Assembly: GCF_002150005.2 (NCBI RefSeq)
Contig: NZ_MSPP01000006.1
Span: forward strand, 1-64,000
Direction: 5' to 3'
Length of the DNA: 64,000 bases
Origin: Marivivens niveibacter
GTDB taxonomy: Bacteria; Pseudomonadota; Alphaproteobacteria; Rhodobacterales; Rhodobacteraceae
Shown: piece after piece, positions 1 through 64,000 of the stretch
Layout of the letters: each line of letters begins with the position of its first letter
Numbering within the stretch: position 1 is the stretch's first letter
Notes under the pieces: generated by a model
Told to the model about the DNA's origin: nothing
Database searches by the model: none
Seen by the model: only the letters and a program-made list of their open reading frames with translations
Made by a program: the position numbers and the translations under genes

Positions 1-1247
1 TCATTCGGAACCGTCAGCGTTTTGCCGTCACCCGCAAGCGTCGCACCCGCTGGCGCATTCGTCAGAACAACCGAAGTCGCATCCAGCGTGCCATCCGCAT
101 CCGTGTCATTGCCCAAAGGCGCGATCGTCGCGGCGCCATAGACCGCGCTTGTCAGCGTATCCGGGTTCGCAACGGGCGGGGGAGCGTCTTGGATGGTGAA
201 GGTCGCTGCGTTAGTGGCCGGCGAACATGTTGTAGCATCGGCAATTTCACCAGATGTACCCAAATCACCGATCTCGAACACAATGGTTTCATCGCCTTCA
301 GCAAGGTCATCACGAAGTACTGTGAACGAAATTGGGTATGCAGTGTTGGAGTACGCACCTTCCGGAATAAAGATGGTATTTGTGTAGGTGAAGTCCACGC
401 CCTCAGTCGCGGTGCTTGCTGCGTTAATATCAATTGGAACAGATATACCACCAGATGGCACCGTGCCATCGACAATGATCGATGGACCCGAAGGATTGCC
501 GACAGTTTCGCTATCTGCCCAATTGTCCGCTCCAAACTTGAAATAGGGCACCAGCGTCAACGAAATGTTGTCTAACAGGTTACCTTCGGCGCCAACAGCC
601 GGAGAAACAGCACTAAACTGGAAAGTAGTCAAACCAGTTGATCCTGTGTAAGTGGTCGTACCGGCTATATTTTGCCAAGAACCTTCTGGTGCATCGCCGC
701 TCGTTGCAATGACTTGGCCGCCGACGATCATTTCTACGATTTCAGGATCGCCGGTCGACTGTGTTGAGCGGTGCCAGAACGAATAGCCGATCGTTTCACC
801 CTGCTGAACACAGATCGACTGCGTCACGCCAGACCGATCTGAGGAGTTCAATTCAATATAGTGCGAACCATCTTGCGGCGAAGAGGGCGCAAACTCGGGT
901 TTTTTCGAAAACTCGATGACCGGATAAGTGACGTTGGTGCCGGGTGAACAAATGTCAGTCGTAAATGTCGCACCGGTTTCCCAACCCAAAATATCATCAG
1001 CTACGACATACGCACCCCATGGCCCGGACAGCACAACACGAGGCGAAGTACAGGAGTTCGCATAGTTACCCGAACCATCCAAGGGTGGCGCGCCTTCTTC
1101 GAAACTGCCGTTTAGCAAAACACGCTGCGCATACACAACTGAAGGCATTGCGAGGATAGCTATCAGTGAGAGAAGAAGCACCAAATATTGGATAAAGTTA
1201 AATTTAGCGCCCGCCAGTCCAACTAACTGGTTAAACTTTCTGTCCAT
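1..1247 (-). CDS. Large secreted/surface protein with Calx-beta and cadherin-like repeats (N-terminal part; runs off the window)
   Basis: The frame is open from an ATG at 1247 to the window edge (415 codons read, no stop), so only the N-terminus is seen. A hydrophobic signal segment lies at about residues 19-40 and probably ends after PSVVYA. It is followed by a carbohydrate-binding-like jelly-roll region starting LLNGSFEEG and ending with NLLDNISLTLVP, the pattern of DUF642-like galactose-binding folds. A Calx-beta-like segment follows (GVDFTYTNT, EGDETIVFEI), then a cadherin/Ig-like repeat with NDTDADGTLD. Such repeat proteins are exported adhesins or surface structural proteins in marine alphaproteobacteria. 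The substrate is unknown. Frame and protein class are secure; the role is inferred. Confidence 0.8.
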   Translation of the reverse strand, partial: MDRKFNQLVGLAGAKFNFIQYLVLLLSLIAILAMPSVVYAQRVLLNGSFEEGAPPLDGSGNYANSCTSPRVVLSGPWGAYVVADDILGWETGATFTTDICSPGTNVTYPVIEFSKKPEFAPSSPQDGSHYIELNSSDRSGVTQSICVQQGETIGYSFWHRSTQSTGDPEIVEMIVGGQVIATSGDAPEGSWQNIAGTTTYTGSTGLTTFQFSAVSPAVGAEGNLLDNISLTLVPYFKFGADNWADSETVGNPSGPSIIVDGTVPSGGISVPIDINAASTATEGVDFTYTNTIFIPEGAYSNTAYPISFTVLRDDLAEGDETIVFEIGDLGTSGEIADATTCSPATNAATFTIQDAPPPVANPDTLTSAVYGAATIAPLGNDTDADGTLDATSVVLTNAPAGATLAGDGKTLTVPN

Positions 1248-1861
1248 CACTTTTGGTCCCCTTAATGCCGCACGTAGCCGGCTGCCGTCCTTGGTTAGCG
1301 ATCTGCTACAATTCGAAATCCAAAGCGAAAACATCGTCGATCATGGGCGAACGTATTCCACGCATCATCGCGTCCCACGATGAGCTGGATCTACTACGTA
1401 CAAGAATGAAGTATGGTTGCCTGTTGTTCTGGATTTTTCCGTATTACTCAGATTTTTTTTTGTAGATTCGCTCTGCTCTTTTTTCTGCTCATAACACCGT
1501 CTGAAAAAAGGTGTAAACCAAAGTGATATTCCCCCCTACACTTTGGTCTAATTGTTTCAAAAAGTGTCAAAACTCAGTACCTTACCAATTGGTCCAATTT
1601 GTTTTGCCATCTAAACTTGCGAACTATCAAACACACCAATTGGGCGGTTTTCGCTTGCGGCCAAAGACCGGTCAGATGACGCCTATTTTTGCCGAAAAAT
1701 ACGTAGTGTTCTTAAGGTACAGAATTGTCGAAAAGTTCTGTTGGAGAATCGTGCAGATACGGTGCTTGAAGCTACGGCCGGACTACTCGGGAACAGCTGC
1801 TGCAACCAAACCGTAAATCAAAAAACGAAGCCCCAACTGGCATAGGACAGGCAGTCGTCGT
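1248..1861. other. AT-rich intergenic region upstream of the surface protein gene
   Basis: This stretch of about 610 bases carries no convincing gene; the short open frames lack ribosome sites and family resemblance. It is richer in A and T than its neighbours, especially at 1440-1660. It holds a 9-bp inverted repeat (1517-1525 and 1539-1547) and several CCAATTGG-like motifs near 1583-1650, so it probably holds the promoter and operator of the minus-strand surface protein gene. Confidence 0.5.
1517..1547. promoter_or_regulatory. Inverted repeat, possible operator
   Basis: ACCAAAGTG at 1517-1525 is repeated inverted as CACTTTGGT at 1539-1547, with 13 bases between the arms, about 270 bases upstream of the surface protein start. 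The spacing suits a dimeric regulator. The function is inferred only from position and symmetry. Confidence 0.3.
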
Positions 1862-2866
1862 CTACAAATTACCGCCATTCGATTTACGCCACGCAGACGG
1901 GGTTTGTCCCATCACTCGCTGAAATTCGCGATTGAAATTCGATTTTGACGCAAAGCCGGCCGCCAATGAGACCTCTAAAATATTGGCATCGGTTTGACGC
2001 AACATTTCACAGGCCCCTTTGATCCTAAAATCATTCACGAATTGAGATACATTTAGGCCGCAGACGCGATTGATTGCATTAGATACCTGACGGTCTGGGA
2101 TACCAAGGCGACGCGCCAATTTACGCAAGCTTAAATCCTCGGATTTATGCAAACCTTCGGTTGTGAAAATCGTTTCAATCCGATTGACGATCGCTTGATC
2201 CGCGTCGGTGCTGTCGATCAACGTAGGGGACGGGTCATCATCAATTGGGGCGGATTTGGCAACGCTAGACGCGGTGCCAATCAGCAAGATGAATCCCGTT
2301 TGGACAAAGGTGATGACCAATCCAACATGATCCCCGCCGTTTCGAATAAAGTCGGCAATGATAAAAACATCGGTCAATGCAGAGGCAATCAGCCCCGCAC
2401 CAATCAGTCGCATTGCAAACAAAATACCCTGCGTTTTCACAATCGGGGAAAACGACAACACATCAGCTCCGCGCGCCGCGCGGGACAGCAATAGACCACC
2501 ATACCCCAAGTACGTCGCTATGATGATTAGATCGTAAATCTCGGGAACGACCACAAATGACGTCCATGTCAGAGCAAGGACTACAATCGACAAAGTAATC
2601 GACCGTTTGGTTCCGTTCATAAGCGTGGCAAATGCCAAATAGGCCAACATCGGCAAAACAGGCGCGATTATAGCAATCGGTAAAGCAACCGCCGACTGTT
2701 CATACCCCCAACGCAAAACCAACAAAAATGATTGCAAACAGTACGACGCTATCAGCAAAGCAAACAATCGGTGGGCCAACATTGCCATGTCTCGCGCGGT
2801 CACAAAGCGCACGAAAACAAATACCAAAACAAAGGTTGCAAACAGCGGCAAGGGAACGGAAATCAT
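1862..2866 (-). CDS. AraC-family transcriptional regulator with membrane-embedded N-terminus
   Basis: The protein has 334 residues. The first 200 or so contain about six or seven hydrophobic helices, and the last 100 or so form an AraC/XylS DNA-binding domain (SLRKLARRLGIPDRQVSNAINRV and the second helix-turn-helix around ILEVSLAAGFASKSNFNREF, ending VMGQTPSAWRK). This is the architecture of membrane-anchored AraC regulators that sense a signal in or across the inner membrane. The gene is divergent from the exported hydrolase at 3004, a common arrangement for a regulator and its target. The inducer is unknown. Confidence 0.85.
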   Translation of the reverse strand: MISVPLPLFATFVLVFVFVRFVTARDMAMLAHRLFALLIASYCLQSFLLVLRWGYEQSAVALPIAIIAPVLPMLAYLAFATLMNGTKRSITLSIVVLALTWTSFVVVPEIYDLIIIATYLGYGGLLLSRAARGADVLSFSPIVKTQGILFAMRLIGAGLIASALTDVFIIADFIRNGGDHVGLVITFVQTGFILLIGTASSVAKSAPIDDDPSPTLIDSTDADQAIVNRIETIFTTEGLHKSEDLSLRKLARRLGIPDRQVSNAINRVCGLNVSQFVNDFRIKGACEMLRQTDANILEVSLAAGFASKSNFNREFQRVMGQTPSAWRKSNGGNL

Positions 2867-3003
2867 CGTAAAGGCCTAAACAAATACGCCGCTAGCATGA
2901 ACCAGAACACGTTCTAGGACGACCTAAATCGCGTTTTAGGACGAACACCGCGCCGTCCGCAGGCATCAAAATGGCATGCCATGATCAAGAAAGGATCGGA
3001 CGA

Positions 3004-4059
3004 ATGCCAAAATTCATCACTCTGATAAAAATCGCAGCGGCGACTACAGTTTTCGGCTCTATCAGCTGGGCGGGTTATGAACTGACGCGTCCAGGATATG
3101 ACGGCAATATCGGTATAGACTTTGGTTCGGCCTATGCGCCTGCCCGCGGCGAAGATGTAAAATTCGCGATTTGGTATCCTGCTCAATCGGGCGGTCGCGC
3201 CGTTACTGTTGGCGGAAACGGTGTATTCTACGGAACGCCTGCGGGTAGCAAAGCGCCCCGACAAGCCGGTCAATTTCCGCTGGTTATCCTGTCGCACGGC
3301 GCAGGCGGTAACGCAGGACAGTTTGGCTGGATCGCATCCGAATTAGCCAGCGCAGGCTACGTTGTTGTCATCCCGAACCACCCCGGCACAACATCCGGTA
3401 ACGCTTCTGCCGAAGCTGCGGTTCGTGTTTGGGAAAGACCCGCTGACATCACCGCAGTTATCGATGAAATCACCGCAAACCCAGAGGTTTATGGGTATAT
3501 GGATACATCTGACATTTCCATGATCGGTTTTTCGGCGGGCGGGTATACAGCATTGGCATTATCTGGTGCCCAAGTTGATCCTGACAAACTCCAAAGCTAC
3601 TGCGATGAAAGTGATCACGGCATGTCAGATTGTGCGTTTCTCGCACGGTACGGAGTTGATTTGCATGCCTATGATTTGTCGCCAGCCGCGCAATCATTGA
3701 AAGATCCACGCATAAAGAGCACCATCGCGATTGATCCAGGTATTATCGAAACGATCACACCTGAAAGTTTGGAAAACATCGACATTTCCATGATGGTTCT
3801 AAATTTGGGCGAAAAAGACACCGTTCCAATCGGCGTTTACGCTTTGCCCGCAGCAGAGTTGATCCCCAATGCCGAACACAGCTTTGTTCCGGATGCGACG
3901 CATTTTAGTTTTCTGGCTGAGTGCACAGATCGGGGCGCCGATATTTTGGCAAAAGAAGGCGAACCGGACCCGCTCTGCGATGACGCAGGCAGCCGGTCAC
4001 GCGCGGAAATTCACGCCGATATCGCGCAACGGATAAAAGATTTTTTGACCCAAAGCTAA
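3004..4059 (+). CDS. Exported alpha/beta hydrolase, dienelactone-hydrolase or PAF-acetylhydrolase-like
   Basis: The protein has 351 residues from the ATG at 3004, chosen because AAGGA lies eight bases upstream and the product then starts with a signal segment (FITLIKIAAATTVFGSISWAG). An oxyanion-hole motif SHGAGG is near residue 90, the nucleophile elbow GFSAGGYTAL lies near residue 170, and DATHFSF near the C-terminus can supply the histidine. These are family hallmarks of large-lipase or dienelactone-like hydrolases. It probably cleaves an ester or carbon-chlorine-type substrate in the periplasm. It is divergent from the membrane AraC regulator. The substrate is not predictable. Confidence 0.8.
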   Translation: MPKFITLIKIAAATTVFGSISWAGYELTRPGYDGNIGIDFGSAYAPARGEDVKFAIWYPAQSGGRAVTVGGNGVFYGTPAGSKAPRQAGQFPLVILSHGAGGNAGQFGWIASELASAGYVVVIPNHPGTTSGNASAEAAVRVWERPADITAVIDEITANPEVYGYMDTSDISMIGFSAGGYTALALSGAQVDPDKLQSYCDESDHGMSDCAFLARYGVDLHAYDLSPAAQSLKDPRIKSTIAIDPGIIETITPESLENIDISMMVLNLGEKDTVPIGVYALPAAELIPNAEHSFVPDATHFSFLAECTDRGADILAKEGEPDPLCDDAGSRSRAEIHADIAQRIKDFLTQS

Positions 4060-4065
4060 GTCGTT

Positions 4066-4079
4066 GGCCCCTAGGGGCC
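4066..4079. terminator. Possible hairpin after the hydrolase gene
   Basis: A perfect 14-bp palindrome (GGCCCCTAGGGGCC) begins six bases after the hydrolase stop. It can fold as a hairpin with a tiny loop but has no T-run behind it, so a terminator role is only possible. Confidence 0.3.
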
Positions 4080-4187
4080 GCGACATTTATATCCAAAAAC
4101 ATATAGTTAAGTGATTAATCAGCCCAAAGTGGAAAAAACAAAATATCTATTTACAAATACGCGAACCCATTGCTAACAAATACCCAC

Positions 4188-4290
4188 GCAGGGGAGTCCC
4201 GCCTAGGGGACTGAGAGGCTGAGTGGGCATTTGCCCGGTGACGCGACCCTTTGAACCTGACCCAGTTGACACTGGCGTAGGAAGCTAAGG
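4188..4290 (+). ncRNA. TPP riboswitch (THI element) upstream of thiC
   Basis: The aptamer core is clear: a GGGGAGTCCC-type start at 4191, the conserved CTGAGAGGCTGA at 4211, and the second conserved block CCCTTTGAACCTGACC around 4247-4263, closed by GGCGTAGGAAGCTAAGG. This is the thiamine pyrophosphate-sensing element that shuts thi genes down when TPP is plentiful. The downstream stretch to the thiC start (4403) should hold the expression platform. It contains a short hairpin at 4326-4344, and CTCCTC at 4347-4352 is complementary to the thiC ribosome site GAGGAG at 4390-4395, so control of translation initiation is plausible. Confidence 0.95.
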
Positions 4291-4378
4291 GTGGCATATC
4301 GCCATTGGTATTTTCACCCGAAACAGAGGGCGTTTTGCGCCTTCGCCTCCTCTCCTTTTGCATCTGGTGTCTTTTTAA

Positions 4379-7167
<2,789 letters not shown>

Positions 7168-7334
7168 CGTCAGATCGCACACATTGTCCGACATCTTAAC
7201 GGAAGTTGGCTTTGACAGTCCGGCAATCGCAACCGCTGTAAACGGTCAATTTGTGCCCAAAAAATCGCGCGCAGAGACGCCTATCAATTCTGGCGATCAA
7301 ATCGAAATCGTTGCCCCAATGCAGGGTGGATAAA

Positions 7335-8102
7335 ATGCGTATATATGAAACAGACATAGCCACCCCATTGCTATTAGGTACAGCGCAATATCCTTCGCCC
7401 AAAGTGCTGCAAAACGCGATCAAGGCCGCAGGTTGTGAAATTGTGACTGTCAGTTTACGCCGTGAAACAGCCCAAGGTACGGGCGCGGGATTTTGGGACG
7501 TCATCCGTCAAACGGGGGCAAAAATTCTACCCAACACAGCTGGGTGTCACACCGCCAGAGAGGCGATCACAACTGCCCAAATGGCCCGCGATATTTTTGA
7601 AACCGATTGGATTAAATTAGAAGTCATCGGCCACGCAGACAATTTGCAGCCGGATGTATTTGAGCTGGTCCATGCAGCGCGCGTTTTATCCGCAGACGGG
7701 TTCAAGGTTTTTCCCTACATGACCGACGATCTGGTAGTTGGCGAAAAACTGATCGAAGCAGGCTGCAAGGTATTGATGCCTTGGGGCGCGCCAATTGGAT
7801 CGGGTCAAGGTCTACGCAACCCCGATGCGTTGCGGGCCATGCGTGCGCATTTCCCTGATATTCCGCTGATCGTTGATGCAGGGATCGGTCGTCCGTCAGA
7901 TGCCGCTGCCGCGATGGAAATTGGCATGGACGCCGTTTTGTTAAACACCGCCGTCGCCAAGGCAGGTGACCCAGTTCAAATGGCCCGAGCAATGGCGATG
8001 GCAGTGCGCGCTGGTCGGACGGGATATCAAGCAGGACCGATGGAACGACGCGATGTTGCCGTGCCATCCACCCCCGTCCTAGGATTGGCAGAGCTGGTTT
8101 AA
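7335..8102 (+). CDS. thiG: Thiazole synthase ThiG
   Basis: The 255-residue TIM-barrel enzyme condenses deoxyxylulose phosphate, dehydroglycine and ThiS-bound sulfur to make the thiazole phosphate. The Schiff-base lysine is expected in the DWIKLEVIG segment, and the phosphate-binding [18 protein letters not shown] and the VLLNTAVA block are conserved. The start at 7335 lies next to the thiS stop, and the final TAA overlaps the ATG of thiE. Confidence 0.96.
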
Positions 8103-8692
8103 TGCAACGTTTTTACCTCATAACCAGTAGCGTCGAGCCATTGGTTCAGCTGGTCCCATTGGGCGTGAAATTGGTCCAACTACGGATCAAAAACGCATCC
8201 GAGTCCGACATCCGTCGTCAGATCACAGTCGCCAAAGCGATATGTGAAAAACATACGGCTCAATTGGTCGTGAATGACCATTGGGGATTGGCAATCGAAT
8301 TGGGCTGCGATTTTGTCCATTTAGGCCAAGAGGACATGGAAACTGCGGATTTCAACGCCTTGCGGGCGGCTGGCATCCAGTTTGGCTTGTCCACTCATGA
8401 CCAAACTGAATTGGATCGCGCGATGTCGTTCGATCCTGCCTATATCGCGCTGGGGCCAATCTATGAAACATCCCTGAAAAAGATGAAATGGGCTCCTCAA
8501 GGCCTGAACCGCGTCGCAGAATGGAAAACCCAAATCGGACAAACACCACTAGTCGCGATAGGTGGTCTAACCCCCGAACGAGGTGCCAAAGTCCTGCAGG
8601 CAGGCGCTGATAGCGTCGCTGTCGTCACAGATATTCAAACCGCCAAAAACCCCGCGGAACGGACACGCGAATGGCTGAAGGTGTGTGGCTGA
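8102..8692 (+). CDS. thiE: Thiamine phosphate synthase ThiE
   Basis: The 196-residue TIM-barrel protein joins HMP-PP with thiazole phosphate to give thiamine phosphate. Visible motifs are VKLVQLRIK for the pyrophosphate site, VVNDHWGLAIELGCDFVHLGQEDM, IALGPIYET and the phosphate-binding IGGLTPERGAKVLQAGADSVAVV. It is slightly short, as many alphaproteobacterial ThiE are. Start and stop overlap thiG and thiF. Confidence 0.93.
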   Translation: MQRFYLITSSVEPLVQLVPLGVKLVQLRIKNASESDIRRQITVAKAICEKHTAQLVVNDHWGLAIELGCDFVHLGQEDMETADFNALRAAGIQFGLSTHDQTELDRAMSFDPAYIALGPIYETSLKKMKWAPQGLNRVAEWKTQIGQTPLVAIGGLTPERGAKVLQAGADSVAVVTDIQTAKNPAERTREWLKVCG

Positions 8693-9651
8693 TGAACCGT
8701 TATAACCGCCAAATGATCCTACCTGACTTTGGGGCGAATGGTCAGCAAAAATTGCAGTCATCCCGCGCTTTGATAATTGGCGCAGGCGGATTGGGATGCC
8801 CCGTCATACAATATCTGGCCGGCGCGGGGGTCGGGCATATTCTCATCGCAGACCCAGACCGCATCGAAGAAACCAACCTGCATCGCCAGCCAATCTACAA
8901 AACAGACGACGTTGGCAAATTCAAAGCGGTCGTCGCTTGCGAACTGGCGACGGCGCTAAATCCCGATGTCACTGCCGAACCAGTCACCCAACAAATCGGT
9001 GCCGGTAATGCCTCAGAGTTCATGATCGGTGCTGATATCGTGGTTGATTGCGCAGATAACTTTGCCGTGTCCTACATACTGTCGGAGGAATGCTTTCGGC
9101 AGAAAATCCCGCTTATTAGCGCAAGCGCCTTGGACCAAAACGGATACGTTGGCGGATTTTGTGGCGCTGCCCCTTCTCTGCGGGCTGTTTTTCCTGACTT
9201 GCCGCAGTCTAGCGCGACTTGTGCAACGGCAGGTGTAATGGGCCCCGCCGTAGGCACAATTGGTGCGCTGCAAGCGCAGTTTGCCTTGCGCGTTTTGTTG
9301 GGGGCCGATCCATCGCCTTTAGGCAAAATGGTTACTGCGAACCTTGCTGATATGACTTTTGGATCGTTTGATTTCATTACAAGCGAAGAGCCAGAAACGG
9401 CTCTGCCATTCCTGTCATTAGGTATGGTGACACCTGACGATCATGTCATCGAATTACGCGCTGATGCTGACCTGCTCCATCCGAATGCGCAGCGGTGCGC
9501 CATAGATGACCTATTATCTACGCCGCTACCCACAGATAAACGCATCATATTATGCTGCCGAACAGGACTAAGGTCATGGCGTGCGGCTGAAAAATTGGCC
9601 GAAAATGGCTATGACAACTTGGCCCTAATGGCGGCAACGGCCTGCCAATGA
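8692..9651 (+). CDS. thiF: ThiF/MoeB-type adenylyltransferase with C-terminal rhodanese segment
   Basis: The protein has 319 residues from the ATG at 8692, which overlaps the thiE stop. The N-terminal E1-like domain has the ATP-binding IIGAGGLGCPVIQYLAGAG and the NLHRQPIY motif. It activates the ThiS C-terminus by adenylation. The last 90 or so residues form a short rhodanese-like module with a CRTGLRS active loop, which could deliver persulfide sulfur to ThiS and so replace the rhodanese role of ThiI. Context favours ThiF; MoeB or MoeZ would be the alternative. Confidence 0.9.
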   Translation: MNRYNRQMILPDFGANGQQKLQSSRALIIGAGGLGCPVIQYLAGAGVGHILIADPDRIEETNLHRQPIYKTDDVGKFKAVVACELATALNPDVTAEPVTQQIGAGNASEFMIGADIVVDCADNFAVSYILSEECFRQKIPLISASALDQNGYVGGFCGAAPSLRAVFPDLPQSSATCATAGVMGPAVGTIGALQAQFALRVLLGADPSPLGKMVTANLADMTFGSFDFITSEEPETALPFLSLGMVTPDDHVIELRADADLLHPNAQRCAIDDLLSTPLPTDKRIILCCRTGLRSWRAAEKLAENGYDNLALMAATACQ

Positions 9652-10397
9652 ATATGATAATGACCATCGGCGGAACCGACAGCAGCGGTGGCGCTGGGTT
9701 GACCCGCGACGCGTTTATAGCCCAGCATTTTGGCCTTGGCACTATGCCGATTGTGACTGCCGTGACAGCGCAATCACATCAGCTGGTGAAATCCGTACAA
9801 ATGATGACGGCAAATTTCATCGTGGATCAAATCACTGCTGCTTTAGCCAGCGAAACGCCCGCTGCCATAAAAATAGGAATGCTAGGCACCCCAGAAATCG
9901 CTGAAACAGTTGCGGATGCTATTGGCGCCGCTAGTTGCCCCATCGTGATTGACCCAGTCCTAAAATCCACCTCGGGACGTGACCTCATGTCGGGACCATT
10001 TCCCCCGTCTCTGTTATCAAAGGCAGATATCATCACGCCCAACCTGTTCGAAGCGGCAGCGATGACACATCTACCCGTTGCAATGAGCCCACCCAACATC
10101 CGTAAGCAGGCGGAAATTTTGCAGGCCAATGGCGCAAAGGCCGTGTTGATCAAAGGCGGTCACGCAACAGGCGTTGCTTCAACCGACTATCTGTTTCAGG
10201 GAACAACGATACAGGCCTTTTCGTCCCAACGTTTGAACAAAGACATGCGCGGTACGGGCTGCGCTCTTGCCACTGCGATTGCATGTGGTTTGGCCCAAGG
10301 CAATGCGCTAAGCCACGCCTGCGATCGGGCCAAATCATTGATCTTTGATTGGATATCAGAGGACGAAACCAATGCGCGCACCGAACTGGCTGATTAG
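9648..10397 (+). CDS. thiD: Hydroxymethylpyrimidine/phosphomethylpyrimidine kinase ThiD
   Basis: A 249-residue ribokinase-fold enzyme that phosphorylates HMP and HMP-P to HMP-PP. The family start TIGGTDSSGGAGLTRD, the VDPVLKSTSG block, the TPNLFEAAAM segment and the C-terminal anion-hole DMRGTGCALATAIA with its catalytic region are present. Four-base overlap with thiF. It ends the thiamine operon; no thiL or thiamine transporter gene follows. Confidence 0.95.
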   Translation: MNMIMTIGGTDSSGGAGLTRDAFIAQHFGLGTMPIVTAVTAQSHQLVKSVQMMTANFIVDQITAALASETPAAIKIGMLGTPEIAETVADAIGAASCPIVIDPVLKSTSGRDLMSGPFPPSLLSKADIITPNLFEAAAMTHLPVAMSPPNIRKQAEILQANGAKAVLIKGGHATGVASTDYLFQGTTIQAFSSQRLNKDMRGTGCALATAIACGLAQGNALSHACDRAKSLIFDWISEDETNARTELAD

Positions 10398-10487
10398 CAC
10401 AACGTCGCTATTGGCGTAGTTTAGATTTTAACCTATTCCCCACTATCTGATAGCTATACCACCAGACCAAGCCACAGGGGATCCGTT

Positions 10488-13109
10488 TTGACGGAGGGGA
10501 ATTTGAGCGCCAACGCCAATAAAGCGGCCAGCATATGGCGGCGGGTCAAACCGCTGATGCCATGGATCGTGACGGCGGCCCTGTTCTCTATTGGTGCGTG
10601 GGTTTTGTATCATCAGTTAGCAACGGTGGACCTACGTCACGTCCTGACCGAAGCGCGGCAAACACCTTGGTACATCCTTACTTTGGCCATTTTGGCGACC
10701 GGCGGCAGTTACGCCGCCTTGATCGGATATGACTGGTCGGCGCTACGTTATATCGACAAACCACTGCCCATGCCTGTCATCTCGCTAGGCAGCTTTCTGG
10801 GCTATGCGATGAGCAACACAATCGGTGCCGGACCGATCACAGGTGGCGCAGTTCGCTATCGCATTTACTCCGCACTTGGGCTTTCCGCTCAGGATATTGC
10901 CGGTGTTGCTGCGTTTGCATCAATTGCCTTTGGGTTTGGGACGACAATCATTGGTTTTGCGGCGCTGATTTATAATCCCTATGCACTAAACCATATGGTT
11001 GACCTTTCGCCCGAAATCATTCGCTGGAGCTCGGTCGTTATTGTGATTATTTCGAGCGGAGTTCTGTTCTGGCTTAGCGCGACAGGTGCGTCGGTGTCGT
11101 TGCGCGGGGTACGGCTTCAGGCGCCATCACCTAAACTGCTTTTGGCGCAATTTGGCTTTACCTTTGTCGATGTGCTGCTCGCAGCGGTTACGCTCTATTT
11201 ATTGCTGCCGCCTAATGACCTTAGCTTTGCTACATTTTTAGCGGTCTTTGCGGCGGCACTTATGGCTGGGGTGATCAGTCATGTTCCGGGCGGTGTCGGC
11301 GTGTTGGAAACCGTTATTATAGCGGCTTTGCCATCGTCAGTTTCAGTGCAACAGGCCGCGACAGGTTTATTGCTGTTTCGCGCCATTTATTTCCTTCTGC
11401 CGTTCGGAATAGCGTTGATTTTGATCGCTCTGACAGAGGCGCGCGCTGCATCTGGGCGGGTCCTAACCCCGATGATGACTGTCTTGTCACCGTTAACGCG
11501 ATCCGTTAGCGCGTTGATCCCGCTGGCGATGGCCGTGATGATGTTAGTGTCGGGCCTGTTTTTGATGATGTCCAGTTTGATCCCGCCGACATCAGAAATC
11601 ACAGAACATTTGAACATGCTCACACCACTCGCCGTGATCGAAGGCGGCGCGCTTATGGCCAGCATATTGGGCGCGATGATGTTGGTCATTGCCCATGGTT
11701 TGCTACGCCGCGTTCAAGGGGCATGGTGGCTTGCGATTATTACATTAGCCGCGGGCATCGTCGCATCATTGGCGAACGGATTGGATGCACCGCGCGCGCT
11801 GTTTTTGGGCATCGCGCTTGCTATCCTATGGCCGACAAAACGCGAATTTTTCCGGACAACACGACTGACACGGAACGCATTTAGCCTGCGTTGGACACTG
11901 TTGATCGGCGGCATTGCCATTACTGCCGTATCAGTTCTGTTTTTCGCGCACAAAGCCGTCCCTTATGACCATGAACTATGGTGGAAATTCGCTACGGACC
12001 AAACTGCACCACGGTCACTACGCGCCGGATTAGTGGGAATGGTTGTTCTGATCCTGTCACTATTGGTATTTGCCTTGCGACCAGGCAAAATGACCCACGC
12101 GTTGCCAACCTGCGCTGAATTGGAAAAAGCGCGTTCCATCGCAATGGCTCAGCCGGATGCAAAGGCCAATATCGCACTAACAGGCGATAAATGCCTGATG
12201 TTTTCAGAAAGCGGCGACAGTTTTCTGATGTACCGGATCAAAGGCCGAAGCTGGATCGCCTTGCACGAACCCTTTGGCAAAAAATCTGAATTGGCCGAGC
12301 TTGCGTGGGCTTTTCATGATGCCGCTTACGCCGCAAACGCCCGACCCGTTTTTTATTCTATTGGGACATCCATGATCCCATTGTGGTTGGAAATGGGATT
12401 GGCTTTGGTCAAAATGGGCGAAGAAGCGGTCGTTCCTTTGCCCCAATTCTCTCTTAATGGGCCATCACGTAAACGACTGCGCACAACGTACAATCGTGCC
12501 CTGCGCGACGGTCTATCGTTTGAAGTAATTTCCCCACCTTACGCTGATGATTTACTGCCACATCTGCGCGAAATTTCTAACGCGTGGCTGAAAACGAAAT
12601 CTGGCGGCGAAAAAGGATTTTCTGTCGGCGCGTTTGATACTGATGTCATCTCTCGCGCACCCATTGCGTTGATCCGCCATGATGACCGCATCGTTGCCTT
12701 TGCAACACTGTGGGTCACCGATCAAAACCAAAGCGTGAATGTCGACCTAATGCGCCATGTCGATGATGCGCCAAGCGGGATGATGGAGTTCCTGTTTACA
12801 TCACTGCTGTTACATTTTTCTGAGCAAGGCTACGCAGAATTCTCGCTTGGGAATGCCCCGTTATCGGGACTCGAGGCGCGGCGCGGTTCCAGTTTGTCGA
12901 CCCGATTGGGCGCATTGGTCTATCAACACGGGCGTCAGTTTTATAACTTTGCTGGCTTGCGTACGTTCAAGGACAAATTCGACCCAGAATGGGAACCCGT
13001 CTATGTCGCCGTTCCTCCGCGGGCTAACATTCTATCAGTAGCTGCGGATGTGGTGAGCCTGATTAACAACGCTCCGACCAAACCCGAAACGGATCCGTCG
13101 CCTGCCTAG
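10488..13109 (+). CDS. mprF: Bifunctional phosphatidylglycerol lysyltransferase/flippase MprF (LpiA-like)
   Basis: The protein has about 870 residues. The N-terminal 500 or more hold many hydrophobic helices (flippase-type domain), and the C-terminal 300 form a GNAT-like DUF2156 aminoacyltransferase domain (FSESGDSFLMYRIKGRSWIAL, GEKGFSVGAFD, SLGNAPLSG, FKDKFDPEWEPVYV). MprF transfers lysine or another amino acid from tRNA to phosphatidylglycerol and flips the lipid, lowering membrane charge. The start is a TTG at 10488, and a second TTG at 10503 with GGAGGGG just upstream is an equal candidate. It stands 90 bases behind thiD and may have its own promoter. Confidence 0.92.
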   Translation: MTEGNLSANANKAASIWRRVKPLMPWIVTAALFSIGAWVLYHQLATVDLRHVLTEARQTPWYILTLAILATGGSYAALIGYDWSALRYIDKPLPMPVISLGSFLGYAMSNTIGAGPITGGAVRYRIYSALGLSAQDIAGVAAFASIAFGFGTTIIGFAALIYNPYALNHMVDLSPEIIRWSSVVIVIISSGVLFWLSATGASVSLRGVRLQAPSPKLLLAQFGFTFVDVLLAAVTLYLLLPPNDLSFATFLAVFAAALMAGVISHVPGGVGVLETVIIAALPSSVSVQQAATGLLLFRAIYFLLPFGIALILIALTEARAASGRVLTPMMTVLSPLTRSVSALIPLAMAVMMLVSGLFLMMSSLIPPTSEITEHLNMLTPLAVIEGGALMASILGAMMLVIAHGLLRRVQGAWWLAIITLAAGIVASLANGLDAPRALFLGIALAILWPTKREFFRTTRLTRNAFSLRWTLLIGGIAITAVSVLFFAHKAVPYDHELWWKFATDQTAPRSLRAGLVGMVVLILSLLVFALRPGKMTHALPTCAELEKARSIAMAQPDAKANIALTGDKCLMFSESGDSFLMYRIKGRSWIALHEPFGKKSELAELAWAFHDAAYAANARPVFYSIGTSMIPLWLEMGLALVKMGEEAVVPLPQFSLNGPSRKRLRTTYNRALRDGLSFEVISPPYADDLLPHLREISNAWLKTKSGGEKGFSVGAFDTDVISRAPIALIRHDDRIVAFATLWVTDQNQSVNVDLMRHVDDAPSGMMEFLFTSLLLHFSEQGYAEFSLGNAPLSGLEARRGSSLSTRLGALVYQHGRQFYNFAGLRTFKDKFDPEWEPVYVAVPPRANILSVAADVVSLINNAPTKPETDPSPA

Positions 13110-13308
13110 AAAACCAGCGCATTCTTGAAAAATCAGGTCAATCCAAAGCCTATGCGAAATTGCAATTGATCGAACGCGGTCGATTGTGATTACGATTGGG
13201 TATCTTGGCAATAAAGGCATTGCGCGCTGCGGCCGAGCGAAACGTGGCATGCAAAGCGCGCCATTTTTTCCCGCAATGCGCGGGATCTGCCAAAATCGGA
13301 ATACCTGA

Positions 13309-14493
13309 ATGATCCAATCCAACACCCCCTTTAGCACAGCAGAATACAATCGCCGTTTGGCCCTGACTCGCAAGGCAATCAGTGATGCAGGATTGGACGC
13401 AATATTTGTCACCGACCCCTCTAACCAAGCATGGCTCACGGGCTATGACGGGTGGTCTTTTTACGTTCATCAGGGCGTATTGGTGACTTTGGACGCCGAT
13501 CCGATCTGGTGGGGCCGATATATGGACATGATGGGCGGTCGGCGAACGTGCTGGATGTCCCATGATCACATTGTTAGTTATGGCGATCATTTCGTCCAAT
13601 CGACCGAATTCCACCCGATGCAGGACTTAGCGCAGTTGTTCAAATCTCGCGGATTGGAAACAGCCAAAATCGGCGTCGAAATGGAGAACTATTACTACTC
13701 CGCCAAAGCGCACGCCGTTTTGACTGCGGAACTGCCAAACGCACGATTTTTCGATGCAACAGCGATTGTGAACTGGCAACGATTGGTAAAATCAAACGAA
13801 GAAATTGGTTTCATTCGCAAAGCCGCGCGGATTACGGACAAAGTCGTCAAGACAGCAATAGAACGCGCCGAACCGGGCGTTCGCAAAAATGATTTGGTCG
13901 CCGATCTATTCCACGCGGGCATTACTGGCGTCGATGACGATTGGGGCGACTACCCCGCAATCGTGCCACTGACCCCATCGGGGTTAGACGCCACTGCCGC
14001 TCATCTAACGTGGAATGGCGCGCCGATGAACACGGGCGAAGCGACATTTTTTGAATTGTCGGGCTGCTATCGCCGCTACCACGCACCGCTATCGCGCACC
14101 GTATTTTTGGGAACGCCAACCGATGACATGCGCCGTGCCGAAGAGGCTCAATTAGAAGGTATCGAAGCAGGATTAAACGCCGCGCGTGCTGGAAATTTGA
14201 CCGCTGACATCGCCAATGCCTTTATGGGCGTTTTGAAACGCTATGGGATCGAACGATCCGGCCGCATGGGTTATCCCATCGGGCTAAGCTATCCGCCCGA
14301 TTGGGGCGAACGTACTGCATCAATCCGCAGCGAAGACACGACCGTATTGCAAGCTGGAATGACGTTCCATTTTATGCCTGCTCTTTGGATGGACAGCTGG
14401 GGTTTGGAAACGACGGAAACAATTTTGATCCGTGAAAACGGTGCAGCAGAACCGTTGTGCAACGTTGAACGCCAACTTTTCGTGAAACCATAG
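13309..14493 (+). CDS. doeA: M24-family hydrolase resembling ectoine hydrolase DoeA/EutD
   Basis: The 394-residue protein has a creatinase-type N-domain and a pita-bread C-domain (residues about 150-390). The conserved stretches LTGYDGWSFYVHQ, WWGRYMDMMGG, GVEMENYYYSAKAH and VNWQRLVKS are those I associate with DoeA/EutD, which opens the ectoine ring to N-acetyl-diaminobutyrate. The classical five metal ligands of M24 peptidases are not all obvious, as in creatinase and DoeA. It is followed after three bases by an M20 deacylase, consistent with a deacetylation step. Other M24 cyclic amidine or imidase roles remain possible. Confidence 0.75.
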   Translation: MIQSNTPFSTAEYNRRLALTRKAISDAGLDAIFVTDPSNQAWLTGYDGWSFYVHQGVLVTLDADPIWWGRYMDMMGGRRTCWMSHDHIVSYGDHFVQSTEFHPMQDLAQLFKSRGLETAKIGVEMENYYYSAKAHAVLTAELPNARFFDATAIVNWQRLVKSNEEIGFIRKAARITDKVVKTAIERAEPGVRKNDLVADLFHAGITGVDDDWGDYPAIVPLTPSGLDATAAHLTWNGAPMNTGEATFFELSGCYRRYHAPLSRTVFLGTPTDDMRRAEEAQLEGIEAGLNAARAGNLTADIANAFMGVLKRYGIERSGRMGYPIGLSYPPDWGERTASIRSEDTTVLQAGMTFHFMPALWMDSWGLETTETILIRENGAAEPLCNVERQLFVKP

Positions 14494-14496
14494 GCT

Positions 14497-15645
14497 ATGC
14501 TGACCGAAACCAAACGCATTCTGGCCGACCTAATTGCATTTCCAACGATTTCGGCGGACAGCAATTTGGACATGATCACCTATATGGCTGATCACCTGAA
14601 ATCCTGCGGGGCGATGGTTGACATTTATCGCGACGACAGCGGGCAAAAGGCGAACTTGTTTGCCACTTTGGGCCCCGAAACCGACGGCGGCATGGTGTTG
14701 TCCGGTCATAGTGATGTTGTTCCCGTAACCGACCAAAAATGGGCGACCGATCCGTTTCAAATGACCGAAATGGACGGTCGCCTATACGGTCGCGGCACCT
14801 GCGATATGAAAGGTTTCATTGCCGCGACTTTGGCAATAGCCCCTAAATATGCACAAATGGCGCGACCAAAGCCTATTCATTTTGCCTATACCTACGATGA
14901 AGAAACCGGTTGCGTGGGTGCAGGGCATTTGGCCGAAACCTTGCGCCAACGCGGTATTCGGCCCGCGATGGCGTTGATCGGTGAACCGACGATGATGCAG
15001 GTCGTCGAAGGTCACAAAGGTTGTTACGAATATACCGCCCATTTCAGCGGGCTAGAGGGGCACGGTTCGTCGCCCGATTTAGGCGTAAATGCCGTCGAAT
15101 ACGCGGTCCGCTATGTGTCGCGGTTATTGGAGTTACGCGAAAACCTAAAACACATGGCCCCAGTTGGCAGCCCGTTTGATCCACCGTGGACAACGATCAA
15201 CGTGGGTGCCGTCAACGGCGGCAGCGTTCACAACGTCATACCACCCCGCGCCAAGGTAGATTGGGAAATGCGCCCTGTTCAGAATACGGATGCCAAATTT
15301 GTAAAACAGGCCATCGACCAATATTGCCGTGATACACTATTGCCAGACATGCAGCGCGTGTACCCCTACGCCGCGATCACCACTGAAATTATAGGCGAAG
15401 TCGCCGGCCTAATACCGGTCGACGAAAATGCAGCCAAACGTATCCTGTTTGAACTTACAGGCGCGAATACTGCCCACCTTGTTCCTTTTGGAACAGAGGC
15501 TGGAATCTTTCAGGAATTAGGAATGGATGTGGTTGTCTGCGGCCCGGGTAGTATCGCTCAAGCTCACAAAGCAAATGAATTTCTGGCAATCGATCAACTA
15601 CAAAGCTGCCTGAACCTTTTACAAAAATTAGGGGACCGTATTTAA
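14497..15645 (+). CDS. ArgE/DapE-type M20 deacylase
   Basis: The 382-residue product is a zinc aminoacylase of the acetylornithine deacetylase group. Metal ligands are visible in SGHSDVVPV (His), GRGTCDMKGF (Asp), DEETGCVGA (Glu-Glu) and IGEPT, and the dimerisation domain with SGLEGHGSSPDLG is intact. It starts three bases after the M24 gene, so the two are co-transcribed. In an ectoine pathway it could remove the acetyl group from N-acetyl-diaminobutyrate, a step usually done by DoeB of the AstE/AspA family. True ArgE activity in arginine synthesis is the alternative. Confidence 0.85.
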   Translation: MLTETKRILADLIAFPTISADSNLDMITYMADHLKSCGAMVDIYRDDSGQKANLFATLGPETDGGMVLSGHSDVVPVTDQKWATDPFQMTEMDGRLYGRGTCDMKGFIAATLAIAPKYAQMARPKPIHFAYTYDEETGCVGAGHLAETLRQRGIRPAMALIGEPTMMQVVEGHKGCYEYTAHFSGLEGHGSSPDLGVNAVEYAVRYVSRLLELRENLKHMAPVGSPFDPPWTTINVGAVNGGSVHNVIPPRAKVDWEMRPVQNTDAKFVKQAIDQYCRDTLLPDMQRVYPYAAITTEIIGEVAGLIPVDENAAKRILFELTGANTAHLVPFGTEAGIFQELGMDVVVCGPGSIAQAHKANEFLAIDQLQSCLNLLQKLGDRI

Positions 15646-16173
15646 CGCATAAGATGCGGCCTGACTTATCAATGCGCCCTCATTAATGGCGTGGTAAATA
15701 GGTTTCGGAGGGCGCGCCGCTACATCAACATCCCTGACGACCCAGTCATGCGTTTCCAACAATTTTAGTGACTGAGACAACGCACGATCAGTGATCATTG
15801 GCAACTGCCGTTTAAACGCACCAAAGCTATTCGGCTCCGCCAACTGGGATAAAATCGGAACCGTCCACGCGCGGCGCAATAATCGGTTTTCCTCGTCACC
15901 AGTGGCCGCGCGAATGCGACTAGCCAAACTTGCCGCGGTTTCGCCCAGCTTTGTCAGACGGAATTCTGGCCGTAGCGGGTGACCGTAGCCGGGATTTCGT
16001 TCGATAATTTCTAACTGGATCAGATGGTTCAAACTATGACCAAAGGCAGTACGGCTAGCGCCCGTTGCAGCCAACAGGGGTGCCTGCCGCCCTGGCACCC
16101 CGGCATCAAGGTTCCATAGGATCGGCAAGGCCCACGCTTTGGCAGTGATATTGACAACAAGGCTTATGTCCAT
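15628..16173 (-). CDS. HxlR-type regulator with two winged-helix units in tandem
   Basis: The 181-residue protein contains two HxlR-like winged-helix segments. The first (about residues 8-75) runs KAWALPILWNL to RPEFRLTKLGE, the second (about 103-170) runs RAWTVPILSQL to PPKPIYHAINEG. Ordinary HxlR proteins have one such unit and form dimers, so this looks like a fused pseudo-dimer. The 3' end overlaps the convergent M20 gene by 18 bases. It is divergent from the VOC gene at 16213, with only 39 bases between the starts, so both promoters must share that space and autoregulation is likely. Confidence 0.75.
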   Translation of the reverse strand: MDISLVVNITAKAWALPILWNLDAGVPGRQAPLLAATGASRTAFGHSLNHLIQLEIIERNPGYGHPLRPEFRLTKLGETAASLASRIRAATGDEENRLLRRAWTVPILSQLAEPNSFGAFKRQLPMITDRALSQSLKLLETHDWVVRDVDVAARPPKPIYHAINEGALISQAASYALNTVP

Positions 16174-16212
16174 AAAGTATAGTTAGTATATTTTGTTATC
16201 TCAGGTAAACCC

Positions 16213-16587
16213 ATGTCTCTTGTTTCTGTAAACGACACTATCACCATCGCCCTTTCCGTCACAGATCGACACGCCAGCGCCAGTTGGTATGAACAGATGT
16301 TTGGCTTTGAAACGCTTTTTCACGCTGACGAAGCCGGTTGGTCAGAAATCCAAACAAACACCAAAGGGGTGACTTTAGGACTAGGCGAACACACCGAACC
16401 CGCGCCGGGAAATTGCGTTCCCGTTTTCGGCGTCTCTGATTTAGATTCATCGCGCGCCGTCCTTGAGTCCGCTGGGGTACAGTTTGATGGCCCAACCGAT
16501 GTGGTCGAAGGAATGGTGAAAACAGCAACGCTATATGATCTAGATAAAAACGCGTTGATGATCGCGCAGGATTTGACTGGCGGTTAA
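16213..16587 (+). CDS. VOC-superfamily (glyoxalase-like) protein
   Basis: The 124-residue protein has the two-repeat glyoxalase/bleomycin-resistance fold: an N-terminal ITIALSVTDRHASASWYEQMFGF start, then GLGEHTEPAPGNCVPVFGVSDLD and a C-terminal TATLYDLDKNALMIAQDL. Members are metal-dependent lyases, dioxygenases or binding proteins. It is divergent from the tandem HxlR regulator, which probably controls it. The substrate is unknown. Confidence 0.8.
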   Translation: MSLVSVNDTITIALSVTDRHASASWYEQMFGFETLFHADEAGWSEIQTNTKGVTLGLGEHTEPAPGNCVPVFGVSDLDSSRAVLESAGVQFDGPTDVVEGMVKTATLYDLDKNALMIAQDLTGG

Positions 16588-16608
16588 ACCTTAAATATCG
16601 CAGCGATC

Positions 16609-17619
16609 CTATTTAATCGTGACGTTTCCGCTGATGAATTCCTGAATCTCATCTAACTGCGATTTCAGAGCATCCGTATCGGTTGCCAAATGTTCACAAA
16701 GGGTTTTGATCCGCCAGCGCCAATCCAAACGTTCGAGCGACCGTAGATAATTACGGCGCGGCTGATCTTTGCTCCAATTCGCGACAGCCCTGCGCAATTC
16801 CGATTGGAATTTGCCACGTTCTGGCGACCCGACATCGATCAACGCGCCATCCCATAGCATATCGGAAAACGAACGATCACTGTGTGGGGCAATACCTATA
16901 ACGGAGGCACCTGACGCAAGCGCATTTGCCCACAGGCCCGTGAAATATTCCTTCGTCGGGTGCCCGCCGCCCCGTTGCGACACAAGGTTTGAAAATAGCG
17001 TTACATATTTCGCGCCTGACAAAGCCCCAAAATACTGTGGAACCGTTAGATCAGCAGCGGGCGCATTGGAATAACGAACACCCAGCTCCTCCGCCTCTTT
17101 TTTGAACTCTTCTTCTGGCAATAAATTCTTGGGCTGATCTCCCAGACAGATAGCATCAACCGGCCTATGACTACTGCCTGCACCCAGCCGCAATACATCT
17201 GACCCCCATGGTAACACCAGAATATCGCGCGCGCCGGCTTCGCGATATAACGGGACATCGCAGGACTGCGTAAGAATGATCAGATCAAAAGCTGACAGAC
17301 TTATTTTTGGTATTTCATCCGACCAAAAGCTTTCGAAAATCCACGCGATCCGATATTTGGCTGGTTTGTCGAAATCGGGATCCGCAATCGCAGCTGATAA
17401 TTCGGATGGTCGATTAGCCATATAGAGCCGCACCAATTTACCAGCAGGCCGCGGCGGCAAAGCGGAATGTTTCAGCCTTGTGAACGCCGACGGAGCTGCA
17501 TTCGCTATACCGATCCGTGTCGCACCCAATGTGTCTTTCATCAGATCTAACAGTCGATTTATATCAGCCGACGCGTCTACGCCGCCCTGCACGTATCGCA
17601 GTTCCCAATCCAACATCAC
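16609..17619 (-). CDS. Glycosyltransferase-like protein, unassigned family
   Basis: A 336-residue soluble protein. The C-terminal half reads like the nucleotide-sugar domain of GT-B enzymes (KEYFTGLWANALASGASVIGIAPHSD, then DMLWDGALIDVG), where a loop with acidic and glycine residues binds the donor. The N-terminal half has no familiar motif. It sits next to the capsule export genes and faces away from wzm. It may add a sugar during capsule or lipopolysaccharide synthesis. I do not recognise an exact family. Confidence 0.5.
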   Translation of the reverse strand: MMLDWELRYVQGGVDASADINRLLDLMKDTLGATRIGIANAAPSAFTRLKHSALPPRPAGKLVRLYMANRPSELSAAIADPDFDKPAKYRIAWIFESFWSDEIPKISLSAFDLIILTQSCDVPLYREAGARDILVLPWGSDVLRLGAGSSHRPVDAICLGDQPKNLLPEEEFKKEAEELGVRYSNAPAADLTVPQYFGALSGAKYVTLFSNLVSQRGGGHPTKEYFTGLWANALASGASVIGIAPHSDRSFSDMLWDGALIDVGSPERGKFQSELRRAVANWSKDQPRRNYLRSLERLDWRWRIKTLCEHLATDTDALKSQLDEIQEFISGNVTIK

Positions 17620-17805
17620 GCTAAAAATTACCTATGATAAATAAATTAGTTTTGGGCCTTAAGTCTGGATGCACTGACGTCCAAAACGTGCACAACCCTG
17701 TGTAGCATGTGGTCGGACAGACAAAAGCATAACGTTTCGTAAATAAAAGATGACGCATTTAGGAGTTTAGGAAAAGGTAACGGAACCCCTACTTTTCAGG
17801 ATAAA

Positions 17806-18648
17806 ATGAGCCCATCACGTTTGGTTTGGACTGAGCAAAACAAACTGGTACGGTGGGCCATGGCCATCGTTTATCCGCACACCGACGCTGTGACCGTTCG
17901 GTCAGCCCGCTCTATCGGCGCAATAATTTTGCACGAAATGTCAGCAATTTACGGGCGCACACCCGGTGGATACCTTTGGGCAATACTAGAACCACTGGGT
18001 TTTATCGTAGTCATGGCAGTGGGTTTTGGGCTGGTATTTCACGCACCGCCGTTGGGTACGAATTTCATGCTTTTTTATGCAACGGGATTCTTGCCGCTGC
18101 ATATTTACAGCGAACTTTCCGGCAAACTAATGAACGCTCTGCGCTATTTTCGGCCACTAATCGCTTATCCAGCGGTATTGTGGATCGATACAATGATCGC
18201 ACGCACCATCCTGCATTGGGGAACGGGCATTGTAGTATCTACAATCGTGCTGTGCGCCATCCTGCTATTTGATCCGCTGCCAATCTGGATCGACCCTGCG
18301 TCGATTTTCATTGGCACAACGATGGTTGCTTTGATCGGAATCGGTGTAGGCACTATCAACTGTTACCTGACGGGCCGTTTTGCATTCTGGTCCCGCATCT
18401 GGGCCATTGCGGCGCGTCCCATATTTTTCGGATCGGGTGTATTTTACACGTTTGAAAATTTGGCCGAACCGCTGCAATTCTGGCTGTGGTGGAACCCAAT
18501 TATACACGCCGTTTCCATTTTCCGCCGCGGATTTTACCAAAGCTATCACCCTGATTTCGTGTCGTATTTTTACGGATTTGGCACAGGTTTAGTCATGTTG
18601 GTCATTGGCCTGATGTTACTGCGAAAATCGCACGACCGGATCAATTGA
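17806..18648 (+). CDS. kpsM: Capsule/polysaccharide ABC transporter permease (Wzm/KpsM-like)
   Basis: The 280-residue protein has about six membrane helices and the ABC-2 exporter layout, including the AIYGRTPGGYLWAILEPLGF segment typical of KpsM and Wzm. It forms the membrane channel that exports a lipid-linked polysaccharide, working with the ATPase at 24783. AGGAT stands just upstream of the ATG. Unusually, the ATPase gene is 6 kb away, separated by an RTX protein, Wza, Glf and KpsE-like genes. Confidence 0.9.
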   Translation: MSPSRLVWTEQNKLVRWAMAIVYPHTDAVTVRSARSIGAIILHEMSAIYGRTPGGYLWAILEPLGFIVVMAVGFGLVFHAPPLGTNFMLFYATGFLPLHIYSELSGKLMNALRYFRPLIAYPAVLWIDTMIARTILHWGTGIVVSTIVLCAILLFDPLPIWIDPASIFIGTTMVALIGIGVGTINCYLTGRFAFWSRIWAIAARPIFFGSGVFYTFENLAEPLQFWLWWNPIIHAVSIFRRGFYQSYHPDFVSYFYGFGTGLVMLVIGLMLLRKSHDRIN

Positions 18649-18762
18649 AACAACATTGAACCAAAACAAATCCAATAGACGCTTTCGCGCCTTTTTTTAG
18701 CCCCGCTATCCCAACAGCCTCGCACCAACCTGCCCTTATTCGACTGCCGAAGGGGGCACAAA

Positions 18763-20265
18763 ATGGACCTTGTTTTTGCAGGGCAAATTGCATCGACAGC
18801 CTATACTGATTTAATTTTGGTTGATGGATACCTGGTCGCAACAACCCGCTATGGCGGGCAAATCGACAGCTACGACGAAACGCTCACGATTATCGACACT
18901 TACGCGCTCACCCATGTTGATTTGGCAGGGATTGATCCCAATTTGGTGTATCTCCAATTGTCCACTGGCCCCGCAATCTTAACAGGCGGCGGCGTCAGTG
19001 GGGATATCCAGGTCATATCCGTGACCGATGGCTATTTCGGGCAGATCGTGAACCTTGGTCAATTCGATTGGTCTGATGACATATCTGTGGCAACGGCAAC
19101 TGTTTTACCCAACGGGCAAATTGGTGTCTATAGCGGGTTCTATACAGGCGAAGGCCTAGGACGATTGCGTTTAACCACAGACGCAGAACTGACCCTTAGC
19201 CGCACATATGCAGACCAAACCCGCACCTTTACCCAGAACATCACAGCCGTGACGACGGCCACCTACGATGGCGCGGACTATTTGTTGACGACCGCGCTAG
19301 AAGGCAACGGTTTGTCAGTCTGGTATATCGGATGGAACGGTTTCTTAAACGAAGTCGGATCATATAACGCTGATAATGGTTTGTGGACCAGTGCCCCGAC
19401 GGACGTTGAAACGATCAGCACCGCCACAGATACTTTTGTTTTGGTCGCTGGTGCGCAAAGCAATTCCATCACGGTATTGCAAATGCAAACCGGCGGAACG
19501 CTGCAATCCGTCGACCATGTTATCGATGGATTAGGCACCCGGTTTGCCGGCATCACGGCGCTGGCCGTAGTCCAATCCGACGGACGGATATGGGTGGCCG
19601 CTGGTGGTGCGGATGACGGGATCACTTTGTTTACGTTACTACCCAATGGACAGTTAGAACCAGTCGCGCAGATCGTTGATACCGTCGAACTGTCTATTGC
19701 TGATGTCGCTGATTTAGAAATTCAGGCGACTGACGACACGGTCACGATTTACGCCGCCTCTGCGACCGAAGGGGGAATTGCCAAATTCACCTATACAATC
19801 AATGGAGATCAAGTTGCCGGAACGAAGGCGGATGATGACCTTACCGGATCTATTGGCGACGACATTCTTTTTGATGATGCTGGTGTTGATAACCTAACGG
19901 GTGGATTAGGCGCGGATGTTTTTGTGTTTGCCGCAGATGGTAAGGCCGACTCTATTACGGTCTATGAACACGGAGTAGACAGGATCGACATCAGCGGCTG
20001 GGGTATCATTCGGAATATTGATCAACTGACATTCGACATCACGGATCACGGCCTATCCATCAGCTATGGTGATGAGGTTTTGTACATACAATCCGACGCC
20101 GAATTGACTCCTGACCTATTCACAATCGAAGAGTTGGTTCCGATTTCACGGTACTCAAACATGACGCTAATTGATACGAACACTGCAGAGCCAGAAACGG
20201 CCCCGCAATGCGGGACCATTTTAATTTCAGACACTCAGGTCAAAGACGATGATTGGACGTTATAG
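18763..20265 (+). CDS. Beta-propeller-like protein with C-terminal RTX calcium-binding segment
   Basis: The protein has 500 residues. The first 350 or so carry repeated short beta units (for example LVDGYLVATTRYGGQ, ILTGGGVSGDIQVISV, FAGITALAVVQSDGRIWVAAGGADDG) that resemble a beta-propeller. A degenerate RTX block follows (GTKADDDLTGSIGDD, GGLGADVFVF), then a DHGLSISYGDE segment like the end of type I secreted proteins. It lacks an N-terminal signal peptide, fitting type I secretion. It lies inside the capsule locus and its stop overlaps that of the convergent wza by a few bases. The function is unknown, possibly a surface protein linked to the polysaccharide. Confidence 0.7.
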   Translation: MDLVFAGQIASTAYTDLILVDGYLVATTRYGGQIDSYDETLTIIDTYALTHVDLAGIDPNLVYLQLSTGPAILTGGGVSGDIQVISVTDGYFGQIVNLGQFDWSDDISVATATVLPNGQIGVYSGFYTGEGLGRLRLTTDAELTLSRTYADQTRTFTQNITAVTTATYDGADYLLTTALEGNGLSVWYIGWNGFLNEVGSYNADNGLWTSAPTDVETISTATDTFVLVAGAQSNSITVLQMQTGGTLQSVDHVIDGLGTRFAGITALAVVQSDGRIWVAAGGADDGITLFTLLPNGQLEPVAQIVDTVELSIADVADLEIQATDDTVTIYAASATEGGIAKFTYTINGDQVAGTKADDDLTGSIGDDILFDDAGVDNLTGGLGADVFVFAADGKADSITVYEHGVDRIDISGWGIIRNIDQLTFDITDHGLSISYGDEVLYIQSDAELTPDLFTIEELVPISRYSNMTLIDTNTAEPETAPQCGTILISDTQVKDDDWTL

Positions 20266-21369
20266 GCTGTTCGATACGCCCAATGCCGTGCCGATCAGAC
20301 CCAAAATGCTTCGGGCCGCATTAACAGGGCTTTCGGTTGCGTAGACCAAATCGCCGTCCATTAGATCGAAGTTACGCGCAGCAAACAAACCGTCTGCCGT
20401 TGTCAGATCAATCGTGAACACAACGCGTTCCTTATTCGGGCCGCCTGCATCTGAACGTACCGCCGTTAATGGATATTCACGCAGAACCAAAATACCTTTG
20501 GGGTTCGCGCGGGCCGCATCGACACCGCCGATAATCGACAACGCTTGCGCAGCGGTCACAACGTCGGAAGGAAAGACATGTTCGGCTTGCGATCCCGCAG
20601 CACCCAGCGACAGGAATTTGCGTTCATCTTCGGTCACGATAATGCGATCGCCGCCTCGCACCTCTGCATCCAATTCAGGGTGATCAAACAGTCGTTCTAG
20701 AGAAATGCCATAAATATGCTGACCACGGATCAACGTCATTTGCGGGTTTTCTAATGTTGCCGCTGCACCGCCTGCTTGGGCCAGCACGGACATCACGGTG
20801 ACATCGCGACCCTCTAACGGATACACTCCAGGGGAAGATACGCCCGAAACCAAATTAACGTGGTTCGCACGGCCCGGTTTGACTTGTACCTGAACCTGCG
20901 CCGATGGAATGGTTTCGGCATAGCGTTCTTCGATACGGTCGCGCAGAGTATCAATCGACATACCAGCAACGCGCAAATCACCAATATACGGTAAATTGAT
21001 TTCACCGTTCGACGACACAATCACGTCCTGCAACTGGGCCATGCGACCACCCATGCCCGCCAGCAGCGAATTTTCTTCGGTGTCCCAAACGGTCACAGAA
21101 ATTGCATCGCCCGATGCGACGATCAACGATGACGGTTGACCTGCGTTGCGGATCCAGCTGCGGGCCTCTTCTCCGACGGCTGGCCAATACGACAACGCAG
21201 CGCGGGTTTCTTCTGTGACGGGAACGACTTGAAAATTCAATGCCTCTTGATTTTCAGGTCGAGAGGCCGAAATTACTTCGGATTGGAAGCCTGCCCCACG
21301 CGGCGTCACGCACGCCGTCAGCCCCAAGCAAAGGCCAGCGGCCACGATCATGCGAAGTGGAAACCCCAT
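20260..21369 (-). CDS. wza: Outer-membrane polysaccharide export lipoprotein (Wza/KpsD-like)
   Basis: The 369-residue product starts with a lipoprotein signal (GLCLGLTAC; lipid on the cysteine) if the ATG at 21369 is used; upstream in-frame starts exist but would bury the signal. A polysaccharide export domain (SSLIVASGDAISVTVWDTEE, NGEINLPYIGDLRVAG) is followed by SLBB-type repeats (VSGVSSPGVYPLEGRDVTV, EVRGGDRIIV). It forms the outer-membrane exit for the capsule. It is transcribed towards the RTX protein gene and divergent from glf. Confidence 0.9.
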   Translation of the reverse strand: MGFPLRMIVAAGLCLGLTACVTPRGAGFQSEVISASRPENQEALNFQVVPVTEETRAALSYWPAVGEEARSWIRNAGQPSSLIVASGDAISVTVWDTEENSLLAGMGGRMAQLQDVIVSSNGEINLPYIGDLRVAGMSIDTLRDRIEERYAETIPSAQVQVQVKPGRANHVNLVSGVSSPGVYPLEGRDVTVMSVLAQAGGAAATLENPQMTLIRGQHIYGISLERLFDHPELDAEVRGGDRIIVTEDERKFLSLGAAGSQAEHVFPSDVVTAAQALSIIGGVDAARANPKGILVLREYPLTAVRSDAGGPNKERVVFTIDLTTADGLFAARNFDLMDGDLVYATESPVNAARSILGLIGTALGVSNSL

Positions 21370-21536
21370 AAATACCCCGACGTCCATTATTAGAAATTTA
21401 TCGTACCTTACTATGACCACCCCTAAGGTCAATAATTTCTAGGGGCGCAATCGCAGGGAAATACAAGATTTAGTAGCATCCCACCAATAAACACGATACC
21501 CGTCAAAGTGTACCCAAAGGCCAGATAATTCGCAAA

Positions 21537-22685
21537 ATGAACCAAAGTATTCTTGTCGTAGGCGCCGGTTTTTCAGGCGCGGTCATTGCCCGCGAATTGG
21601 CAAATAACGGCCATCAGGTCACAATTTGCGATGCCCGTAGCAACGTCGGCGGCAATTGTCACACAGAGCGTGATAAACAATCGGGCGTTATGGTTCACAG
21701 GTATGGCCCTCATATTTTCCACACCACAGACACCGAAATTTGGGAATACGTCAGCCAATTCACAACGATGAAACCTTATCGCCACAGTGTACGCACAACG
21801 GTGCAGTCTTCGGTCTATTCGCTACCGATCAATTTGCAGACGATCAATCAATTCTTTGGCAAAACATTTAACAGCGACGAAGCACGCGCATTTCTAGCCG
21901 ATCAATGCGAAGATTTTCAGGCGCCACAAAACTTTGAACAGGCGGCGTTGGCATCTATTGGCCGTCCCCTATACGAGGCGTTTTTTCGTGGATACACGAT
22001 CAAACAATGGGGCTGCGATCCTACCGAAATTCCTGCACAGGTTTTCGCGCGGCTTCCGGTCCGATTTAACTATGACGACAGGTATTTTGACCATCGACTG
22101 GTAGGCATACCAGCAGATGGATACACCGCGCTGATCCAAAATATTCTGGACCACCCCCAGATTGATTTACAGCTAAACACGACCTGCACGGCCCAAGACA
22201 TATCAGATTACGACCATTGTTTTTGGACGGGTACAATTGATAGCTATTTCAATTTTATACACGGGCGATTGGGGTATCGGACCTTGAGTTTTGAAATGGC
22301 GCGGAAAGCGGGCGATTGGCAGGGCTGCGCGGTGATGAATTATGGCGATATCTCCGCCCCTTATACGCGGGTCACAGAACACAAACACCTGGCCCCTTGG
22401 GAAGACCACAACGAAACAGTTATTTCGATTGAAACATCCAAAGCCTGCGGCCCGACCGACACCCCCTATTACCCGACGCGCAAACTGTCAGAACGGGATC
22501 AATTAAAATCGTATGTCGACATGGCCAAAGCTGCACCCAATGTCACCTTTGCGGGCCGATTAGGAACCTATCGATATCTAAACATGGATACCTGTATCCG
22601 TGCCGCGATCGACATCGTCGCTGCCTATTGTAGCGCGGTAACATCGGGCAGCCCGTCCCCCAACTTTGCAACTGACCCGTTATGA
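21537..22685 (+). CDS. glf: UDP-galactopyranose mutase
   Basis: The 382-residue flavoenzyme converts UDP-galactopyranose to UDP-galactofuranose. The N-terminal FAD motif VVGAGFSGAVIARELANNG and the family block GGNCHTERD with HRYGPHIFHT are clear. Near the C-terminus, FAGRLGTYRYLNMD corresponds to the conserved GRLGxYxYxxMD signature. It overlaps the following glycosyltransferase by four bases, so galactofuranose is very likely a component of the exported polysaccharide. Confidence 0.96.
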   Translation: MNQSILVVGAGFSGAVIARELANNGHQVTICDARSNVGGNCHTERDKQSGVMVHRYGPHIFHTTDTEIWEYVSQFTTMKPYRHSVRTTVQSSVYSLPINLQTINQFFGKTFNSDEARAFLADQCEDFQAPQNFEQAALASIGRPLYEAFFRGYTIKQWGCDPTEIPAQVFARLPVRFNYDDRYFDHRLVGIPADGYTALIQNILDHPQIDLQLNTTCTAQDISDYDHCFWTGTIDSYFNFIHGRLGYRTLSFEMARKAGDWQGCAVMNYGDISAPYTRVTEHKHLAPWEDHNETVISIETSKACGPTDTPYYPTRKLSERDQLKSYVDMAKAAPNVTFAGRLGTYRYLNMDTCIRAAIDIVAAYCSAVTSGSPSPNFATDPL

Positions 22686-23608
22686 CAACGATAACAGCTG
22701 TTATTGTCACGCATAACCGTGTGGACAAACTGCGCCACGCGGTCAATGCGGCCATGCACGAAAGTTTCGATAAGATCATTGTCGTCGATAACGCCTCAAA
22801 CGACGGCACTGCAAACTATCTGGCGCAAATTTCGGATGACCGATTACAGGTAATCACCCTCCCCACCAACACTGGCGGAGCAGGCGGTTTTCATCACGGC
22901 GTGACCGCTACGGCGAATGCAGATTGGTTGGTATTATTCGATGATGATGCCCATCCCACCCCGGGTTCAATTGATCTGTTCCGCGCATTGACAGAAAACC
23001 TTGAAACGAACATCGGCGCGATTGCCGCGCGTGTCGATTTGCCGGACGGAACACCGTGCGAGATGAATAAACCCCTAATCAATCCGTTTTGGGGGATGTC
23101 TAAACGGGCTTGGGCCGCTTTACGGCATGGGCGTAAAGGGTTCACAGTAGACAATGCCCAAGAGATTGATGCAGCGACGTTCGTTGGTTTCTTTCTAAAC
23201 GGGCAGGTTGCGCGTTCCATGGGTCCACCTGAAGCGGATCTGTTTTTGTACTCGGACGATATTCTGTACAGCCTATCTATGCGCCGTGCTGGGTGGCATA
23301 TCAGGTACGAACCAGACATCAGATTTTACCACGACTGTGAAACCTTACGTTCTGGCGGTGCCTATCGCCCGCTTTGGAAAAACTATTACACCATCCGAAA
23401 TGGGACGTTTGTCGCAAAAATGGCGGCGGGATATCTGGCGCCCGTCGCAATGATATATTTGCTTATGATCTGGACCCGGCGTGGTATGTCATTGAACGGC
23501 GTCGAAAGACGCCAGTATTTTCAGATTTTCCGCAAAGCGATCATTGATGGCATTCGCGGGAAACGCGGCCCAATCAGTTCGGGTTGCCGTAATTCAGCAA
23601 ACCAGTAA
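22682..23608 (+). CDS. GT2-family glycosyltransferase, galactofuranosyltransferase-like
   Basis: The 308-residue protein opens with TAVIVTHNRVDKL and has the donor-binding LFDDDAHP (DDD motif) and an LYSDDILYSLSMRRAGW segment as in GlfT2/WbbL-like GT2 enzymes. The NTGGAGGFHHGV stretch is typical of the group that transfers rhamnose or galactofuranose. Translational coupling to glf suggests that it uses UDP-Galf. A paralogue lies at 59059. A C-terminal hydrophobic region may tie it to the membrane. Confidence 0.85.
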   Translation: MTTITAVIVTHNRVDKLRHAVNAAMHESFDKIIVVDNASNDGTANYLAQISDDRLQVITLPTNTGGAGGFHHGVTATANADWLVLFDDDAHPTPGSIDLFRALTENLETNIGAIAARVDLPDGTPCEMNKPLINPFWGMSKRAWAALRHGRKGFTVDNAQEIDAATFVGFFLNGQVARSMGPPEADLFLYSDDILYSLSMRRAGWHIRYEPDIRFYHDCETLRSGGAYRPLWKNYYTIRNGTFVAKMAAGYLAPVAMIYLLMIWTRRGMSLNGVERRQYFQIFRKAIIDGIRGKRGPISSGCRNSANQ

Positions 23609-23625
23609 GGTGAAACCCAATCTTC

Positions 23626-24786
23626 ATGAATTGGGCTAACGATCGAAAAATGACGGACAGCCAGAGAATCGCATCGCCCGCTTACATTCGCCCGCGCCAT
23701 CGCGGTCTAGCGCTGCTATTTGTTCTGATGGTCGCGCTGCCCGTACTGGCAACAGCAGGCTACATGTTCGCGGTTGCCAAAGATCAGTATGCCTCGACTT
23801 TGGGCTTTACTGTTCGGGTCGAAGACCAATCCGTTACAACCGATTTGCTGGGTGGTCTTGGACGCAGTTTGGGTGCAAGCACATCAACAGAAAGCGATGT
23901 TCTGGACGCATTTATTCGTAGCCAGGATATCGTGTCCCGCATTGATGCCTATCTCGACCTCGCAGCGATGTATTCCCGCTATCGTTCGAATGATCCTTTG
24001 TTGGCTTACGATCCCGACGGCACAATCGAAGATTTGACTCGTTATTGGCAGCGCATGTCGATGGTCGGTTACGATACAAATTCCGGGCTGATCGAAATCA
24101 CTGCACGCGCCTTTGATCGACATGACGCGCAATCTATCGCCCAAGCGATTTATGACCATTCAACACAAATGGTAAACGCACTGTCTGAACAGGCCCGCGC
24201 CGACGCAACACGCTATGCGCTCGCCGATTTGGAACGCGCCGAAGATCGGCTACGCGACATCCGCGAAGACATGACCGAATTTCGCATCCGCAACCAAATT
24301 GTTGATCCAGAAGCCGACGTTCAGGGCCAAATGGGGCTGCTGACAACATTGCAGGCGCAATTGGCCGAAACATTGATCGAGTATGATTTGCTGTTGGGCA
24401 ATGTTACCTCAACCGATCCACGGCTAGATCAACTGAACCGACGGATTGACGTTATTGGCAAACGCATTGACGAGGAACGGGCGAAATTCGGGATCGGCGA
24501 CAGCAGCGACGCGGCCTATGTCGCAACAATTGCTGAATATGAACGGCTTGCCGCTGATCGTGAATTTGCCGAATTGGCCTATACTGCAGCGCGTCAAGCC
24601 TATGATATTGCCGTCGCCGAAGCGCAGCGACAATCTCTGTATTTAGCCGCGTATATCCAGCCAACTTTAGCTGAAAAATCGACCTACCCTAAAAAATGGA
24701 CAACGGTCGGGGGCGTTCTGTTTTTCTGCCTAATGGGCTGGGCCGTATTCACCTTGGTCTATTATTCTTTGCGCGACCGGCCATGA
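23626..24786 (+). CDS. kpsE: Capsule export inner-membrane protein (KpsE/CtrB-like)
   Basis: The 386-residue product has one membrane helix near residues 28-48 and another at about 355-380, with a long periplasmic part rich in alpha-helix and coiled coil between them. This is the polysaccharide co-polymerase fold that bridges the ABC exporter to Wza. The 5' end follows the GT2 gene by 17 bases and the last codons overlap the ATPase gene (ATGA). The second methionine at residue 9 is an alternative start. Confidence 0.88.
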   Translation: MNWANDRKMTDSQRIASPAYIRPRHRGLALLFVLMVALPVLATAGYMFAVAKDQYASTLGFTVRVEDQSVTTDLLGGLGRSLGASTSTESDVLDAFIRSQDIVSRIDAYLDLAAMYSRYRSNDPLLAYDPDGTIEDLTRYWQRMSMVGYDTNSGLIEITARAFDRHDAQSIAQAIYDHSTQMVNALSEQARADATRYALADLERAEDRLRDIREDMTEFRIRNQIVDPEADVQGQMGLLTTLQAQLAETLIEYDLLLGNVTSTDPRLDQLNRRIDVIGKRIDEERAKFGIGDSSDAAYVATIAEYERLAADREFAELAYTAARQAYDIAVAEAQRQSLYLAAYIQPTLAEKSTYPKKWTTVGGVLFFCLMGWAVFTLVYYSLRDRP

Positions 24787-25448
24787 CCTACGCGGTGCGC
24801 CTATCCGACATTAGCCATGGGTTTCGTCGCCAAAACGGCGTCACCCAAGTCGCGCGGCAGATCAGTTATGATTTTGAAAAAGGCAAATCAACCGCGCTTA
24901 TTGGGCGTAATGGCGCGGGCAAAACGACGTTGTTACGGATCATATCGGGGGCGCTGCGGCCAAATGCCGGTGCCGTTTTACGAAACGGGCGCGTCAGTTG
25001 GCCCGTTGGATTTGCAGGATCATTCCACGGCGATTTGACCGCCGCCCAGAATTGTAGGTTCAGCGCAAGAGTTCATGGCGCAGATAGCGAAACGCTGATC
25101 GAAAACGTTCGAACCATGGCGGGCTTGGGCAGACATTTTCACGAACCCGTCCGCGATTATTCATCTGGAATGCGATCAAGATTGGCATTCGCGCTATCGA
25201 TGGCGCTGCCATTTGATACGTATCTTGTGGACGAAGTAACATCCGTCGGCGATGCAAACTTTCGCAAAACCAGCCAACAGATATTTAAAGATCGCATCAA
25301 ATCGGCCAGCGCCATTGTCGTTAGCCACAACCTCGATCAATTACGCCAGCTATGTGACCGGGCCGTCATTTTGGAAGAAGGAACGTTATTTCACTTTGAC
25401 AACGTAAATGATGCATTTACCTACTATCGTGATAAGCTATTTGCATAA
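24783..25448 (+). CDS. kpsT: Capsule/polysaccharide ABC transporter ATPase (Wzt/KpsT-like)
   Basis: The 221-residue ATPase begins at the ATG at 24783, overlapping the kpsE stop. Walker A is GRNGAGKTT, the signature is YSSGMRSRLAFALS, Walker B ends in YLVDEVTSVGD, and the switch histidine is in VVSHNLDQL. The SVGD stretch after Walker B is typical of KpsT/Wzt. It lacks the extra C-terminal sugar-binding domain of O-antigen Wzt, fitting a group 2 capsule type exporter. Its permease partner is the gene at 17806. Confidence 0.94.
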   Translation: MTYAVRLSDISHGFRRQNGVTQVARQISYDFEKGKSTALIGRNGAGKTTLLRIISGALRPNAGAVLRNGRVSWPVGFAGSFHGDLTAAQNCRFSARVHGADSETLIENVRTMAGLGRHFHEPVRDYSSGMRSRLAFALSMALPFDTYLVDEVTSVGDANFRKTSQQIFKDRIKSASAIVVSHNLDQLRQLCDRAVILEEGTLFHFDNVNDAFTYYRDKLFA

Positions 25449-25534
25449 GGGCATGTTCTTACACTCCTACTAGGTGGACACGCAAAACTATAGGTTGTAC
25501 GTGGTTGGGCATAGGACGTAGATTAAGGTTTAAA

Positions 25535-27478
25535 ATGTTATTTGGTATTCTTGCGCCTATCGCCGGTCTTAGCCGCACTGCAAAACGCTCTATCCAGGTA
25601 TTGTTCGATACGATCTTGATAGCGGCCTGTTTTGGCGCGGCTATGGTATTACGCCATGAACATTTTGCCTTTGATCCAAGAGCGTGGATTGTTTTGGCGA
25701 CTGTCTTGCCAGCGACACTTTATGTCTTTGCCCGCAAAGGACTATATCGCGCTGTCGTTCGGTTCTTTTCCCACCAAGCCTTAATAGCGGTAGGCGTTGG
25801 CGTCGCGTTCTCTGCAGCGGTCATGTTGACAACTACTTTAACATTGGGCCTTCCGATTCCGATTTCGGTGCCCGTCATTTATTTTGCGCTGCTGTTTCTG
25901 GCCGTCGGCGGAACGCGTTTTGCGTTTCGTCAGGCGTATGGTCGAACCGCAAAAGACGATCGCGATCCCGTCGCCATTTATGGTGCCGGAGAATCTGGAC
26001 GACAATTGCTGCACGCACTGAATCATTCGCCTGAGTACCGTCCGCTCATGTTTATCGACGATGATCGGTCGCTACAGGGTCGAACAATTTTTGGCCTGCC
26101 TGTGATGGCTTACGAGGAAGCAGCTGAACAATTCGATAAATGCGGTATCGAAGCGGTCTTGCTTGCAATGCCTAGCTCGACCCGAAAAGAACGCCGCGTG
26201 ATCATCGATAAGTTGGCCAGCAAAGCAGTAGAAGTGAAAACGTTGCCAGGCATGGCCGATCTGATTAACGGCAAAGCGCAGATTTCCGAACTTCGGAACA
26301 TTTCTATCGAAGAGCTTTTAGGTCGCGATCCTGTTCCGCCGGTCCCACACTTGATGCAAAGCAACATTCGTGGGAAATCTGTATTGGTAACCGGTGCGGG
26401 TGGGTCGATCGGTAGTGAACTATGCCGTCAAATCATCGATCAGCAGCCCAAACAACTGGTTCTTTTGGACGTGTCGGAATTCGCGCTGTATTCAATCCAT
26501 GATGAGCTGAGCCAGCTTATCACTGATCGTAATTTAGACATAGCGCTCGTTCCTGTTATCAGTTCTGTCCAAAACGAAGGACGCATTGCGGCGACTCTAA
26601 ACACATTTAGTATTCAAACCATTTACCACGCGGCAGCGTACAAACACGTGCCATTGGTTGAAATGAACGTCGTCGAAGGCATCCGCAACAATGTCTTTGG
26701 AACAAAAATTCTGGCGGATGCCGCGGTGACTGCCAAAGTCGAAAATTTCATTTTGATTTCCACTGACAAAGCTGTTCGACCAACAAACTTTATGGGTGCA
26801 TCGAAACGCTTGGCCGAACTAGTTTGTCAGGCAATGGCGGCAGCGCAATCCACCACCCGTTTTTCGATGGTACGATTTGGCAATGTTTTGGGATCTTCGG
26901 GATCGGTCATACCTCGATTTACCAAACAAATCGAAGCAGGCGGGCCAATCACGGTCACGCACCGCGATATTAACCGTTTCTTTATGACAATCCCCGAAGC
27001 TGCGGCGCTGGTTATCCAAGCTGGATCGATGGCGAAAGGCGGCGATGTGTTCGTTTTGGACATGGGACAACCTGTCAAGATCGTCGATATGGCGGTGCAG
27101 ATGGCGCGATTGCACGGGCTGGTTCCATATTTCGAAGACGATGACACGTCCGGAACAGGTGACATTGCCATCCGCATCACGGGACTGCGTCCAGGTGAAA
27201 AACTCTACGAAGAGCTGTTGATCGGGGATAACCCGTCGGGCACCGCGCACCCGCGCATCATGACAGCGCATGAGAAACAGCTGTCAAAATCTGAACTAGA
27301 GCTGCTACTGGATCAGTTGATGCTGGCCTGCAAAACGTTTGACGTTGAACGCCTTCGCGACCTTATCCAGTCCGCTCCAACAGGGTTCAATCCGTCCGGC
27401 GACATTACCGACCTGATTTGGTCGCCCGCCAAACCGGATAAATCTACCCCTAGCCATCTAAAGGTGATCAGCGTTTAG
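25535..27478 (+). CDS. Membrane nucleoside-diphosphate-sugar 4,6-dehydratase (WbpM/FlaA1/CapD-like)
   Basis: The product has 647 residues from the ATG at 25535, which has AAGG six bases upstream; a TTG 30 bases earlier is less likely. Four N-terminal membrane helices are followed by a first Rossmann-like region (YGAGESGRQLLHAL) and a catalytic dehydratase domain with NAD motif GAGGSIGSELCRQ and the active segment STDKAVRPTNFMGASKR, where Met replaces the usual Tyr as in WbpM. It probably makes a UDP-4-keto-6-deoxy-HexNAc for the polysaccharide. It ends the capsule cluster and overlaps the convergent exonuclease fusion gene by 21 bases. Confidence 0.9.
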   Translation: MLFGILAPIAGLSRTAKRSIQVLFDTILIAACFGAAMVLRHEHFAFDPRAWIVLATVLPATLYVFARKGLYRAVVRFFSHQALIAVGVGVAFSAAVMLTTTLTLGLPIPISVPVIYFALLFLAVGGTRFAFRQAYGRTAKDDRDPVAIYGAGESGRQLLHALNHSPEYRPLMFIDDDRSLQGRTIFGLPVMAYEEAAEQFDKCGIEAVLLAMPSSTRKERRVIIDKLASKAVEVKTLPGMADLINGKAQISELRNISIEELLGRDPVPPVPHLMQSNIRGKSVLVTGAGGSIGSELCRQIIDQQPKQLVLLDVSEFALYSIHDELSQLITDRNLDIALVPVISSVQNEGRIAATLNTFSIQTIYHAAAYKHVPLVEMNVVEGIRNNVFGTKILADAAVTAKVENFILISTDKAVRPTNFMGASKRLAELVCQAMAAAQSTTRFSMVRFGNVLGSSGSVIPRFTKQIEAGGPITVTHRDINRFFMTIPEAAALVIQAGSMAKGGDVFVLDMGQPVKIVDMAVQMARLHGLVPYFEDDDTSGTGDIAIRITGLRPGEKLYEELLIGDNPSGTAHPRIMTAHEKQLSKSELELLLDQLMLACKTFDVERLRDLIQSAPTGFNPSGDITDLIWSPAKPDKSTPSHLKVISV

Positions 27479-29482
27479 ATCTGCGATGAGCCTGCGGTGT
27501 TTGCGGGTCTGTTCGATCAGTTGACCAAAGGTCACGATCCCCTTGCTGCGTGCCATTGCCAGCATTTTTAAAAACGCCTCGGCAGTTGCAATGGTATCGC
27601 CCATCGCCGTGTGACGCACATTTTCGGGAATAAAGATACCCAACCGATCACAAACCGCATCCAACGTATGTTCAGCATCTTGACCAAAAACAACGGCAGA
27701 CAATAGCACCGTATCGATCACAGGATTTGAGAACTCTTTCCCGATAATCGTTTGCTTGCGGCGTAGGAATTCCAGATCAAATGGTGCGTTATGGGCAACC
27801 AGAATAGACCCGCGGGCAAACGAATGAAACTGCGCACCAACAATTTTGATGCTTGGCGCCATTTCGACCATGTCATTGGTAATATGATGGATCGCGGTCG
27901 ATGCCGCCGGAATAACGCGCCCGGGATTGACCAGCGTATCGAACTCTTCCGTGGGTATGACCCGGCTATTTACAACACGCAAAGCAGCAATTTGGCAAAT
28001 TTCATCGCCACGTTCAGGGTGCAGGCCAGTTGTTTCAGTATCGAACACAACATAGGTCAAATCAGCTAAATCAGTATCGGCCAAAATATCTGGTACTGAT
28101 TTTTCAATTAGGCCGAAATCATACGCCCCTTTACGTTGAATTGACAAAAACTCGGATGGTTTCGCGACAGGTAATGGCAATTTAATTACCGCGCGACCGA
28201 CCCGTCCCGCTTCGGGCCAAATTTCTAGGTTTTGATCGTGCAGAATTTGATGCCCCGTCACATTATGCGCAACGGGTTGGCTCAACCACCGAGCTAGATC
28301 ATCATAATGAACAGCATCGCCCATCCAGCCAATTACGGCCATTGCACCAGTTTGATCTGGCACGATGATAAAGCTGACAGCGCGGGCCTTTACCTCTGAC
28401 TGCAAGGCGCGAATGACATGACCGATCAGGGCAATGATATCGTTTGCAGCCACCCGCAGGGTTAATTCAGCACCATCCACCACTAAGTCTGGGAACTGAT
28501 CTTTGACCGCATTCACGACATAAGTTGCTGACACAGGTTCGACTTTAGCGCCCATGTCTGACCTTAGCTGATCATAGTCATCGGTCATTTCAGACAGACG
28601 ATCCAACAATTCACCAAGGTCGGTCGCCATTGCCTGATCCATCTCAGGGTCATTCATCAATTCAGGCAGTTCCGCACGCAAAGATAGCGCAGTCCGTAAA
28701 GACATGATGCGGGGCCCCAAATCCGTGAAAATCGAGGCAAGTAGCGCGCTACTTTGACTTATTTGCGCAGTTTCAGGGTCTAAAGATAGAACGTAACCGC
28801 CCCCGTGTATCAAACGCATCCGTACAGATATGAACCCAGTACTATCCGCTGTCGAAACGTTGAACCGCATACCAGAATTGTTGCTATCAGACCTAAGGCG
28901 ATCGTAGGCGTTGCTGATACTGTCACGTGCCAAAAAATCAAAAATGCTGTGGCCCAGACCGGGCTGACATTCAGCGCCATTCAGCATTGACGCGGCAACA
29001 GCGTTATAAAAAACAATTCTGTGCTGCGCACTGCACATGATCACACCATAGGCCACATCATCGGCAAGTGCTGCTAATCTTTCTTTCTCTTGAATGACCG
29101 CTTTGGTTTCTTTGGCTATATTATCGCTAAAGCTGCCTTGATATTCGGTCATCTGGCGGGCCGCTTGCATGGCGGCTGGCCCTAAATCACCCAAGTATTT
29201 GATCCCATCCCGATCAATCGCAGCACCGACGCCATGTGTCCGCGCAGACAGGGCACCCGCCAATTCCTGCATCGGCTGGGCTAGGTTTTTATCAAACAAC
29301 CACCAAACCCATGTGACCAAAGCTGTCAGGCCAAATCCCCCGATAATGCCAGCAAGGACCAACCCGTCCGCACGATCAGAGCCGAGCCAGAGGCCAAGAA
29401 CAAAAACAGAAAATCCAGCAACAGCAATCAACGCAAAAAACAAAAAGACACGTAGCCTAAGATGCATGGAACTAAGCTTCAT
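27458..29482 (-). CDS. Membrane PAS/pseudo-histidine-kinase protein fused to a DnaQ-type 3'-5' exonuclease
   Basis: The 674-residue protein has two N-terminal membrane helices (about residues 10-65), a linker, a PAS domain (VAYGVIMCSAQHRIVFYNA), a region placed like the dimerisation and ATPase domains of histidine kinases (about 245-440), and a C-terminal exonuclease. The exonuclease has DTETTG near residue 481, the second acidic motif in VAHNAPFDLEFL, and HTAMGDTIATAEAF with the catalytic His and Asp of DEDDh enzymes. No phospho-accepting histidine is evident: the equivalent stretch reads IFTDLGPRIMSLRTAL. The ATPase motifs are also weak. It overlaps the response-regulator gene by 11 bases and belongs to the acetate module. 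Its biological role is unknown. Confidence 0.8.
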   Translation of the reverse strand: MKLSSMHLRLRVFLFFALIAVAGFSVFVLGLWLGSDRADGLVLAGIIGGFGLTALVTWVWWLFDKNLAQPMQELAGALSARTHGVGAAIDRDGIKYLGDLGPAAMQAARQMTEYQGSFSDNIAKETKAVIQEKERLAALADDVAYGVIMCSAQHRIVFYNAVAASMLNGAECQPGLGHSIFDFLARDSISNAYDRLRSDSNNSGMRFNVSTADSTGFISVRMRLIHGGGYVLSLDPETAQISQSSALLASIFTDLGPRIMSLRTALSLRAELPELMNDPEMDQAMATDLGELLDRLSEMTDDYDQLRSDMGAKVEPVSATYVVNAVKDQFPDLVVDGAELTLRVAANDIIALIGHVIRALQSEVKARAVSFIIVPDQTGAMAVIGWMGDAVHYDDLARWLSQPVAHNVTGHQILHDQNLEIWPEAGRVGRAVIKLPLPVAKPSEFLSIQRKGAYDFGLIEKSVPDILADTDLADLTYVVFDTETTGLHPERGDEICQIAALRVVNSRVIPTEEFDTLVNPGRVIPAASTAIHHITNDMVEMAPSIKIVGAQFHSFARGSILVAHNAPFDLEFLRRKQTIIGKEFSNPVIDTVLLSAVVFGQDAEHTLDAVCDRLGIFIPENVRHTAMGDTIATAEAFLKMLAMARSKGIVTFGQLIEQTRKHRRLIADLNADHL

Positions 29483-29849
29483 CCGCTTCCTCCAACAATT
29501 TCGTTAGGCTTACCCGCAATGTTTTGGCATCAAAGGGTTTGACCAATAGGCCCGTCGCACCCAATGCGGTTGCCTTTCGATTTTCGAACTCACCTCGTCG
29601 GGACGTCATCAAAAGGATCGGCATGTCATTACGGCTCGCAATGGACTGACACAGGGCATAGCCCGACATTCCAGGCAAATTAGCATCGATAACCAAAGCA
29701 TCGGGTCTGTTACGCGTCATCAACGTAAATGCATCTTCGGCGGTACGTGTGTGTACAACGTCACCGCCCAATTGCCGGATCAAAACACAGACCGCATGGG
29801 CGACGGTTTGTTCGTCCTCGACCAATAGGATCTGTTTGCCCTTCATCAC
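29472..29849 (-). CDS. Single-domain response regulator
   Basis: A 125-residue receiver domain without output domain. Acidic residues E11 and D12, phospho-acceptor D55 (VIDANLPG), T82 in LMTS and K104 in VKPF are all present, so it should be phosphorylatable. It overlaps the exonuclease fusion downstream and a small membrane protein upstream, so all are one transcript. With the neighbouring kinase-like protein apparently lacking its histidine, the true kinase is probably elsewhere. Confidence 0.93.
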   Translation of the reverse strand: MMKGKQILLVEDEQTVAHAVCVLIRQLGGDVVHTRTAEDAFTLMTRNRPDALVIDANLPGMSGYALCQSIASRNDMPILLMTSRRGEFENRKATALGATGLLVKPFDAKTLRVSLTKLLEEADEA

Positions 29850-30325
29850 GAACTACACACTTTAGCCAGAATAGGGTCTGTTTCAGCTAGTTCGACAGGG
29901 TCTTCATACCCGCCGTTGACTAACGCCCGCGCGATCGAATTGTTCGCGCAATCTAACTGAATGGCGACCTCTTCGGGTGTTTGCCAACGCATGCGGCGGT
30001 GAATTGTGGTTTCGCGCAAATCACCGTTAATCTGGATCGGCCCGACTGCTAGAAGGCCCTCGGTAAAGGGCCAAATATAAGTCCACGGTTTATAAAATGC
30101 CTGAACTTCGACTGTATCGATCACGGTACTGCCCGCCGGCAATTTTGCGCGGGACGTGTCATACCAGCTGTATTCGATAGCTATGCTGGTCAGTAACATC
30201 CCCACCCCCGCAGCAGCGGGTATTGTCCATTTTGGCAACCGCCCCTTCAGTATTTTTTGCAGGCCAATAAAAATACCGGCCATCGCACCGCCCGCAACAA
30301 TTACGGCCATAAATTCCATTAACAT
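29846..30325 (-). CDS. Small membrane protein of the acetate module, unknown function
   Basis: The 159-residue product from the ATG at 30325 has two hydrophobic helices (about residues 2-20 and 34-50) and a soluble tail with YKPWTYIWPF, GDLRETTIHRRMRWQTPEEV and QLDCANNSI. A longer open frame upstream is arginine-rich and not credible. It lies 13 bases after the DUF294 gene and overlaps the response regulator by four bases. I do not recognise the family. The gene order suggests that it belongs to the sensory or regulatory part of the acetate module. Confidence 0.65.
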   Translation of the reverse strand: MLMEFMAVIVAGGAMAGIFIGLQKILKGRLPKWTIPAAAGVGMLLTSIAIEYSWYDTSRAKLPAGSTVIDTVEVQAFYKPWTYIWPFTEGLLAVGPIQINGDLRETTIHRRMRWQTPEEVAIQLDCANNSIARALVNGGYEDPVELAETDPILAKVCSS

Positions 30326-30338
30326 CCCAATATCCCCC

Positions 30339-32153
30339 CTATCGCGCAGCCGATGATGACGACAGCGCGCTTTGCATTGTGCGCACGATGACAAAAGCAT
30401 CGCGCAAGTGTGACCGTTCAAACGCAGGCAGGCTAGACGGAACCAAATAGTTATCAGGTTTCGACCCCGATCTGACCTGTGCTGCCTGATGTTCCAATCG
30501 AACAGTCGCGATCGTGTCATACGCCGCCAGCAGATCCGCGCCGCCAGTGTCGGATATCGTGCCAGCCTCTATCGCGGCATCGATCCGTGCGCGCGTGTTC
30601 ACCGCATCGATTTGCCCGCGCAACGCATAGACGCGACCCAGATCGACGATTGGCACGACGCCATTATGTTTCATATCCAAACTGTTGCGATGTTCGCCCG
30701 ATTTGATCGTGGCAAATCCGCGAAACAACGATAGTGGCGGCGTGTGTTTCAACGCATTCCCGATCATGTGCGCAACAAAGATCGAATTTTTCGCCGCCAT
30801 CTCGGCAACGCCATCGCGCATCGATGTGAACAGGCGTTCGTCACCCGCAATGGGCCGTAGATCAAACATGACTGACGCTAGCATCTGCGCTGTATCGTCT
30901 GGCGTATTGATCCATTTTGCAAAATATCCTTGCCAGACAGACACGCGTTGCCGCCACCGATCTGCCGTAGCCATCATATCACCTGGGCAATACACATAGC
31001 CGCAGTGGTTCAACCCGTCGCAGACAAAATGCGCAAGCTGTTCAAAATACCGCATGTCATCGTCGGTCGCGCTGTCGTGGATAATCAAACAATTGTCCTG
31101 ATCCGACACGCCTGTTTGTTCGCCTCGCCCTTGGCTACCGCACGCAGCCCAACAAAAGGCAACCGGCGCGGACCCCAATTTATGTTCAGCCATTTTAATC
31201 AGGCGCTGGGTCACGATATCGGCGACATCGGTGACTTTGCGCGTAACAACATCATGAGCCAAATGGTTGCCCACCAATTGCATCAAAAATTCCGGCAACC
31301 GTGCTGTCACCGCTGACATTTCCTGAACCGACGTGGCACGCCCCAAATCAGCAATCATTTGCGCCTGCGATGTTGCCATAAACCGCGTCAGATCGGTTTG
31401 TGTAATCATCCCTTTGAAATGGCCATTTTCGACCACCGGCAAGTGTCCGATTTTATGATCGATCATTTTGTGCATCACGTCGGACCCCAACGCAGATGGC
31501 GCCAGAGAAATGGGATTTTTCGTCATAACTTCGGAAATCGGTTTGTTAGGGTCCAATCCGTCAGCGACGACTTTGCCGTTCATGTCTCGGACGGTTACCA
31601 ACCCGACCAGCAAACCCCGATCGACAATGCCCAAAGAAGAAATACGTTCGTCACGCATGATGCGCGCAGCTTCACGGATAGAGGTGTCGGGGCTACAAGT
31701 CACCGGTTCGTGCCCCAGCATTTCTGACACTTGCAGCGTCATTAACCCGTCTTGGCTTAACCCTCGGGTACCGCCACGGGAAAAATAGCGGTTAAAGGTA
31801 GGGAAATCCTGGACCGCTTTTAAGAAAGGCTCTGCTGGGAACAGATACAAAACAACATCTGTGGCCGCTTTTGCGGTCGTCGCGGCATTCCCATCGCGTA
31901 ACAAGCCACGTTCGCCGAAATGGTTACGTGATCCCAAAATCGAAACCAAAGCGCCTGATCTATCGGTCACTTCGACTGTACCGCTTTGGATCAGCCAAAC
32001 ACCGTCCAATTTTTGGCCAAACTGATAGACTTCGATGCCTGCCGGAACATCGCACCGAACCAAAGTCTGCATTACCGCATTCCGCGCGTCGGAATCCAAT
32101 CCGTCATAGGGGTGCGTTGTGGCCAGAAATTTTTGAATGTCACTGCTATCCAA
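30339..32153 (-). CDS. cNMP-binding/CBS/DUF294 putative nucleotidyltransferase
   Basis: The 604-residue protein has a cyclic-nucleotide-binding domain (about 10-130; FGQKLDGVWLIQSGTVEVTD), a pair of CBS domains (about 145-270), a DUF294 nucleotidyltransferase domain related to GlnD (SAPVAFCWAACGSQGRGEQT then SDQDNCLIIHD, the G-S and DxD motifs), and a DUF294 C-terminal helical domain. The family is thought to transfer a nucleotide to a partner protein in response to adenine or cyclic nucleotides. It sits behind the acetate symporter and in front of the response regulator, a recurring proteobacterial order. The target is unknown. Confidence 0.9.
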   Translation of the reverse strand: MDSSDIQKFLATTHPYDGLDSDARNAVMQTLVRCDVPAGIEVYQFGQKLDGVWLIQSGTVEVTDRSGALVSILGSRNHFGERGLLRDGNAATTAKAATDVVLYLFPAEPFLKAVQDFPTFNRYFSRGGTRGLSQDGLMTLQVSEMLGHEPVTCSPDTSIREAARIMRDERISSLGIVDRGLLVGLVTVRDMNGKVVADGLDPNKPISEVMTKNPISLAPSALGSDVMHKMIDHKIGHLPVVENGHFKGMITQTDLTRFMATSQAQMIADLGRATSVQEMSAVTARLPEFLMQLVGNHLAHDVVTRKVTDVADIVTQRLIKMAEHKLGSAPVAFCWAACGSQGRGEQTGVSDQDNCLIIHDSATDDDMRYFEQLAHFVCDGLNHCGYVYCPGDMMATADRWRQRVSVWQGYFAKWINTPDDTAQMLASVMFDLRPIAGDERLFTSMRDGVAEMAAKNSIFVAHMIGNALKHTPPLSLFRGFATIKSGEHRNSLDMKHNGVVPIVDLGRVYALRGQIDAVNTRARIDAAIEAGTISDTGGADLLAAYDTIATVRLEHQAAQVRSGSKPDNYLVPSSLPAFERSHLRDAFVIVRTMQSALSSSSAAR

Positions 32154-32172
32154 TGGTCGATCCCCGATGTGA

Positions 32173-32203
32173 AAAGGGCGCGAGCCAAAAACCCGCGCCC
32201 TTT
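32173..32203 (-). terminator. Rho-independent terminator or attenuator between symporter and DUF294 genes
   Basis: A 10-bp perfect stem (AAAGGGCGCG at 32173-32182 with CGCGCCCTTT at 32194-32203) with an 11-base loop. Read on the minus strand it ends in a short T-run. It lies between the symporter stop and the DUF294 start, so the downstream regulatory genes would get less transcript than the symporter. Confidence 0.75.
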
Positions 32204-32246
32204 AATTACATCTCACATTGGCGGTGAGATATGACCGAGGTCAAGA

Positions 32247-34004
32247 TCAGTGATCAACCGCAGCGCCTGCACCACGTGGGATGCGGATGCTTTCGACCAG
32301 ATCTTGGATCTCTGCTGGTGGCTCGTCAGTCGCGTTCGATACAACAAATGCTACGATGAAGTTGATCAGAGCACCAACTGCGCCGAACGAAGTCGATTTG
32401 ATCGACAGCAGCAGTGGGTCAGCATCGGTGAACGAGTTGGTACCAGCGATGAAGAACCAGCCTTTGTGCAAGAAGATGTAAAGCAAAGTCACACCCAGAC
32501 CTGCCAGCATACCAGCCACAGCGCCCTTGTTGTTGATACGCTTCGAGAAGATGCCCATCATTAGTGCAGGGAAGATCGACGAAGCTGCCAGACCGAATGC
32601 CAAAGCAACGGTTTGCGCTGCGAAACCTGGAGGGTTCGCACCCAGATAGGTTGCGACAACGATTGCAACAGCCATCGCGATACGAGCAGCCAGAAGTTCG
32701 CCTTTTTCGCTGATCGACGGATTGATCTGCGATTTGATCAAGTCGTGCGAAACAGCCGAAGCGATTGCCATCAGTAGACCCGCAGCTGTCGAAAGCGCAG
32801 CAGCCAGACCACCTGCAGCGACCAGAGCGATAACCCAACCAGGCAGGTTCGCAATTTCTGGGTTGGCCAGAACCATGATGTCGCGGTTCACGGTCAGCTC
32901 GTTCGAGTCACCAGCGCGATATTCGATGGTGCCGTCGCCGTTTTTATCTTCGAAACCCAGCAGACCAGTTTGTTCCCAGTTACGGACCCAAGCCAGATCT
33001 TCGTTGGTTTCGATTTCTTCAACGGAAACTGCTGCTTCGTTGATGCCGTTTGGCCAGAAGGTATCGATCAGGTTCAGACGCGCCATTGCACCAACAGCCG
33101 GAGCCGTCAGATACAGCAGAGCGATGAACACCAGTGCCCAACCTGCCGACGAACGTGCGTCTTTAACGGTAGGAACCGTAAAGAAACGTACAATGACGTG
33201 TGGCAGACCTGCGGTACCGATCATTAGCGATACGGTGAACAGGAACATGTTCAGCGTGGTGTCAGATTGTTCCAGATAGGACGCAAAGCCCAGATCGGTC
33301 ACCAAACCTTCCAAGGTTTGCAGCAAAGGTGCACCAGCAGGAACACCAGCGATGTCCGTTGCGGTCGACGAGAACAGACCGATCGCTGGGATTGGGTTAC
33401 CAGTCAGCTGCAACGCAATAAAGATCGCTGGGATAGTGTATGCGATAATCAGCACAACGTACTGGGCAACCTGCGTGTAGGTGATGCCCTTCATGCCGCC
33501 GATAACAGCGTAGAAGAAAACAATCGCAGCACCGATCAACAGACCAGTCAGGTTATCAACTTCCAAGAAACGCGAGAACGCAACGCCAACGCCGGTCATC
33601 TGACCGATAACGTAGGTGATCGACGCAACGATCAGACAGATAACTGCCACGGTACGTGCGGTTTGGCTGTAGAAACGGTCGCCAACGAATTCAGGTACAG
33701 TGAATTTGCCGAATTTGCGCAGATACGGTGCCAACAGCATTGCCAGCAGAACGTAACCACCGGTCCAGCCCATCAGGTAAGCCGAAGTGTTGTAGCCACC
33801 AAATGCGATGATACCAGCCATCGAAATGAACGATGCCGCCGACATCCAGTCAGCGCCAGTTGCCATGCCGTTGACGACAGGGTGAACGCCGCGACCCGCA
33901 GCGTAGAATTCAGATGTGGAACCCGCGCGGGCCCAGATCGCGATGCCGATGTAGAGCGCAAAGGTAGCACCCACAACCAGCAGGTTGAGCGTAAATTGAT
34001 CCAT
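32247..34004 (-). CDS. actP: Sodium:solute symporter, ActP-like acetate permease (VC_2705 type)
   Basis: The 585-residue protein has about 13 membrane helices. It shows the SSS-family start FYAAGRGVHPVVNGMATGADWMSAASF, the GGMKGITYTQVAQY block and ALSTAAGLLMAIASAVSHDL. The family imports acetate or other short-chain monocarboxylates with sodium. A soluble loop of about 60 acidic residues (330-390) is a feature of the VC_2705 subgroup. It is preceded by its DUF4212 partner (11-base gap) and acs, which fits acetate uptake. Confidence 0.93.
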   Translation of the reverse strand: MDQFTLNLLVVGATFALYIGIAIWARAGSTSEFYAAGRGVHPVVNGMATGADWMSAASFISMAGIIAFGGYNTSAYLMGWTGGYVLLAMLLAPYLRKFGKFTVPEFVGDRFYSQTARTVAVICLIVASITYVIGQMTGVGVAFSRFLEVDNLTGLLIGAAIVFFYAVIGGMKGITYTQVAQYVVLIIAYTIPAIFIALQLTGNPIPAIGLFSSTATDIAGVPAGAPLLQTLEGLVTDLGFASYLEQSDTTLNMFLFTVSLMIGTAGLPHVIVRFFTVPTVKDARSSAGWALVFIALLYLTAPAVGAMARLNLIDTFWPNGINEAAVSVEEIETNEDLAWVRNWEQTGLLGFEDKNGDGTIEYRAGDSNELTVNRDIMVLANPEIANLPGWVIALVAAGGLAAALSTAAGLLMAIASAVSHDLIKSQINPSISEKGELLAARIAMAVAIVVATYLGANPPGFAAQTVALAFGLAASSIFPALMMGIFSKRINNKGAVAGMLAGLGVTLLYIFLHKGWFFIAGTNSFTDADPLLLSIKSTSFGAVGALINFIVAFVVSNATDEPPAEIQDLVESIRIPRGAGAAVDH

Positions 34005-34015
34005 TGTTGGTCCCC

Positions 34016-34273
34016 TTATTCGTCTACGCCATGCTCTTTATCGAGCTTGTTCATTTTTGCCGCGTAGGCAAAAATCAGAACCAAGAAGACAAGGATCGAA
34101 CCTTGCTGTGCGAACCAGAAACCTAGGTCCGTACCACCAACATTAATGCTCGCCAGCAATGGGCGTAGCAGAATGCCAAAGCCAAACGAACAAATAAACC
34201 AAATCACAAGGCTGATGCCGATGATCCGTTTGTTCGCGGCCCAGTAAGCGTTGTTATCGCTTTGATTAGCCAT
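34016..34273 (-). CDS. DUF4212 small symporter subunit
   Basis: An 85-residue protein with two membrane helices and the family sequence AYWAANKRIIGISLVIWFI, FGFGILL and FWFAQQGSI. DUF4212 proteins are regularly encoded directly upstream of VC_2705-type symporters and are thought to be their small subunit, comparable to YjcH with ActP. A ribosome site (GGAGG) precedes the ATG. Confidence 0.93.
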   Translation of the reverse strand: MANQSDNNAYWAANKRIIGISLVIWFICSFGFGILLRPLLASINVGGTDLGFWFAQQGSILVFLVLIFAYAAKMNKLDKEHGVDE

Positions 34274-34417
34274 GAGACTTCCTCCATTTTACCCCTCCTA
34301 CGGCTCCTCAACCGAAGGAAATGATAGACAGCCCAAAACAACGGCCTGTCCCCCTTCCCCAGTTTGGGGACTGGCCGCGTTGTCCGCGACCAGCAATTTT
34401 TTATGACCCCAGGCGAC
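34274..34417 (-). promoter_or_regulatory. Hairpin-rich spacer between acs and the symporter genes
   Basis: Read on the minus strand the spacer contains a 9-bp stem (CTGGTCGCG with CGCGGCCAG, loop GACAA) and then a CCCC/GGGG hairpin. Neither has a good T-run. It may be a weak terminator or an RNA-processing site setting the ratio of acs to symporter messages. No gene is seen. Confidence 0.4.
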
Positions 34418-36370
34418 TTATGCCTGGTTATGTGCCGAGTTCTTGATCAGGTCATCGACCACGGAAGGATCAGCCAAGGTCGAAGTGTCACCCAAGCTGC
34501 CGGTGTCGTTTTCTGCAATCTTGCGCAGAATACGGCGCATAATCTTGCCCGAACGTGTTTTCGGCAGGCCAGGTGCCCACTGGATCACGTCTGGTTTGGC
34601 GATCGGACCGATTTCGGTGCGAACCCATTTTTCCAGTTCTTTCTTCAGCTCATCCGACGGCTCTTGGCCATTCATCAAAGTCACGTAGCAGTAGATGCCC
34701 TGACCTTTGATGTCGTGCGGATAACCAACAACTGCGGCTTCGGCGACGGTTGCGTGCGCGACCAATGCGCTTTCTACCTCTGCCGTGCCCATGCGGTGAC
34801 CCGATACGTTGATCACGTCATCAACGCGGCCAGTGATCCAGTAGTACCCATCGGCATCGCGGCGGCAGCCGTCACCGGTGAAATAGTACCCTTTAAAGTC
34901 GCTGAAGTAGGTCTGCATGAAACGTTCATGGTCGCCATAAACGGTACGCATCTGACCCGGCCAGCTGTCTTTGATACACAGGACGCCTTCGGCTGCGGTT
35001 TCGTCGATTTCTTTGCCGGTGACGCTGTCCAGCAGAACAGGCTGCACGCCAAAGAACGGTTTTGTTGCCGAACCCGGTTTGGTTGCCGTTGCACCCGGCA
35101 GCGGTGTCAGCATGTGACCACCGGTTTCAGTCTGCCACCAAGTGTCAACGATCGGGCATTTACCTTTGCCGACTACGTCGTTGTACCAGTTCCAAGCCTC
35201 TGGGTTGATAGGTTCCCCCACGGTGCCCAAAATGCGGACCGACGACAGGTCGTATTTTTCAACGAATTCGTTGCCCTGCCCCATCAGCGAACGGATCGCG
35301 GTTGGTGCAGTGTAGAATTGGTTCACTTTGTGTTTTTCACAAACAGCCCAGAAACGGCCTGCGTCTGGGTAAGTTGGAACGCCTTCGAACATCAGGGTCG
35401 TGCCGCCGTTCGCCAGCGGGCCGTAAACGATGTACGAATGGCCAGTGACCCAACCCACGTCAGCGGTACACCAGTAAACGTCACCTTCGTGATAATCGAA
35501 TGTGTACTGATGAGTCATCGCCGCATACAGCAGATAGCCGCCGGTCGAATGCACAACGCCCTTTGGTTTACCGGTCGAACCCGAGGTGTACAGGATGAAC
35601 AGCGGATCTTCGGCGTTCATTGGACGTGGAGGGCACTCTGGCGACGCGTGCTCCATCAGGTATTTCACGTCAACGTCACGGCCATCGATCCAAGTGGTCT
35701 GATCGCCGGTGTGTTTTACGACCAGACAGCGCACTTTGTCCGAACAATGCAGCAGCGCTGCGTCACAGTTCGATTTCAACGCTGTGCGACGGCCGCCACG
35801 TGGCGCGGTATCAGCGGTGATAACAACCTTAGCACCCGAGTCATTGATGCGGTTTGCCAGCGCGTCAGGCGAAAAGCCTGCGAAGACAATCGAATGGATC
35901 GCGCCGATACGCGCACAAGCCAGCATCGCATAGGCGGCTTCTGGGATCATCGGCAGATAAATAACGACGCGGTCACCGCGCATCACGCCCTGGCTCAGCA
36001 GAACGTTCGCCATGCGGTTCACTTTTTCGGACAGCTGATTGTACGTGATGTACTGGGCTTCGTCCTCTGGGCTATCTGGTTCGAAAATGATCGCGGTCTG
36101 TTCGCCGCGGGTCGCCAGATGGCGGTCGATGCAGTTTTCAGCAACGTTGATTACGCCGTCTTCGAACCATTTGATGTCTACAGCACCATGTTCAAAGCTG
36201 GTGTTCTTAACTTTGGTGTATGGCTTGATCCAATCCAGGCGTTTACCTGCGTCACCCCAAAACGATTCAGGGTCGTTTACCGATGCGGCATACATTTCTT
36301 CGTACTTCGCGGCATCGATATGAGCGCGGTCAACAATCTCTTGTGACGGCGGGTACAGCTTATCAGTCAT
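34418..36370 (-). CDS. acs: Acetyl-CoA synthetase (AMP-forming)
   Basis: The 650-residue enzyme makes acetyl-CoA from acetate, ATP and CoA. The P-loop [11 protein letters not shown], the adenylate motif [11 protein letters not shown], the [20 protein letters not shown] hinge and the acetylatable lysine in [14 protein letters not shown] near the C-terminus (the Pat/CobB regulation site) are all present. The start at 36370 has GGAGG six bases upstream; an in-frame extension upstream is not credible. It heads the acetate module and is divergent from a GntR regulator. Confidence 0.97.
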
Positions 36371-36660
36371 GACGTCCTCCCAAACTCTATTTTCTGCACA
36401 AGGCCGACTCCCATTAGCCCTGATCGTTACCAAACGATATACAACAAAGGTCTGTCAAAGGTCGCCTAACTGACGGCGCTAACAACGTTTTTTTGTAAAA
36501 TCCTTTACTTTTTGAATTGAAAATCTGTAAACGGCTTTTCAATTTGAAAAAATTTCCGTGGTTTTTCTGATACTTGGCAAATTCGATCCGAACCCTTTGA
36601 CTTAACCGCACGGTCAGTCGATATACTGCGGTGCAACGAACGAACGGGACAAAATCCACC
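36371..36660. promoter_or_regulatory. Regulatory region between acs and the GntR gene
   Basis: A 290-base AT-rich stretch with no gene. It holds a 9-bp inverted repeat (AATTGAAAA at 36515-36523 and TTTTCAATT at 36536-36544), a GTAAA/TTTAC dyad near 36495-36509, and a promoter-like pair on the plus strand (TTGACT 36597-36602, TATACT 36622-36627, 19-base spacer). The dyads are candidate operators for acs or for autoregulation of the GntR gene. Confidence 0.45.
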
Positions 36661-37335
36661 GTGGCATATGAACGCAACCTAGACGGGTACAAAACGGCCA
36701 TCGAAGGCGTCTATGCCGATTTGCGCGACTCATTGCTACGCGGTGAGATCGCACCAGCGTCCCGTTTGCGGGTCGAAGAGTTGCGCACACGATATGATGT
36801 AGGCGCTTCAACCGTCCGCGAAGCGCTATCCCGCCTTATGGCTGAAAACCTTGTAACCTCCGAAGGACAACGCGGATTTCGGGCGGCTCATGTTTCGCTG
36901 ACCGATTTCCGGGAATTGGTCGACACCCGTTGTATGATCGAAGAACAAGCTCTGCGTCAGTCGATCATCAAAGGCGACGATCAATGGGAGGCCGATCTTG
37001 TTGCAGCCCATCACCGTCTAGCACGTATTGAAGCGGCTGTTCCCGCTGAACGCGCGCTCCATTGGGAACAAGCGAACCGCGATTTTCACGACGCGACCGT
37101 TTCGGCCCACGGAAACCGCTGGCTGGGCGCGATGCGCGATCTGCACCAGACCCATTGGGTTCGGTATATGACGATCGCAGCACCTTGGCGCCGAATGCCG
37201 ATAGATAGCCGCGCCGATCATCAGGCTATTTTTGACGCATTGATGGATCGAAACAGCGAATTGGTTGCTGCGTTGATTAATCGCCATTTCCGCAAACACG
37301 CGAGCGCGGTCGAAGCTGGCCTGACCCGCAAATAA
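36661..37335 (+). CDS. GntR-family regulator (FadR/FCD subgroup)
   Basis: The product has 224 residues if the GTG at 36661 is used; a GTG at 36631 is an alternative, but it would sit at the expected transcription start of the promoter-like pair upstream. An N-terminal winged helix (DSLLRGEIAPASRLRVEELRTRYDVGASTVREALSRL) precedes a helical FCD effector domain whose metal-binding histidines can be placed in NRDFHDATVSAH, RADHQAIFDAL and INRHFRKHA. Such proteins answer to small carboxylates. It is divergent from acs and may control it. Confidence 0.87.
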   Translation: MAYERNLDGYKTAIEGVYADLRDSLLRGEIAPASRLRVEELRTRYDVGASTVREALSRLMAENLVTSEGQRGFRAAHVSLTDFRELVDTRCMIEEQALRQSIIKGDDQWEADLVAAHHRLARIEAAVPAERALHWEQANRDFHDATVSAHGNRWLGAMRDLHQTHWVRYMTIAAPWRRMPIDSRADHQAIFDALMDRNSELVAALINRHFRKHASAVEAGLTRK

Positions 37336-37535
37336 CTGTCCGACAGGATAGAACCTACAGTCTTCTGCACAGCTAGTAACAACTACGGCCATTGGTCATC
37401 TTAAAGCTGTGGGTAGATTCTGCAGAGGTCCAAACACGTTTCGGAAACCTTTTCGAAATTTCTGCGTAATACCTTTTAGTAGCGCGGTCCTAGGCCGCAA
37501 AGAACGCAAGGTAAGCTGAAGCACGTAGGAAAGCC
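37336..37535. other. Intergenic region, nothing recognised
   Basis: About 200 bases between the GntR gene and a small open frame. No gene or clear signal other than short AT-rich stretches was seen. Confidence 0.5.
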
Positions 37536-37775
37536 ATGACGCTCGGTAAATACTCTTTCGAAATCGATCCGGCGACCGAGGACGAAGTCTGTCTGAAAAT
37601 CATTTCTGCTTGTGGCGGCACCACTACTGCCGAAGAACTAGCCCGTATGCTCAGCAACTCTGGTTGGACACGTGATCGCGCCCACAGAAAATTAAAAGTA
37701 CTGGCTATGCGCGGCAAGCTTGCCCGTGTCGAAGACGTAGACGGCGGCAAAATCAGCTACGAAATCGCCCATTAA
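37536..37775 (+). CDS. Small helical protein, unknown function
   Basis: A 79-residue product with AGGA just upstream of the ATG. It reads MTLGKYSFEIDPATEDEV and then a helix-turn-helix-like TTTAEELARMLSNSGWTRDRAHRKLKVLAMRGKLARVED, which resembles a small winged helix with a terminal beta-strand pair (GGKISYEIAH). It could be a DNA-binding regulator. It lies in front of and facing the aldehyde dehydrogenase gene. I do not recognise a named family. Confidence 0.55.
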   Translation: MTLGKYSFEIDPATEDEVCLKIISACGGTTTAEELARMLSNSGWTRDRAHRKLKVLAMRGKLARVEDVDGGKISYEIAH

Positions 37776-37780
37776 AGGAT

Positions 37781-37810
37781 AAACGGGCCACGAAAAACCG
37801 TGACCCGTTT
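37781..37810. terminator. Hairpin between convergent genes
   Basis: AAACGGGCCACG at 37781-37792 pairs with CGTGACCCGTTT at 37799-37810 (one bulged base), between the small protein gene and the convergent aldehyde dehydrogenase. A T-run is lacking on both sides, so termination strength is uncertain. Confidence 0.45.
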
Positions 37811-37860
37811 GAGGGGGATGCTACGGACCAAAACACGGCCCGTAGCTGGAGGATACAGTC

Positions 37861-39381
37861 CTAGAAGAAACCCAGTTTGTTCGGGTTGTACGACATCAGA
37901 ATGTTTTTGGTCTGCTGGTAGTGATCCAGCATCATTTTGTGGGTTTCGCGGCCGATACCGGACTGCTTGTAACCACCAAATGCAGCGTGTGCTGGGTATG
38001 CGTGATAGTTGTTCACCCACACACGGCCAGCTTCGATTGCGCGGCCAAAGCGATAGCAGGTGTTCGCATCACGGCTCCAGACGCCAGCGCCCAGACCATA
38101 CATGGTGTCGTTTGCGATCTGCAGGGCTTCTTCTTCGTCCTTAAAGGTCGTTACCGACACAACTGGGCCAAAGATTTCTTCCTGGAAGACGCGCATTTTG
38201 TTGTGGCCTTTCAGGATGGTCGGCTGGATGTAGAAACCATCTGCCAGATCACCGTTGAAACGTGCGGCGTCGCCGCCAACCAGAACTTCTGCGCCTTCTT
38301 CGCGACCGATGGTCAGGTACGACAGGATCTTGTCTTTTTGTTCCTGCGACGCCTGAGCACCAACCATGGTGTTCATGTCACGTGGATCGCCTTGTTTGAT
38401 CGCTTTTACGCGTTCGATACAACGTGCGATGAATTCATCGTAGATGTCTTCTTGGATCAGGGCGCGCGATGGGCAGGTGCAAACTTCGCCTTGGTTGAAC
38501 GCGAACAGAACAAAACCTTCGACTGCTTTGTCCAAGAATGCATCGTCTTCGGCCATCACGTCTTTAAAGAAGATGTTTGGCGATTTGCCACCCAGTTCCA
38601 GCGTAACAGGGATCAGGTTTTCGGTCGCAGCTTTCATGATGATGCGGCCAGTTTCGGTCGAACCGGTGAACGCGATTTTCGCGATGCGCGACGATGTTGC
38701 CAGCGGGCCGCCAACCTCTGGGCCCATGCCGTTAACGATGTTCAGAACACCAGCAGGCAGCAGGTCAGAGATGATGTCAGCCAGAACCATGATCGCAGCA
38801 GGGGTCTGTTCGGCTGGTTTCAGCACGATACAGTTACCAGCAGCCAGCGCAGGTGCCAGTTTCCATGCAGCCATCAAGATCGAGAAGTTCCAAGGAATGA
38901 TCTGGCCAACAACGCCCAGAGGCTCGTGGAAGTGGTACGCAACGGTGTCGTGATCGATTTCCGACATGTTGCCTTCTTGCGAACGCAGAACGCCAGCAAA
39001 GTAACGGAAGTGGTCAACCGACAGCGGGATGTCTGCGTTTACAGTTTCACGGATTGGTTTGCCGTTGTCCCAGGTTTCAGCGGACGCCAGGATGTGCAGG
39101 TTTTCTTCCAGACGATCTGCGATTTTCAGCAGGATGTTCGAACGTTCCGCAGCCGAGGTTTTACCCCAAGCGTCTTTTGCTGCGTGCGCTGCGTCCAATG
39201 CTGCTTCGACGTCTGCTGCGTCGGAACGTGCGATCTGGCAAACAACTTCGCCAGTGATCGGGGTGATGTTATCGAAATATTTGCCGTTTTTCGGCGCAAC
39301 AAATTTGCCACCGATAAAGTTGTCATAGCGGTCTTTGAATGGGTTGACGAAATAGTCAACGACCTGAGTCATCTCGTTCAT
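37861..39381 (-). CDS. NAD-dependent aldehyde dehydrogenase (acetaldehyde type, AldA/ExaC/AcoD-like)
   Basis: The 506-residue enzyme oxidises an aldehyde to the acid. The catalytic cysteine is in [14 protein letters not shown], the general-base glutamate in [12 protein letters not shown], and the NAD-binding GSTETGR loop is present. The sequence resembles the ExaC/AcoD group active on acetaldehyde. The start at 39381 has GAGGAGG upstream; an upstream in-frame extension is rejected. Together with acs nearby it could feed acetate from ethanol or acetoin into acetyl-CoA. The GAF-Fis regulator at 40019 is the likely activator. Confidence 0.93.
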
Positions 39382-39514
39382 GATATTTCCTCCTCTGATC
39401 CCACGTCCTCTCGTGGGGATGAGGTCACCATGACGAACACAAACGTGCCTGTGGAGTCGGACCAAAGTCGGAGTTTTTGGATTTGTCTCAGATCTGAGAC
39501 AGTTCTAGACGCCG

Positions 39515-39919
39515 TTATTCACCACGATAGGCAGACGGTTCGATCCCATGAATCAGCCACGCCTTCGCAACGTCTTCCCAATTCGGGGTGCGATCACTCG
39601 AAATATATCGCTCCACGTTATATATGGCGGAACTGCGCGCTAGACGTTCCGTCTGAAGCTGCAACATGCCAGAGTTCACAACCACGGCGACCCTGACCAG
39701 ACCAGCGTCTCTAGCGTCCCTTTGAACATCAACGATCAGATCCATTGCTTTTTTGGTAATGGATTTTAGCTGCGAATAATCGATAAACGCATAGATCCCA
39801 CCGGATGTCGCTTCGTTAGTTAAATCCAACGTGGCGTACCAATCGCGCACTTGGTCTGCATCGACGACACCGGTAAAACGGTGACGGATGTATCCATTTT
39901 CTGCGACAGAGGTGATCAC
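39515..39919 (-). CDS. Hypothetical STAS/SpoIIAA-like protein
   Basis: A 134-residue soluble protein. The pattern ITSVAENGYIRHRFTGVVDADQVRDW, YAFIDYSQLKSI and VRVAVVVNSGMLQLQTERL looks like the SpoIIAA/DUF-type STAS fold of alternating strands and helices. It lies between the aldehyde dehydrogenase and its presumed regulator. No catalytic residues are evident. The family call is weak. Confidence 0.5.
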   Translation of the reverse strand: MITSVAENGYIRHRFTGVVDADQVRDWYATLDLTNEATSGGIYAFIDYSQLKSITKKAMDLIVDVQRDARDAGLVRVAVVVNSGMLQLQTERLARSSAIYNVERYISSDRTPNWEDVAKAWLIHGIEPSAYRGE

Positions 39920-40018
39920 GGAACTGACCTGTAACGACTCGGCTTTAGATTGATTTATGGTAACTCATTCGTCTCACGCTTCTAGTCTAGATTAAACGTG
40001 GGTGCACAAATCAGCGGC

Positions 40019-40960
40019 CTAACTTAAACCGTGCCGTTTCATTAATCGATAAATCGTGGCGCGCCCGATCCCTAACGCGCGGGCTGCCGCAGTCACGTTC
40101 CCATCAGCCCGAGCCAACGCCCGTGCCAAAGCGGCTTTCTCGGCGCGGTCTAAACCTGCCCCATCGCCATCGCGTCCAATCAGGTCGACGGCAGGACGCG
40201 GCGCGAGCGCTCCACTAGATGCTAGCCCCAACGCCCGACGCGCCGCCTTTGTTGCGCCGATAACGATGTCATCGCCATCCACTGCCAACAATGCGGCCCC
40301 ATCACCTTCGGTTACAATGATCCGCTTACCCGAATATGTCTGGCGAAAAACTTCAGTTTCGATTGTTTGCGCGGTTTGCAACACCATTGCACCCATCAAC
40401 CGATTATAAGCCTCTGTTTGATCCGCTCGGGCTGATGAAACGTCTAACGCGCCAATCAATTCCCCCTCTGGCCCGAAAATCGGTGCATCGATGCAGCTCA
40501 TCCCGATGTTTCGCGCCATAAAATGATCGCCACGATGAATGGTAACGGCCCGCTGTTCGGCTAGGCAGGTTCCAATACCGTTTGTTCCCTCTGCGGCTTC
40601 ACTCCAATCGCGCCCTGCTGATAGGCCCCAATCATCAAATGCATCATTGTCTGCCGTCGCACAGCGCTGTTCCAAAATAATCCCATCTGCATCCGTCAAC
40701 AAAACGCCACAGCCTGAATGCGAAATCATACGGAACAGATTATCCATCTGCGGATTTGCGACCTTTAGAAAGGCCCCTGCCCTTTCCTTGCGTTCAGCGA
40801 GGTCTTTGTGAATCAGACCATCACGGCCATGCACATTAGACGGATCCAGCCCGTGGTTTCGCGCTGACCGTTGCCAGCTGGCCGCCAGCCGTGACCGCGC
40901 AGCCGCCGACCCCGACGATAACGTTTCCATCACGCGATCTACATGCTCTTGATGCGTCAT
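40019..40960 (-). CDS. GAF-domain regulator with Fis-type helix-turn-helix (AcoR-like, no AAA+ domain)
   Basis: The 313-residue product from the ATG at 40960 contains an AcoR-like N-terminal segment (RLAASWQRSARNHGLDP), a GAF domain (SGCGVLLTDADGIILEQR to GALDVSSARADQ) and a Fis helix-turn-helix at the C-terminus (ALARADGNVTAAARALGIGRATIYRLMKRHGLS). AcoR regulators of acetoin or aldehyde metabolism normally have a sigma-54 AAA+ domain between these, which is absent, so it must act on a normal sigma-70 promoter. It probably controls the adjacent aldehyde dehydrogenase. Longer starts upstream are not supported. Confidence 0.82.
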   Translation of the reverse strand: MTHQEHVDRVMETLSSGSAAARSRLAASWQRSARNHGLDPSNVHGRDGLIHKDLAERKERAGAFLKVANPQMDNLFRMISHSGCGVLLTDADGIILEQRCATADNDAFDDWGLSAGRDWSEAAEGTNGIGTCLAEQRAVTIHRGDHFMARNIGMSCIDAPIFGPEGELIGALDVSSARADQTEAYNRLMGAMVLQTAQTIETEVFRQTYSGKRIIVTEGDGAALLAVDGDDIVIGATKAARRALGLASSGALAPRPAVDLIGRDGDGAGLDRAEKAALARALARADGNVTAAARALGIGRATIYRLMKRHGLS

Positions 40961-41175
40961 ATCCGTAACAATTAGGGCTGATTTCTCCTCGGCCTTAGAG
41001 TGGAACAACCTTCGGGAAAAAGGCAACTCTTTTTCCGAAACAGCCAATTTCACCCAAACCTGTGGAAAACTCTTGCCAGAATCTAAATCCTGTCGCATGT
41101 ATATACGAAAAAAACGGAAATAACGGCAAAAACCGTAACAAACGGTTAGACGGCCGAGGCGAGAAAGAGAGACAG
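40961..41175 (+). promoter_or_regulatory. repA promoter/operator region
   Basis: The region just upstream of repA is rich in ACGG-containing repeats, with a perfect 6-bp dyad at 41131-41147 (AACCGT, 5-base spacer, ACGGTT). RepA or RepB of repABC modules repress their own operon through a site here, so the dyad is a candidate operator. The 5' part also serves as leader and promoter of the divergent regulator gene. Confidence 0.45.
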
Positions 41176-42375
41176 ATGGGCCAACACCCAAAGGCGAATT
41201 TGCGCATTGATACCATCGTAGGCCAGCATGCCGCAATGCTGTCCGAACGACTACAAGCGCATCGCGCACAGCTATTCCCACCACATGCGCGAAAAGAATT
41301 GCGCAAGTTTACCAGTGGCGAAGTGGCAGACCTGTTGGGTGTGAAAGATGCCTATTTGCGCAAGCTTAGTCTCGAATCCAAAGGGCCAGACCCTGAAATT
41401 CGCGGCAATGGTCGCCGTTTTTATTCGCCCGACGATATCGTTGCTTTGCGCGAGTACCTGGAAAAGGGCGCCAAGGTGCCCGGCACCTATATGCCAGGAC
41501 GCCGCCCGGGCGACCATTTGCAGGTTATTTCGGTCATCAACTTCAAAGGTGGCTCTGGTAAAACGACCACATCCGCACATTTGGCGCAAAAACTGGCGCT
41601 AGATGGCTATCGCGTTTTGGCAGTAGATGTTGACCCGCAGGCGTCTTTTTCCGCATTGCACGGTTTCCAACCAGAGTTTGACCTTCTGGACGGCGGCACC
41701 CTGTACGATGCGATCCGATATGATGATCCTGTATCGATCCGTGATGTGATTCAAAAAACATATTTCCGCAATCTGGACATCATTCCAGGCAATCTGGACC
41801 TTATGGAATTTGAACACGACACGCCGCGTGCATTGGCTCAACGGGACGGGAGTCTGTTCTTTACTCGCGTCGGCGATGCGCTGGCCGAAGTCGAAGATGA
41901 TTACGACGTTGTCATCGTCGACTGTCCGCCACAGTTGGGCTTTTTGACGATGTCCGCTCTGTCTGCTGCAACGGCTGTGCTTGTCACCGTTCATCCGCAA
42001 ATGTTGGACGTTATGTCGATGTGCCAATTCCTGTTGATGACATCGAACCTTTTGGGCGTCGTGGCAGAAGCCGGCGGCGACATGTCCTACGATTGGCTGC
42101 GTTATGTCGTGACACGCTATGAACCAGGTGACGGTCCGCAAAACCAAATGGTGTCGTTTATGCGATCGATGTTTGGCGAACACGTTCTGAATCACACGAT
42201 GCTGAAATCCACAGCGATTTCTGACGCTGGCCTGACAAAGCAAACTCTGTGGGAAATCGAAAAATCACAGTTCACGCGTTCGACCTATGATCGTGCGATC
42301 GAAAGTATCACCAACGTTTGCAGTGAAATCGAAACACTGATTCAAGACGCATGGGGACGTAACAATGGCGCGTAA
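41176..42375 (+). CDS. repA: Plasmid partitioning ATPase RepA (ParA family)
   Basis: The 399-residue protein has an N-terminal helix-turn-helix region (FTSGEVADLLGVKDAYLRKLSLESKGP) and a ParA ATPase domain with deviant Walker A INFKGGSGKTTTSAHLAQ, Walker A-prime LAVDVDPQ and Walker B VVIVDCPPQLGF. It is the motor ATPase that positions the replicon, and also autorepresses the operon. The 11-base overlap with repB is typical of repABC. Its presence marks the window as extrachromosomal or derived from such an element. Confidence 0.95.
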   Translation: MGQHPKANLRIDTIVGQHAAMLSERLQAHRAQLFPPHARKELRKFTSGEVADLLGVKDAYLRKLSLESKGPDPEIRGNGRRFYSPDDIVALREYLEKGAKVPGTYMPGRRPGDHLQVISVINFKGGSGKTTTSAHLAQKLALDGYRVLAVDVDPQASFSALHGFQPEFDLLDGGTLYDAIRYDDPVSIRDVIQKTYFRNLDIIPGNLDLMEFEHDTPRALAQRDGSLFFTRVGDALAEVEDDYDVVIVDCPPQLGFLTMSALSAATAVLVTVHPQMLDVMSMCQFLLMTSNLLGVVAEAGGDMSYDWLRYVVTRYEPGDGPQNQMVSFMRSMFGEHVLNHTMLKSTAISDAGLTKQTLWEIEKSQFTRSTYDRAIESITNVCSEIETLIQDAWGRNNGA

Positions 42376-43264
42376 GGGCATTTTGAACGGCCTGATGGAT
42401 CAGGCTGCGGCACCACAAACCGAAACACGGGTGGATCCAGCAAAACCACGCTACGCCAAAGGTGCAATCGGCGCAGTTAGCCAATCAATCGCTGAACTGA
42501 AATCTCGTTCGATCGTTCAGGTCGATCCGCGGATGATTGATGACGCCGGAATGAAGGATCGTCTGGAAAAAGACGATATCGACGCGCTGTGCGATAGTAT
42601 CAAAGCGTATGGCCAGCAGGTTCCTGTTTTGCTGCGCCCAAATCCGAACGATCCTGAACGTTATCAGATTGTTTACGGTCGTCGCCGTGTCGCTGCGTTG
42701 AAAAAGCTCAACATCCCAGTCAACGCGATGGTCCGCGTTCTAAATGACCGCGAACTAGTCATTGCGCAGGGTCAGGAAAACTCTGCCCGTAAAGACCTGT
42801 CATTCATCGAACGCGCAAACTTTGCACGTCAGATGCGTGACGGAGGATATGAACGCAAGGTCATTTGTGATGCCCTCAATGTCGATAAGACATTGATTTC
42901 ACGTATGCTTTCCGTGGCAGACAGCGTTCCATTGGACCTAATCGAAGCGATCGGAGCCGCGCCATCTATCGGTCGTGATCGTTGGATGAAATTGTCGGAC
43001 AAATTAGACGGCCGCGACATGGTTTCAGCTGCAAAAGGCGATACATCCGACGCCCGGTTCGAAGCTGTCTTTAGCGCCCTTACCCCGCCAAAGGCCCCAG
43101 CGCCAATGCCCGACATCATTCGGGTCGAAGGCGAAGAAATCGCGCGTGTCGCCCGTAAACCATCGAAAACGGTTCTGACGATGCCGCGCAATGGATTTGA
43201 CGAATGGCTACTGGCCAATCTCGACCAGATTCACCGTAGCTGGAAACAGTCTACGGAAGAATAA
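42365..43264 (+). CDS. repB: Centromere-binding partition protein RepB (ParB family)
   Basis: A 299-residue ParB-type protein. ParB nuclease-fold signature GQQVPVLLRPNPNDPERYQIVYGRRR, the EN(S)ARKDLSFIERANFARQM box and a helix-turn-helix (RKVICDALNVDKTLISRML) bind parS. It should recognise the 16-bp palindromes at 43382, 47152 and 47571. It overlaps repA by 11 bases, and repC starts 180 bases downstream, separated by the antisense RNA region. Confidence 0.95.
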   Translation: MARKGILNGLMDQAAAPQTETRVDPAKPRYAKGAIGAVSQSIAELKSRSIVQVDPRMIDDAGMKDRLEKDDIDALCDSIKAYGQQVPVLLRPNPNDPERYQIVYGRRRVAALKKLNIPVNAMVRVLNDRELVIAQGQENSARKDLSFIERANFARQMRDGGYERKVICDALNVDKTLISRMLSVADSVPLDLIEAIGAAPSIGRDRWMKLSDKLDGRDMVSAAKGDTSDARFEAVFSALTPPKAPAPMPDIIRVEGEEIARVARKPSKTVLTMPRNGFDEWLLANLDQIHRSWKQSTEE

Positions 43265-43302
43265 GAGCAGTAAACACAAACTAAGGAGGCACAACCGAGC
43301 AA

Positions 43303-43373
43303 AACAAAAGAAAAAGGCCCCCCGAGGCAAACACCCCAGAAGGCCCGTTTCGGTTCTAGCACCTCCGAAAATG
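43303..43373 (-). ncRNA. Probable antisense counter-transcribed RNA of the repABC module
   Basis: Between repB and repC, minus-strand reading gives a -35-like TTGACA (43396-43391) that overlaps the parS palindrome, then 17 bases and a weak -10-like CATTTT (43373-43368). Downstream lies a strong terminator: a 12-bp stem with G-T pairs (43316-43345), loop TGTTTG, followed by a run of T. RepABC plasmids encode a short antisense RNA exactly here that represses repC. The terminator is well supported, the promoter less so; the 5' end is not exact. Confidence 0.7.
43316..43345 (-). terminator. Terminator of the antisense RNA
   Basis: On the minus strand, GGCCTTCTGGGG pairs with CCTCGGGGGGCC around a TGTTTG loop and is followed by TTTTTCTTTT. 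It can end the antisense RNA. Confidence 0.8.
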
Positions 43374-43381
43374 AGCTATTT

Positions 43382-43397
43382 GTTGACAGCTGTCAAC
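43382..43397. other. parS-type palindrome copy 1
   Basis: GTTGACAGCTGTCAAC, a perfect 16-bp palindrome, matches the GTTnnnnGCnnnnAAC form of repABC centromere sites. It is between repB and repC, the classical place. The same sequence recurs at 47152 and 47571. It overlaps the -35 of the antisense RNA. Confidence 0.85.
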
Positions 43398-43443
43398 GGG
43401 CGTCGTGTGCGGCGGGCAAAAAAGTTTTGCCATGTGAAAAATC

Positions 43444-44568
43444 ATGCACGTTATTTCAACGACGCCTTTTGGGCAGCGGCCGGTAACGGCTGGCCTAATC
43501 AAACGAGCCGCAATTCGGCAACAGGCCCCTACCCTTCCACGCGTTCGCAAATGGGATCTTTTACGCGAACTATGCGCAGCGAAAAAAACGTTTGGACTAA
43601 ACGACCGCGACATCGCCGTATTGAACGCATTAGTCAGTTTTCACAAATCCGAAGAACTTGACCAAGAAGATCAGCTGATTGTGTTTCCGTCCAACGCCAC
43701 ACTGTCAAACCGTGCCCATGGTATGCCCGAAAGCACACTGCGCCGCCACATCAGCAAGCTTGTTAAATCGGGTCTCATCTTGCGCAACGACAGCCCGAAT
43801 GGAAAACGTTACGCGATGACGTCGCGCTCTGGAGACATCGTACAAGCCTATGGCTTTGACCTGCGCCCCCTGCTTGTTCGCGCATCAGAAATCATCGAAG
43901 CCGCAGAAACGCAGCGCCAGAAAGAAGCCGAGCGTAAAGAGCTACGAAATGAGATTATCATCCTCAAACGCGACGCTGACAAACTCATCGAATACAGTCA
44001 CGAAATCGGCCTGAAATACGATTTAGACGAACCAAAATCACGTCTAGCTGAGCTAGCAAAGTTTCTACGTCGGAAATTGGATGTATCGGCTCTATCCCAG
44101 CTGAAACAGACACTGATTGTCCTTGTAGACAACATCAAGGAGTGGCTGGGGATAAACCCCAATCAAACACCAAAAATGAGCGGCAATGACATCCAAAATG
44201 AGCGGCACTATTCTAATTCAAATAAAAATACTGCTGACTCTGAACAGACCACCGTTCCATTGCCAATGGTCCTACAGGCATGCCCAGATATTCAAGATTT
44301 TGCCGATCGACCTTTGCGAAACTGGCATGATTTCATTTCATCCATGTCCATCATCAAATCCATGATGGGTATCACAGCAGAGACATGGGAACATGCGATG
44401 AAAATCATGGGCCCACAAACCACAGCTGTTGTGACCGCAGGAATTTTGCAAAGAATGGGTGAAATTAAATCACCAGGCGGCTACCTACGACGCCTCACGC
44501 AAAAAGCTGAGAAAAAATCATTCTCTCCTATGCCCATGATCATTGCGCTGTTACGCCAAACAAGTTGA
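43444..44568 (+). CDS. repC: Replication initiator RepC
   Basis: The 374-residue protein begins with the RepC signature TTPFGQRPVTAGLIKR, has a winged-helix DNA-binding region (SNRAHGMPESTLRRHISKLVKSGLI), a charged coiled-coil middle and a C-terminal DUF-type domain (PLRNWHDFISSMSIIKSMMGI, SPGGYLRRLTQKAE). RepC initiates replication at an origin lying within its own gene in repABC plasmids. There is no clear ribosome site before the ATG, which fits regulation by the antisense RNA. Confidence 0.94.
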   Translation: MHVISTTPFGQRPVTAGLIKRAAIRQQAPTLPRVRKWDLLRELCAAKKTFGLNDRDIAVLNALVSFHKSEELDQEDQLIVFPSNATLSNRAHGMPESTLRRHISKLVKSGLILRNDSPNGKRYAMTSRSGDIVQAYGFDLRPLLVRASEIIEAAETQRQKEAERKELRNEIIILKRDADKLIEYSHEIGLKYDLDEPKSRLAELAKFLRRKLDVSALSQLKQTLIVLVDNIKEWLGINPNQTPKMSGNDIQNERHYSNSNKNTADSEQTTVPLPMVLQACPDIQDFADRPLRNWHDFISSMSIIKSMMGITAETWEHAMKIMGPQTTAVVTAGILQRMGEIKSPGGYLRRLTQKAEKKSFSPMPMIIALLRQTS

Positions 44569-44600
44569 CAACCGGACAGGGTTAAGACCCTTTGCACGCT

Positions 44601-45305
44601 ATGACCACAATCAACATTCAATCAATTACGTACAAATACGGCGATCGAACCGCCCTATCTAACGTCAGTTTGAAACTGACGGAACGCCGCATCGCGATTG
44701 TAGGACGCAATGGGTCAGGGAAATCAACGCTTGCACAAGCGATTTGTGGTCTAATCAAACCAGATAGCGGCAAAGTTCTGGTCAACGATGTTGATGTTTT
44801 GAATGATCGACCTGCAGCCTTGAACACCGTTGGAATCATTTTTCAAAACCCTGATCATCAGATCATTTTCCCCACAGTGGCCGAGGAAATTGGGTTTGGG
44901 ATCCGTCAATTAGGTGCTTCAAAACACGACGCGAAAACTCGTACTGTTGAGGTTTTGAAACGGTTCAATCGAATGGACTGGGCGGATCGTCCTGTTTCCA
45001 ATTTTTCACAAGGCCAAAGACAGTTGGTCTGCTTGATGTCGGTGCTGGCAATGGCTCCAAAAGTGATTGTTCTTGATGAACCATTTAGTGGGCTGGATAT
45101 TCCAACAAAGCGGGCACTGCAAAAACGCTTTGTTGGGCTGGAACAGAGCCTAATTCACATCACGCACGACCCTGAATTAGTTCGCGACTATGACAGATTG
45201 ATTTGGATCGAAAACGGCGAAATCGCTGCTGATGGTACGCCCGATGCTGTGTTGCCAGATTTTCTAGCTGCGATGGAGGCCGCCGATGCTGGCTTTGACC
45301 TCTGA
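44601..45305 (+). CDS. bioM: Biotin ECF transporter ATPase BioM
   Basis: The 234-residue ATPase has Walker A GRNGSGKST, the Q-loop FQNPDHQIIFPT typical of ECF/CbiO ATPases, signature NFSQGQRQLVCLM and Walker B VIVLDEPFSG. It energises biotin uptake with BioN and BioY. An upstream TTG would add only three residues; the ATG at 44601 is preferred. It follows repC by 32 bases and could share its transcript. Its last codons overlap bioN by 20 bases. Confidence 0.93.
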   Translation: MTTINIQSITYKYGDRTALSNVSLKLTERRIAIVGRNGSGKSTLAQAICGLIKPDSGKVLVNDVDVLNDRPAALNTVGIIFQNPDHQIIFPTVAEEIGFGIRQLGASKHDAKTRTVEVLKRFNRMDWADRPVSNFSQGQRQLVCLMSVLAMAPKVIVLDEPFSGLDIPTKRALQKRFVGLEQSLIHITHDPELVRDYDRLIWIENGEIAADGTPDAVLPDFLAAMEAADAGFDL

Positions 45306-45900
45306 CATCCCTACCCCGCTGCATAAATGGTCGGCTGGGTTAAAGCTTGCGCTGATGTCAGGGGCCATTGTGACCCTATTCTGGCTTAAGTCGCCAATTT
45401 ATTTAGCCTTAGCTGCGGTTTTGACCTCCGGGCTTTATTTGTCGTTCAGTGTCTATTTCGCCCGAATTGGCCTGAGCATGATGCGGCCCCTACGGTTTCT
45501 GTTAGCCTTTATTTTGATATGGCACGTTGTGACCGGAGATGCGCAAACTGGGATCGCGATTGTGTTGCGGCTGTCAACTGCGGTGGCTTTGGCTAATCTT
45601 GTAACGCTGACGACGCGATTGGATGACTTGATTGATGTGACTTATCGCATGATGTCGCCGCTCAGTTTTTTGGGTGTGTCACCTAAACCACTTGCTTTAG
45701 CGATTGCATTGGTTGTGCGTTTCGTCCCGGTCCTGCTCACGCGCGCAAATCAGATGCAGCTGGCGTTCAAAGCAAGATCCACGAAATTCCCGACCTTTTA
45801 TATTATCCTGCCTTTAATCATGTCCGTACTAGATGACGCCGATCATGTTGCCACTGCCCTTCGTGCCAAAGGTGGGCTAGATGGCGCGTACAAACCCTGA
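45286..45900 (+). CDS. bioN: Biotin ECF transporter transmembrane protein BioN
   Basis: The 204-residue EcfT-type membrane protein has about five helices and the coupling motifs ARSTKFPTFYI and ALRAKGG (A-R-G-type signatures that contact the ATPase). It joins the ATPase BioM to the biotin-binding BioY. It overlaps bioM by 20 bases and is followed after 33 bases by bioY. Confidence 0.9.
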   Translation: MLALTSDIPTPLHKWSAGLKLALMSGAIVTLFWLKSPIYLALAAVLTSGLYLSFSVYFARIGLSMMRPLRFLLAFILIWHVVTGDAQTGIAIVLRLSTAVALANLVTLTTRLDDLIDVTYRMMSPLSFLGVSPKPLALAIALVVRFVPVLLTRANQMQLAFKARSTKFPTFYIILPLIMSVLDDADHVATALRAKGGLDGAYKP

Positions 45901-45933
45901 TATGCACGCGCAGCATTTAGTGGGAGAGAGCAC

Positions 45934-46485
45934 ATGCAATCGAAAGAAAATGATCTGGTTCTGATCGCCCTATTCGCCGCATTGGTTGCGGTTTTGGGTT
46001 TGATCCCTTCGATCCAGATGCCTTGGGGTATTCCAGTCACAGCGCAAAGCCTGGGCGTGATGCTTGCTGGCGCAGTATTGGGCGCTAAACGTGGTGGTCT
46101 TTCGATCCTGCTGTTTATTGGCCTTGTCGCGCTAGGTTTACCATTGTTAGCTGGTGGCCGTGGTGGTCTGGGCGTTTTTGCGTCCCCTACTGCAGGCTTT
46201 ATTTTTGGTTTCCCTGTCGCCGCGTTTGTGACGGGTCTTATCATGGAAAAACTGCGGTTTGATCCAACCGTAGCATCAGGCATCGCGTCGTTCATCGGCG
46301 GTATCATTGTTTTGTACGTGATGGGCATCTTTGGTTTCTACATGCTGACCGACAAATCGCTGGGCACGTCGATTTCGATCATGGTTACCTATATCCCAGG
46401 TGACTTGGTCAAAGTTGTGCTCACGGCAATCATTGTTGGTGCATTGGCCAAAGCGCGTCCACAAAGCCTGTTGTCGCGTCACTAA
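45934..46485 (+). CDS. bioY: Biotin-binding S-component BioY
   Basis: A 183-residue six-helix protein with the BioY features IPWGIPVTAQSLGVMLAGA-type segment (MPWGIPVTAQSLG), LGLPLLAGGRGGLGVFASPTAGF and the C-terminal YIPGDLVKVVL. It binds biotin with high affinity. A GAGAGAG-type ribosome site precedes the ATG. The ATG of the nitroreductase gene overlaps its TAA stop. Confidence 0.95.
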   Translation: MQSKENDLVLIALFAALVAVLGLIPSIQMPWGIPVTAQSLGVMLAGAVLGAKRGGLSILLFIGLVALGLPLLAGGRGGLGVFASPTAGFIFGFPVAAFVTGLIMEKLRFDPTVASGIASFIGGIIVLYVMGIFGFYMLTDKSLGTSISIMVTYIPGDLVKVVLTAIIVGALAKARPQSLLSRH

Positions 46486-47156
46486 TGGAAACATCGCGCA
46501 CCATACGTGAACGGCGTTCGGTGCGCGAATTTACAGATCGTGCAGTCGACAAACAGACGATTGCAAATCTTTTGGAACTGGCCCGCTGTGCGCCCTCTGG
46601 CGCGAATTTACAGCCGGGCCAGTTTCACGTTTTAACGGGCAAACCGTTGGCGGACCTGAACGCACAGTTGACAGCCGGCATTGCAGCGGATCGGCCTCAG
46701 GTTTCTGAATATTCGTATTTTCCAAACCCGCTGTCGAAACAGCTAAAGGCGCGTCAACGCACGGCTGGGTATGCGCTGTACCAAGCGTTGGGAATCGAGA
46801 AGCGGGATTTGGATGGTCGGCGTGCGCAGTTTGAACGGAACTACCGTTTCTTTGACGCACCCGTTGGGATCATCATTTCGATTGATCGCGATATGGGCAA
46901 AGGCTGTTGGATGGACATGGGGATGGCGATCCAAACGTTTTTGCTTGCAGTTCATGATGCTGGCTTAGCTGCTTGTGGTATTGGCGCTATCGCGAATTAC
47001 GGTGACTTGGTGCATGAGGTGTTAGAGCTGCCTAACGATCAGGTCGTGGTCGCAGGTATTGCACTGGGATATGCGGCGGATGCTGCGGTGAATGATTTTC
47101 GTACGGAACGCGCTGCGTTGGCAGAGTTCACTACGTTCCGAGGTTTCGACGGTTGA
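46485..47156 (+). CDS. Nitroreductase-family flavoprotein
   Basis: A 223-residue FMN-dependent reductase with the typical RERRSVREFTDRAVDKQ start and CAPSGANLQPGQFHVL, and the C-terminal GIALGYAADAAVN. It is translationally coupled to bioY. Its TGA stop is provided by the second copy of the parS palindrome. The substrate is unknown; a link with biotin or flavin metabolism is suggested only by position. Confidence 0.85.
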   Translation: METSRTIRERRSVREFTDRAVDKQTIANLLELARCAPSGANLQPGQFHVLTGKPLADLNAQLTAGIAADRPQVSEYSYFPNPLSKQLKARQRTAGYALYQALGIEKRDLDGRRAQFERNYRFFDAPVGIIISIDRDMGKGCWMDMGMAIQTFLLAVHDAGLAACGIGAIANYGDLVHEVLELPNDQVVVAGIALGYAADAAVNDFRTERAALAEFTTFRGFDG

Positions 47157-47167
47157 CAGCTGTCAAC
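47152..47167. other. parS-type palindrome copy 2, forming the stop codons of two convergent genes
   Basis: GTTGACAGCTGTCAAC. On the plus strand its TGA (47154-47156) is the stop of the nitroreductase gene. On the minus strand the mirror TGA (47165-47163) is the stop of the thiolase gene. So the palindrome fixes the ends of both genes. Confidence 0.85.
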
Positions 47168-48227
47168 CGGTCACTCGCAGGGCGGACCCAATACCTCCAG
47201 CGGCTGCTATCGCCGCGATGCCTGACTTTCCGGTGCCTGCCAAATCATGAAACAGACGCACGGCCAGAATAGCCCCAGACGCCCCAATCGGATGACCACG
47301 TGCCAGCGCGCCGCCTTTTGGGTTTACGATTTTCGGATCAATGCCGGTCGCATCAACTGTCGCAATGCATTGGGCTGCGTAAGCCTCCATTATTTCAGCT
47401 TGAGCGATGTCGTGGGTTCCAAGGCGATTGATTGCTTCGATCGGGGCTAATGCTGGCTGTGCTGGGTCTCCACCGATGCTGACGTATTTATCAATTCGTA
47501 CTGATGCACGAGTAATCAAATCTGCCGCTACGATCACAATTACCGCAGCCGCGTCAGCAGCGACCGCCGTGTTGACAGCTGTCAACTGCCCCGTGACAAC
47601 AGGTGCGCGGGCAACCAATCGTGGCGACAGGTCGCGTGTAAATGGATCGTCCAATTCGGCGCCGAGCGGGACAATTTCAAACCGTAGCGCGGTCCTCGAG
47701 TTCATGGCTTTGTCGTGGCTGTCCATAGCCCAGACGTCTTGTCGTTCGCGTGGAATGTTCAGCGCGTCAGCCGCAACAGGAAGGTCAGGATCGCGGTCAG
47801 GCCAAGGCGAAAAGGGCGGTCTGTCATAGGCAACAGGTGGGCCGTCAATGGGAACGGCCATTCTGATAGGGCGACGAGAATGAGATTCCAATCCGCCAGC
47901 GACAACCACCTTTGCAAGGCCCGACCGGACCATTGCGAGGCCCATACCGATCGCATCTAATCCGCCGGCACACTGGCGGTCGATTGTCAGGCCGGCAACG
48001 TGTTCGGGCAACCCTGCGGCTAATGCGGCAAGTCGGGCAGGGTTGCCGCCGCCGCCAATCGCATTCGATAGGATGACTTCATCGACTTGGTGTGGGCCGA
48101 TCATCGCGTCGTCTAATGCTGCGCGTATCACTGGTGCCGCCATGTCGTGTAATGACAGGGTGGATAGCGCGCCGCCCTTGGGGGCCACGATTGTGCGCCG
48201 TGCTGCGATGATATGGGCGTCGATCAT
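47163..48227 (-). CDS. Thiolase-family protein (atypical; YhfS-like)
   Basis: A 354-residue thiolase, about 40 residues shorter than usual. The nucleophile cysteine is in LTIDRQCAGGLDAIGMG and the histidine in GGALARGHPIGASGA. The second catalytic cysteine is missing: the C-terminus reads AIAAAGGIGSA where thiolases have a Cys, and the NEAFA motif reads MEAYA. The gene overlaps the preceding acyl-CoA ligase by four bases. In Bacillus subtilis a similar pair (yhfS and yhfT) stands with bioY under BirA control, so a role in biotin precursor or acyl-CoA metabolism is plausible. It contains a parS palindrome within the coding frame. Confidence 0.8.
   Translation of the reverse strand: MIDAHIIAARRTIVAPKGGALSTLSLHDMAAPVIRAALDDAMIGPHQVDEVILSNAIGGGGNPARLAALAAGLPEHVAGLTIDRQCAGGLDAIGMGLAMVRSGLAKVVVAGGLESHSRRPIRMAVPIDGPPVAYDRPPFSPWPDRDPDLPVAADALNIPRERQDVWAMDSHDKAMNSRTALRFEIVPLGAELDDPFTRDLSPRLVARAPVVTGQLTAVNTAVAADAAAVIVIVAADLITRASVRIDKYVSIGGDPAQPALAPIEAINRLGTHDIAQAEIMEAYAAQCIATVDATGIDPKIVNPKGGALARGHPIGASGAILAVRLFHDLAGTGKSGIAAIAAAGGIGSALRVTG
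47571..47586. other. parS-type palindrome copy 3, inside the thiolase coding sequence
   Basis: GTTGACAGCTGTCAAC again, identical to the copies at 43382 and 47152. Read on the minus strand it encodes part of QLTAVNT in the thiolase. It lies 403 bases from copy 2. Confidence 0.8.
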
Positions 48228-49426
48228 AAACGGTCCACCATTCCGCGAAGAGCTGCAATATCAGGTTTGCCCGAAAGGGTCAGAGGAAATGTTGACAGCC
48301 GGAACGCCTTTTTCGGGGCGTCAGCGTTTAACAATTGCCGTGCCGCATCCTGCATCTGATCTGGAGCAATATCGCCCTGATATAGAATGATTGGCACTGC
48401 GCCGCGTATGTCATTCGAGCGTGGCAGAATGGCGATATGATCTACGCCAAGGATCGTGGCCAGCTTTGCCTCGCTCGGTTCGGGGAAATAGTTGCGGTCA
48501 GCAACGGTGAACATGCGGTCGCTACGTCCCATAAGGTACAGGTAACCGTCACGCAGCGCGCCAATTTCGCCAACCGTCACCCATGATCCGTCCGTCCGCG
48601 TTTGGCCCAATTCGGGCGATGCATAGCCATCGAATAGATAGGGCGATTTCACCCAGACCTCACCAATTCCGTTTTTGTCCGCGTTACGGATTTCAATTTG
48701 AACAAACGGGTAGGGCGATCCAACGGATCCAGCTGGCGTGTTGTCATCGGACATAGTGACAAAGCTGGTTTCAGCTGCACCATAAAATTCTACGACCCGT
48801 GCATTTGGGGCGTTCTGTTTGATTGCCGCGCGGGTTTTGTCATCCAAATGTCCGCCACCGATTGCGATGACCCTAAGGTTCTGGAAAGGTTGGTTTAGCG
48901 CCACGCGAGCTTGGGTCGGTGTGGCGTATAGGATAGTAGCATCCTGCAGGGCGGTTTTTTGAACGGCTGGTTTTTCGCCTGAAACCACGTCAACGGTGAT
49001 ACCTTGGTGCAGTCCTTCGCACAAAGCATAGAGTGATAAAGAACTGTCCAGGCTTCCTAGGATCACAGACCTGTCTGATGACGTAATTCCGAACAGGTCT
49101 TTGTTCTGCTCGAAACTGGCTGTCCAGCTAGAGGCATGGCGCCTGATGCGTTTCGGCGCGCCAGTTGAACCAGAGCTTTGGCTATGGATGACATCGGGGT
49201 CGTCATCGTAATCAACATCGGCACCGTTGGTGACGCAAAATGGTGCACCCGACCACAGGCATTCCAGAATCCGCAACAGGGAGGGGCGGACTGGGGTAGG
49301 GCGGATCGTTGTGACGCGCCCACCGGTCGATCGTTCGACATAAGGATGATCAATAGCCGACCCACAATGCAGCAACCGAGAGGTGCGCGAAGGACGCAAA
49401 CAAGGCAAGGAGGTCATCTGTTCCAT
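48224..49426 (-). CDS. AMP-binding acyl-CoA ligase (YhfT-like)
   Basis: A 400-residue adenylate-forming enzyme, shorter than typical 500-residue ligases. Motifs are HSQSSGSTGAPKRIRRH for the P-loop, VVEFYGAAETSF for the adenylate site and the C-terminal domain with DGYLYLMGRSDRM; the final lysine motif is LSGKPD. It is preceded by AAGGAGG. Its coupling to the thiolase and closeness to bioMNY recall the yhfTS pair. Whether it activates pimelate or a fatty acid cannot be told. Confidence 0.82.
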   Translation of the reverse strand: MEQMTSLPCLRPSRTSRLLHCGSAIDHPYVERSTGGRVTTIRPTPVRPSLLRILECLWSGAPFCVTNGADVDYDDDPDVIHSQSSGSTGAPKRIRRHASSWTASFEQNKDLFGITSSDRSVILGSLDSSLSLYALCEGLHQGITVDVVSGEKPAVQKTALQDATILYATPTQARVALNQPFQNLRVIAIGGGHLDDKTRAAIKQNAPNARVVEFYGAAETSFVTMSDDNTPAGSVGSPYPFVQIEIRNADKNGIGEVWVKSPYLFDGYASPELGQTRTDGSWVTVGEIGALRDGYLYLMGRSDRMFTVADRNYFPEPSEAKLATILGVDHIAILPRSNDIRGAVPIILYQGDIAPDQMQDAARQLLNADAPKKAFRLSTFPLTLSGKPDIAALRGMVDRL

Positions 49427-49533
49427 GAAGCCTCCTTAGCTTAGGTCATGACTTGGGGCCAGCTTTGCTATTGACCTTAGGGCGAACAGGTTCATTTGTT
49501 AAAGTCAGTTTTTTGTTAACGGTGTCCGATCCT

Positions 49534-50076
49534 ATGACCTTCTGGCGTAAACTTGGTATGACGGCTGTTCTGGCGATTGCAGCAACGCAAGTTGTTGCGG
49601 CGACGACCACTGTTCCGTCAGTGGAATTCGTTTCGGCGGACGGTGGTTTCATTCGAACAGATGATTGGGCAGGAAAACCTGTTCTGGTCGTCAACACAGC
49701 AAGCCGCTGCGCTTTTGCGCCTCAGTACGATGGTTTGCAGGATCTGTACGATGAATACGCAGATGATGGGTTGATCGTCCTGACCGTGCCGTCGGACGAT
49801 TTCAATCAAGAACTGGACTCGATCGACGAGGTCAAATCCTACTGTGAATTGAATTTTGGCCTGACCATGCCGATGACAGACATCACTCAGGTGGTAGGGC
49901 AGGGCGCGCACCCTTTGTTTGTTTGGTTCAAGGAAAGCCACGGTTTCGAACCGACATGGAACTTTAACAAGGTTCTGATCCTGCGCGATGGCACCATTGG
50001 CGGGACATGGGGTAGCGTTGTCACCCCCGATAGCCCCCAATTTGCCGATGCAATTGAGGCAGCTGTATCGCGCTAA
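49534..50076 (+). CDS. Exported glutathione-peroxidase-like protein
   Basis: The protein has 180 residues from the ATG at 49534, chosen because it then starts with a signal peptide (WRKLGMTAVLAIAATQVVAA). The catalytic motif is VVNTASRCAFAPQY, with cysteine in the selenocysteine position, and the tail has PTWNFNKVLILRDGTIGGTWGS with the conserved WNF. It probably reduces peroxides in the periplasm using thioredoxin-like donors. An upstream start 81 bases earlier is less likely. Confidence 0.9.
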   Translation: MTFWRKLGMTAVLAIAATQVVAATTTVPSVEFVSADGGFIRTDDWAGKPVLVVNTASRCAFAPQYDGLQDLYDEYADDGLIVLTVPSDDFNQELDSIDEVKSYCELNFGLTMPMTDITQVVGQGAHPLFVWFKESHGFEPTWNFNKVLILRDGTIGGTWGSVVTPDSPQFADAIEAAVSR

Positions 50077-50206
50077 TTGCGCCTAATGAAAAACGAAACT
50101 GAACTATTGCCCAGCCTGTAAGGGGTTGATCCCGCTTGTGATCCTGCGCATCGTGTAATTCAGGATATTCCGGCGCTTAGGTGCGTTCGCTTGAGGCAAA
50201 AGAAAC

Positions 50207-52735
50207 GTGGTAACAGGTGCAATTGGAGATACAGGGCTACGGCGATCCGAGGATCGTACCGAACCGCTGCGTGATGGGTTTGCGGTATCTCGTCTGTTTC
50301 GATTACGCAGAATAGTCAGGCGTCGTCCTTTTGGCTTTTTGCTGTTCTTTTTGCCGATCGTTTTGGGTTGGACGATTTTGTTGTCATACGGCTCTGCGGT
50401 TTACGGGTCGAATGCCTTTATCATTCAATATTCGCCTTCCATCGGTTTCTATTCGTTGATCATCGGGTTGGCGATTTACCCACCGCATCGATTTTGGATA
50501 CCGGCCTTAACCTTTGTTGCCGTTTTATTTGTGCCGTTCTGTTTGCCTTTCGTGGAATTGCAGAACTGGTACGATTTATTGCAAACAGCGCCAAATGTCG
50601 TCGCCATAATTTTTGCTGTGAACGTCGGCGCGGCCATTTTGAATGGCGCGATCGCGATGTGGGTCTTTGGCCAATTTCGCGCAAAAATGTCCCCTTATTC
50701 GGCTGACATGGTTTTAGCGTTTGCGGGGCAAGTCGCGTTCCTTGTTTTAAACCTGTGCATGGTCTTTGGCTTTGATCGGTTTATGTCCGCGCAATCTGAT
50801 GTCGCGCAGGCTTTGGCCGGTTACGACGGCCATTACATTGATTTGGCGATCCGCCGCGTTTTGCGTGGCTGCGCCGTTTTTCTGGTATTCATCCTGCTGT
50901 TTTTCAATCGCCCACGTTGGAAAGACGCCTATTATGTCGCGCTGCCCGTGGCGGTATATGTGGGGCTGGCTGCCCTGCATTCGATGGGCTACGGCAGTCC
51001 CAGCGGGATCGAGGCGGCCATCGCTGGCTGTACGTTTGCTTTGTTACTGCCTAGCAGTGCTGCGACCTTGGCGCTGGTCGTATCGGTGGGTCTGTATGCT
51101 AGTTTGACCGGCGTTTATTTGTCTGATGTGGTCTATGCATCGCCGCAAGAGGGGGTGCTTGAATACTACTCTATTGCTCTGTTGAATTTGGCTGCAATCA
51201 TCCTTGCCAAAAGCGGTGCGCAGCATGAAAGGGAAACGTCGGCTGTCGATAGTATTACGCGTTTGGACGTGGCGCGTGACTTTGCCGGCGTTGGAATTTT
51301 CATGGTGAACCAATCAACGGGTGTGATCCAATTAGACCACACCGGTATGCGCGTCACAGGTATTCCGCGGGTGTTTTCAAACGTGGCCGATGTATACAGC
51401 CGGTTTGCGCCAGAATCGCAAAAGGAACTGATCGCCGTTGGGGTTGTCGAACCGGGTACGTCGTTTAACCGTATTTTGCGTGTCCCGCGTGATGACGGCG
51501 ACGACGTGATAATCCGCATCTTTGTGTGGGCGCAGCGCAGCGAAAGCGGCGCGAACCTTGCCTATGGTTTGGTCGTCGATATCACCGAAGCCTACAAGCA
51601 AGAATCTGCCCTGCGTCATGCATTGACCGATCTAGAGGCAAAAGACGAAAAACAGCGTCGCATGTTTTCGATCATCAGCCATGAAATCAGAACCCCCGCC
51701 TCTGTATTGTCGATGCTGATCGAGGATTTGGATCACACGAATTTGGAAGAAACCCGCAGCCGGATGGAGGAAGCATCCGACCAACTGTTAGGCGTTCTGA
51801 CGGACATGCGTCAGGCCGTGAATCCGGCGCAAAATATGGCGATTGTGAAAACCAGTTACCTGCCGGCGCAATTGGCTGAAACCGTGCGCAACACCTATCA
51901 GGATCTGGCCCATAAATCGTCGATGCGGATCGAGTTGAATCTGGGTGCTGGGGCGAACGTGCGCCGTGTCGGTGACCAGACCCGTGCCAAACAACTGATC
52001 GGCAATTTGGTGCGCAACGCGTTGATCCATTCGAAAGGCACAAAGGTCGAAATCTATTTCGAAGAACGAAAAGAAGCGACTGGCGAAACTTGGACCCAGT
52101 GGACCATTCGCGATGATGGTGTTGGCGTTCCCAAAGACGAAGTGCCGCGCCTGTTTGAACCATTTGAACGCGGTGGGGCGGACCCGCGAAACCAGGCTGA
52201 TGGTAGCGGTCTGGGTCTATATATCGCCAAAACTACGGTCGAGTTATTGGGCGGCGCGATCGTTTATGTGCCGATCCCGAAAGGGGCCTGTTACGCAATT
52301 TCGTTGCCTGAACCGATTGCCGCCGATCAGTCTGCGCCTCAGCCGGCTAAGAAATCCTTGCCCATGGCACATACGTCGAAAATGGATGTACTATTGGCCG
52401 AAGACAATGCTTTGGTTGCAGAGGTCACCAAATCGCGTCTGTCAAAACTGTTCAAGTCTGTGACTGTTGCGTCGGATGGGCAGATGGCATTGGAGTATCT
52501 GGAAAACCATTCGCCTGATTTGGTGATTACCGATCTGTTCATGCCAAAGTTAGAAGGCGACGAATTAATCAAACGGCTGCGCGAGAAGGGACATGAATTC
52601 CCGATTATCGGTTTGACGGCCGCAGCTGTCGGTAATGACATCGACAGGTTTCAGGCTGCAGGCGCAGATTTGGTCATGGCCAAACCATTGGACATGGAGC
52701 GTTTGATGGCGTTTCTGGCGCGTTTGGCGGAATAA
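50207..52735 (+). CDS. Membrane hybrid histidine kinase with C-terminal receiver
   Basis: The 842-residue protein starts with GTG. About eight N-terminal helices (residues 40-320) resemble MASE1-like sensor domains, then a PAS-like part (350-460). The kinase core has FSIISHEIRTPASVLS with the phospho-histidine at residue 492, LIGNLVRNALIHS, WTIRDDGVGVP and GSGLGLYIAKTTVELLGG. A receiver domain with Asp 776 (ITDLFMPKLEGDE) and the KPLDMERL lysine ends the protein. It lacks a nearby response regulator with output domain. The signal is unknown. Confidence 0.92.
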   Translation: MVTGAIGDTGLRRSEDRTEPLRDGFAVSRLFRLRRIVRRRPFGFLLFFLPIVLGWTILLSYGSAVYGSNAFIIQYSPSIGFYSLIIGLAIYPPHRFWIPALTFVAVLFVPFCLPFVELQNWYDLLQTAPNVVAIIFAVNVGAAILNGAIAMWVFGQFRAKMSPYSADMVLAFAGQVAFLVLNLCMVFGFDRFMSAQSDVAQALAGYDGHYIDLAIRRVLRGCAVFLVFILLFFNRPRWKDAYYVALPVAVYVGLAALHSMGYGSPSGIEAAIAGCTFALLLPSSAATLALVVSVGLYASLTGVYLSDVVYASPQEGVLEYYSIALLNLAAIILAKSGAQHERETSAVDSITRLDVARDFAGVGIFMVNQSTGVIQLDHTGMRVTGIPRVFSNVADVYSRFAPESQKELIAVGVVEPGTSFNRILRVPRDDGDDVIIRIFVWAQRSESGANLAYGLVVDITEAYKQESALRHALTDLEAKDEKQRRMFSIISHEIRTPASVLSMLIEDLDHTNLEETRSRMEEASDQLLGVLTDMRQAVNPAQNMAIVKTSYLPAQLAETVRNTYQDLAHKSSMRIELNLGAGANVRRVGDQTRAKQLIGNLVRNALIHSKGTKVEIYFEERKEATGETWTQWTIRDDGVGVPKDEVPRLFEPFERGGADPRNQADGSGLGLYIAKTTVELLGGAIVYVPIPKGACYAISLPEPIAADQSAPQPAKKSLPMAHTSKMDVLLAEDNALVAEVTKSRLSKLFKSVTVASDGQMALEYLENHSPDLVITDLFMPKLEGDELIKRLREKGHEFPIIGLTAAAVGNDIDRFQAAGADLVMAKPLDMERLMAFLARLAE

Positions 52736-52825
52736 AGCCTTTGTAAACGGTGCCGTTGAAATCCGACTTTCCGTTTCGGGGTTCAGGGTCTAAACAGTTC
52801 CTCCAATTCCCATGAGGAGGCCTGA

Positions 52826-55135
52826 GTGGACACCGTTACCCGTATCGCAAACACGATTGCGAAAGATACCAATGCAACCCCAAAACAGGTCGGCGCGGCC
52901 GTTGCTCTGTTGGACGAAGGCGCGACTGTTCCGTTCATTGCGCGTTACCGCAAAGAGGTAACAGGGGGATTGGATGATACGCAGTTGCGGGTTCTGTCCG
53001 AACGTTTGGTGTATTTGCGCGAATTGGAAACGCGCCGCGCGGCCATTGCCAAAGAAATCACATCGCAGGGCAAAATGACCGATGAGTTGGCGCTGTCCAT
53101 CCATCAGGCCGAAACCAAAGCGGTGCTGGAAGACATCTATCTTCCTTACAAACCCAAACGCCGGACAAAGGCGATGATAGCACGCGAAAACGGGTTGGAA
53201 CCCTTGGTCGAATTGATCCTGTCGGATCGTACGACGGACCCTGACGTGCACGCGGCTGGGTTCATCACCGAAAACGTGGCGACGACGCGTGATGCGCTGA
53301 ATGGTGCGCGTGATATTTTGGTCGAAGGTCTGGCTGAAAACGCGGCGCTATTGGGTGAACTGCGCGAATTCCTGAAACGTGACGCCTTGATCACGGCCAA
53401 GGTTATCGAAGGCAAAGAAACCGAAGGCGCCAAATTCGCCGACTATTTCGATCACAGCGAAAAATGGGCGGACGCGCCATCGCACCGTGCGCTGGCGATG
53501 CTGCGCGGCGCGAACGAAGGTTTCCTGACCATCGATATCGTTCCGGACGAGGCGGGCGTTGAACGCGCGGTGTCGATGATTTCGCACCATCTGGATGTGC
53601 GTCACGGAACGGCGGGCGATAAATGGTTGGCCACTGTTGCGGGTTGGACGTGGCGGGTGAAACTGTCCATGTCGATGATGCTGGACCTGCTGGGCGATCT
53701 GCGTAGCCGCGCCCATGACGAAGCGATCAATGTGTTCGCTCGCAACCTCAAAGACCTACTGTTGGCCGCGCCCGCGGGGGCCAAGGCGACGTTGGGTTTG
53801 GACCCTGGCATTCGCACGGGCGTTAAGGTCGCGGTTGTTGATCCAACGGGCAAGGTGCTGGACACCACGACCATCTATCCGTTCCAGCCCAAAATGGACG
53901 TCCAAGGATCGCAGGCCGCATTGATGGCGCTGATCGCGAAACACGGCGTGAACCTGATCGCGATTGGCAACGGCACGGGCAGCCGCGAAACCGAACGTTT
54001 GGTCGCGGACACCATCAAAATGCTGCCGAAATCCGTGACGCCGCCGACCAAAGTTGTGGTGAGCGAAGCAGGCGCTTCGGTCTATTCCGCGTCCGAATTG
54101 GCGGCCCGTGAATTCCCTGATCTAGATGTCTCCTTGCGCGGTGCCGTATCGATCGCGCGACGTTTGCAGGACCCATTGGCCGAATTGGTAAAGATCGAAC
54201 CAAAGGCGATTGGCGTTGGCCAATATCAGCACGACGTGGACCAGCACAAACTGGCGAAATCGCTAGAGGCCGTGGTCGAGGACGCCGTGAATGCAGTGGG
54301 CGTGGACCTGAACACTGCATCGGCCGCACTGTTGTCGCATGTGTCTGGTTTAGGCCCTGTTTTGGCTGAATCCATCGTTTCGCACCGCGATATCAACGGT
54401 GCCTTTCAGTCGCGCAAAGACCTGCTAAAGGTCGCGCGTTTGGGTCCCAAGGCCTTTGAACAATGCGCGGGTTTCTTGCGTATTCGCGACGGGTCGGAAC
54501 CGTTAGACGCGTCATCGGTCCACCCCGAAGCGTATGGCGTTGCCCGTAAAATCGTGGCGGCCTGTGGGCGTGATGTGCGCAGCCTGATGGGCGATGAAAA
54601 GGCATTGCGCGGTCTGCGCGCCGAACAGTTTGTCGACGATACCTTTGGCCTGCCGACAGTGCGCGATATTCTGACCGAACTGGAAAAACCTGGACGCGAC
54701 CCGCGCCCGACGTTCAAAACGGCGACATTCACCGACGGGGTCGAAGATATCAAAGATCTGAAACCCGGCATGGCGTTGGAAGGCACCGTGACCAACGTCG
54801 CCGCCTTTGGCGCGTTTGTGGACATCGGGGTCCATCAGGACGGTCTGGTGCACGTCAGCCAGCTGGCCGACCGTTTCGTTAAAGACCCGCATGAGGTCGT
54901 CAAAACGGGCGATGTTGTGCGCGTGACCGTGACCGAAGTCGACGTTCCGCGCAAACGGATCGGCCTGACCATGCGCAAAGACGGCGGAGCGTCAGCGAAA
55001 GAAGCGCGGGCAGAGCGTGGCCCGTCGCGCCCCAAACCCAAAGGCCCAAAGGGCGGAAATTACAGTTCCAAACCACAATCTAGTGGAACTGGTGCCTTAG
55101 GTGATGCGCTATTGTCCGCGATGCGCAAACGCTGA
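52826..55135 (+). CDS. tex: Transcription accessory protein Tex
   Basis: The 769-residue protein starts at a GTG with GAGGAGG upstream. Order of domains: N-terminal helical Tex_N region ([19 protein letters not shown]), YqgF-like fold ([17 protein letters not shown]), helix-hairpin-helix ([20 protein letters not shown]), then an S1 RNA-binding domain ([19 protein letters not shown] to RKRIGLTMR) and a basic tail. Tex binds nucleic acids and affects transcription of toxin and other genes. It has its own terminator at 55141. Confidence 0.97.
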
Positions 55136-55140
55136 GTCAT

Positions 55141-55173
55141 TGCGCCGCACCGTAGTGAGTGCGGCGCATTTTT
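55141..55173 (+). terminator. Rho-independent terminator of tex
   Basis: A perfect 10-bp stem (TGCGCCGCAC at 55141-55150 and GTGCGGCGCA at 55159-55168) with an 8-base loop and TTTTTA behind. It lies five bases after the tex stop and next to the end of the convergent EF-hand gene. Confidence 0.9.
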
Positions 55174-55726
55174 AGGGTGTCTGAGCCGTAATGCTAATCG
55201 CGCTGGTATCGTTTTGTCGCATCAATTCGGGCGTTCCAGTCAGATCAATTAGGTCGGACCGATAAAAAGGCTGAATAAACCAGTCGTGGGACATTGCATC
55301 GAATGCGATGTCCACGCCAACGCTGTGTATCCCGGACGTGGCGAAAGGCATTTCAACTGTCGCTTTGACCGTGATTGGCGCGGTCGCTGACATGATGTTC
55401 TCAACGGGTGGCATGATTGCGAATACATCGTACAATTCCACGGTTTGATCATCCGCCAGAATTGTCGTCGCCGCCGCTATGGCGTTCGCAAATTGATCGG
55501 CTTCGGCTGGGGAAATTGTGCCATCGGTATCTGTATCGATCATGGACACAAAATCAGGGCCGGACCCAATCGACGGAACAATGACGTAGGTCAGCGCAGC
55601 GTCATCAACGCCTAAGGTGATCAACAGCTGTTGATCAATGTCGGAATGCGGGTGCGCAGACGCGGTCGTCCCAATTAGGAAAACCGCACCTGTAAGTGAA
55701 CGTAACATTAGTTTGCTGCGATCCAT
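55172..55726 (-). CDS. Secreted EF-hand protein
   Basis: A 184-residue protein with a signal peptide (LRSLTGAVFLIGTTASA, cleavage before HPHSD). An EF-hand loop DTDTDGTISPAEAD lies near residues 65-78. The N-terminal HPHSDIDQQLLI and the C-terminal strand-rich part (WFIQPFYRSDLIDLTG) resemble the DUF1007 group of periplasmic proteins. The start overlaps the DUF3500 gene by 19 bases, so the two are coupled. It probably binds calcium outside the cytoplasm. Confidence 0.7.
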   Translation of the reverse strand: MDRSKLMLRSLTGAVFLIGTTASAHPHSDIDQQLLITLGVDDAALTYVIVPSIGSGPDFVSMIDTDTDGTISPAEADQFANAIAAATTILADDQTVELYDVFAIMPPVENIMSATAPITVKATVEMPFATSGIHSVGVDIAFDAMSHDWFIQPFYRSDLIDLTGTPELMRQNDTSAISITAQTP

Positions 55727-56823
55727 GCTGCCCCGTAATCGTTGCCAGTTTCACGCATGATGTTATGCGCGTGATCTGTTGGTGTGCCGTCGCCGCCCTG
55801 AGGCGAATATTCAATTGCGATTGATGGGCCGACAATTCGGAAATAAGCGCCACCCAAAGTGCCAGTTGGTCCCCACCAGCCGAAATAGGTCTCATCGATT
55901 TCGGCCAAAACAGTCTCGAATTTAGCTGCGTAATCATCGGCGTTCAGCATCATCAATCGGGCCGCGATCACGTCCAGCAACAACGCTTTTTGTTCGATGT
56001 TCAGGGCGCTGCCTTTGATGCCTTCGGGTGCGATGATGGCGTCATCTTCGCCTGGACCTGCGACCAGATTGATATAGCGAGAGCTGACAATAGCCACGTC
56101 TTGCTGCGCTTCATCCAGCGCATCCATAAAGGTCTGTGCGGCACGTGTTTCGGTTTCGGTGATGTAAACCTCTTCGCCATTATGCGTGATGTTCAAAGGT
56201 TCGCCGCCCGACAGCAATGGGCCGAACGAAATATCTGGGCCGACGACAGTTGCGTTAATTGCCAGATGATGGCCGCCGAATTGGAACATCCACGGTGTGT
56301 CAGCGGCTGGAGTGCCTAGAAACGAGGTGTAGTAGTAGTCGTGCCCGAAACGTACGCCGCCATTCCCGCCTTCGTTCAGGGTTTCTTCAGCAGCGAGCTG
56401 CAGGTCAACGTTGCGAACGCCTTCGTCGCTTAGCACGGTGTTCAGCAGCGCCCAAAGCGCGTCGCGCTGTTCGTCGTTCAGGTCACCGATCATGACCCCG
56501 CCGCGATTTACTGCGCCGTCTGGAAAATTCGACCAGTTTGCACGCTGTAGGTTGTCATCAAAGGAATAGATAGACGCTGCGACTTGTTCGTCTGACAGCG
56601 TTTCCAGATATGCATTCGCGGCAGCGACGATCGCGTTTGTTTGTTCGTCAGCTGCGGGAACCGTGATGTTGTCAGAAATTGTCAGATCTACCGCCGGGTT
56701 TTGTAGGCTCCGTCCTTGGGCATCTGAAATTTCGGGCAATGCAACAACCAACCCCAAGCCAATCGCAATTGCAGCAGCGGATGTAGCCAGCGTAATTCGT
56801 TTCATGTCCTGTCCTTTTGTCAT
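55708..56823 (-). CDS. DUF3500 protein, exported
   Basis: The 371-residue product starts with a signal peptide (ITLATSAAAIAIGLGLVVALPEISDA). DUF3500 features are seen: RANWSNFPDGAVNRGGVMIGDLNDEQRDALWALLNTVL and the GGHHLAINATV block, then FGPLLSGGEPLNIT. The domain is found in secreted proteins of unknown biochemistry. It is upstream of and overlapping the EF-hand gene. Confidence 0.82.
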   Translation of the reverse strand: MTKGQDMKRITLATSAAAIAIGLGLVVALPEISDAQGRSLQNPAVDLTISDNITVPAADEQTNAIVAAANAYLETLSDEQVAASIYSFDDNLQRANWSNFPDGAVNRGGVMIGDLNDEQRDALWALLNTVLSDEGVRNVDLQLAAEETLNEGGNGGVRFGHDYYYTSFLGTPAADTPWMFQFGGHHLAINATVVGPDISFGPLLSGGEPLNITHNGEEVYITETETRAAQTFMDALDEAQQDVAIVSSRYINLVAGPGEDDAIIAPEGIKGSALNIEQKALLLDVIAARLMMLNADDYAAKFETVLAEIDETYFGWWGPTGTLGGAYFRIVGPSIAIEYSPQGGDGTPTDHAHNIMRETGNDYGAAWIAAN

Positions 56824-56873
56824 TTTACCTGACTAACGCAGAACGTAGACCTTTCCGTCGCGCAAAAGTGAAA

Positions 56874-56892
56874 AGGGCCCGAATTGGGCCCT
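56874..56892 (-). terminator. Terminator of the DUF2793 gene
   Basis: AGGGCCC (56874-56880) and GGGCCCT (56886-56892) form a 7-bp stem with a 5-base loop. Read on the minus strand it ends in TTTTCACTTTT. It lies four bases downstream of the gene. Confidence 0.8.
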
Positions 56893-56896
56893 GTCA

Positions 56897-57673
56897 TTAA
56901 TATAAATCGTTCCAAATGCTGCCATCATAACATCGCAGTTTCGCGGTCGCGCTATCGAAATAAACTGTACCTGCCAGAGGTGTCGTTGGTTCGTCAGAGG
57001 GGGTGAGCGTCATCATTGATGCCATCGTAACAGTCCCATCATCAGGTGCGATTGAAATCGCATTGATCCAGTTTCCGCTATCGGCGCTGACCTTGATATT
57101 GAAATTGTTGGACCCGCTTAGGCCCATTTCTGCATGGCCGGTCCAGTTTGATTGGAACAGAACGCTCGCCGTGTTTGCTTCGCCTGATTTGTTGATCTTG
57201 ACCTGATGGCCTGCACCCGCGTGGGTGAGTAGTGTGGCATCTGACGACACAACCAATTTGTTTGAATCGTCTGCAGTCGCGCCGACACCAAGCGCGGGCA
57301 GATTGTGCAAACCTGTGAAACAGCGCGCATCTTTCCACGCGGCGCCGTCAAAGATACGAAAATCACCCGCGGGTGTTGATGCCCGCCAACCTGATTTTGG
57401 CGCAGTAAAAACCCAACCACCATTCTGCCAACTGGCGATTTTGCCTTCCAACCCTGCCCATTCATTGGTCGCGTTGCTGCCGATTGTGTATGCGGTGCCC
57501 TCTTGAGGTTCTGCAGGCGGAGTCGTTGCATCATACGCGGTGACGACGAGTTGGACCAATTGATCTAGCTGATCTAGCGCTTCGTTGTGGGTGACATGTT
57601 TTTGCGCTTGGGCTGGCAAAATATAAGGGAGCTGCAGGGAAGGGGTGTTATCGGACATGGGCGCCTCTGACAT
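56897..57673 (-). CDS. DUF2793 protein
   Basis: The 258-residue product has the DUF2793 start LQLPYILPAQAQKHVTHNEALDQLDQLVQ and GTAYTIGSNATNEWAGLEGKIA, then an SGW-rich middle and a C-terminal part with repeated strands (TPLAGTVYFDSATAKLRCYDG). Such proteins in Rhodobacteraceae often belong to phage-tail or GTA-like baseplate structures, or to unknown exported structures. No phage genes are nearby. Two alternative starts differ by five residues. Confidence 0.8.
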   Translation of the reverse strand: MSEAPMSDNTPSLQLPYILPAQAQKHVTHNEALDQLDQLVQLVVTAYDATTPPAEPQEGTAYTIGSNATNEWAGLEGKIASWQNGGWVFTAPKSGWRASTPAGDFRIFDGAAWKDARCFTGLHNLPALGVGATADDSNKLVVSSDATLLTHAGAGHQVKINKSGEANTASVLFQSNWTGHAEMGLSGSNNFNIKVSADSGNWINAISIAPDDGTVTMASMMTLTPSDEPTTPLAGTVYFDSATAKLRCYDGSIWNDLY

Positions 57674-57817
57674 GGAATTTGTCCGTAACCTAGGCGTTCA
57701 TGTTTCAATGTTTTCTTAGTCCGCCGCGCAAAGAAAAAATATTCTGTTAACTCCTTTTGCTTTTGTTGGATTGGACGCCACGCTATGGTCAGATCACTAA
57801 AAGGGCCGTTTTGATAG

Positions 57818-59062
57818 ATGTCTTTACCGTACCGTTCCGCGTTGACCTGTGGGTATAAAATTGCGCCGGTTGCGCTGGAACAGGCACTGTTTTGGCGCGA
57901 AAGGTTCCTTGCACGCGGTATCACGCGACACCAGTGGCAACCTATCGCGGCCCCCGACCGCGGGGATGCGAAATGCCCCGCAATCGCGGACAGAAAAACC
58001 ATAATAATCGCAATGCACTGGACCAATGTTGGTGGCGCGGAAACATTGGCCATTCAGTCTATAGGATGGGCGTTGGTGTTGGGGTTTCGGGTCATCGTCG
58101 TGACGGAACATGCATCGAATGGTGCTGTATTGCCGGAGGGCGCTGAGTTTATCGATTTATCTGGCCAGTCGCGGGCCGAATGGCCAAAAACGATCGTCGA
58201 TATCATCACGCGGGAACAGGTGGTCGGTGTCCATATTCACCACTGTGTTCCGATGTATGCGTCGCTGGGTGCTATTCGGCGTCAAACGCCGTGGGTGAGG
58301 GTCGTCGATAGCCTACATATTCCCGAATATTTTGATGGCGGATTTGTCCGTATTTCGGGCGTTTGGTCCAATCATATTGATCGAACGCATGTCATTAGTC
58401 AGTCGCTGGCAAATTTCTACAACGATAAATTTGGTCGAGCTGCCGACCTAGGACGCATGGTGAAGCAGGTTCAGCTGCCTGAAGCCAGAAATCTGGCACA
58501 GCGCGGTGTGTTATGCATCGCATTTGTCGGGCGGGCTGTTTATCAAAAACGTCCTATGACGGTCATCTGGGCTATGAAACGTTTATTGCGTTGGTCGAAA
58601 AAGGTGGGCGTGAATATCCAGTTTAGTTGGGTGGGGCAGGGGCCATTTATGCGCTTTGTCCAAGATTATGCAGAAAAGTCGGGGTTGGTTGATCATTTGC
58701 AGTTCCATGATGAAACTGCGGATGTGCGCGAGGTCTTGCGCAATAGCGATGTTCTGATTTTGCCGTCCGCGAACGAAGGCCTTGCTTTGGTCGCGATCGA
58801 GGCAATTGAGTGTGGAGCGATTCCCATCTGTACTGACGTTGGCGCGATGTCTGAATTACTGCCGCCAGAATTGTTGGTTCACGCGTCCCCCGTAAGGGCC
58901 GTCCGTGAGATTGAACAAATCGTACGGCGGCTTTGGCGCGACAGAGAATTTGCAGCAGACACATATGCGCGCCTAATTGCGTCGTTACAGGGATTTTATT
59001 CTGGCCCAACAGCGCATAGCGTTATCAGCGAATATTATCGCGAATTCGGGACAAAACCGTGA
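57818..59062 (+). CDS. GT4-like glycosyltransferase
   Basis: A 414-residue GT-B enzyme. The C-terminal half has the family motif NEGLALVAIEAIECGAIPI (EX7E) with TDVGAMSEL behind it, and FVGRAVYQKRPMTVIWAM in the middle. The N-terminal region has MHWTNVGGAETLAIQSIGWA for acceptor binding. The next gene overlaps by four bases. It probably makes part of a surface glycan. Confidence 0.88.
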   Translation: MSLPYRSALTCGYKIAPVALEQALFWRERFLARGITRHQWQPIAAPDRGDAKCPAIADRKTIIIAMHWTNVGGAETLAIQSIGWALVLGFRVIVVTEHASNGAVLPEGAEFIDLSGQSRAEWPKTIVDIITREQVVGVHIHHCVPMYASLGAIRRQTPWVRVVDSLHIPEYFDGGFVRISGVWSNHIDRTHVISQSLANFYNDKFGRAADLGRMVKQVQLPEARNLAQRGVLCIAFVGRAVYQKRPMTVIWAMKRLLRWSKKVGVNIQFSWVGQGPFMRFVQDYAEKSGLVDHLQFHDETADVREVLRNSDVLILPSANEGLALVAIEAIECGAIPICTDVGAMSELLPPELLVHASPVRAVREIEQIVRRLWRDREFAADTYARLIASLQGFYSGPTAHSVISEYYREFGTKP

Positions 59063-59937
59063 CGAAACTGGCCGCCGTCATCGTAACGTATAACCGTTCT
59101 GAAAAATTGGGCCGGGTACTGCGTGCGCTGAACGATCAAACGCGCAAACCAGACGTTGTCTATGTCATTGATAATGCGTCAACAGATGCAACGGCTGACG
59201 TCGTCCGCGAAAATTATTCTGATGCCACCTATGTTCGACTAAATGAAAATATTGGCGGAGCGGGCGGTTTTTCGTTGGGAATCGAACGGGCCTATAACGA
59301 CGGCGCGGATCTGGTGTGGGTCAGTGACGATGATGCTTATCCGCAAACAGATGCTGTGCAGAACCTGTTGTCAGGTCTGGCCCGATTTAAACAGGATACG
59401 GGCCGTGCGGCGCCCTTTGCCTGTAGCCATGTGAAATGGACGGATGGAACGCACTGCGAAATGAATACGCCCGATACCGTTTGGGACTGGCCGCGCCATT
59501 ATAGTGCCGAAAACCCCGTGTTTTTGGTCCAGTCGTGTTCTTTTGTGTCCTGCCTGATTCCTCGATGGGCAATCAAAGCGCATGGTCTGCCGATCGCGGA
59601 GTATTTCATTTGGTTTGATGATGCGGAATACACATTGCGTCTGTCGCAGACGCATCCTGGGCTATTCGTCCCAAACAGCATCGTTGTGCATGATCTACCC
59701 GAAAACAAAGGTGTTAATTACGGACTTGTTCGGCCCGATACGATTTGGAAATTCAAATTCGGCGCGCGTAATGAAACGTCGGCACGTTTGCGGATGTTTG
59801 GATACGCGGGTGTTGCAGAGTTTTGGCTACGGGTACACCGGCAGATGAAGGGACGCCCGATTAAACTGCGTTTGTCGATCTATCGCGCTTTGGTATCTGG
59901 GTTGTTCTTTCGGCCAAAGATCAGGCAGGTCAAATGA
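59059..59937 (+). CDS. GT2-family glycosyltransferase, paralogue of the one in the capsule locus
   Basis: A 292-residue GT2 enzyme. It shares LAAVIVTYNRSEKL, YVIDNASTDAT, NIGGAGGFSLGI, VSDDDAYP and DGTHCEMNTP with the enzyme at 22682 (which has TGGAGGFHHGV, FDDDAHP and DGTPCEMNKP), so the pair are paralogues. It is likely a galactofuranosyl- or rhamnosyltransferase. Four-base overlaps on both sides place it in one operon. Confidence 0.88.
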   Translation: MTKLAAVIVTYNRSEKLGRVLRALNDQTRKPDVVYVIDNASTDATADVVRENYSDATYVRLNENIGGAGGFSLGIERAYNDGADLVWVSDDDAYPQTDAVQNLLSGLARFKQDTGRAAPFACSHVKWTDGTHCEMNTPDTVWDWPRHYSAENPVFLVQSCSFVSCLIPRWAIKAHGLPIAEYFIWFDDAEYTLRLSQTHPGLFVPNSIVVHDLPENKGVNYGLVRPDTIWKFKFGARNETSARLRMFGYAGVAEFWLRVHRQMKGRPIKLRLSIYRALVSGLFFRPKIRQVK

Positions 59938-60617
59938 CGCATCGGTTTGATAAAAAATACCCGAACCTAAAGGGCACGGTATTTATTGTGACATATGGGC
60001 GATCAGGATCGACCCTGTTGCAAAATTTGCTGATGACAATGCCCGATACAGTCATTCGGGGTGAAAACCACAACGTGATGGAATGCATTTGGGGCGCTGC
60101 GCGGCGTATCCGGCAAACTCGGTTCAGTTGGGGTGCCGAGCCTAAAGGCCCCGAACACCCTTGGCACGGTGCACATGAAATGCGCCCTGTCCGGTTCGGC
60201 GCGGCGATGGTGGATGCATTCGTTGACAACGTCATCGTGCCGCCACCCAGCGTGCGATGGATGGGGTTCAAAGAAATACGCTATAACGCTCTGGGTGATG
60301 ATTTTCCGATGATGCTGGATTTTATGCACCATCATTTCAAAAACGCCCGGTTCATCTTTAACAGTCGGGACCGCCATGATGTGGTTAAATCGGCGTGGTG
60401 GCGTGATTGGGATCAGGCGAAAGTCTTTGATTTGGTCAATCAAATGGACGCCCGTTTTGCGGACTACGCACAACGGTATCCAGAGCGGGCAATTCAAACC
60501 AATTATGCGGATTTTTGCGACGACCCGCGCGGGTTAGAGCCTGTTTTTGAATGGCTAGGTGAACCTTTAGAAGTCGACAAAACACATAAGGTTTTGGCGC
60601 AAAGGCTGCACCATTAA
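59934..60617 (+). CDS. Sulfotransferase-like protein
   Basis: A 227-residue protein. The PAPS 5'-phosphosulfate loop is VTYGRSGSTLLQNLL and the 3'-phosphate block is NSRDRHDVVKSAWW. The fold is that of sulfotransferase P-loop enzymes, which move sulfate from PAPS to a sugar or lipid. Behind two glycosyltransferases, it may sulfate the glycan. Its stop overlaps that of the convergent RTX protease. Confidence 0.8.
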   Translation: MTHRFDKKYPNLKGTVFIVTYGRSGSTLLQNLLMTMPDTVIRGENHNVMECIWGAARRIRQTRFSWGAEPKGPEHPWHGAHEMRPVRFGAAMVDAFVDNVIVPPPSVRWMGFKEIRYNALGDDFPMMLDFMHHHFKNARFIFNSRDRHDVVKSAWWRDWDQAKVFDLVNQMDARFADYAQRYPERAIQTNYADFCDDPRGLEPVFEWLGEPLEVDKTHKVLAQRLHH

Positions 60618-62809
60618 ATAAACGCCAGATCGTCTGACAGGATCGACGCATCCGTAACGCCCCGCAGCGTCAATGTGTTGCCATTCCCGAAATCAACGAC
60701 CAAATCAGACCCTGATACGGTTGCAAGGTCGATCACATCTTGAACGGAATACCCGTTTAGGCTCAGTTCAGAGCGGTTCAATTGGATCGTGTCCACGTTG
60801 TCCGTAAAATCGCCGATCACGTCATTGCCATCATCAAAGATAAAGACGTCAACGCCGCCCCCGCCTCGCATCAGGTCATCGCCCGTGCCGCCCGACAGCG
60901 TATCTGTTCCGACATCGCCAAATAGTTGGTCGTTACCGTCCATCCCGTACAGTTTATCGTTGCCTGCGTTGCCAGCTAGGAAATCGTTGCCATCGCCACC
61001 GCGTAGAGTGTCATTACCTGCCCAACCGCTAAGTGTGTCATTTCCGATGTAACCAAATAGCTGATCATTGCCGTCGCCGCCGATGATTGTGTCGTTGCCT
61101 TCTTCGCCAGCTAAGAAATCGTTATCCGCGCCGCCATGCAGGTAATCATCGCCCGTACCGCCGTTTAAAACGTCGCGTCCGCGGTCGCCATAAATCGTGT
61201 CGTTTCCTGCTTCGCCATAAACCCAGTCGTGGCCAAGATAAGCGTAGATTTCATCGTTACCAGCACCGCCCATGACCGAGTCATTGCCCCATCCAGCGCG
61301 AATGGTGTCAGCGCCCGCGCCGCCTTCGATCGTGTCGTGGTTCAGATTGCCATAGATAACATCGTTACCATCGCCACCATAGATTAAGTCATCGCCCGTG
61401 TTGCCAATCAATTCGTTGGCTAAAGCGTTACCAGTGATCGTATCGTCGCCGCCGCCGCCGATGCCATTTTCAATTTCAGCGCCATAAGCCACTGAAATAT
61501 TGCCATCATACCCCAGAACGCTGGAAAATGTGCCTTCGACTAGCGATAGGATTTGATCGTTGTTATATCCAGACAGGTCGATGGTATCTGTCCCTGCGCC
61601 GTCCCATATTGATAGCAGCGGCGTGCTGTTTTCATCGAAATCAAATGCGCCAGTCACGGTTGCATTGTACCCATAAACAGTGTTTCCACTGTTATAGGTA
61701 TAATCCGCACCATAAAGCGCGTGCAGCGCGGCGATGTCGTACAGTAAGAATGATTGTGGATAGACGGGCATATTCGACGTTGTTTGGCTTTCGTCAAAAT
61801 AACTCATCACTGAATATTGGCGGCTGTCAGCGGTGAATTGGGCATTGTTTGCATAAGTAATTGGGCCGGTGCCCGCGTTGTAGTCGCCCGGGTGCGACAT
61901 GCCTAATGCGTGTCCAATTTCGTGCAACAATACAAAGTCGGAATAGGTCCCGTATGATATTGTTCCAGTGTCAACGTAGTAGTTATTCAGCCAAACATCA
62001 CCAGAATTGTTTGTGCTTGCGGTAGAGCCGGGGAAATAGGCGTATGCGCCCGTGTAGTCATTGCTTGATTGGTACGCACCAAACAGGATTGTCGCGTCGT
62101 TAGAGGTGCCGCCCACGCCTTGTTGGGTCAGGGTTAGGCCGGAAATACCTTCTAAATAGGCCATTGCGGCAGTTACTGCCGTCTGTTGACCGTTGGTCAA
62201 TTGATAGAAGGTTGTAGACGATCCATTTCCGTCTTCTGCGTTCCCGCTTGACCGAAATGCCCAAGTGACTTCGACTGGGGTTTGTGCGCTAGACGCCCAC
62301 GTTGTTTCAGACCGCAGAAGGGCCGCGACGATCATATCGGCAGAATAAACTGGGATATTTCCGGTGCTAAAGCTGAGCCCATAGGTGCCCGTGTCTGTCC
62401 CCGAAAAGGCAGAGGCCGAAATGAAATATGTGCCCGTCGTTGTTGGCGTGTAAGTCATTTCGCTGAAAAGCCCGGGACCGCTATCATCATCGGATGTGAC
62501 CGAAACACCAGATGCATTATAGAGGCGAAGGTAGGTATCTCCGACGCCACCTTCGGCTACGCCCAAACCAGTTAGGCCGAATACGTAGGTTTCGCCGGCC
62601 GAAAGCGTTACTTCGATCCAGTCGGTATCGTTGTTTGTCAAAGTCCCGTAGAAAAATTCGCCTTCGTCGATTGAAAACGATGTTTGGGTTGAGGCTGCCG
62701 CATCGCTGGTTTCATCGACATAACTGCCGACAGTGCCATAGATCGCGTTTTGGTCCGCCGAAATTTCGGTGGTCGATTGTTGCAACGCAAACAAACATAA
62801 ATGGCACAT
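60614..62809 (-). CDS. Serralysin-type RTX metalloprotease
   Basis: A 731-residue secreted protease. An N-terminal bacterial pre-peptidase-like domain (residues about 45-150; ending GTYGLSFS) is followed by the M10 zinc domain with HEIGHALGMSH and Met-turn YSVMSYF, then many RTX nonapeptide repeats (GGxGxDxxx) over residues 450-650 and a C-terminal secretion signal-like end (LTLRGVTDASILSDDLAFI). It has no N-terminal signal peptide, so export is by a type I secretion system, whose genes are not in the window. Confidence 0.93.
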   Translation of the reverse strand: MCHLCLFALQQSTTEISADQNAIYGTVGSYVDETSDAAASTQTSFSIDEGEFFYGTLTNNDTDWIEVTLSAGETYVFGLTGLGVAEGGVGDTYLRLYNASGVSVTSDDDSGPGLFSEMTYTPTTTGTYFISASAFSGTDTGTYGLSFSTGNIPVYSADMIVAALLRSETTWASSAQTPVEVTWAFRSSGNAEDGNGSSTTFYQLTNGQQTAVTAAMAYLEGISGLTLTQQGVGGTSNDATILFGAYQSSNDYTGAYAYFPGSTASTNNSGDVWLNNYYVDTGTISYGTYSDFVLLHEIGHALGMSHPGDYNAGTGPITYANNAQFTADSRQYSVMSYFDESQTTSNMPVYPQSFLLYDIAALHALYGADYTYNSGNTVYGYNATVTGAFDFDENSTPLLSIWDGAGTDTIDLSGYNNDQILSLVEGTFSSVLGYDGNISVAYGAEIENGIGGGGDDTITGNALANELIGNTGDDLIYGGDGNDVIYGNLNHDTIEGGAGADTIRAGWGNDSVMGGAGNDEIYAYLGHDWVYGEAGNDTIYGDRGRDVLNGGTGDDYLHGGADNDFLAGEEGNDTIIGGDGNDQLFGYIGNDTLSGWAGNDTLRGGDGNDFLAGNAGNDKLYGMDGNDQLFGDVGTDTLSGGTGDDLMRGGGGVDVFIFDDGNDVIGDFTDNVDTIQLNRSELSLNGYSVQDVIDLATVSGSDLVVDFGNGNTLTLRGVTDASILSDDLAFI
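60845..61470 (-). repeat. RTX-coding repeat array within the protease gene
   Basis: Successive imperfect 27-base units encode calcium-binding nonapeptides such as GGDGNDVIYG. The array is a protein repeat and not a CRISPR: units differ and there are no spacers. Confidence 0.85.
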
Positions 62810-63038
62810 GACGGGCGAACTCTCTTACAAACAGTGGCGTCGTACGTAATACGTCAGGTTGTATGCAAAATGATAACCAAATCTGTCATTTTGATGAAAA
62901 CGCATCATCAAATTTTCTTTATTGAGTATATTTTGTTGATAGTCATTCCCTTTATTCGCCATTATCGGGCGTAATTTCTCGCACTAAATTCCTTCTCAAC
63001 CGGGCCAACCAATTTGGCCAGATGAAAGGAATGTCATC
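62810..63038. other. Intergenic region between protease and dioxygenase genes
   Basis: About 230 bases, AT-rich at 62880-62960, with the promoters of two divergent genes to be expected here. A ribosome site (GAAAGGA) precedes the dioxygenase start. No gene or RNA was recognised. Confidence 0.5.
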
Positions 63039-63863
63039 ATGACAACTATTCAATCACTTCAGTCTTTGCGCGACCGGTTTGAAAAAACCGACAAGATGCC
63101 TTTGGTGTTTTTGGGTCACGGCAGCCCGATGAACGCGATCGAAGACAGCAGCTACAGCCGTGCTTGGACCGAGTTGGGTGCGCAGTTGCCGCGCCCCAAA
63201 GCAATCTTGGTCGTGTCCGCCCATTGGATGACGCGTGGGACGACACTGGTTGATGTGTCTGCCTTGCCGCGAACCATTCATGATTTCTATGGTTTTCCCG
63301 ATGAACTGTTTGCACAACAGTATCCTGCCAAAGGTGCGCCTGAGTTGGCGAAAGAGGTGACAACCCTATTGGCAAGCCACCATGCAGAAGAGGATGATAC
63401 GTGGGGATTGGACCATGGCGCATGGACGGTCCTGAAATATTTGTATCCGAACGCGGATGTTCCGGTGTTTCAGGTGTCTATCGATATGTCCAAAGATCTG
63501 TCTTATCAGTTAGAGATTGGTCAACTGTTGTCTGAACTGCGTGATCGTGGCGTGCTGATTTTGGGATCGGGCAACGTGGTTCACAACCTTCGTGCTCTGC
63601 GGTTCAACGGTCGTCCCCAAGATTTCGCAATCGAATTCGATCAAATCTTTGCGGATCGATTGGTCTATCGTGATTTCGCGACTTTGGCTGATCGGCAAAA
63701 GCTTGGGTCGCTTTTGACTATGGCGCATCCGTCGGTCGATCACTATCTGCCAGCGCTGACCATCGCGGGCGCCGCAAACGACGGTGACGATTTGACGTTC
63801 ATGACAGATTCAATCGATCTGGGGTCCGTGTCGATGCGGTCGTTTGTTTTTCACGCACGGTGA
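63039..63863 (+). CDS. ygiD: Extradiol ring-cleavage dioxygenase of the 4,5-DOPA type (LigB family)
   Basis: A 274-residue zinc enzyme. Metal ligands are expected in FLGHGSPMNAI, VVSAHWMTRG and the HDFYGFP block, with the catalytic histidine in GLDHGAWTVLK. The GSGNVVHNLR segment is also conserved. YgiD-type enzymes open catechol rings such as DOPA. The ATG at 63039 has GAAAGGA ten bases upstream. It is followed by a glutathionyl-hydroquinone reductase, which fits aromatic detoxification. Confidence 0.93.
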   Translation: MTTIQSLQSLRDRFEKTDKMPLVFLGHGSPMNAIEDSSYSRAWTELGAQLPRPKAILVVSAHWMTRGTTLVDVSALPRTIHDFYGFPDELFAQQYPAKGAPELAKEVTTLLASHHAEEDDTWGLDHGAWTVLKYLYPNADVPVFQVSIDMSKDLSYQLEIGQLLSELRDRGVLILGSGNVVHNLRALRFNGRPQDFAIEFDQIFADRLVYRDFATLADRQKLGSLLTMAHPSVDHYLPALTIAGAANDGDDLTFMTDSIDLGSVSMRSFVFHAR

Positions 63864-63875
63864 TGGGAGTTTGAC

Positions 63876-64000
63876 ATGTTGGTAGATGGGAAATGGACAG
63901 ACAATTGGCAGCCCGTTCAGAAATCAGACGAAAAAGGCCGGTTTGTCCGTCAGGTGTCCAGTTTCCGTAACTGGATCACCCCTGATGGGGCCGCCGGCCC
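63876..64000 (+). CDS. yqjG: Glutathionyl-hydroquinone reductase YqjG (N-terminal part)
   Basis: Only 41 residues are inside the window. MLVDGKWTDNWQPVQKSDE and GRFVRQVSSFRNWITPDG match the start of Xi-class glutathione transferases (YqjG/PcpF), which reduce glutathionyl-hydroquinones. It begins 12 bases after the dioxygenase gene, so they share a transcript. Confidence 0.85.
   Translation, partial: MLVDGKWTDNWQPVQKSDEKGRFVRQVSSFRNWITPDGAAG

Follow-up and report, generated by a model that had tools for sequence, protein, structure and literature searches.

Three identical parS-type palindromes in the repB-repC gap and biotin uptake cluster of a Marivivens niveibacter repABC plasmid

Three identical copies of a 16-bp palindrome, GTTGACAGCTGTCAAC, lie beside the replication genes and in the neighbouring biotin cluster of a Marivivens niveibacter plasmid (the window, the whole stretch analysed here, is 64,000 nt long). 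All three are presumably parS sites to which the RepB of the plasmid itself binds, a reading to which we give a probability of about 85%. The interpretation as a repABC centromere reaching into metabolic genes is largely right and not new: such a layout has already been described as typical of Rhodobacterales (PMC9040568), and the plasmid is a well-documented case of an already known arrangement. Established here are the positions, uniqueness and conservation of the copies, and new are the invariance of site 3 with its change of residue, the double stop at site 2, the promoter pattern of the gap copy and the survey of syntenic replicons. Taken further, one palindrome may serve as centromere, as -35 box of an antisense promoter, as double stop and as coding sequence, with selection for the centromere having overridden an invariant Ala of the enzyme and tied the biotin cluster to the segregation machinery; we hold this fuller reading tentatively, at slightly under even odds.

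Organisation of the locus

The features of the locus are as follows.

41173-42375, plus strand: repA, ParA-type ATPase (Pfam AAA_31 and others)
42365-43264, plus strand: repB, ParB-type centromere-binding protein (Pfam RepB 4e-14, ParB_N 3e-7)
43304-43361, minus strand: candidate antisense RNA (RepE/ctRNA) gene, start approximate (sub-threshold Rfam match, covarying stem)
43368-43373, minus strand: -10-like hexamer CATTTT, 17 nt after the -35 box of site 1
43382-43397: putative parS site 1, in the repB-repC gap (exact match)
43396-43391, minus strand: perfect -35 box TTGACA inside site 1 (from the sequence)
43444-44568, plus strand: repC, replication initiator (Pfam RP-C 7.5e-61, RP-C_C 3.5e-34)
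44564-44572, plus strand: GTTGACAAC at the repC stop codon, possible parS remnant (from sequence comparison)
44592-45305, plus strand: bioM, ATPase (Pfam ABC_tran)
45286-45900, plus strand: bioN, transmembrane protein of the CbiQ family (Pfam CbiQ)
45934-46485, plus strand: bioY, biotin transporter component (Pfam BioY 1.6e-33)
46485-47156, plus strand: nitroreductase-family gene, stop within site 2 (Pfam Nitroreductase)
47152-47167: putative parS site 2, where the nitroreductase and thiolase-like genes converge (exact match)
47163-48227, minus strand: thiolase-like gene, stop within site 2, holds site 3 (Pfam Thiolase_N, Thiolase_C)
47571-47586: putative parS site 3, within the thiolase-like gene, in frame as LTAVN (exact match)
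48224-49426, minus strand: AMP-binding (acyl-CoA ligase-like) gene of the same cluster (Pfam AMP-binding)

As in repABC replicons, repA, repB and repC are adjacent and co-directional, and RepA is 90-95% identical to that of six syntenic relatives. The original prediction had placed three identical 16-bp palindromes at 43382, 47152 and 47571, the first in the repB-repC gap and the others beyond bioMNY, fitting the general form of repABC centromeres and occurring nowhere else in the 64 kb, which it held not to be chance. All of this stands. Exact copies were found at those three places in the whole window, and a search allowing up to 3 mismatches still returned just these, against a mean of 0.19 (maximum 2) in shuffled versions of the window, 0 of 100 of which reached three copies. 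The palindrome fits the repABC parS consensus GTTNNCNGCNGNNAAC as quoted in PMC9040568, and is the sole repeating one among the four distinct perfect 16-nt palindromes of the window. The looser GTTN4GCN4AAC has five window matches in all (shuffle mean 1.4), the two extra ones, at 20371 and 48970, being non-palindromic. The organism's own genome sequence (12 contigs, 3,069,114 bases or 3.07 Mb, 99.92% complete, and hence a draft) holds exactly three copies at 0 mismatches (reversed control, 0) and still three at up to 2 mismatches (reversed control, 2), with about 0.0007 copies expected per genome from base composition alone. Many further copies over replicon or chromosome, which would have spoken against a centromere, were thus not found in the draft genome, where all the copies lie within 4.4 kb of repB.

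Identity of the palindrome

The identification as parS draws first on the parS of the Paracoccus plasmid pAMI4, which is the identical 16-mer and is bound in vitro (EMSA) by pAMI4 RepB (PMC9040568). RepB of the window is 53% identical to pAMI4 RepB and nearly identical in the helix-turn-helix (VICDALNVDKTLISRML in the window, VICDALAIDKTVLSRML in pAMI4), which further supports the assignment, as do the site positions kept in relatives and the proximity of the 16-mer to repB across the family: 198 family genomes contain 49 exact copies, of which 37 have a RepB match no more than 5 kb away and 12 have no listed RepB match within that distance. The helix was compared among 30 family RepBs, 19 with a DKT helix and 11 others. 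A GTTGACNGCNGTCAAC-type palindrome was present in the fetched locus of 17 of the 19 DKT-helix RepBs and the remaining two have an exact 16-mer about 1.5-1.7 kb downstream, while a near-palindromic GTTN4GCN4AAC was found in 0 of the 11 non-DKT loci. Some of the GTTGACNGCNGTCAAC-type palindromes are one-mismatch variants of the 16-mer.

Conservation of the distal copies

The relatives, in which a search had also been proposed, carry comparable sets. Each of seven syntenic replicons has three to five exact copies, some of them elsewhere (in bioN or at the repC stop): the repB-repC gap copy is exact in 7/7, the nitroreductase-thiolase junction holds at least one exact copy in 7/7, and copies inside the thiolase gene, at the end of repC and inside bioN occur in five, four and two of the seven, respectively. 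At the repC stop of the window, GTTGACAAC occupies the place of the full parS of four relatives and is possibly the remnant of a lost site. Since the repC-end copy is missing here, copies can be dispensable, which lends something to the idea that the gap copy alone is functional, with copies 2 and 3 left behind or carried along, neutrally, by earlier rearrangements. This is the best-surviving of the alternatives and is nevertheless improbable: the junction copy is retained throughout, site 3 is kept letter for letter in a diverged gene on which it imposes an unusual residue (below), and pAMI4 needs its distal set for full stability despite having a gap copy (PMC9040568).

A genome-wide scan, pooled with all other fetched loci, gave at least 244 deduplicated copies of the 16-mer in at least 184 loci. 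At least 82 lie downstream of repC, at least 51 of these no more than 100 nt past the repC match and at least 31 at 100 nt-6.3 kb; at least 27 belong to gap classes. At least 91 copies had no rep gene on the fetched stretch, but most stretches span 3-8 kb and were queried with Rhodobacterales RepA, RepB and RepC, so that these copies carry little weight either way.

Site 3 is the longest invariant run among the five thiolase orthologues that bear a parS there (19 nt; the next is 11). The gene is about 65% identical in DNA between the window and the four other bearers, and 20.5% of its third positions are invariant, yet site 3 is identical at 16 of 16 positions. The fourth residue of LTAVN is Val in all five thiolases with the parS and Ala in 32/32 orthologues without it, and keeping the centromere appears, from this comparison, to have changed the protein sequence of the enzyme from Ala to Val. 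All five parS-bearing thiolases are close relatives in a single group, so that the replacement may be a single event; it counts as evidence because it was retained, not because it was repeated. The thiolase of L177 aligns beside a gap at this position.

The opposite account, that the protein needs LTAVN and its codons match the palindrome by coincidence, might appeal to the 16-mers away from rep genes, which frequently give LTAVN when read in an open frame. It is very unlikely, given that orthologues without the parS have Ala and not Val, that Leu is found at the first position in 0 of the 30 tabulated, that alignment with the two best solved thiolases puts Gly and Ala at this place, that just 60 of the 248 codons with an invariant residue are invariant at the third position, and that the genome sequence has no further copy of the 16-mer. 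The claim that the centromere reaches into metabolic genes is supported by the DNA-level conservation of its intragenic copy. Two genus relatives also have a 16-mer in the LTAVN frame, in a DNA-glycosylase-like gene.

The least probable alternative, already largely refuted, makes the 16-mer an operator at which a transcription factor would control the biotin cluster, in which two of the three copies do lie: it is found in none of the 28 family loci that have an orthologous thiolase (15.6-19.9 kb per locus; AMP-binding gene in 28, bioY in 25, a repB or repC match in none), the same-genus genomes G001 and G002 have the thiolase and no copy, exact copies in 11 of 12 further annotated plasmids adjoin repAB or repABC with no annotated biotin genes in the stretch, and sites 2 and 3 are placed not upstream but at gene ends or within a gene. 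The twelfth plasmid (L274) has one-mismatch copies only. An operator of a biotin regulator was also rejected, TTATNNATAA, which we take to be a BioR-like motif, having 0 window matches (shuffles, 0.63) and the 16-mer being absent from 28/28 rep-free thiolase loci. A general association of biotin cluster and partition genes, seen in 4 of 6 further plasmids, is not claimed: a ParA, ParB, RepA, RepB or RepC match at E <=1e-8 occurred in just 1 of 28 family biotin-cluster stretches.

Regarding parS in these genes, site 2 provides the TGA stop of both the nitroreductase-family and the thiolase-like gene. One frame of the palindrome gives TGA stops on both strands, and another, used at site 3, reads Leu-Thr-Ala-Val-Asn at the cost of an otherwise invariant Ala; we propose that the biotin-cluster genes can absorb the palindrome and for this reason house copies 2 and 3. 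Together they would form a distal centromere, where RepB would nucleate a partition complex to be moved by RepA. This suggests a route for centromere repeats into metabolic genes, by the stop-codon frame or a tolerable peptide, and repeats settled in this manner may tie cargo genes to the partition locus. The conservation of site 3 adds comparative DNA-level support to the hypothesis that intragenic parS of Rhodobacterales plasmids are positively selected (PMC9040568).

The gap copy and an antisense promoter

An antisense RNA gene between repB and repC is attributed to all known repABC replicons in PMC3155836. In the window, Rfam ctRNA_p42d matches 43304-43350 at 27.5 bits (E 0.011), below the gathering score of 50, and no ctRNA was found by Rfam at E <=0.5 in 12 other gap-locus sources. 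As Rfam support is weak, the antisense RNA is argued from the promoter pattern and a covarying stem. Gap copies have a -10-like element on the antisense strand at 16-18 nt spacing in 23 of 27 cases (shuffled flanks, 18%), compared with 0-10% for other copy classes and orientations; there is no -10 enrichment on the sense strand or at non-gap copies. A TGCKA motif accompanies 23/27 gap copies and at most 2 elsewhere. This count covers the gap copies among the matches listed, including near relatives and L130 and leaving out L038, L070 and L124, which have no repC match; the four loci without the pattern are L130, L178, L182 and L193. The -10 of the window, CATTTT, is weak (3/6 matches, including A2 and T6) and passes the gap-copy scoring; a stricter consensus promoter scanner called no promoter in the repB-repC gap of the window.

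The stem was aligned over 28 gap loci (alignment A1), leaving out L027, L142, L181 and L070 as near copies, L054, whose stretch ends early, and L038, L124 and L130, where the pattern is absent. In this alignment 97.6% of cells are paired and 4 of 11 pairs have changed on both sides, with covariation above 500/500 shuffles and above all slid versions, although related sequences can exceed shuffles without any structure. A terminator-like stem at 43346-43315 (one found) is matched by 0.8 in shuffles.

The gap copy is probably more than another centromere repeat, with an effect on the antisense-RNA promoter as well. Its second job would be to hold the -35 box of the RepE promoter: RepB on copy 1 would lower RepE, freeing RepC expression, and in our proposal this would link copy control to partition. 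The suggested specialisation of gap parS sites thereby becomes a concrete model, in which RepB would occlude the RepE promoter.

Relation to known systems

The nearest comparison is pAMI4 of Paracoccus aminophilus, which shares the 16-mer, one gap copy, further copies downstream of repC and a related RepB; however, its distal set of three occupies a non-coding locus of 2 kb, 11.5 kb away from repC (PMC9040568), whereas the window has one distal site 2.6 kb beyond the end of repC, where two convergent genes end, and the other at 3.0 kb, in a gene interior. Placed at gene ends or in a gene, sites 2 and 3 do not form a 3parS-like locus (a long non-coding AT-rich distal block). Rhodobacterales repABC plasmids are reported to have a parS between repB and repC and others as far as about 4 kb downstream, some of them within ORFs, cas genes included, and the window follows their pattern of a gap copy with copies in the following ORFs or intergenic regions, typically about 0.5-4 kb downstream (PMC9040568). 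For cas3 of Frigidibacter, the frame in which the palindrome is read is VDSCQ. It differs in its host genes, a biotin uptake cluster, and in a coding-region copy conserved at DNA level with a changed residue. The chromosomal parS sequence of Pseudomonas aeruginosa is a different one. There, nine of ten parS are intragenic (PMC4368675), but the ParB is chromosomal.

Copies of the palindrome in the window and its genome

The 16-mer GTTGACAGCTGTCAAC is palindromic, so that both strands read alike, and occurs as an exact copy at three places in the window:

43382-43397, both strands, in the repB-repC gap (site 1)
47152-47167, both strands, at the nitroreductase-thiolase junction (site 2)
47571-47586, both strands, inside the thiolase-like gene (site 3)

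The original prediction had described three identical parS-type palindromes, that is, repABC centromere sites reaching into metabolic genes, and all three were confirmed as exact matches. It had also held that many further copies would count against it; the whole draft genome (3.07 Mb, with the window as positions 1-64,000 of the 136,834-base contig C9) contains three copies in total, and still three with up to two mismatches. Composition predicts about 0.0007 copies, and a reversed control pattern gives two matches when two mismatches are allowed. The identification is judged correct and the feature real, although of a published kind. A full-text literature search for the 16-mer returned PMC9040568 as its sole match. 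According to that paper, plasmid pAMI4 of Paracoccus aminophilus has this very sequence as its parS, where it is bound in vitro by RepB (the ParB-type centromere-binding protein) and where full stability requires the distal copies. The paper also states that Rhodobacterales repABC replicons tend to have parS both in the repB-repC gap and beyond repC, including inside following ORFs and typically about 0.5-4 kb away, and proposes that such copies are under positive selection. Because this paper reports the same sequence and pattern, the layout is of an already known kind. To our reading of the literature searched, three things are added: a DNA-level constraint measured within a gene, together with a residue replacement; shared stop codons; and a promoter pattern specific to the copy in the gap.

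Association with RepB

The RepB of the window is 53% identical to that of pAMI4, with a nearly identical helix-turn-helix. Of the 30 RepBs from the family whose loci were fetched, 19 carry the DKT helix and 11 do not. The palindrome or close variants lie inside the fetched locus for 17 of the 19, and for the other two an exact copy lies about 1.5-1.7 kb downstream; no such palindrome was found in the fetched locus of any of the 11 RepBs lacking the DKT helix. Across 198 family genomes the 16-mer is present in 23, with 49 copies altogether; 37 of these (in 17 genomes) have a RepB match no more than 5 kb away and 12 do not (hand count). An exact search with the reversed pattern as a control gave nothing in the family genomes listed. 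Since composition predicts roughly 0.17 copies in the 198 genomes, the 12 copies beyond that distance are also more than chance.

Positions in syntenic replicons

After repA, repB and repC come bioM, bioN and bioY, then a nitroreductase-family gene and, in convergent orientation, the thiolase-like and AMP-binding genes. Four genomes of the window's genus share this order, as do plasmids from Marivivens sp. JLT3646 and Aestuarium zhoushanense. Seven syntenic replicons were compared (the window, L137, L138, L139, L142, L145 and L146), with three to five exact copies per fetched stretch.

Table. Exact copies of the 16-mer in the seven syntenic replicons
repB-repC gap: 7/7
Nitroreductase-thiolase junction: 7/7, at least one copy each
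Thiolase gene interior: 5/7, absent in L137 and L138
repC stop: 4/7 (L139, L142, L145, L146)
bioN interior: 2/7 (L137, L138)

It is unlikely that sites 2 and 3 are neutral remnants. In the four replicons with a copy at the repC stop the junction holds two copies 35 bp apart, one of which carries a mismatch in L142 and L145. At the corresponding repC end the window reads GTTGACAAC, which is consistent with a 7-nt internal loss from a parS, as far as the sequence can suggest. The JLT3646 plasmid (L145) has an extra one-mismatch copy, GTTGACAGTTGTCAAC, at 4925-4940, about 15 kb upstream of repA and within a hypothetical gene.

Accommodation within genes and constraint at site 3

One frame of the 16-mer contains TGA, one reads Leu-Thr-Ala-Val-Asn (LTAVN) and the third Val-Asp-Ser-Cys-Gln (VDSCQ). 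Site 2 provides the stop codon for both convergent genes of the window, and in relatives the stops of repC, nitroreductase and thiolase fall inside copies; the thiolase of L137 and L138 (refetched as L266 and L265) terminates as LTAVN-stop. A repC stop inside a copy also occurs in Haematobacter and Palleronia plasmids (2 of 12 further annotated plasmids). A Frigidibacter cas3 gene has two copies in the VDSCQ frame, in agreement with the cas genes named in PMC9040568. Two genomes of the window's genus (L140:9874 in G005 and L005:1501 in G006) have a lone exact copy away from rep genes, with LTAVNGIGVWTAE, in a gene that we take from its motif to be DNA-glycosylase-like. In several more of the family's lone copies an open frame likewise yields LTAVN, which is more than chance would give.

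Site 3 could be a coincidence driven by the protein sequence, but this is rejected on the evidence of its Val column and of third codon positions. Among the five parS-bearing thiolase genes, where the window is 65-66% identical to the other four at the DNA level, a 19-nt stretch that includes parS is the longest invariant run, the second longest being 11 nt; third positions are invariant in 20.5% of cases, and in 60 of 248 where the codon's residue is invariant. The Val imposed by parS is Ala in all 30 orthologues lacking parS there (L177 aligns beside a gap) and in two further same-genus thiolases, those of G001 and G002; the two best solved thiolases have Gly and Ala there. The first column, Leu by parS, is Ile in 17 of the 30, Val in 11, Thr in one and a gap in one. 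As the five parS-bearing thiolases are close relatives, Ala-to-Val represents one retained replacement and not five events.

In the C-terminal CxGGG-type motif of the two best solved thiolases, the Cys is matched by Ala in the thiolase-like protein (47163-48227), which also has MEAYA in place of their NEAFA. These positions are presumably catalytic in thiolases, and the chemistry of this protein may therefore differ from that of an ordinary thiolase.

Site 1 as a proposed antisense promoter element

Read on the minus strand, the 16-mer contains TTGACA. A -10-like hexamer (at least four matches to TATAAT, or three including A2 and T6, at a spacing of 16-18 nt) follows on the antisense strand in 23 of 27 gap copies among the matches listed, against 18% with shuffled flanks, 0 of 27 on the sense strand and 0-10% in other classes and orientations. 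The hexamer of the window, CATTTT, matches at three of six positions, barely over the threshold. A TGCKA motif close to the expected RNA start accompanies 23 of the 27 gap copies, versus at most two in any other class among the matches listed. In 28 antisense stretches, selected by hand (omitting the near copies L027, L142, L181 and L070, L054, which ends early, and L038, L124 and L130, where the pattern is absent), a common hairpin precedes T-rich sequence, with 97.6% of cells paired and both sides changed in 4 of 11 pairs. Its covariation score of 0.518 was reached by none of 500 shuffles, which give 0.403, and slid versions give no more than 0.308. The Rfam ctRNA match in the window is weak, and none was found in 12 other gap-locus sources. 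RepB bound at site 1 would be expected to occlude the promoter of RepE, the putative antisense RNA between repB and repC, a concrete version of a suggestion made in PMC9040568.

Biotin clusters and other partition-linked palindromes

The 16-mer is rejected as an operator for the biotin cluster, being missing from 28 of 28 thiolase loci that have no neighbouring repB or repC. On four other plasmids (L230, L233, L234 and L235) non-repABC partition genes lie near all or most of the biotin cluster, an arrangement seen in only 1 of 28 family loci. A different palindrome, TTCCCCGCGGGGAA, has five copies (four exact, one with a mismatch) at 13107-15347 of L230, a Thioclava FTW29 plasmid, and three at 2285-4200 of L233, from Pseudosulfitobacter P3. 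A full-text literature search for it returned a single, unrelated plant paper. In these non-repABC plasmids the copies lie in and around parA and parB, and are candidate parS sites within the partition genes themselves.
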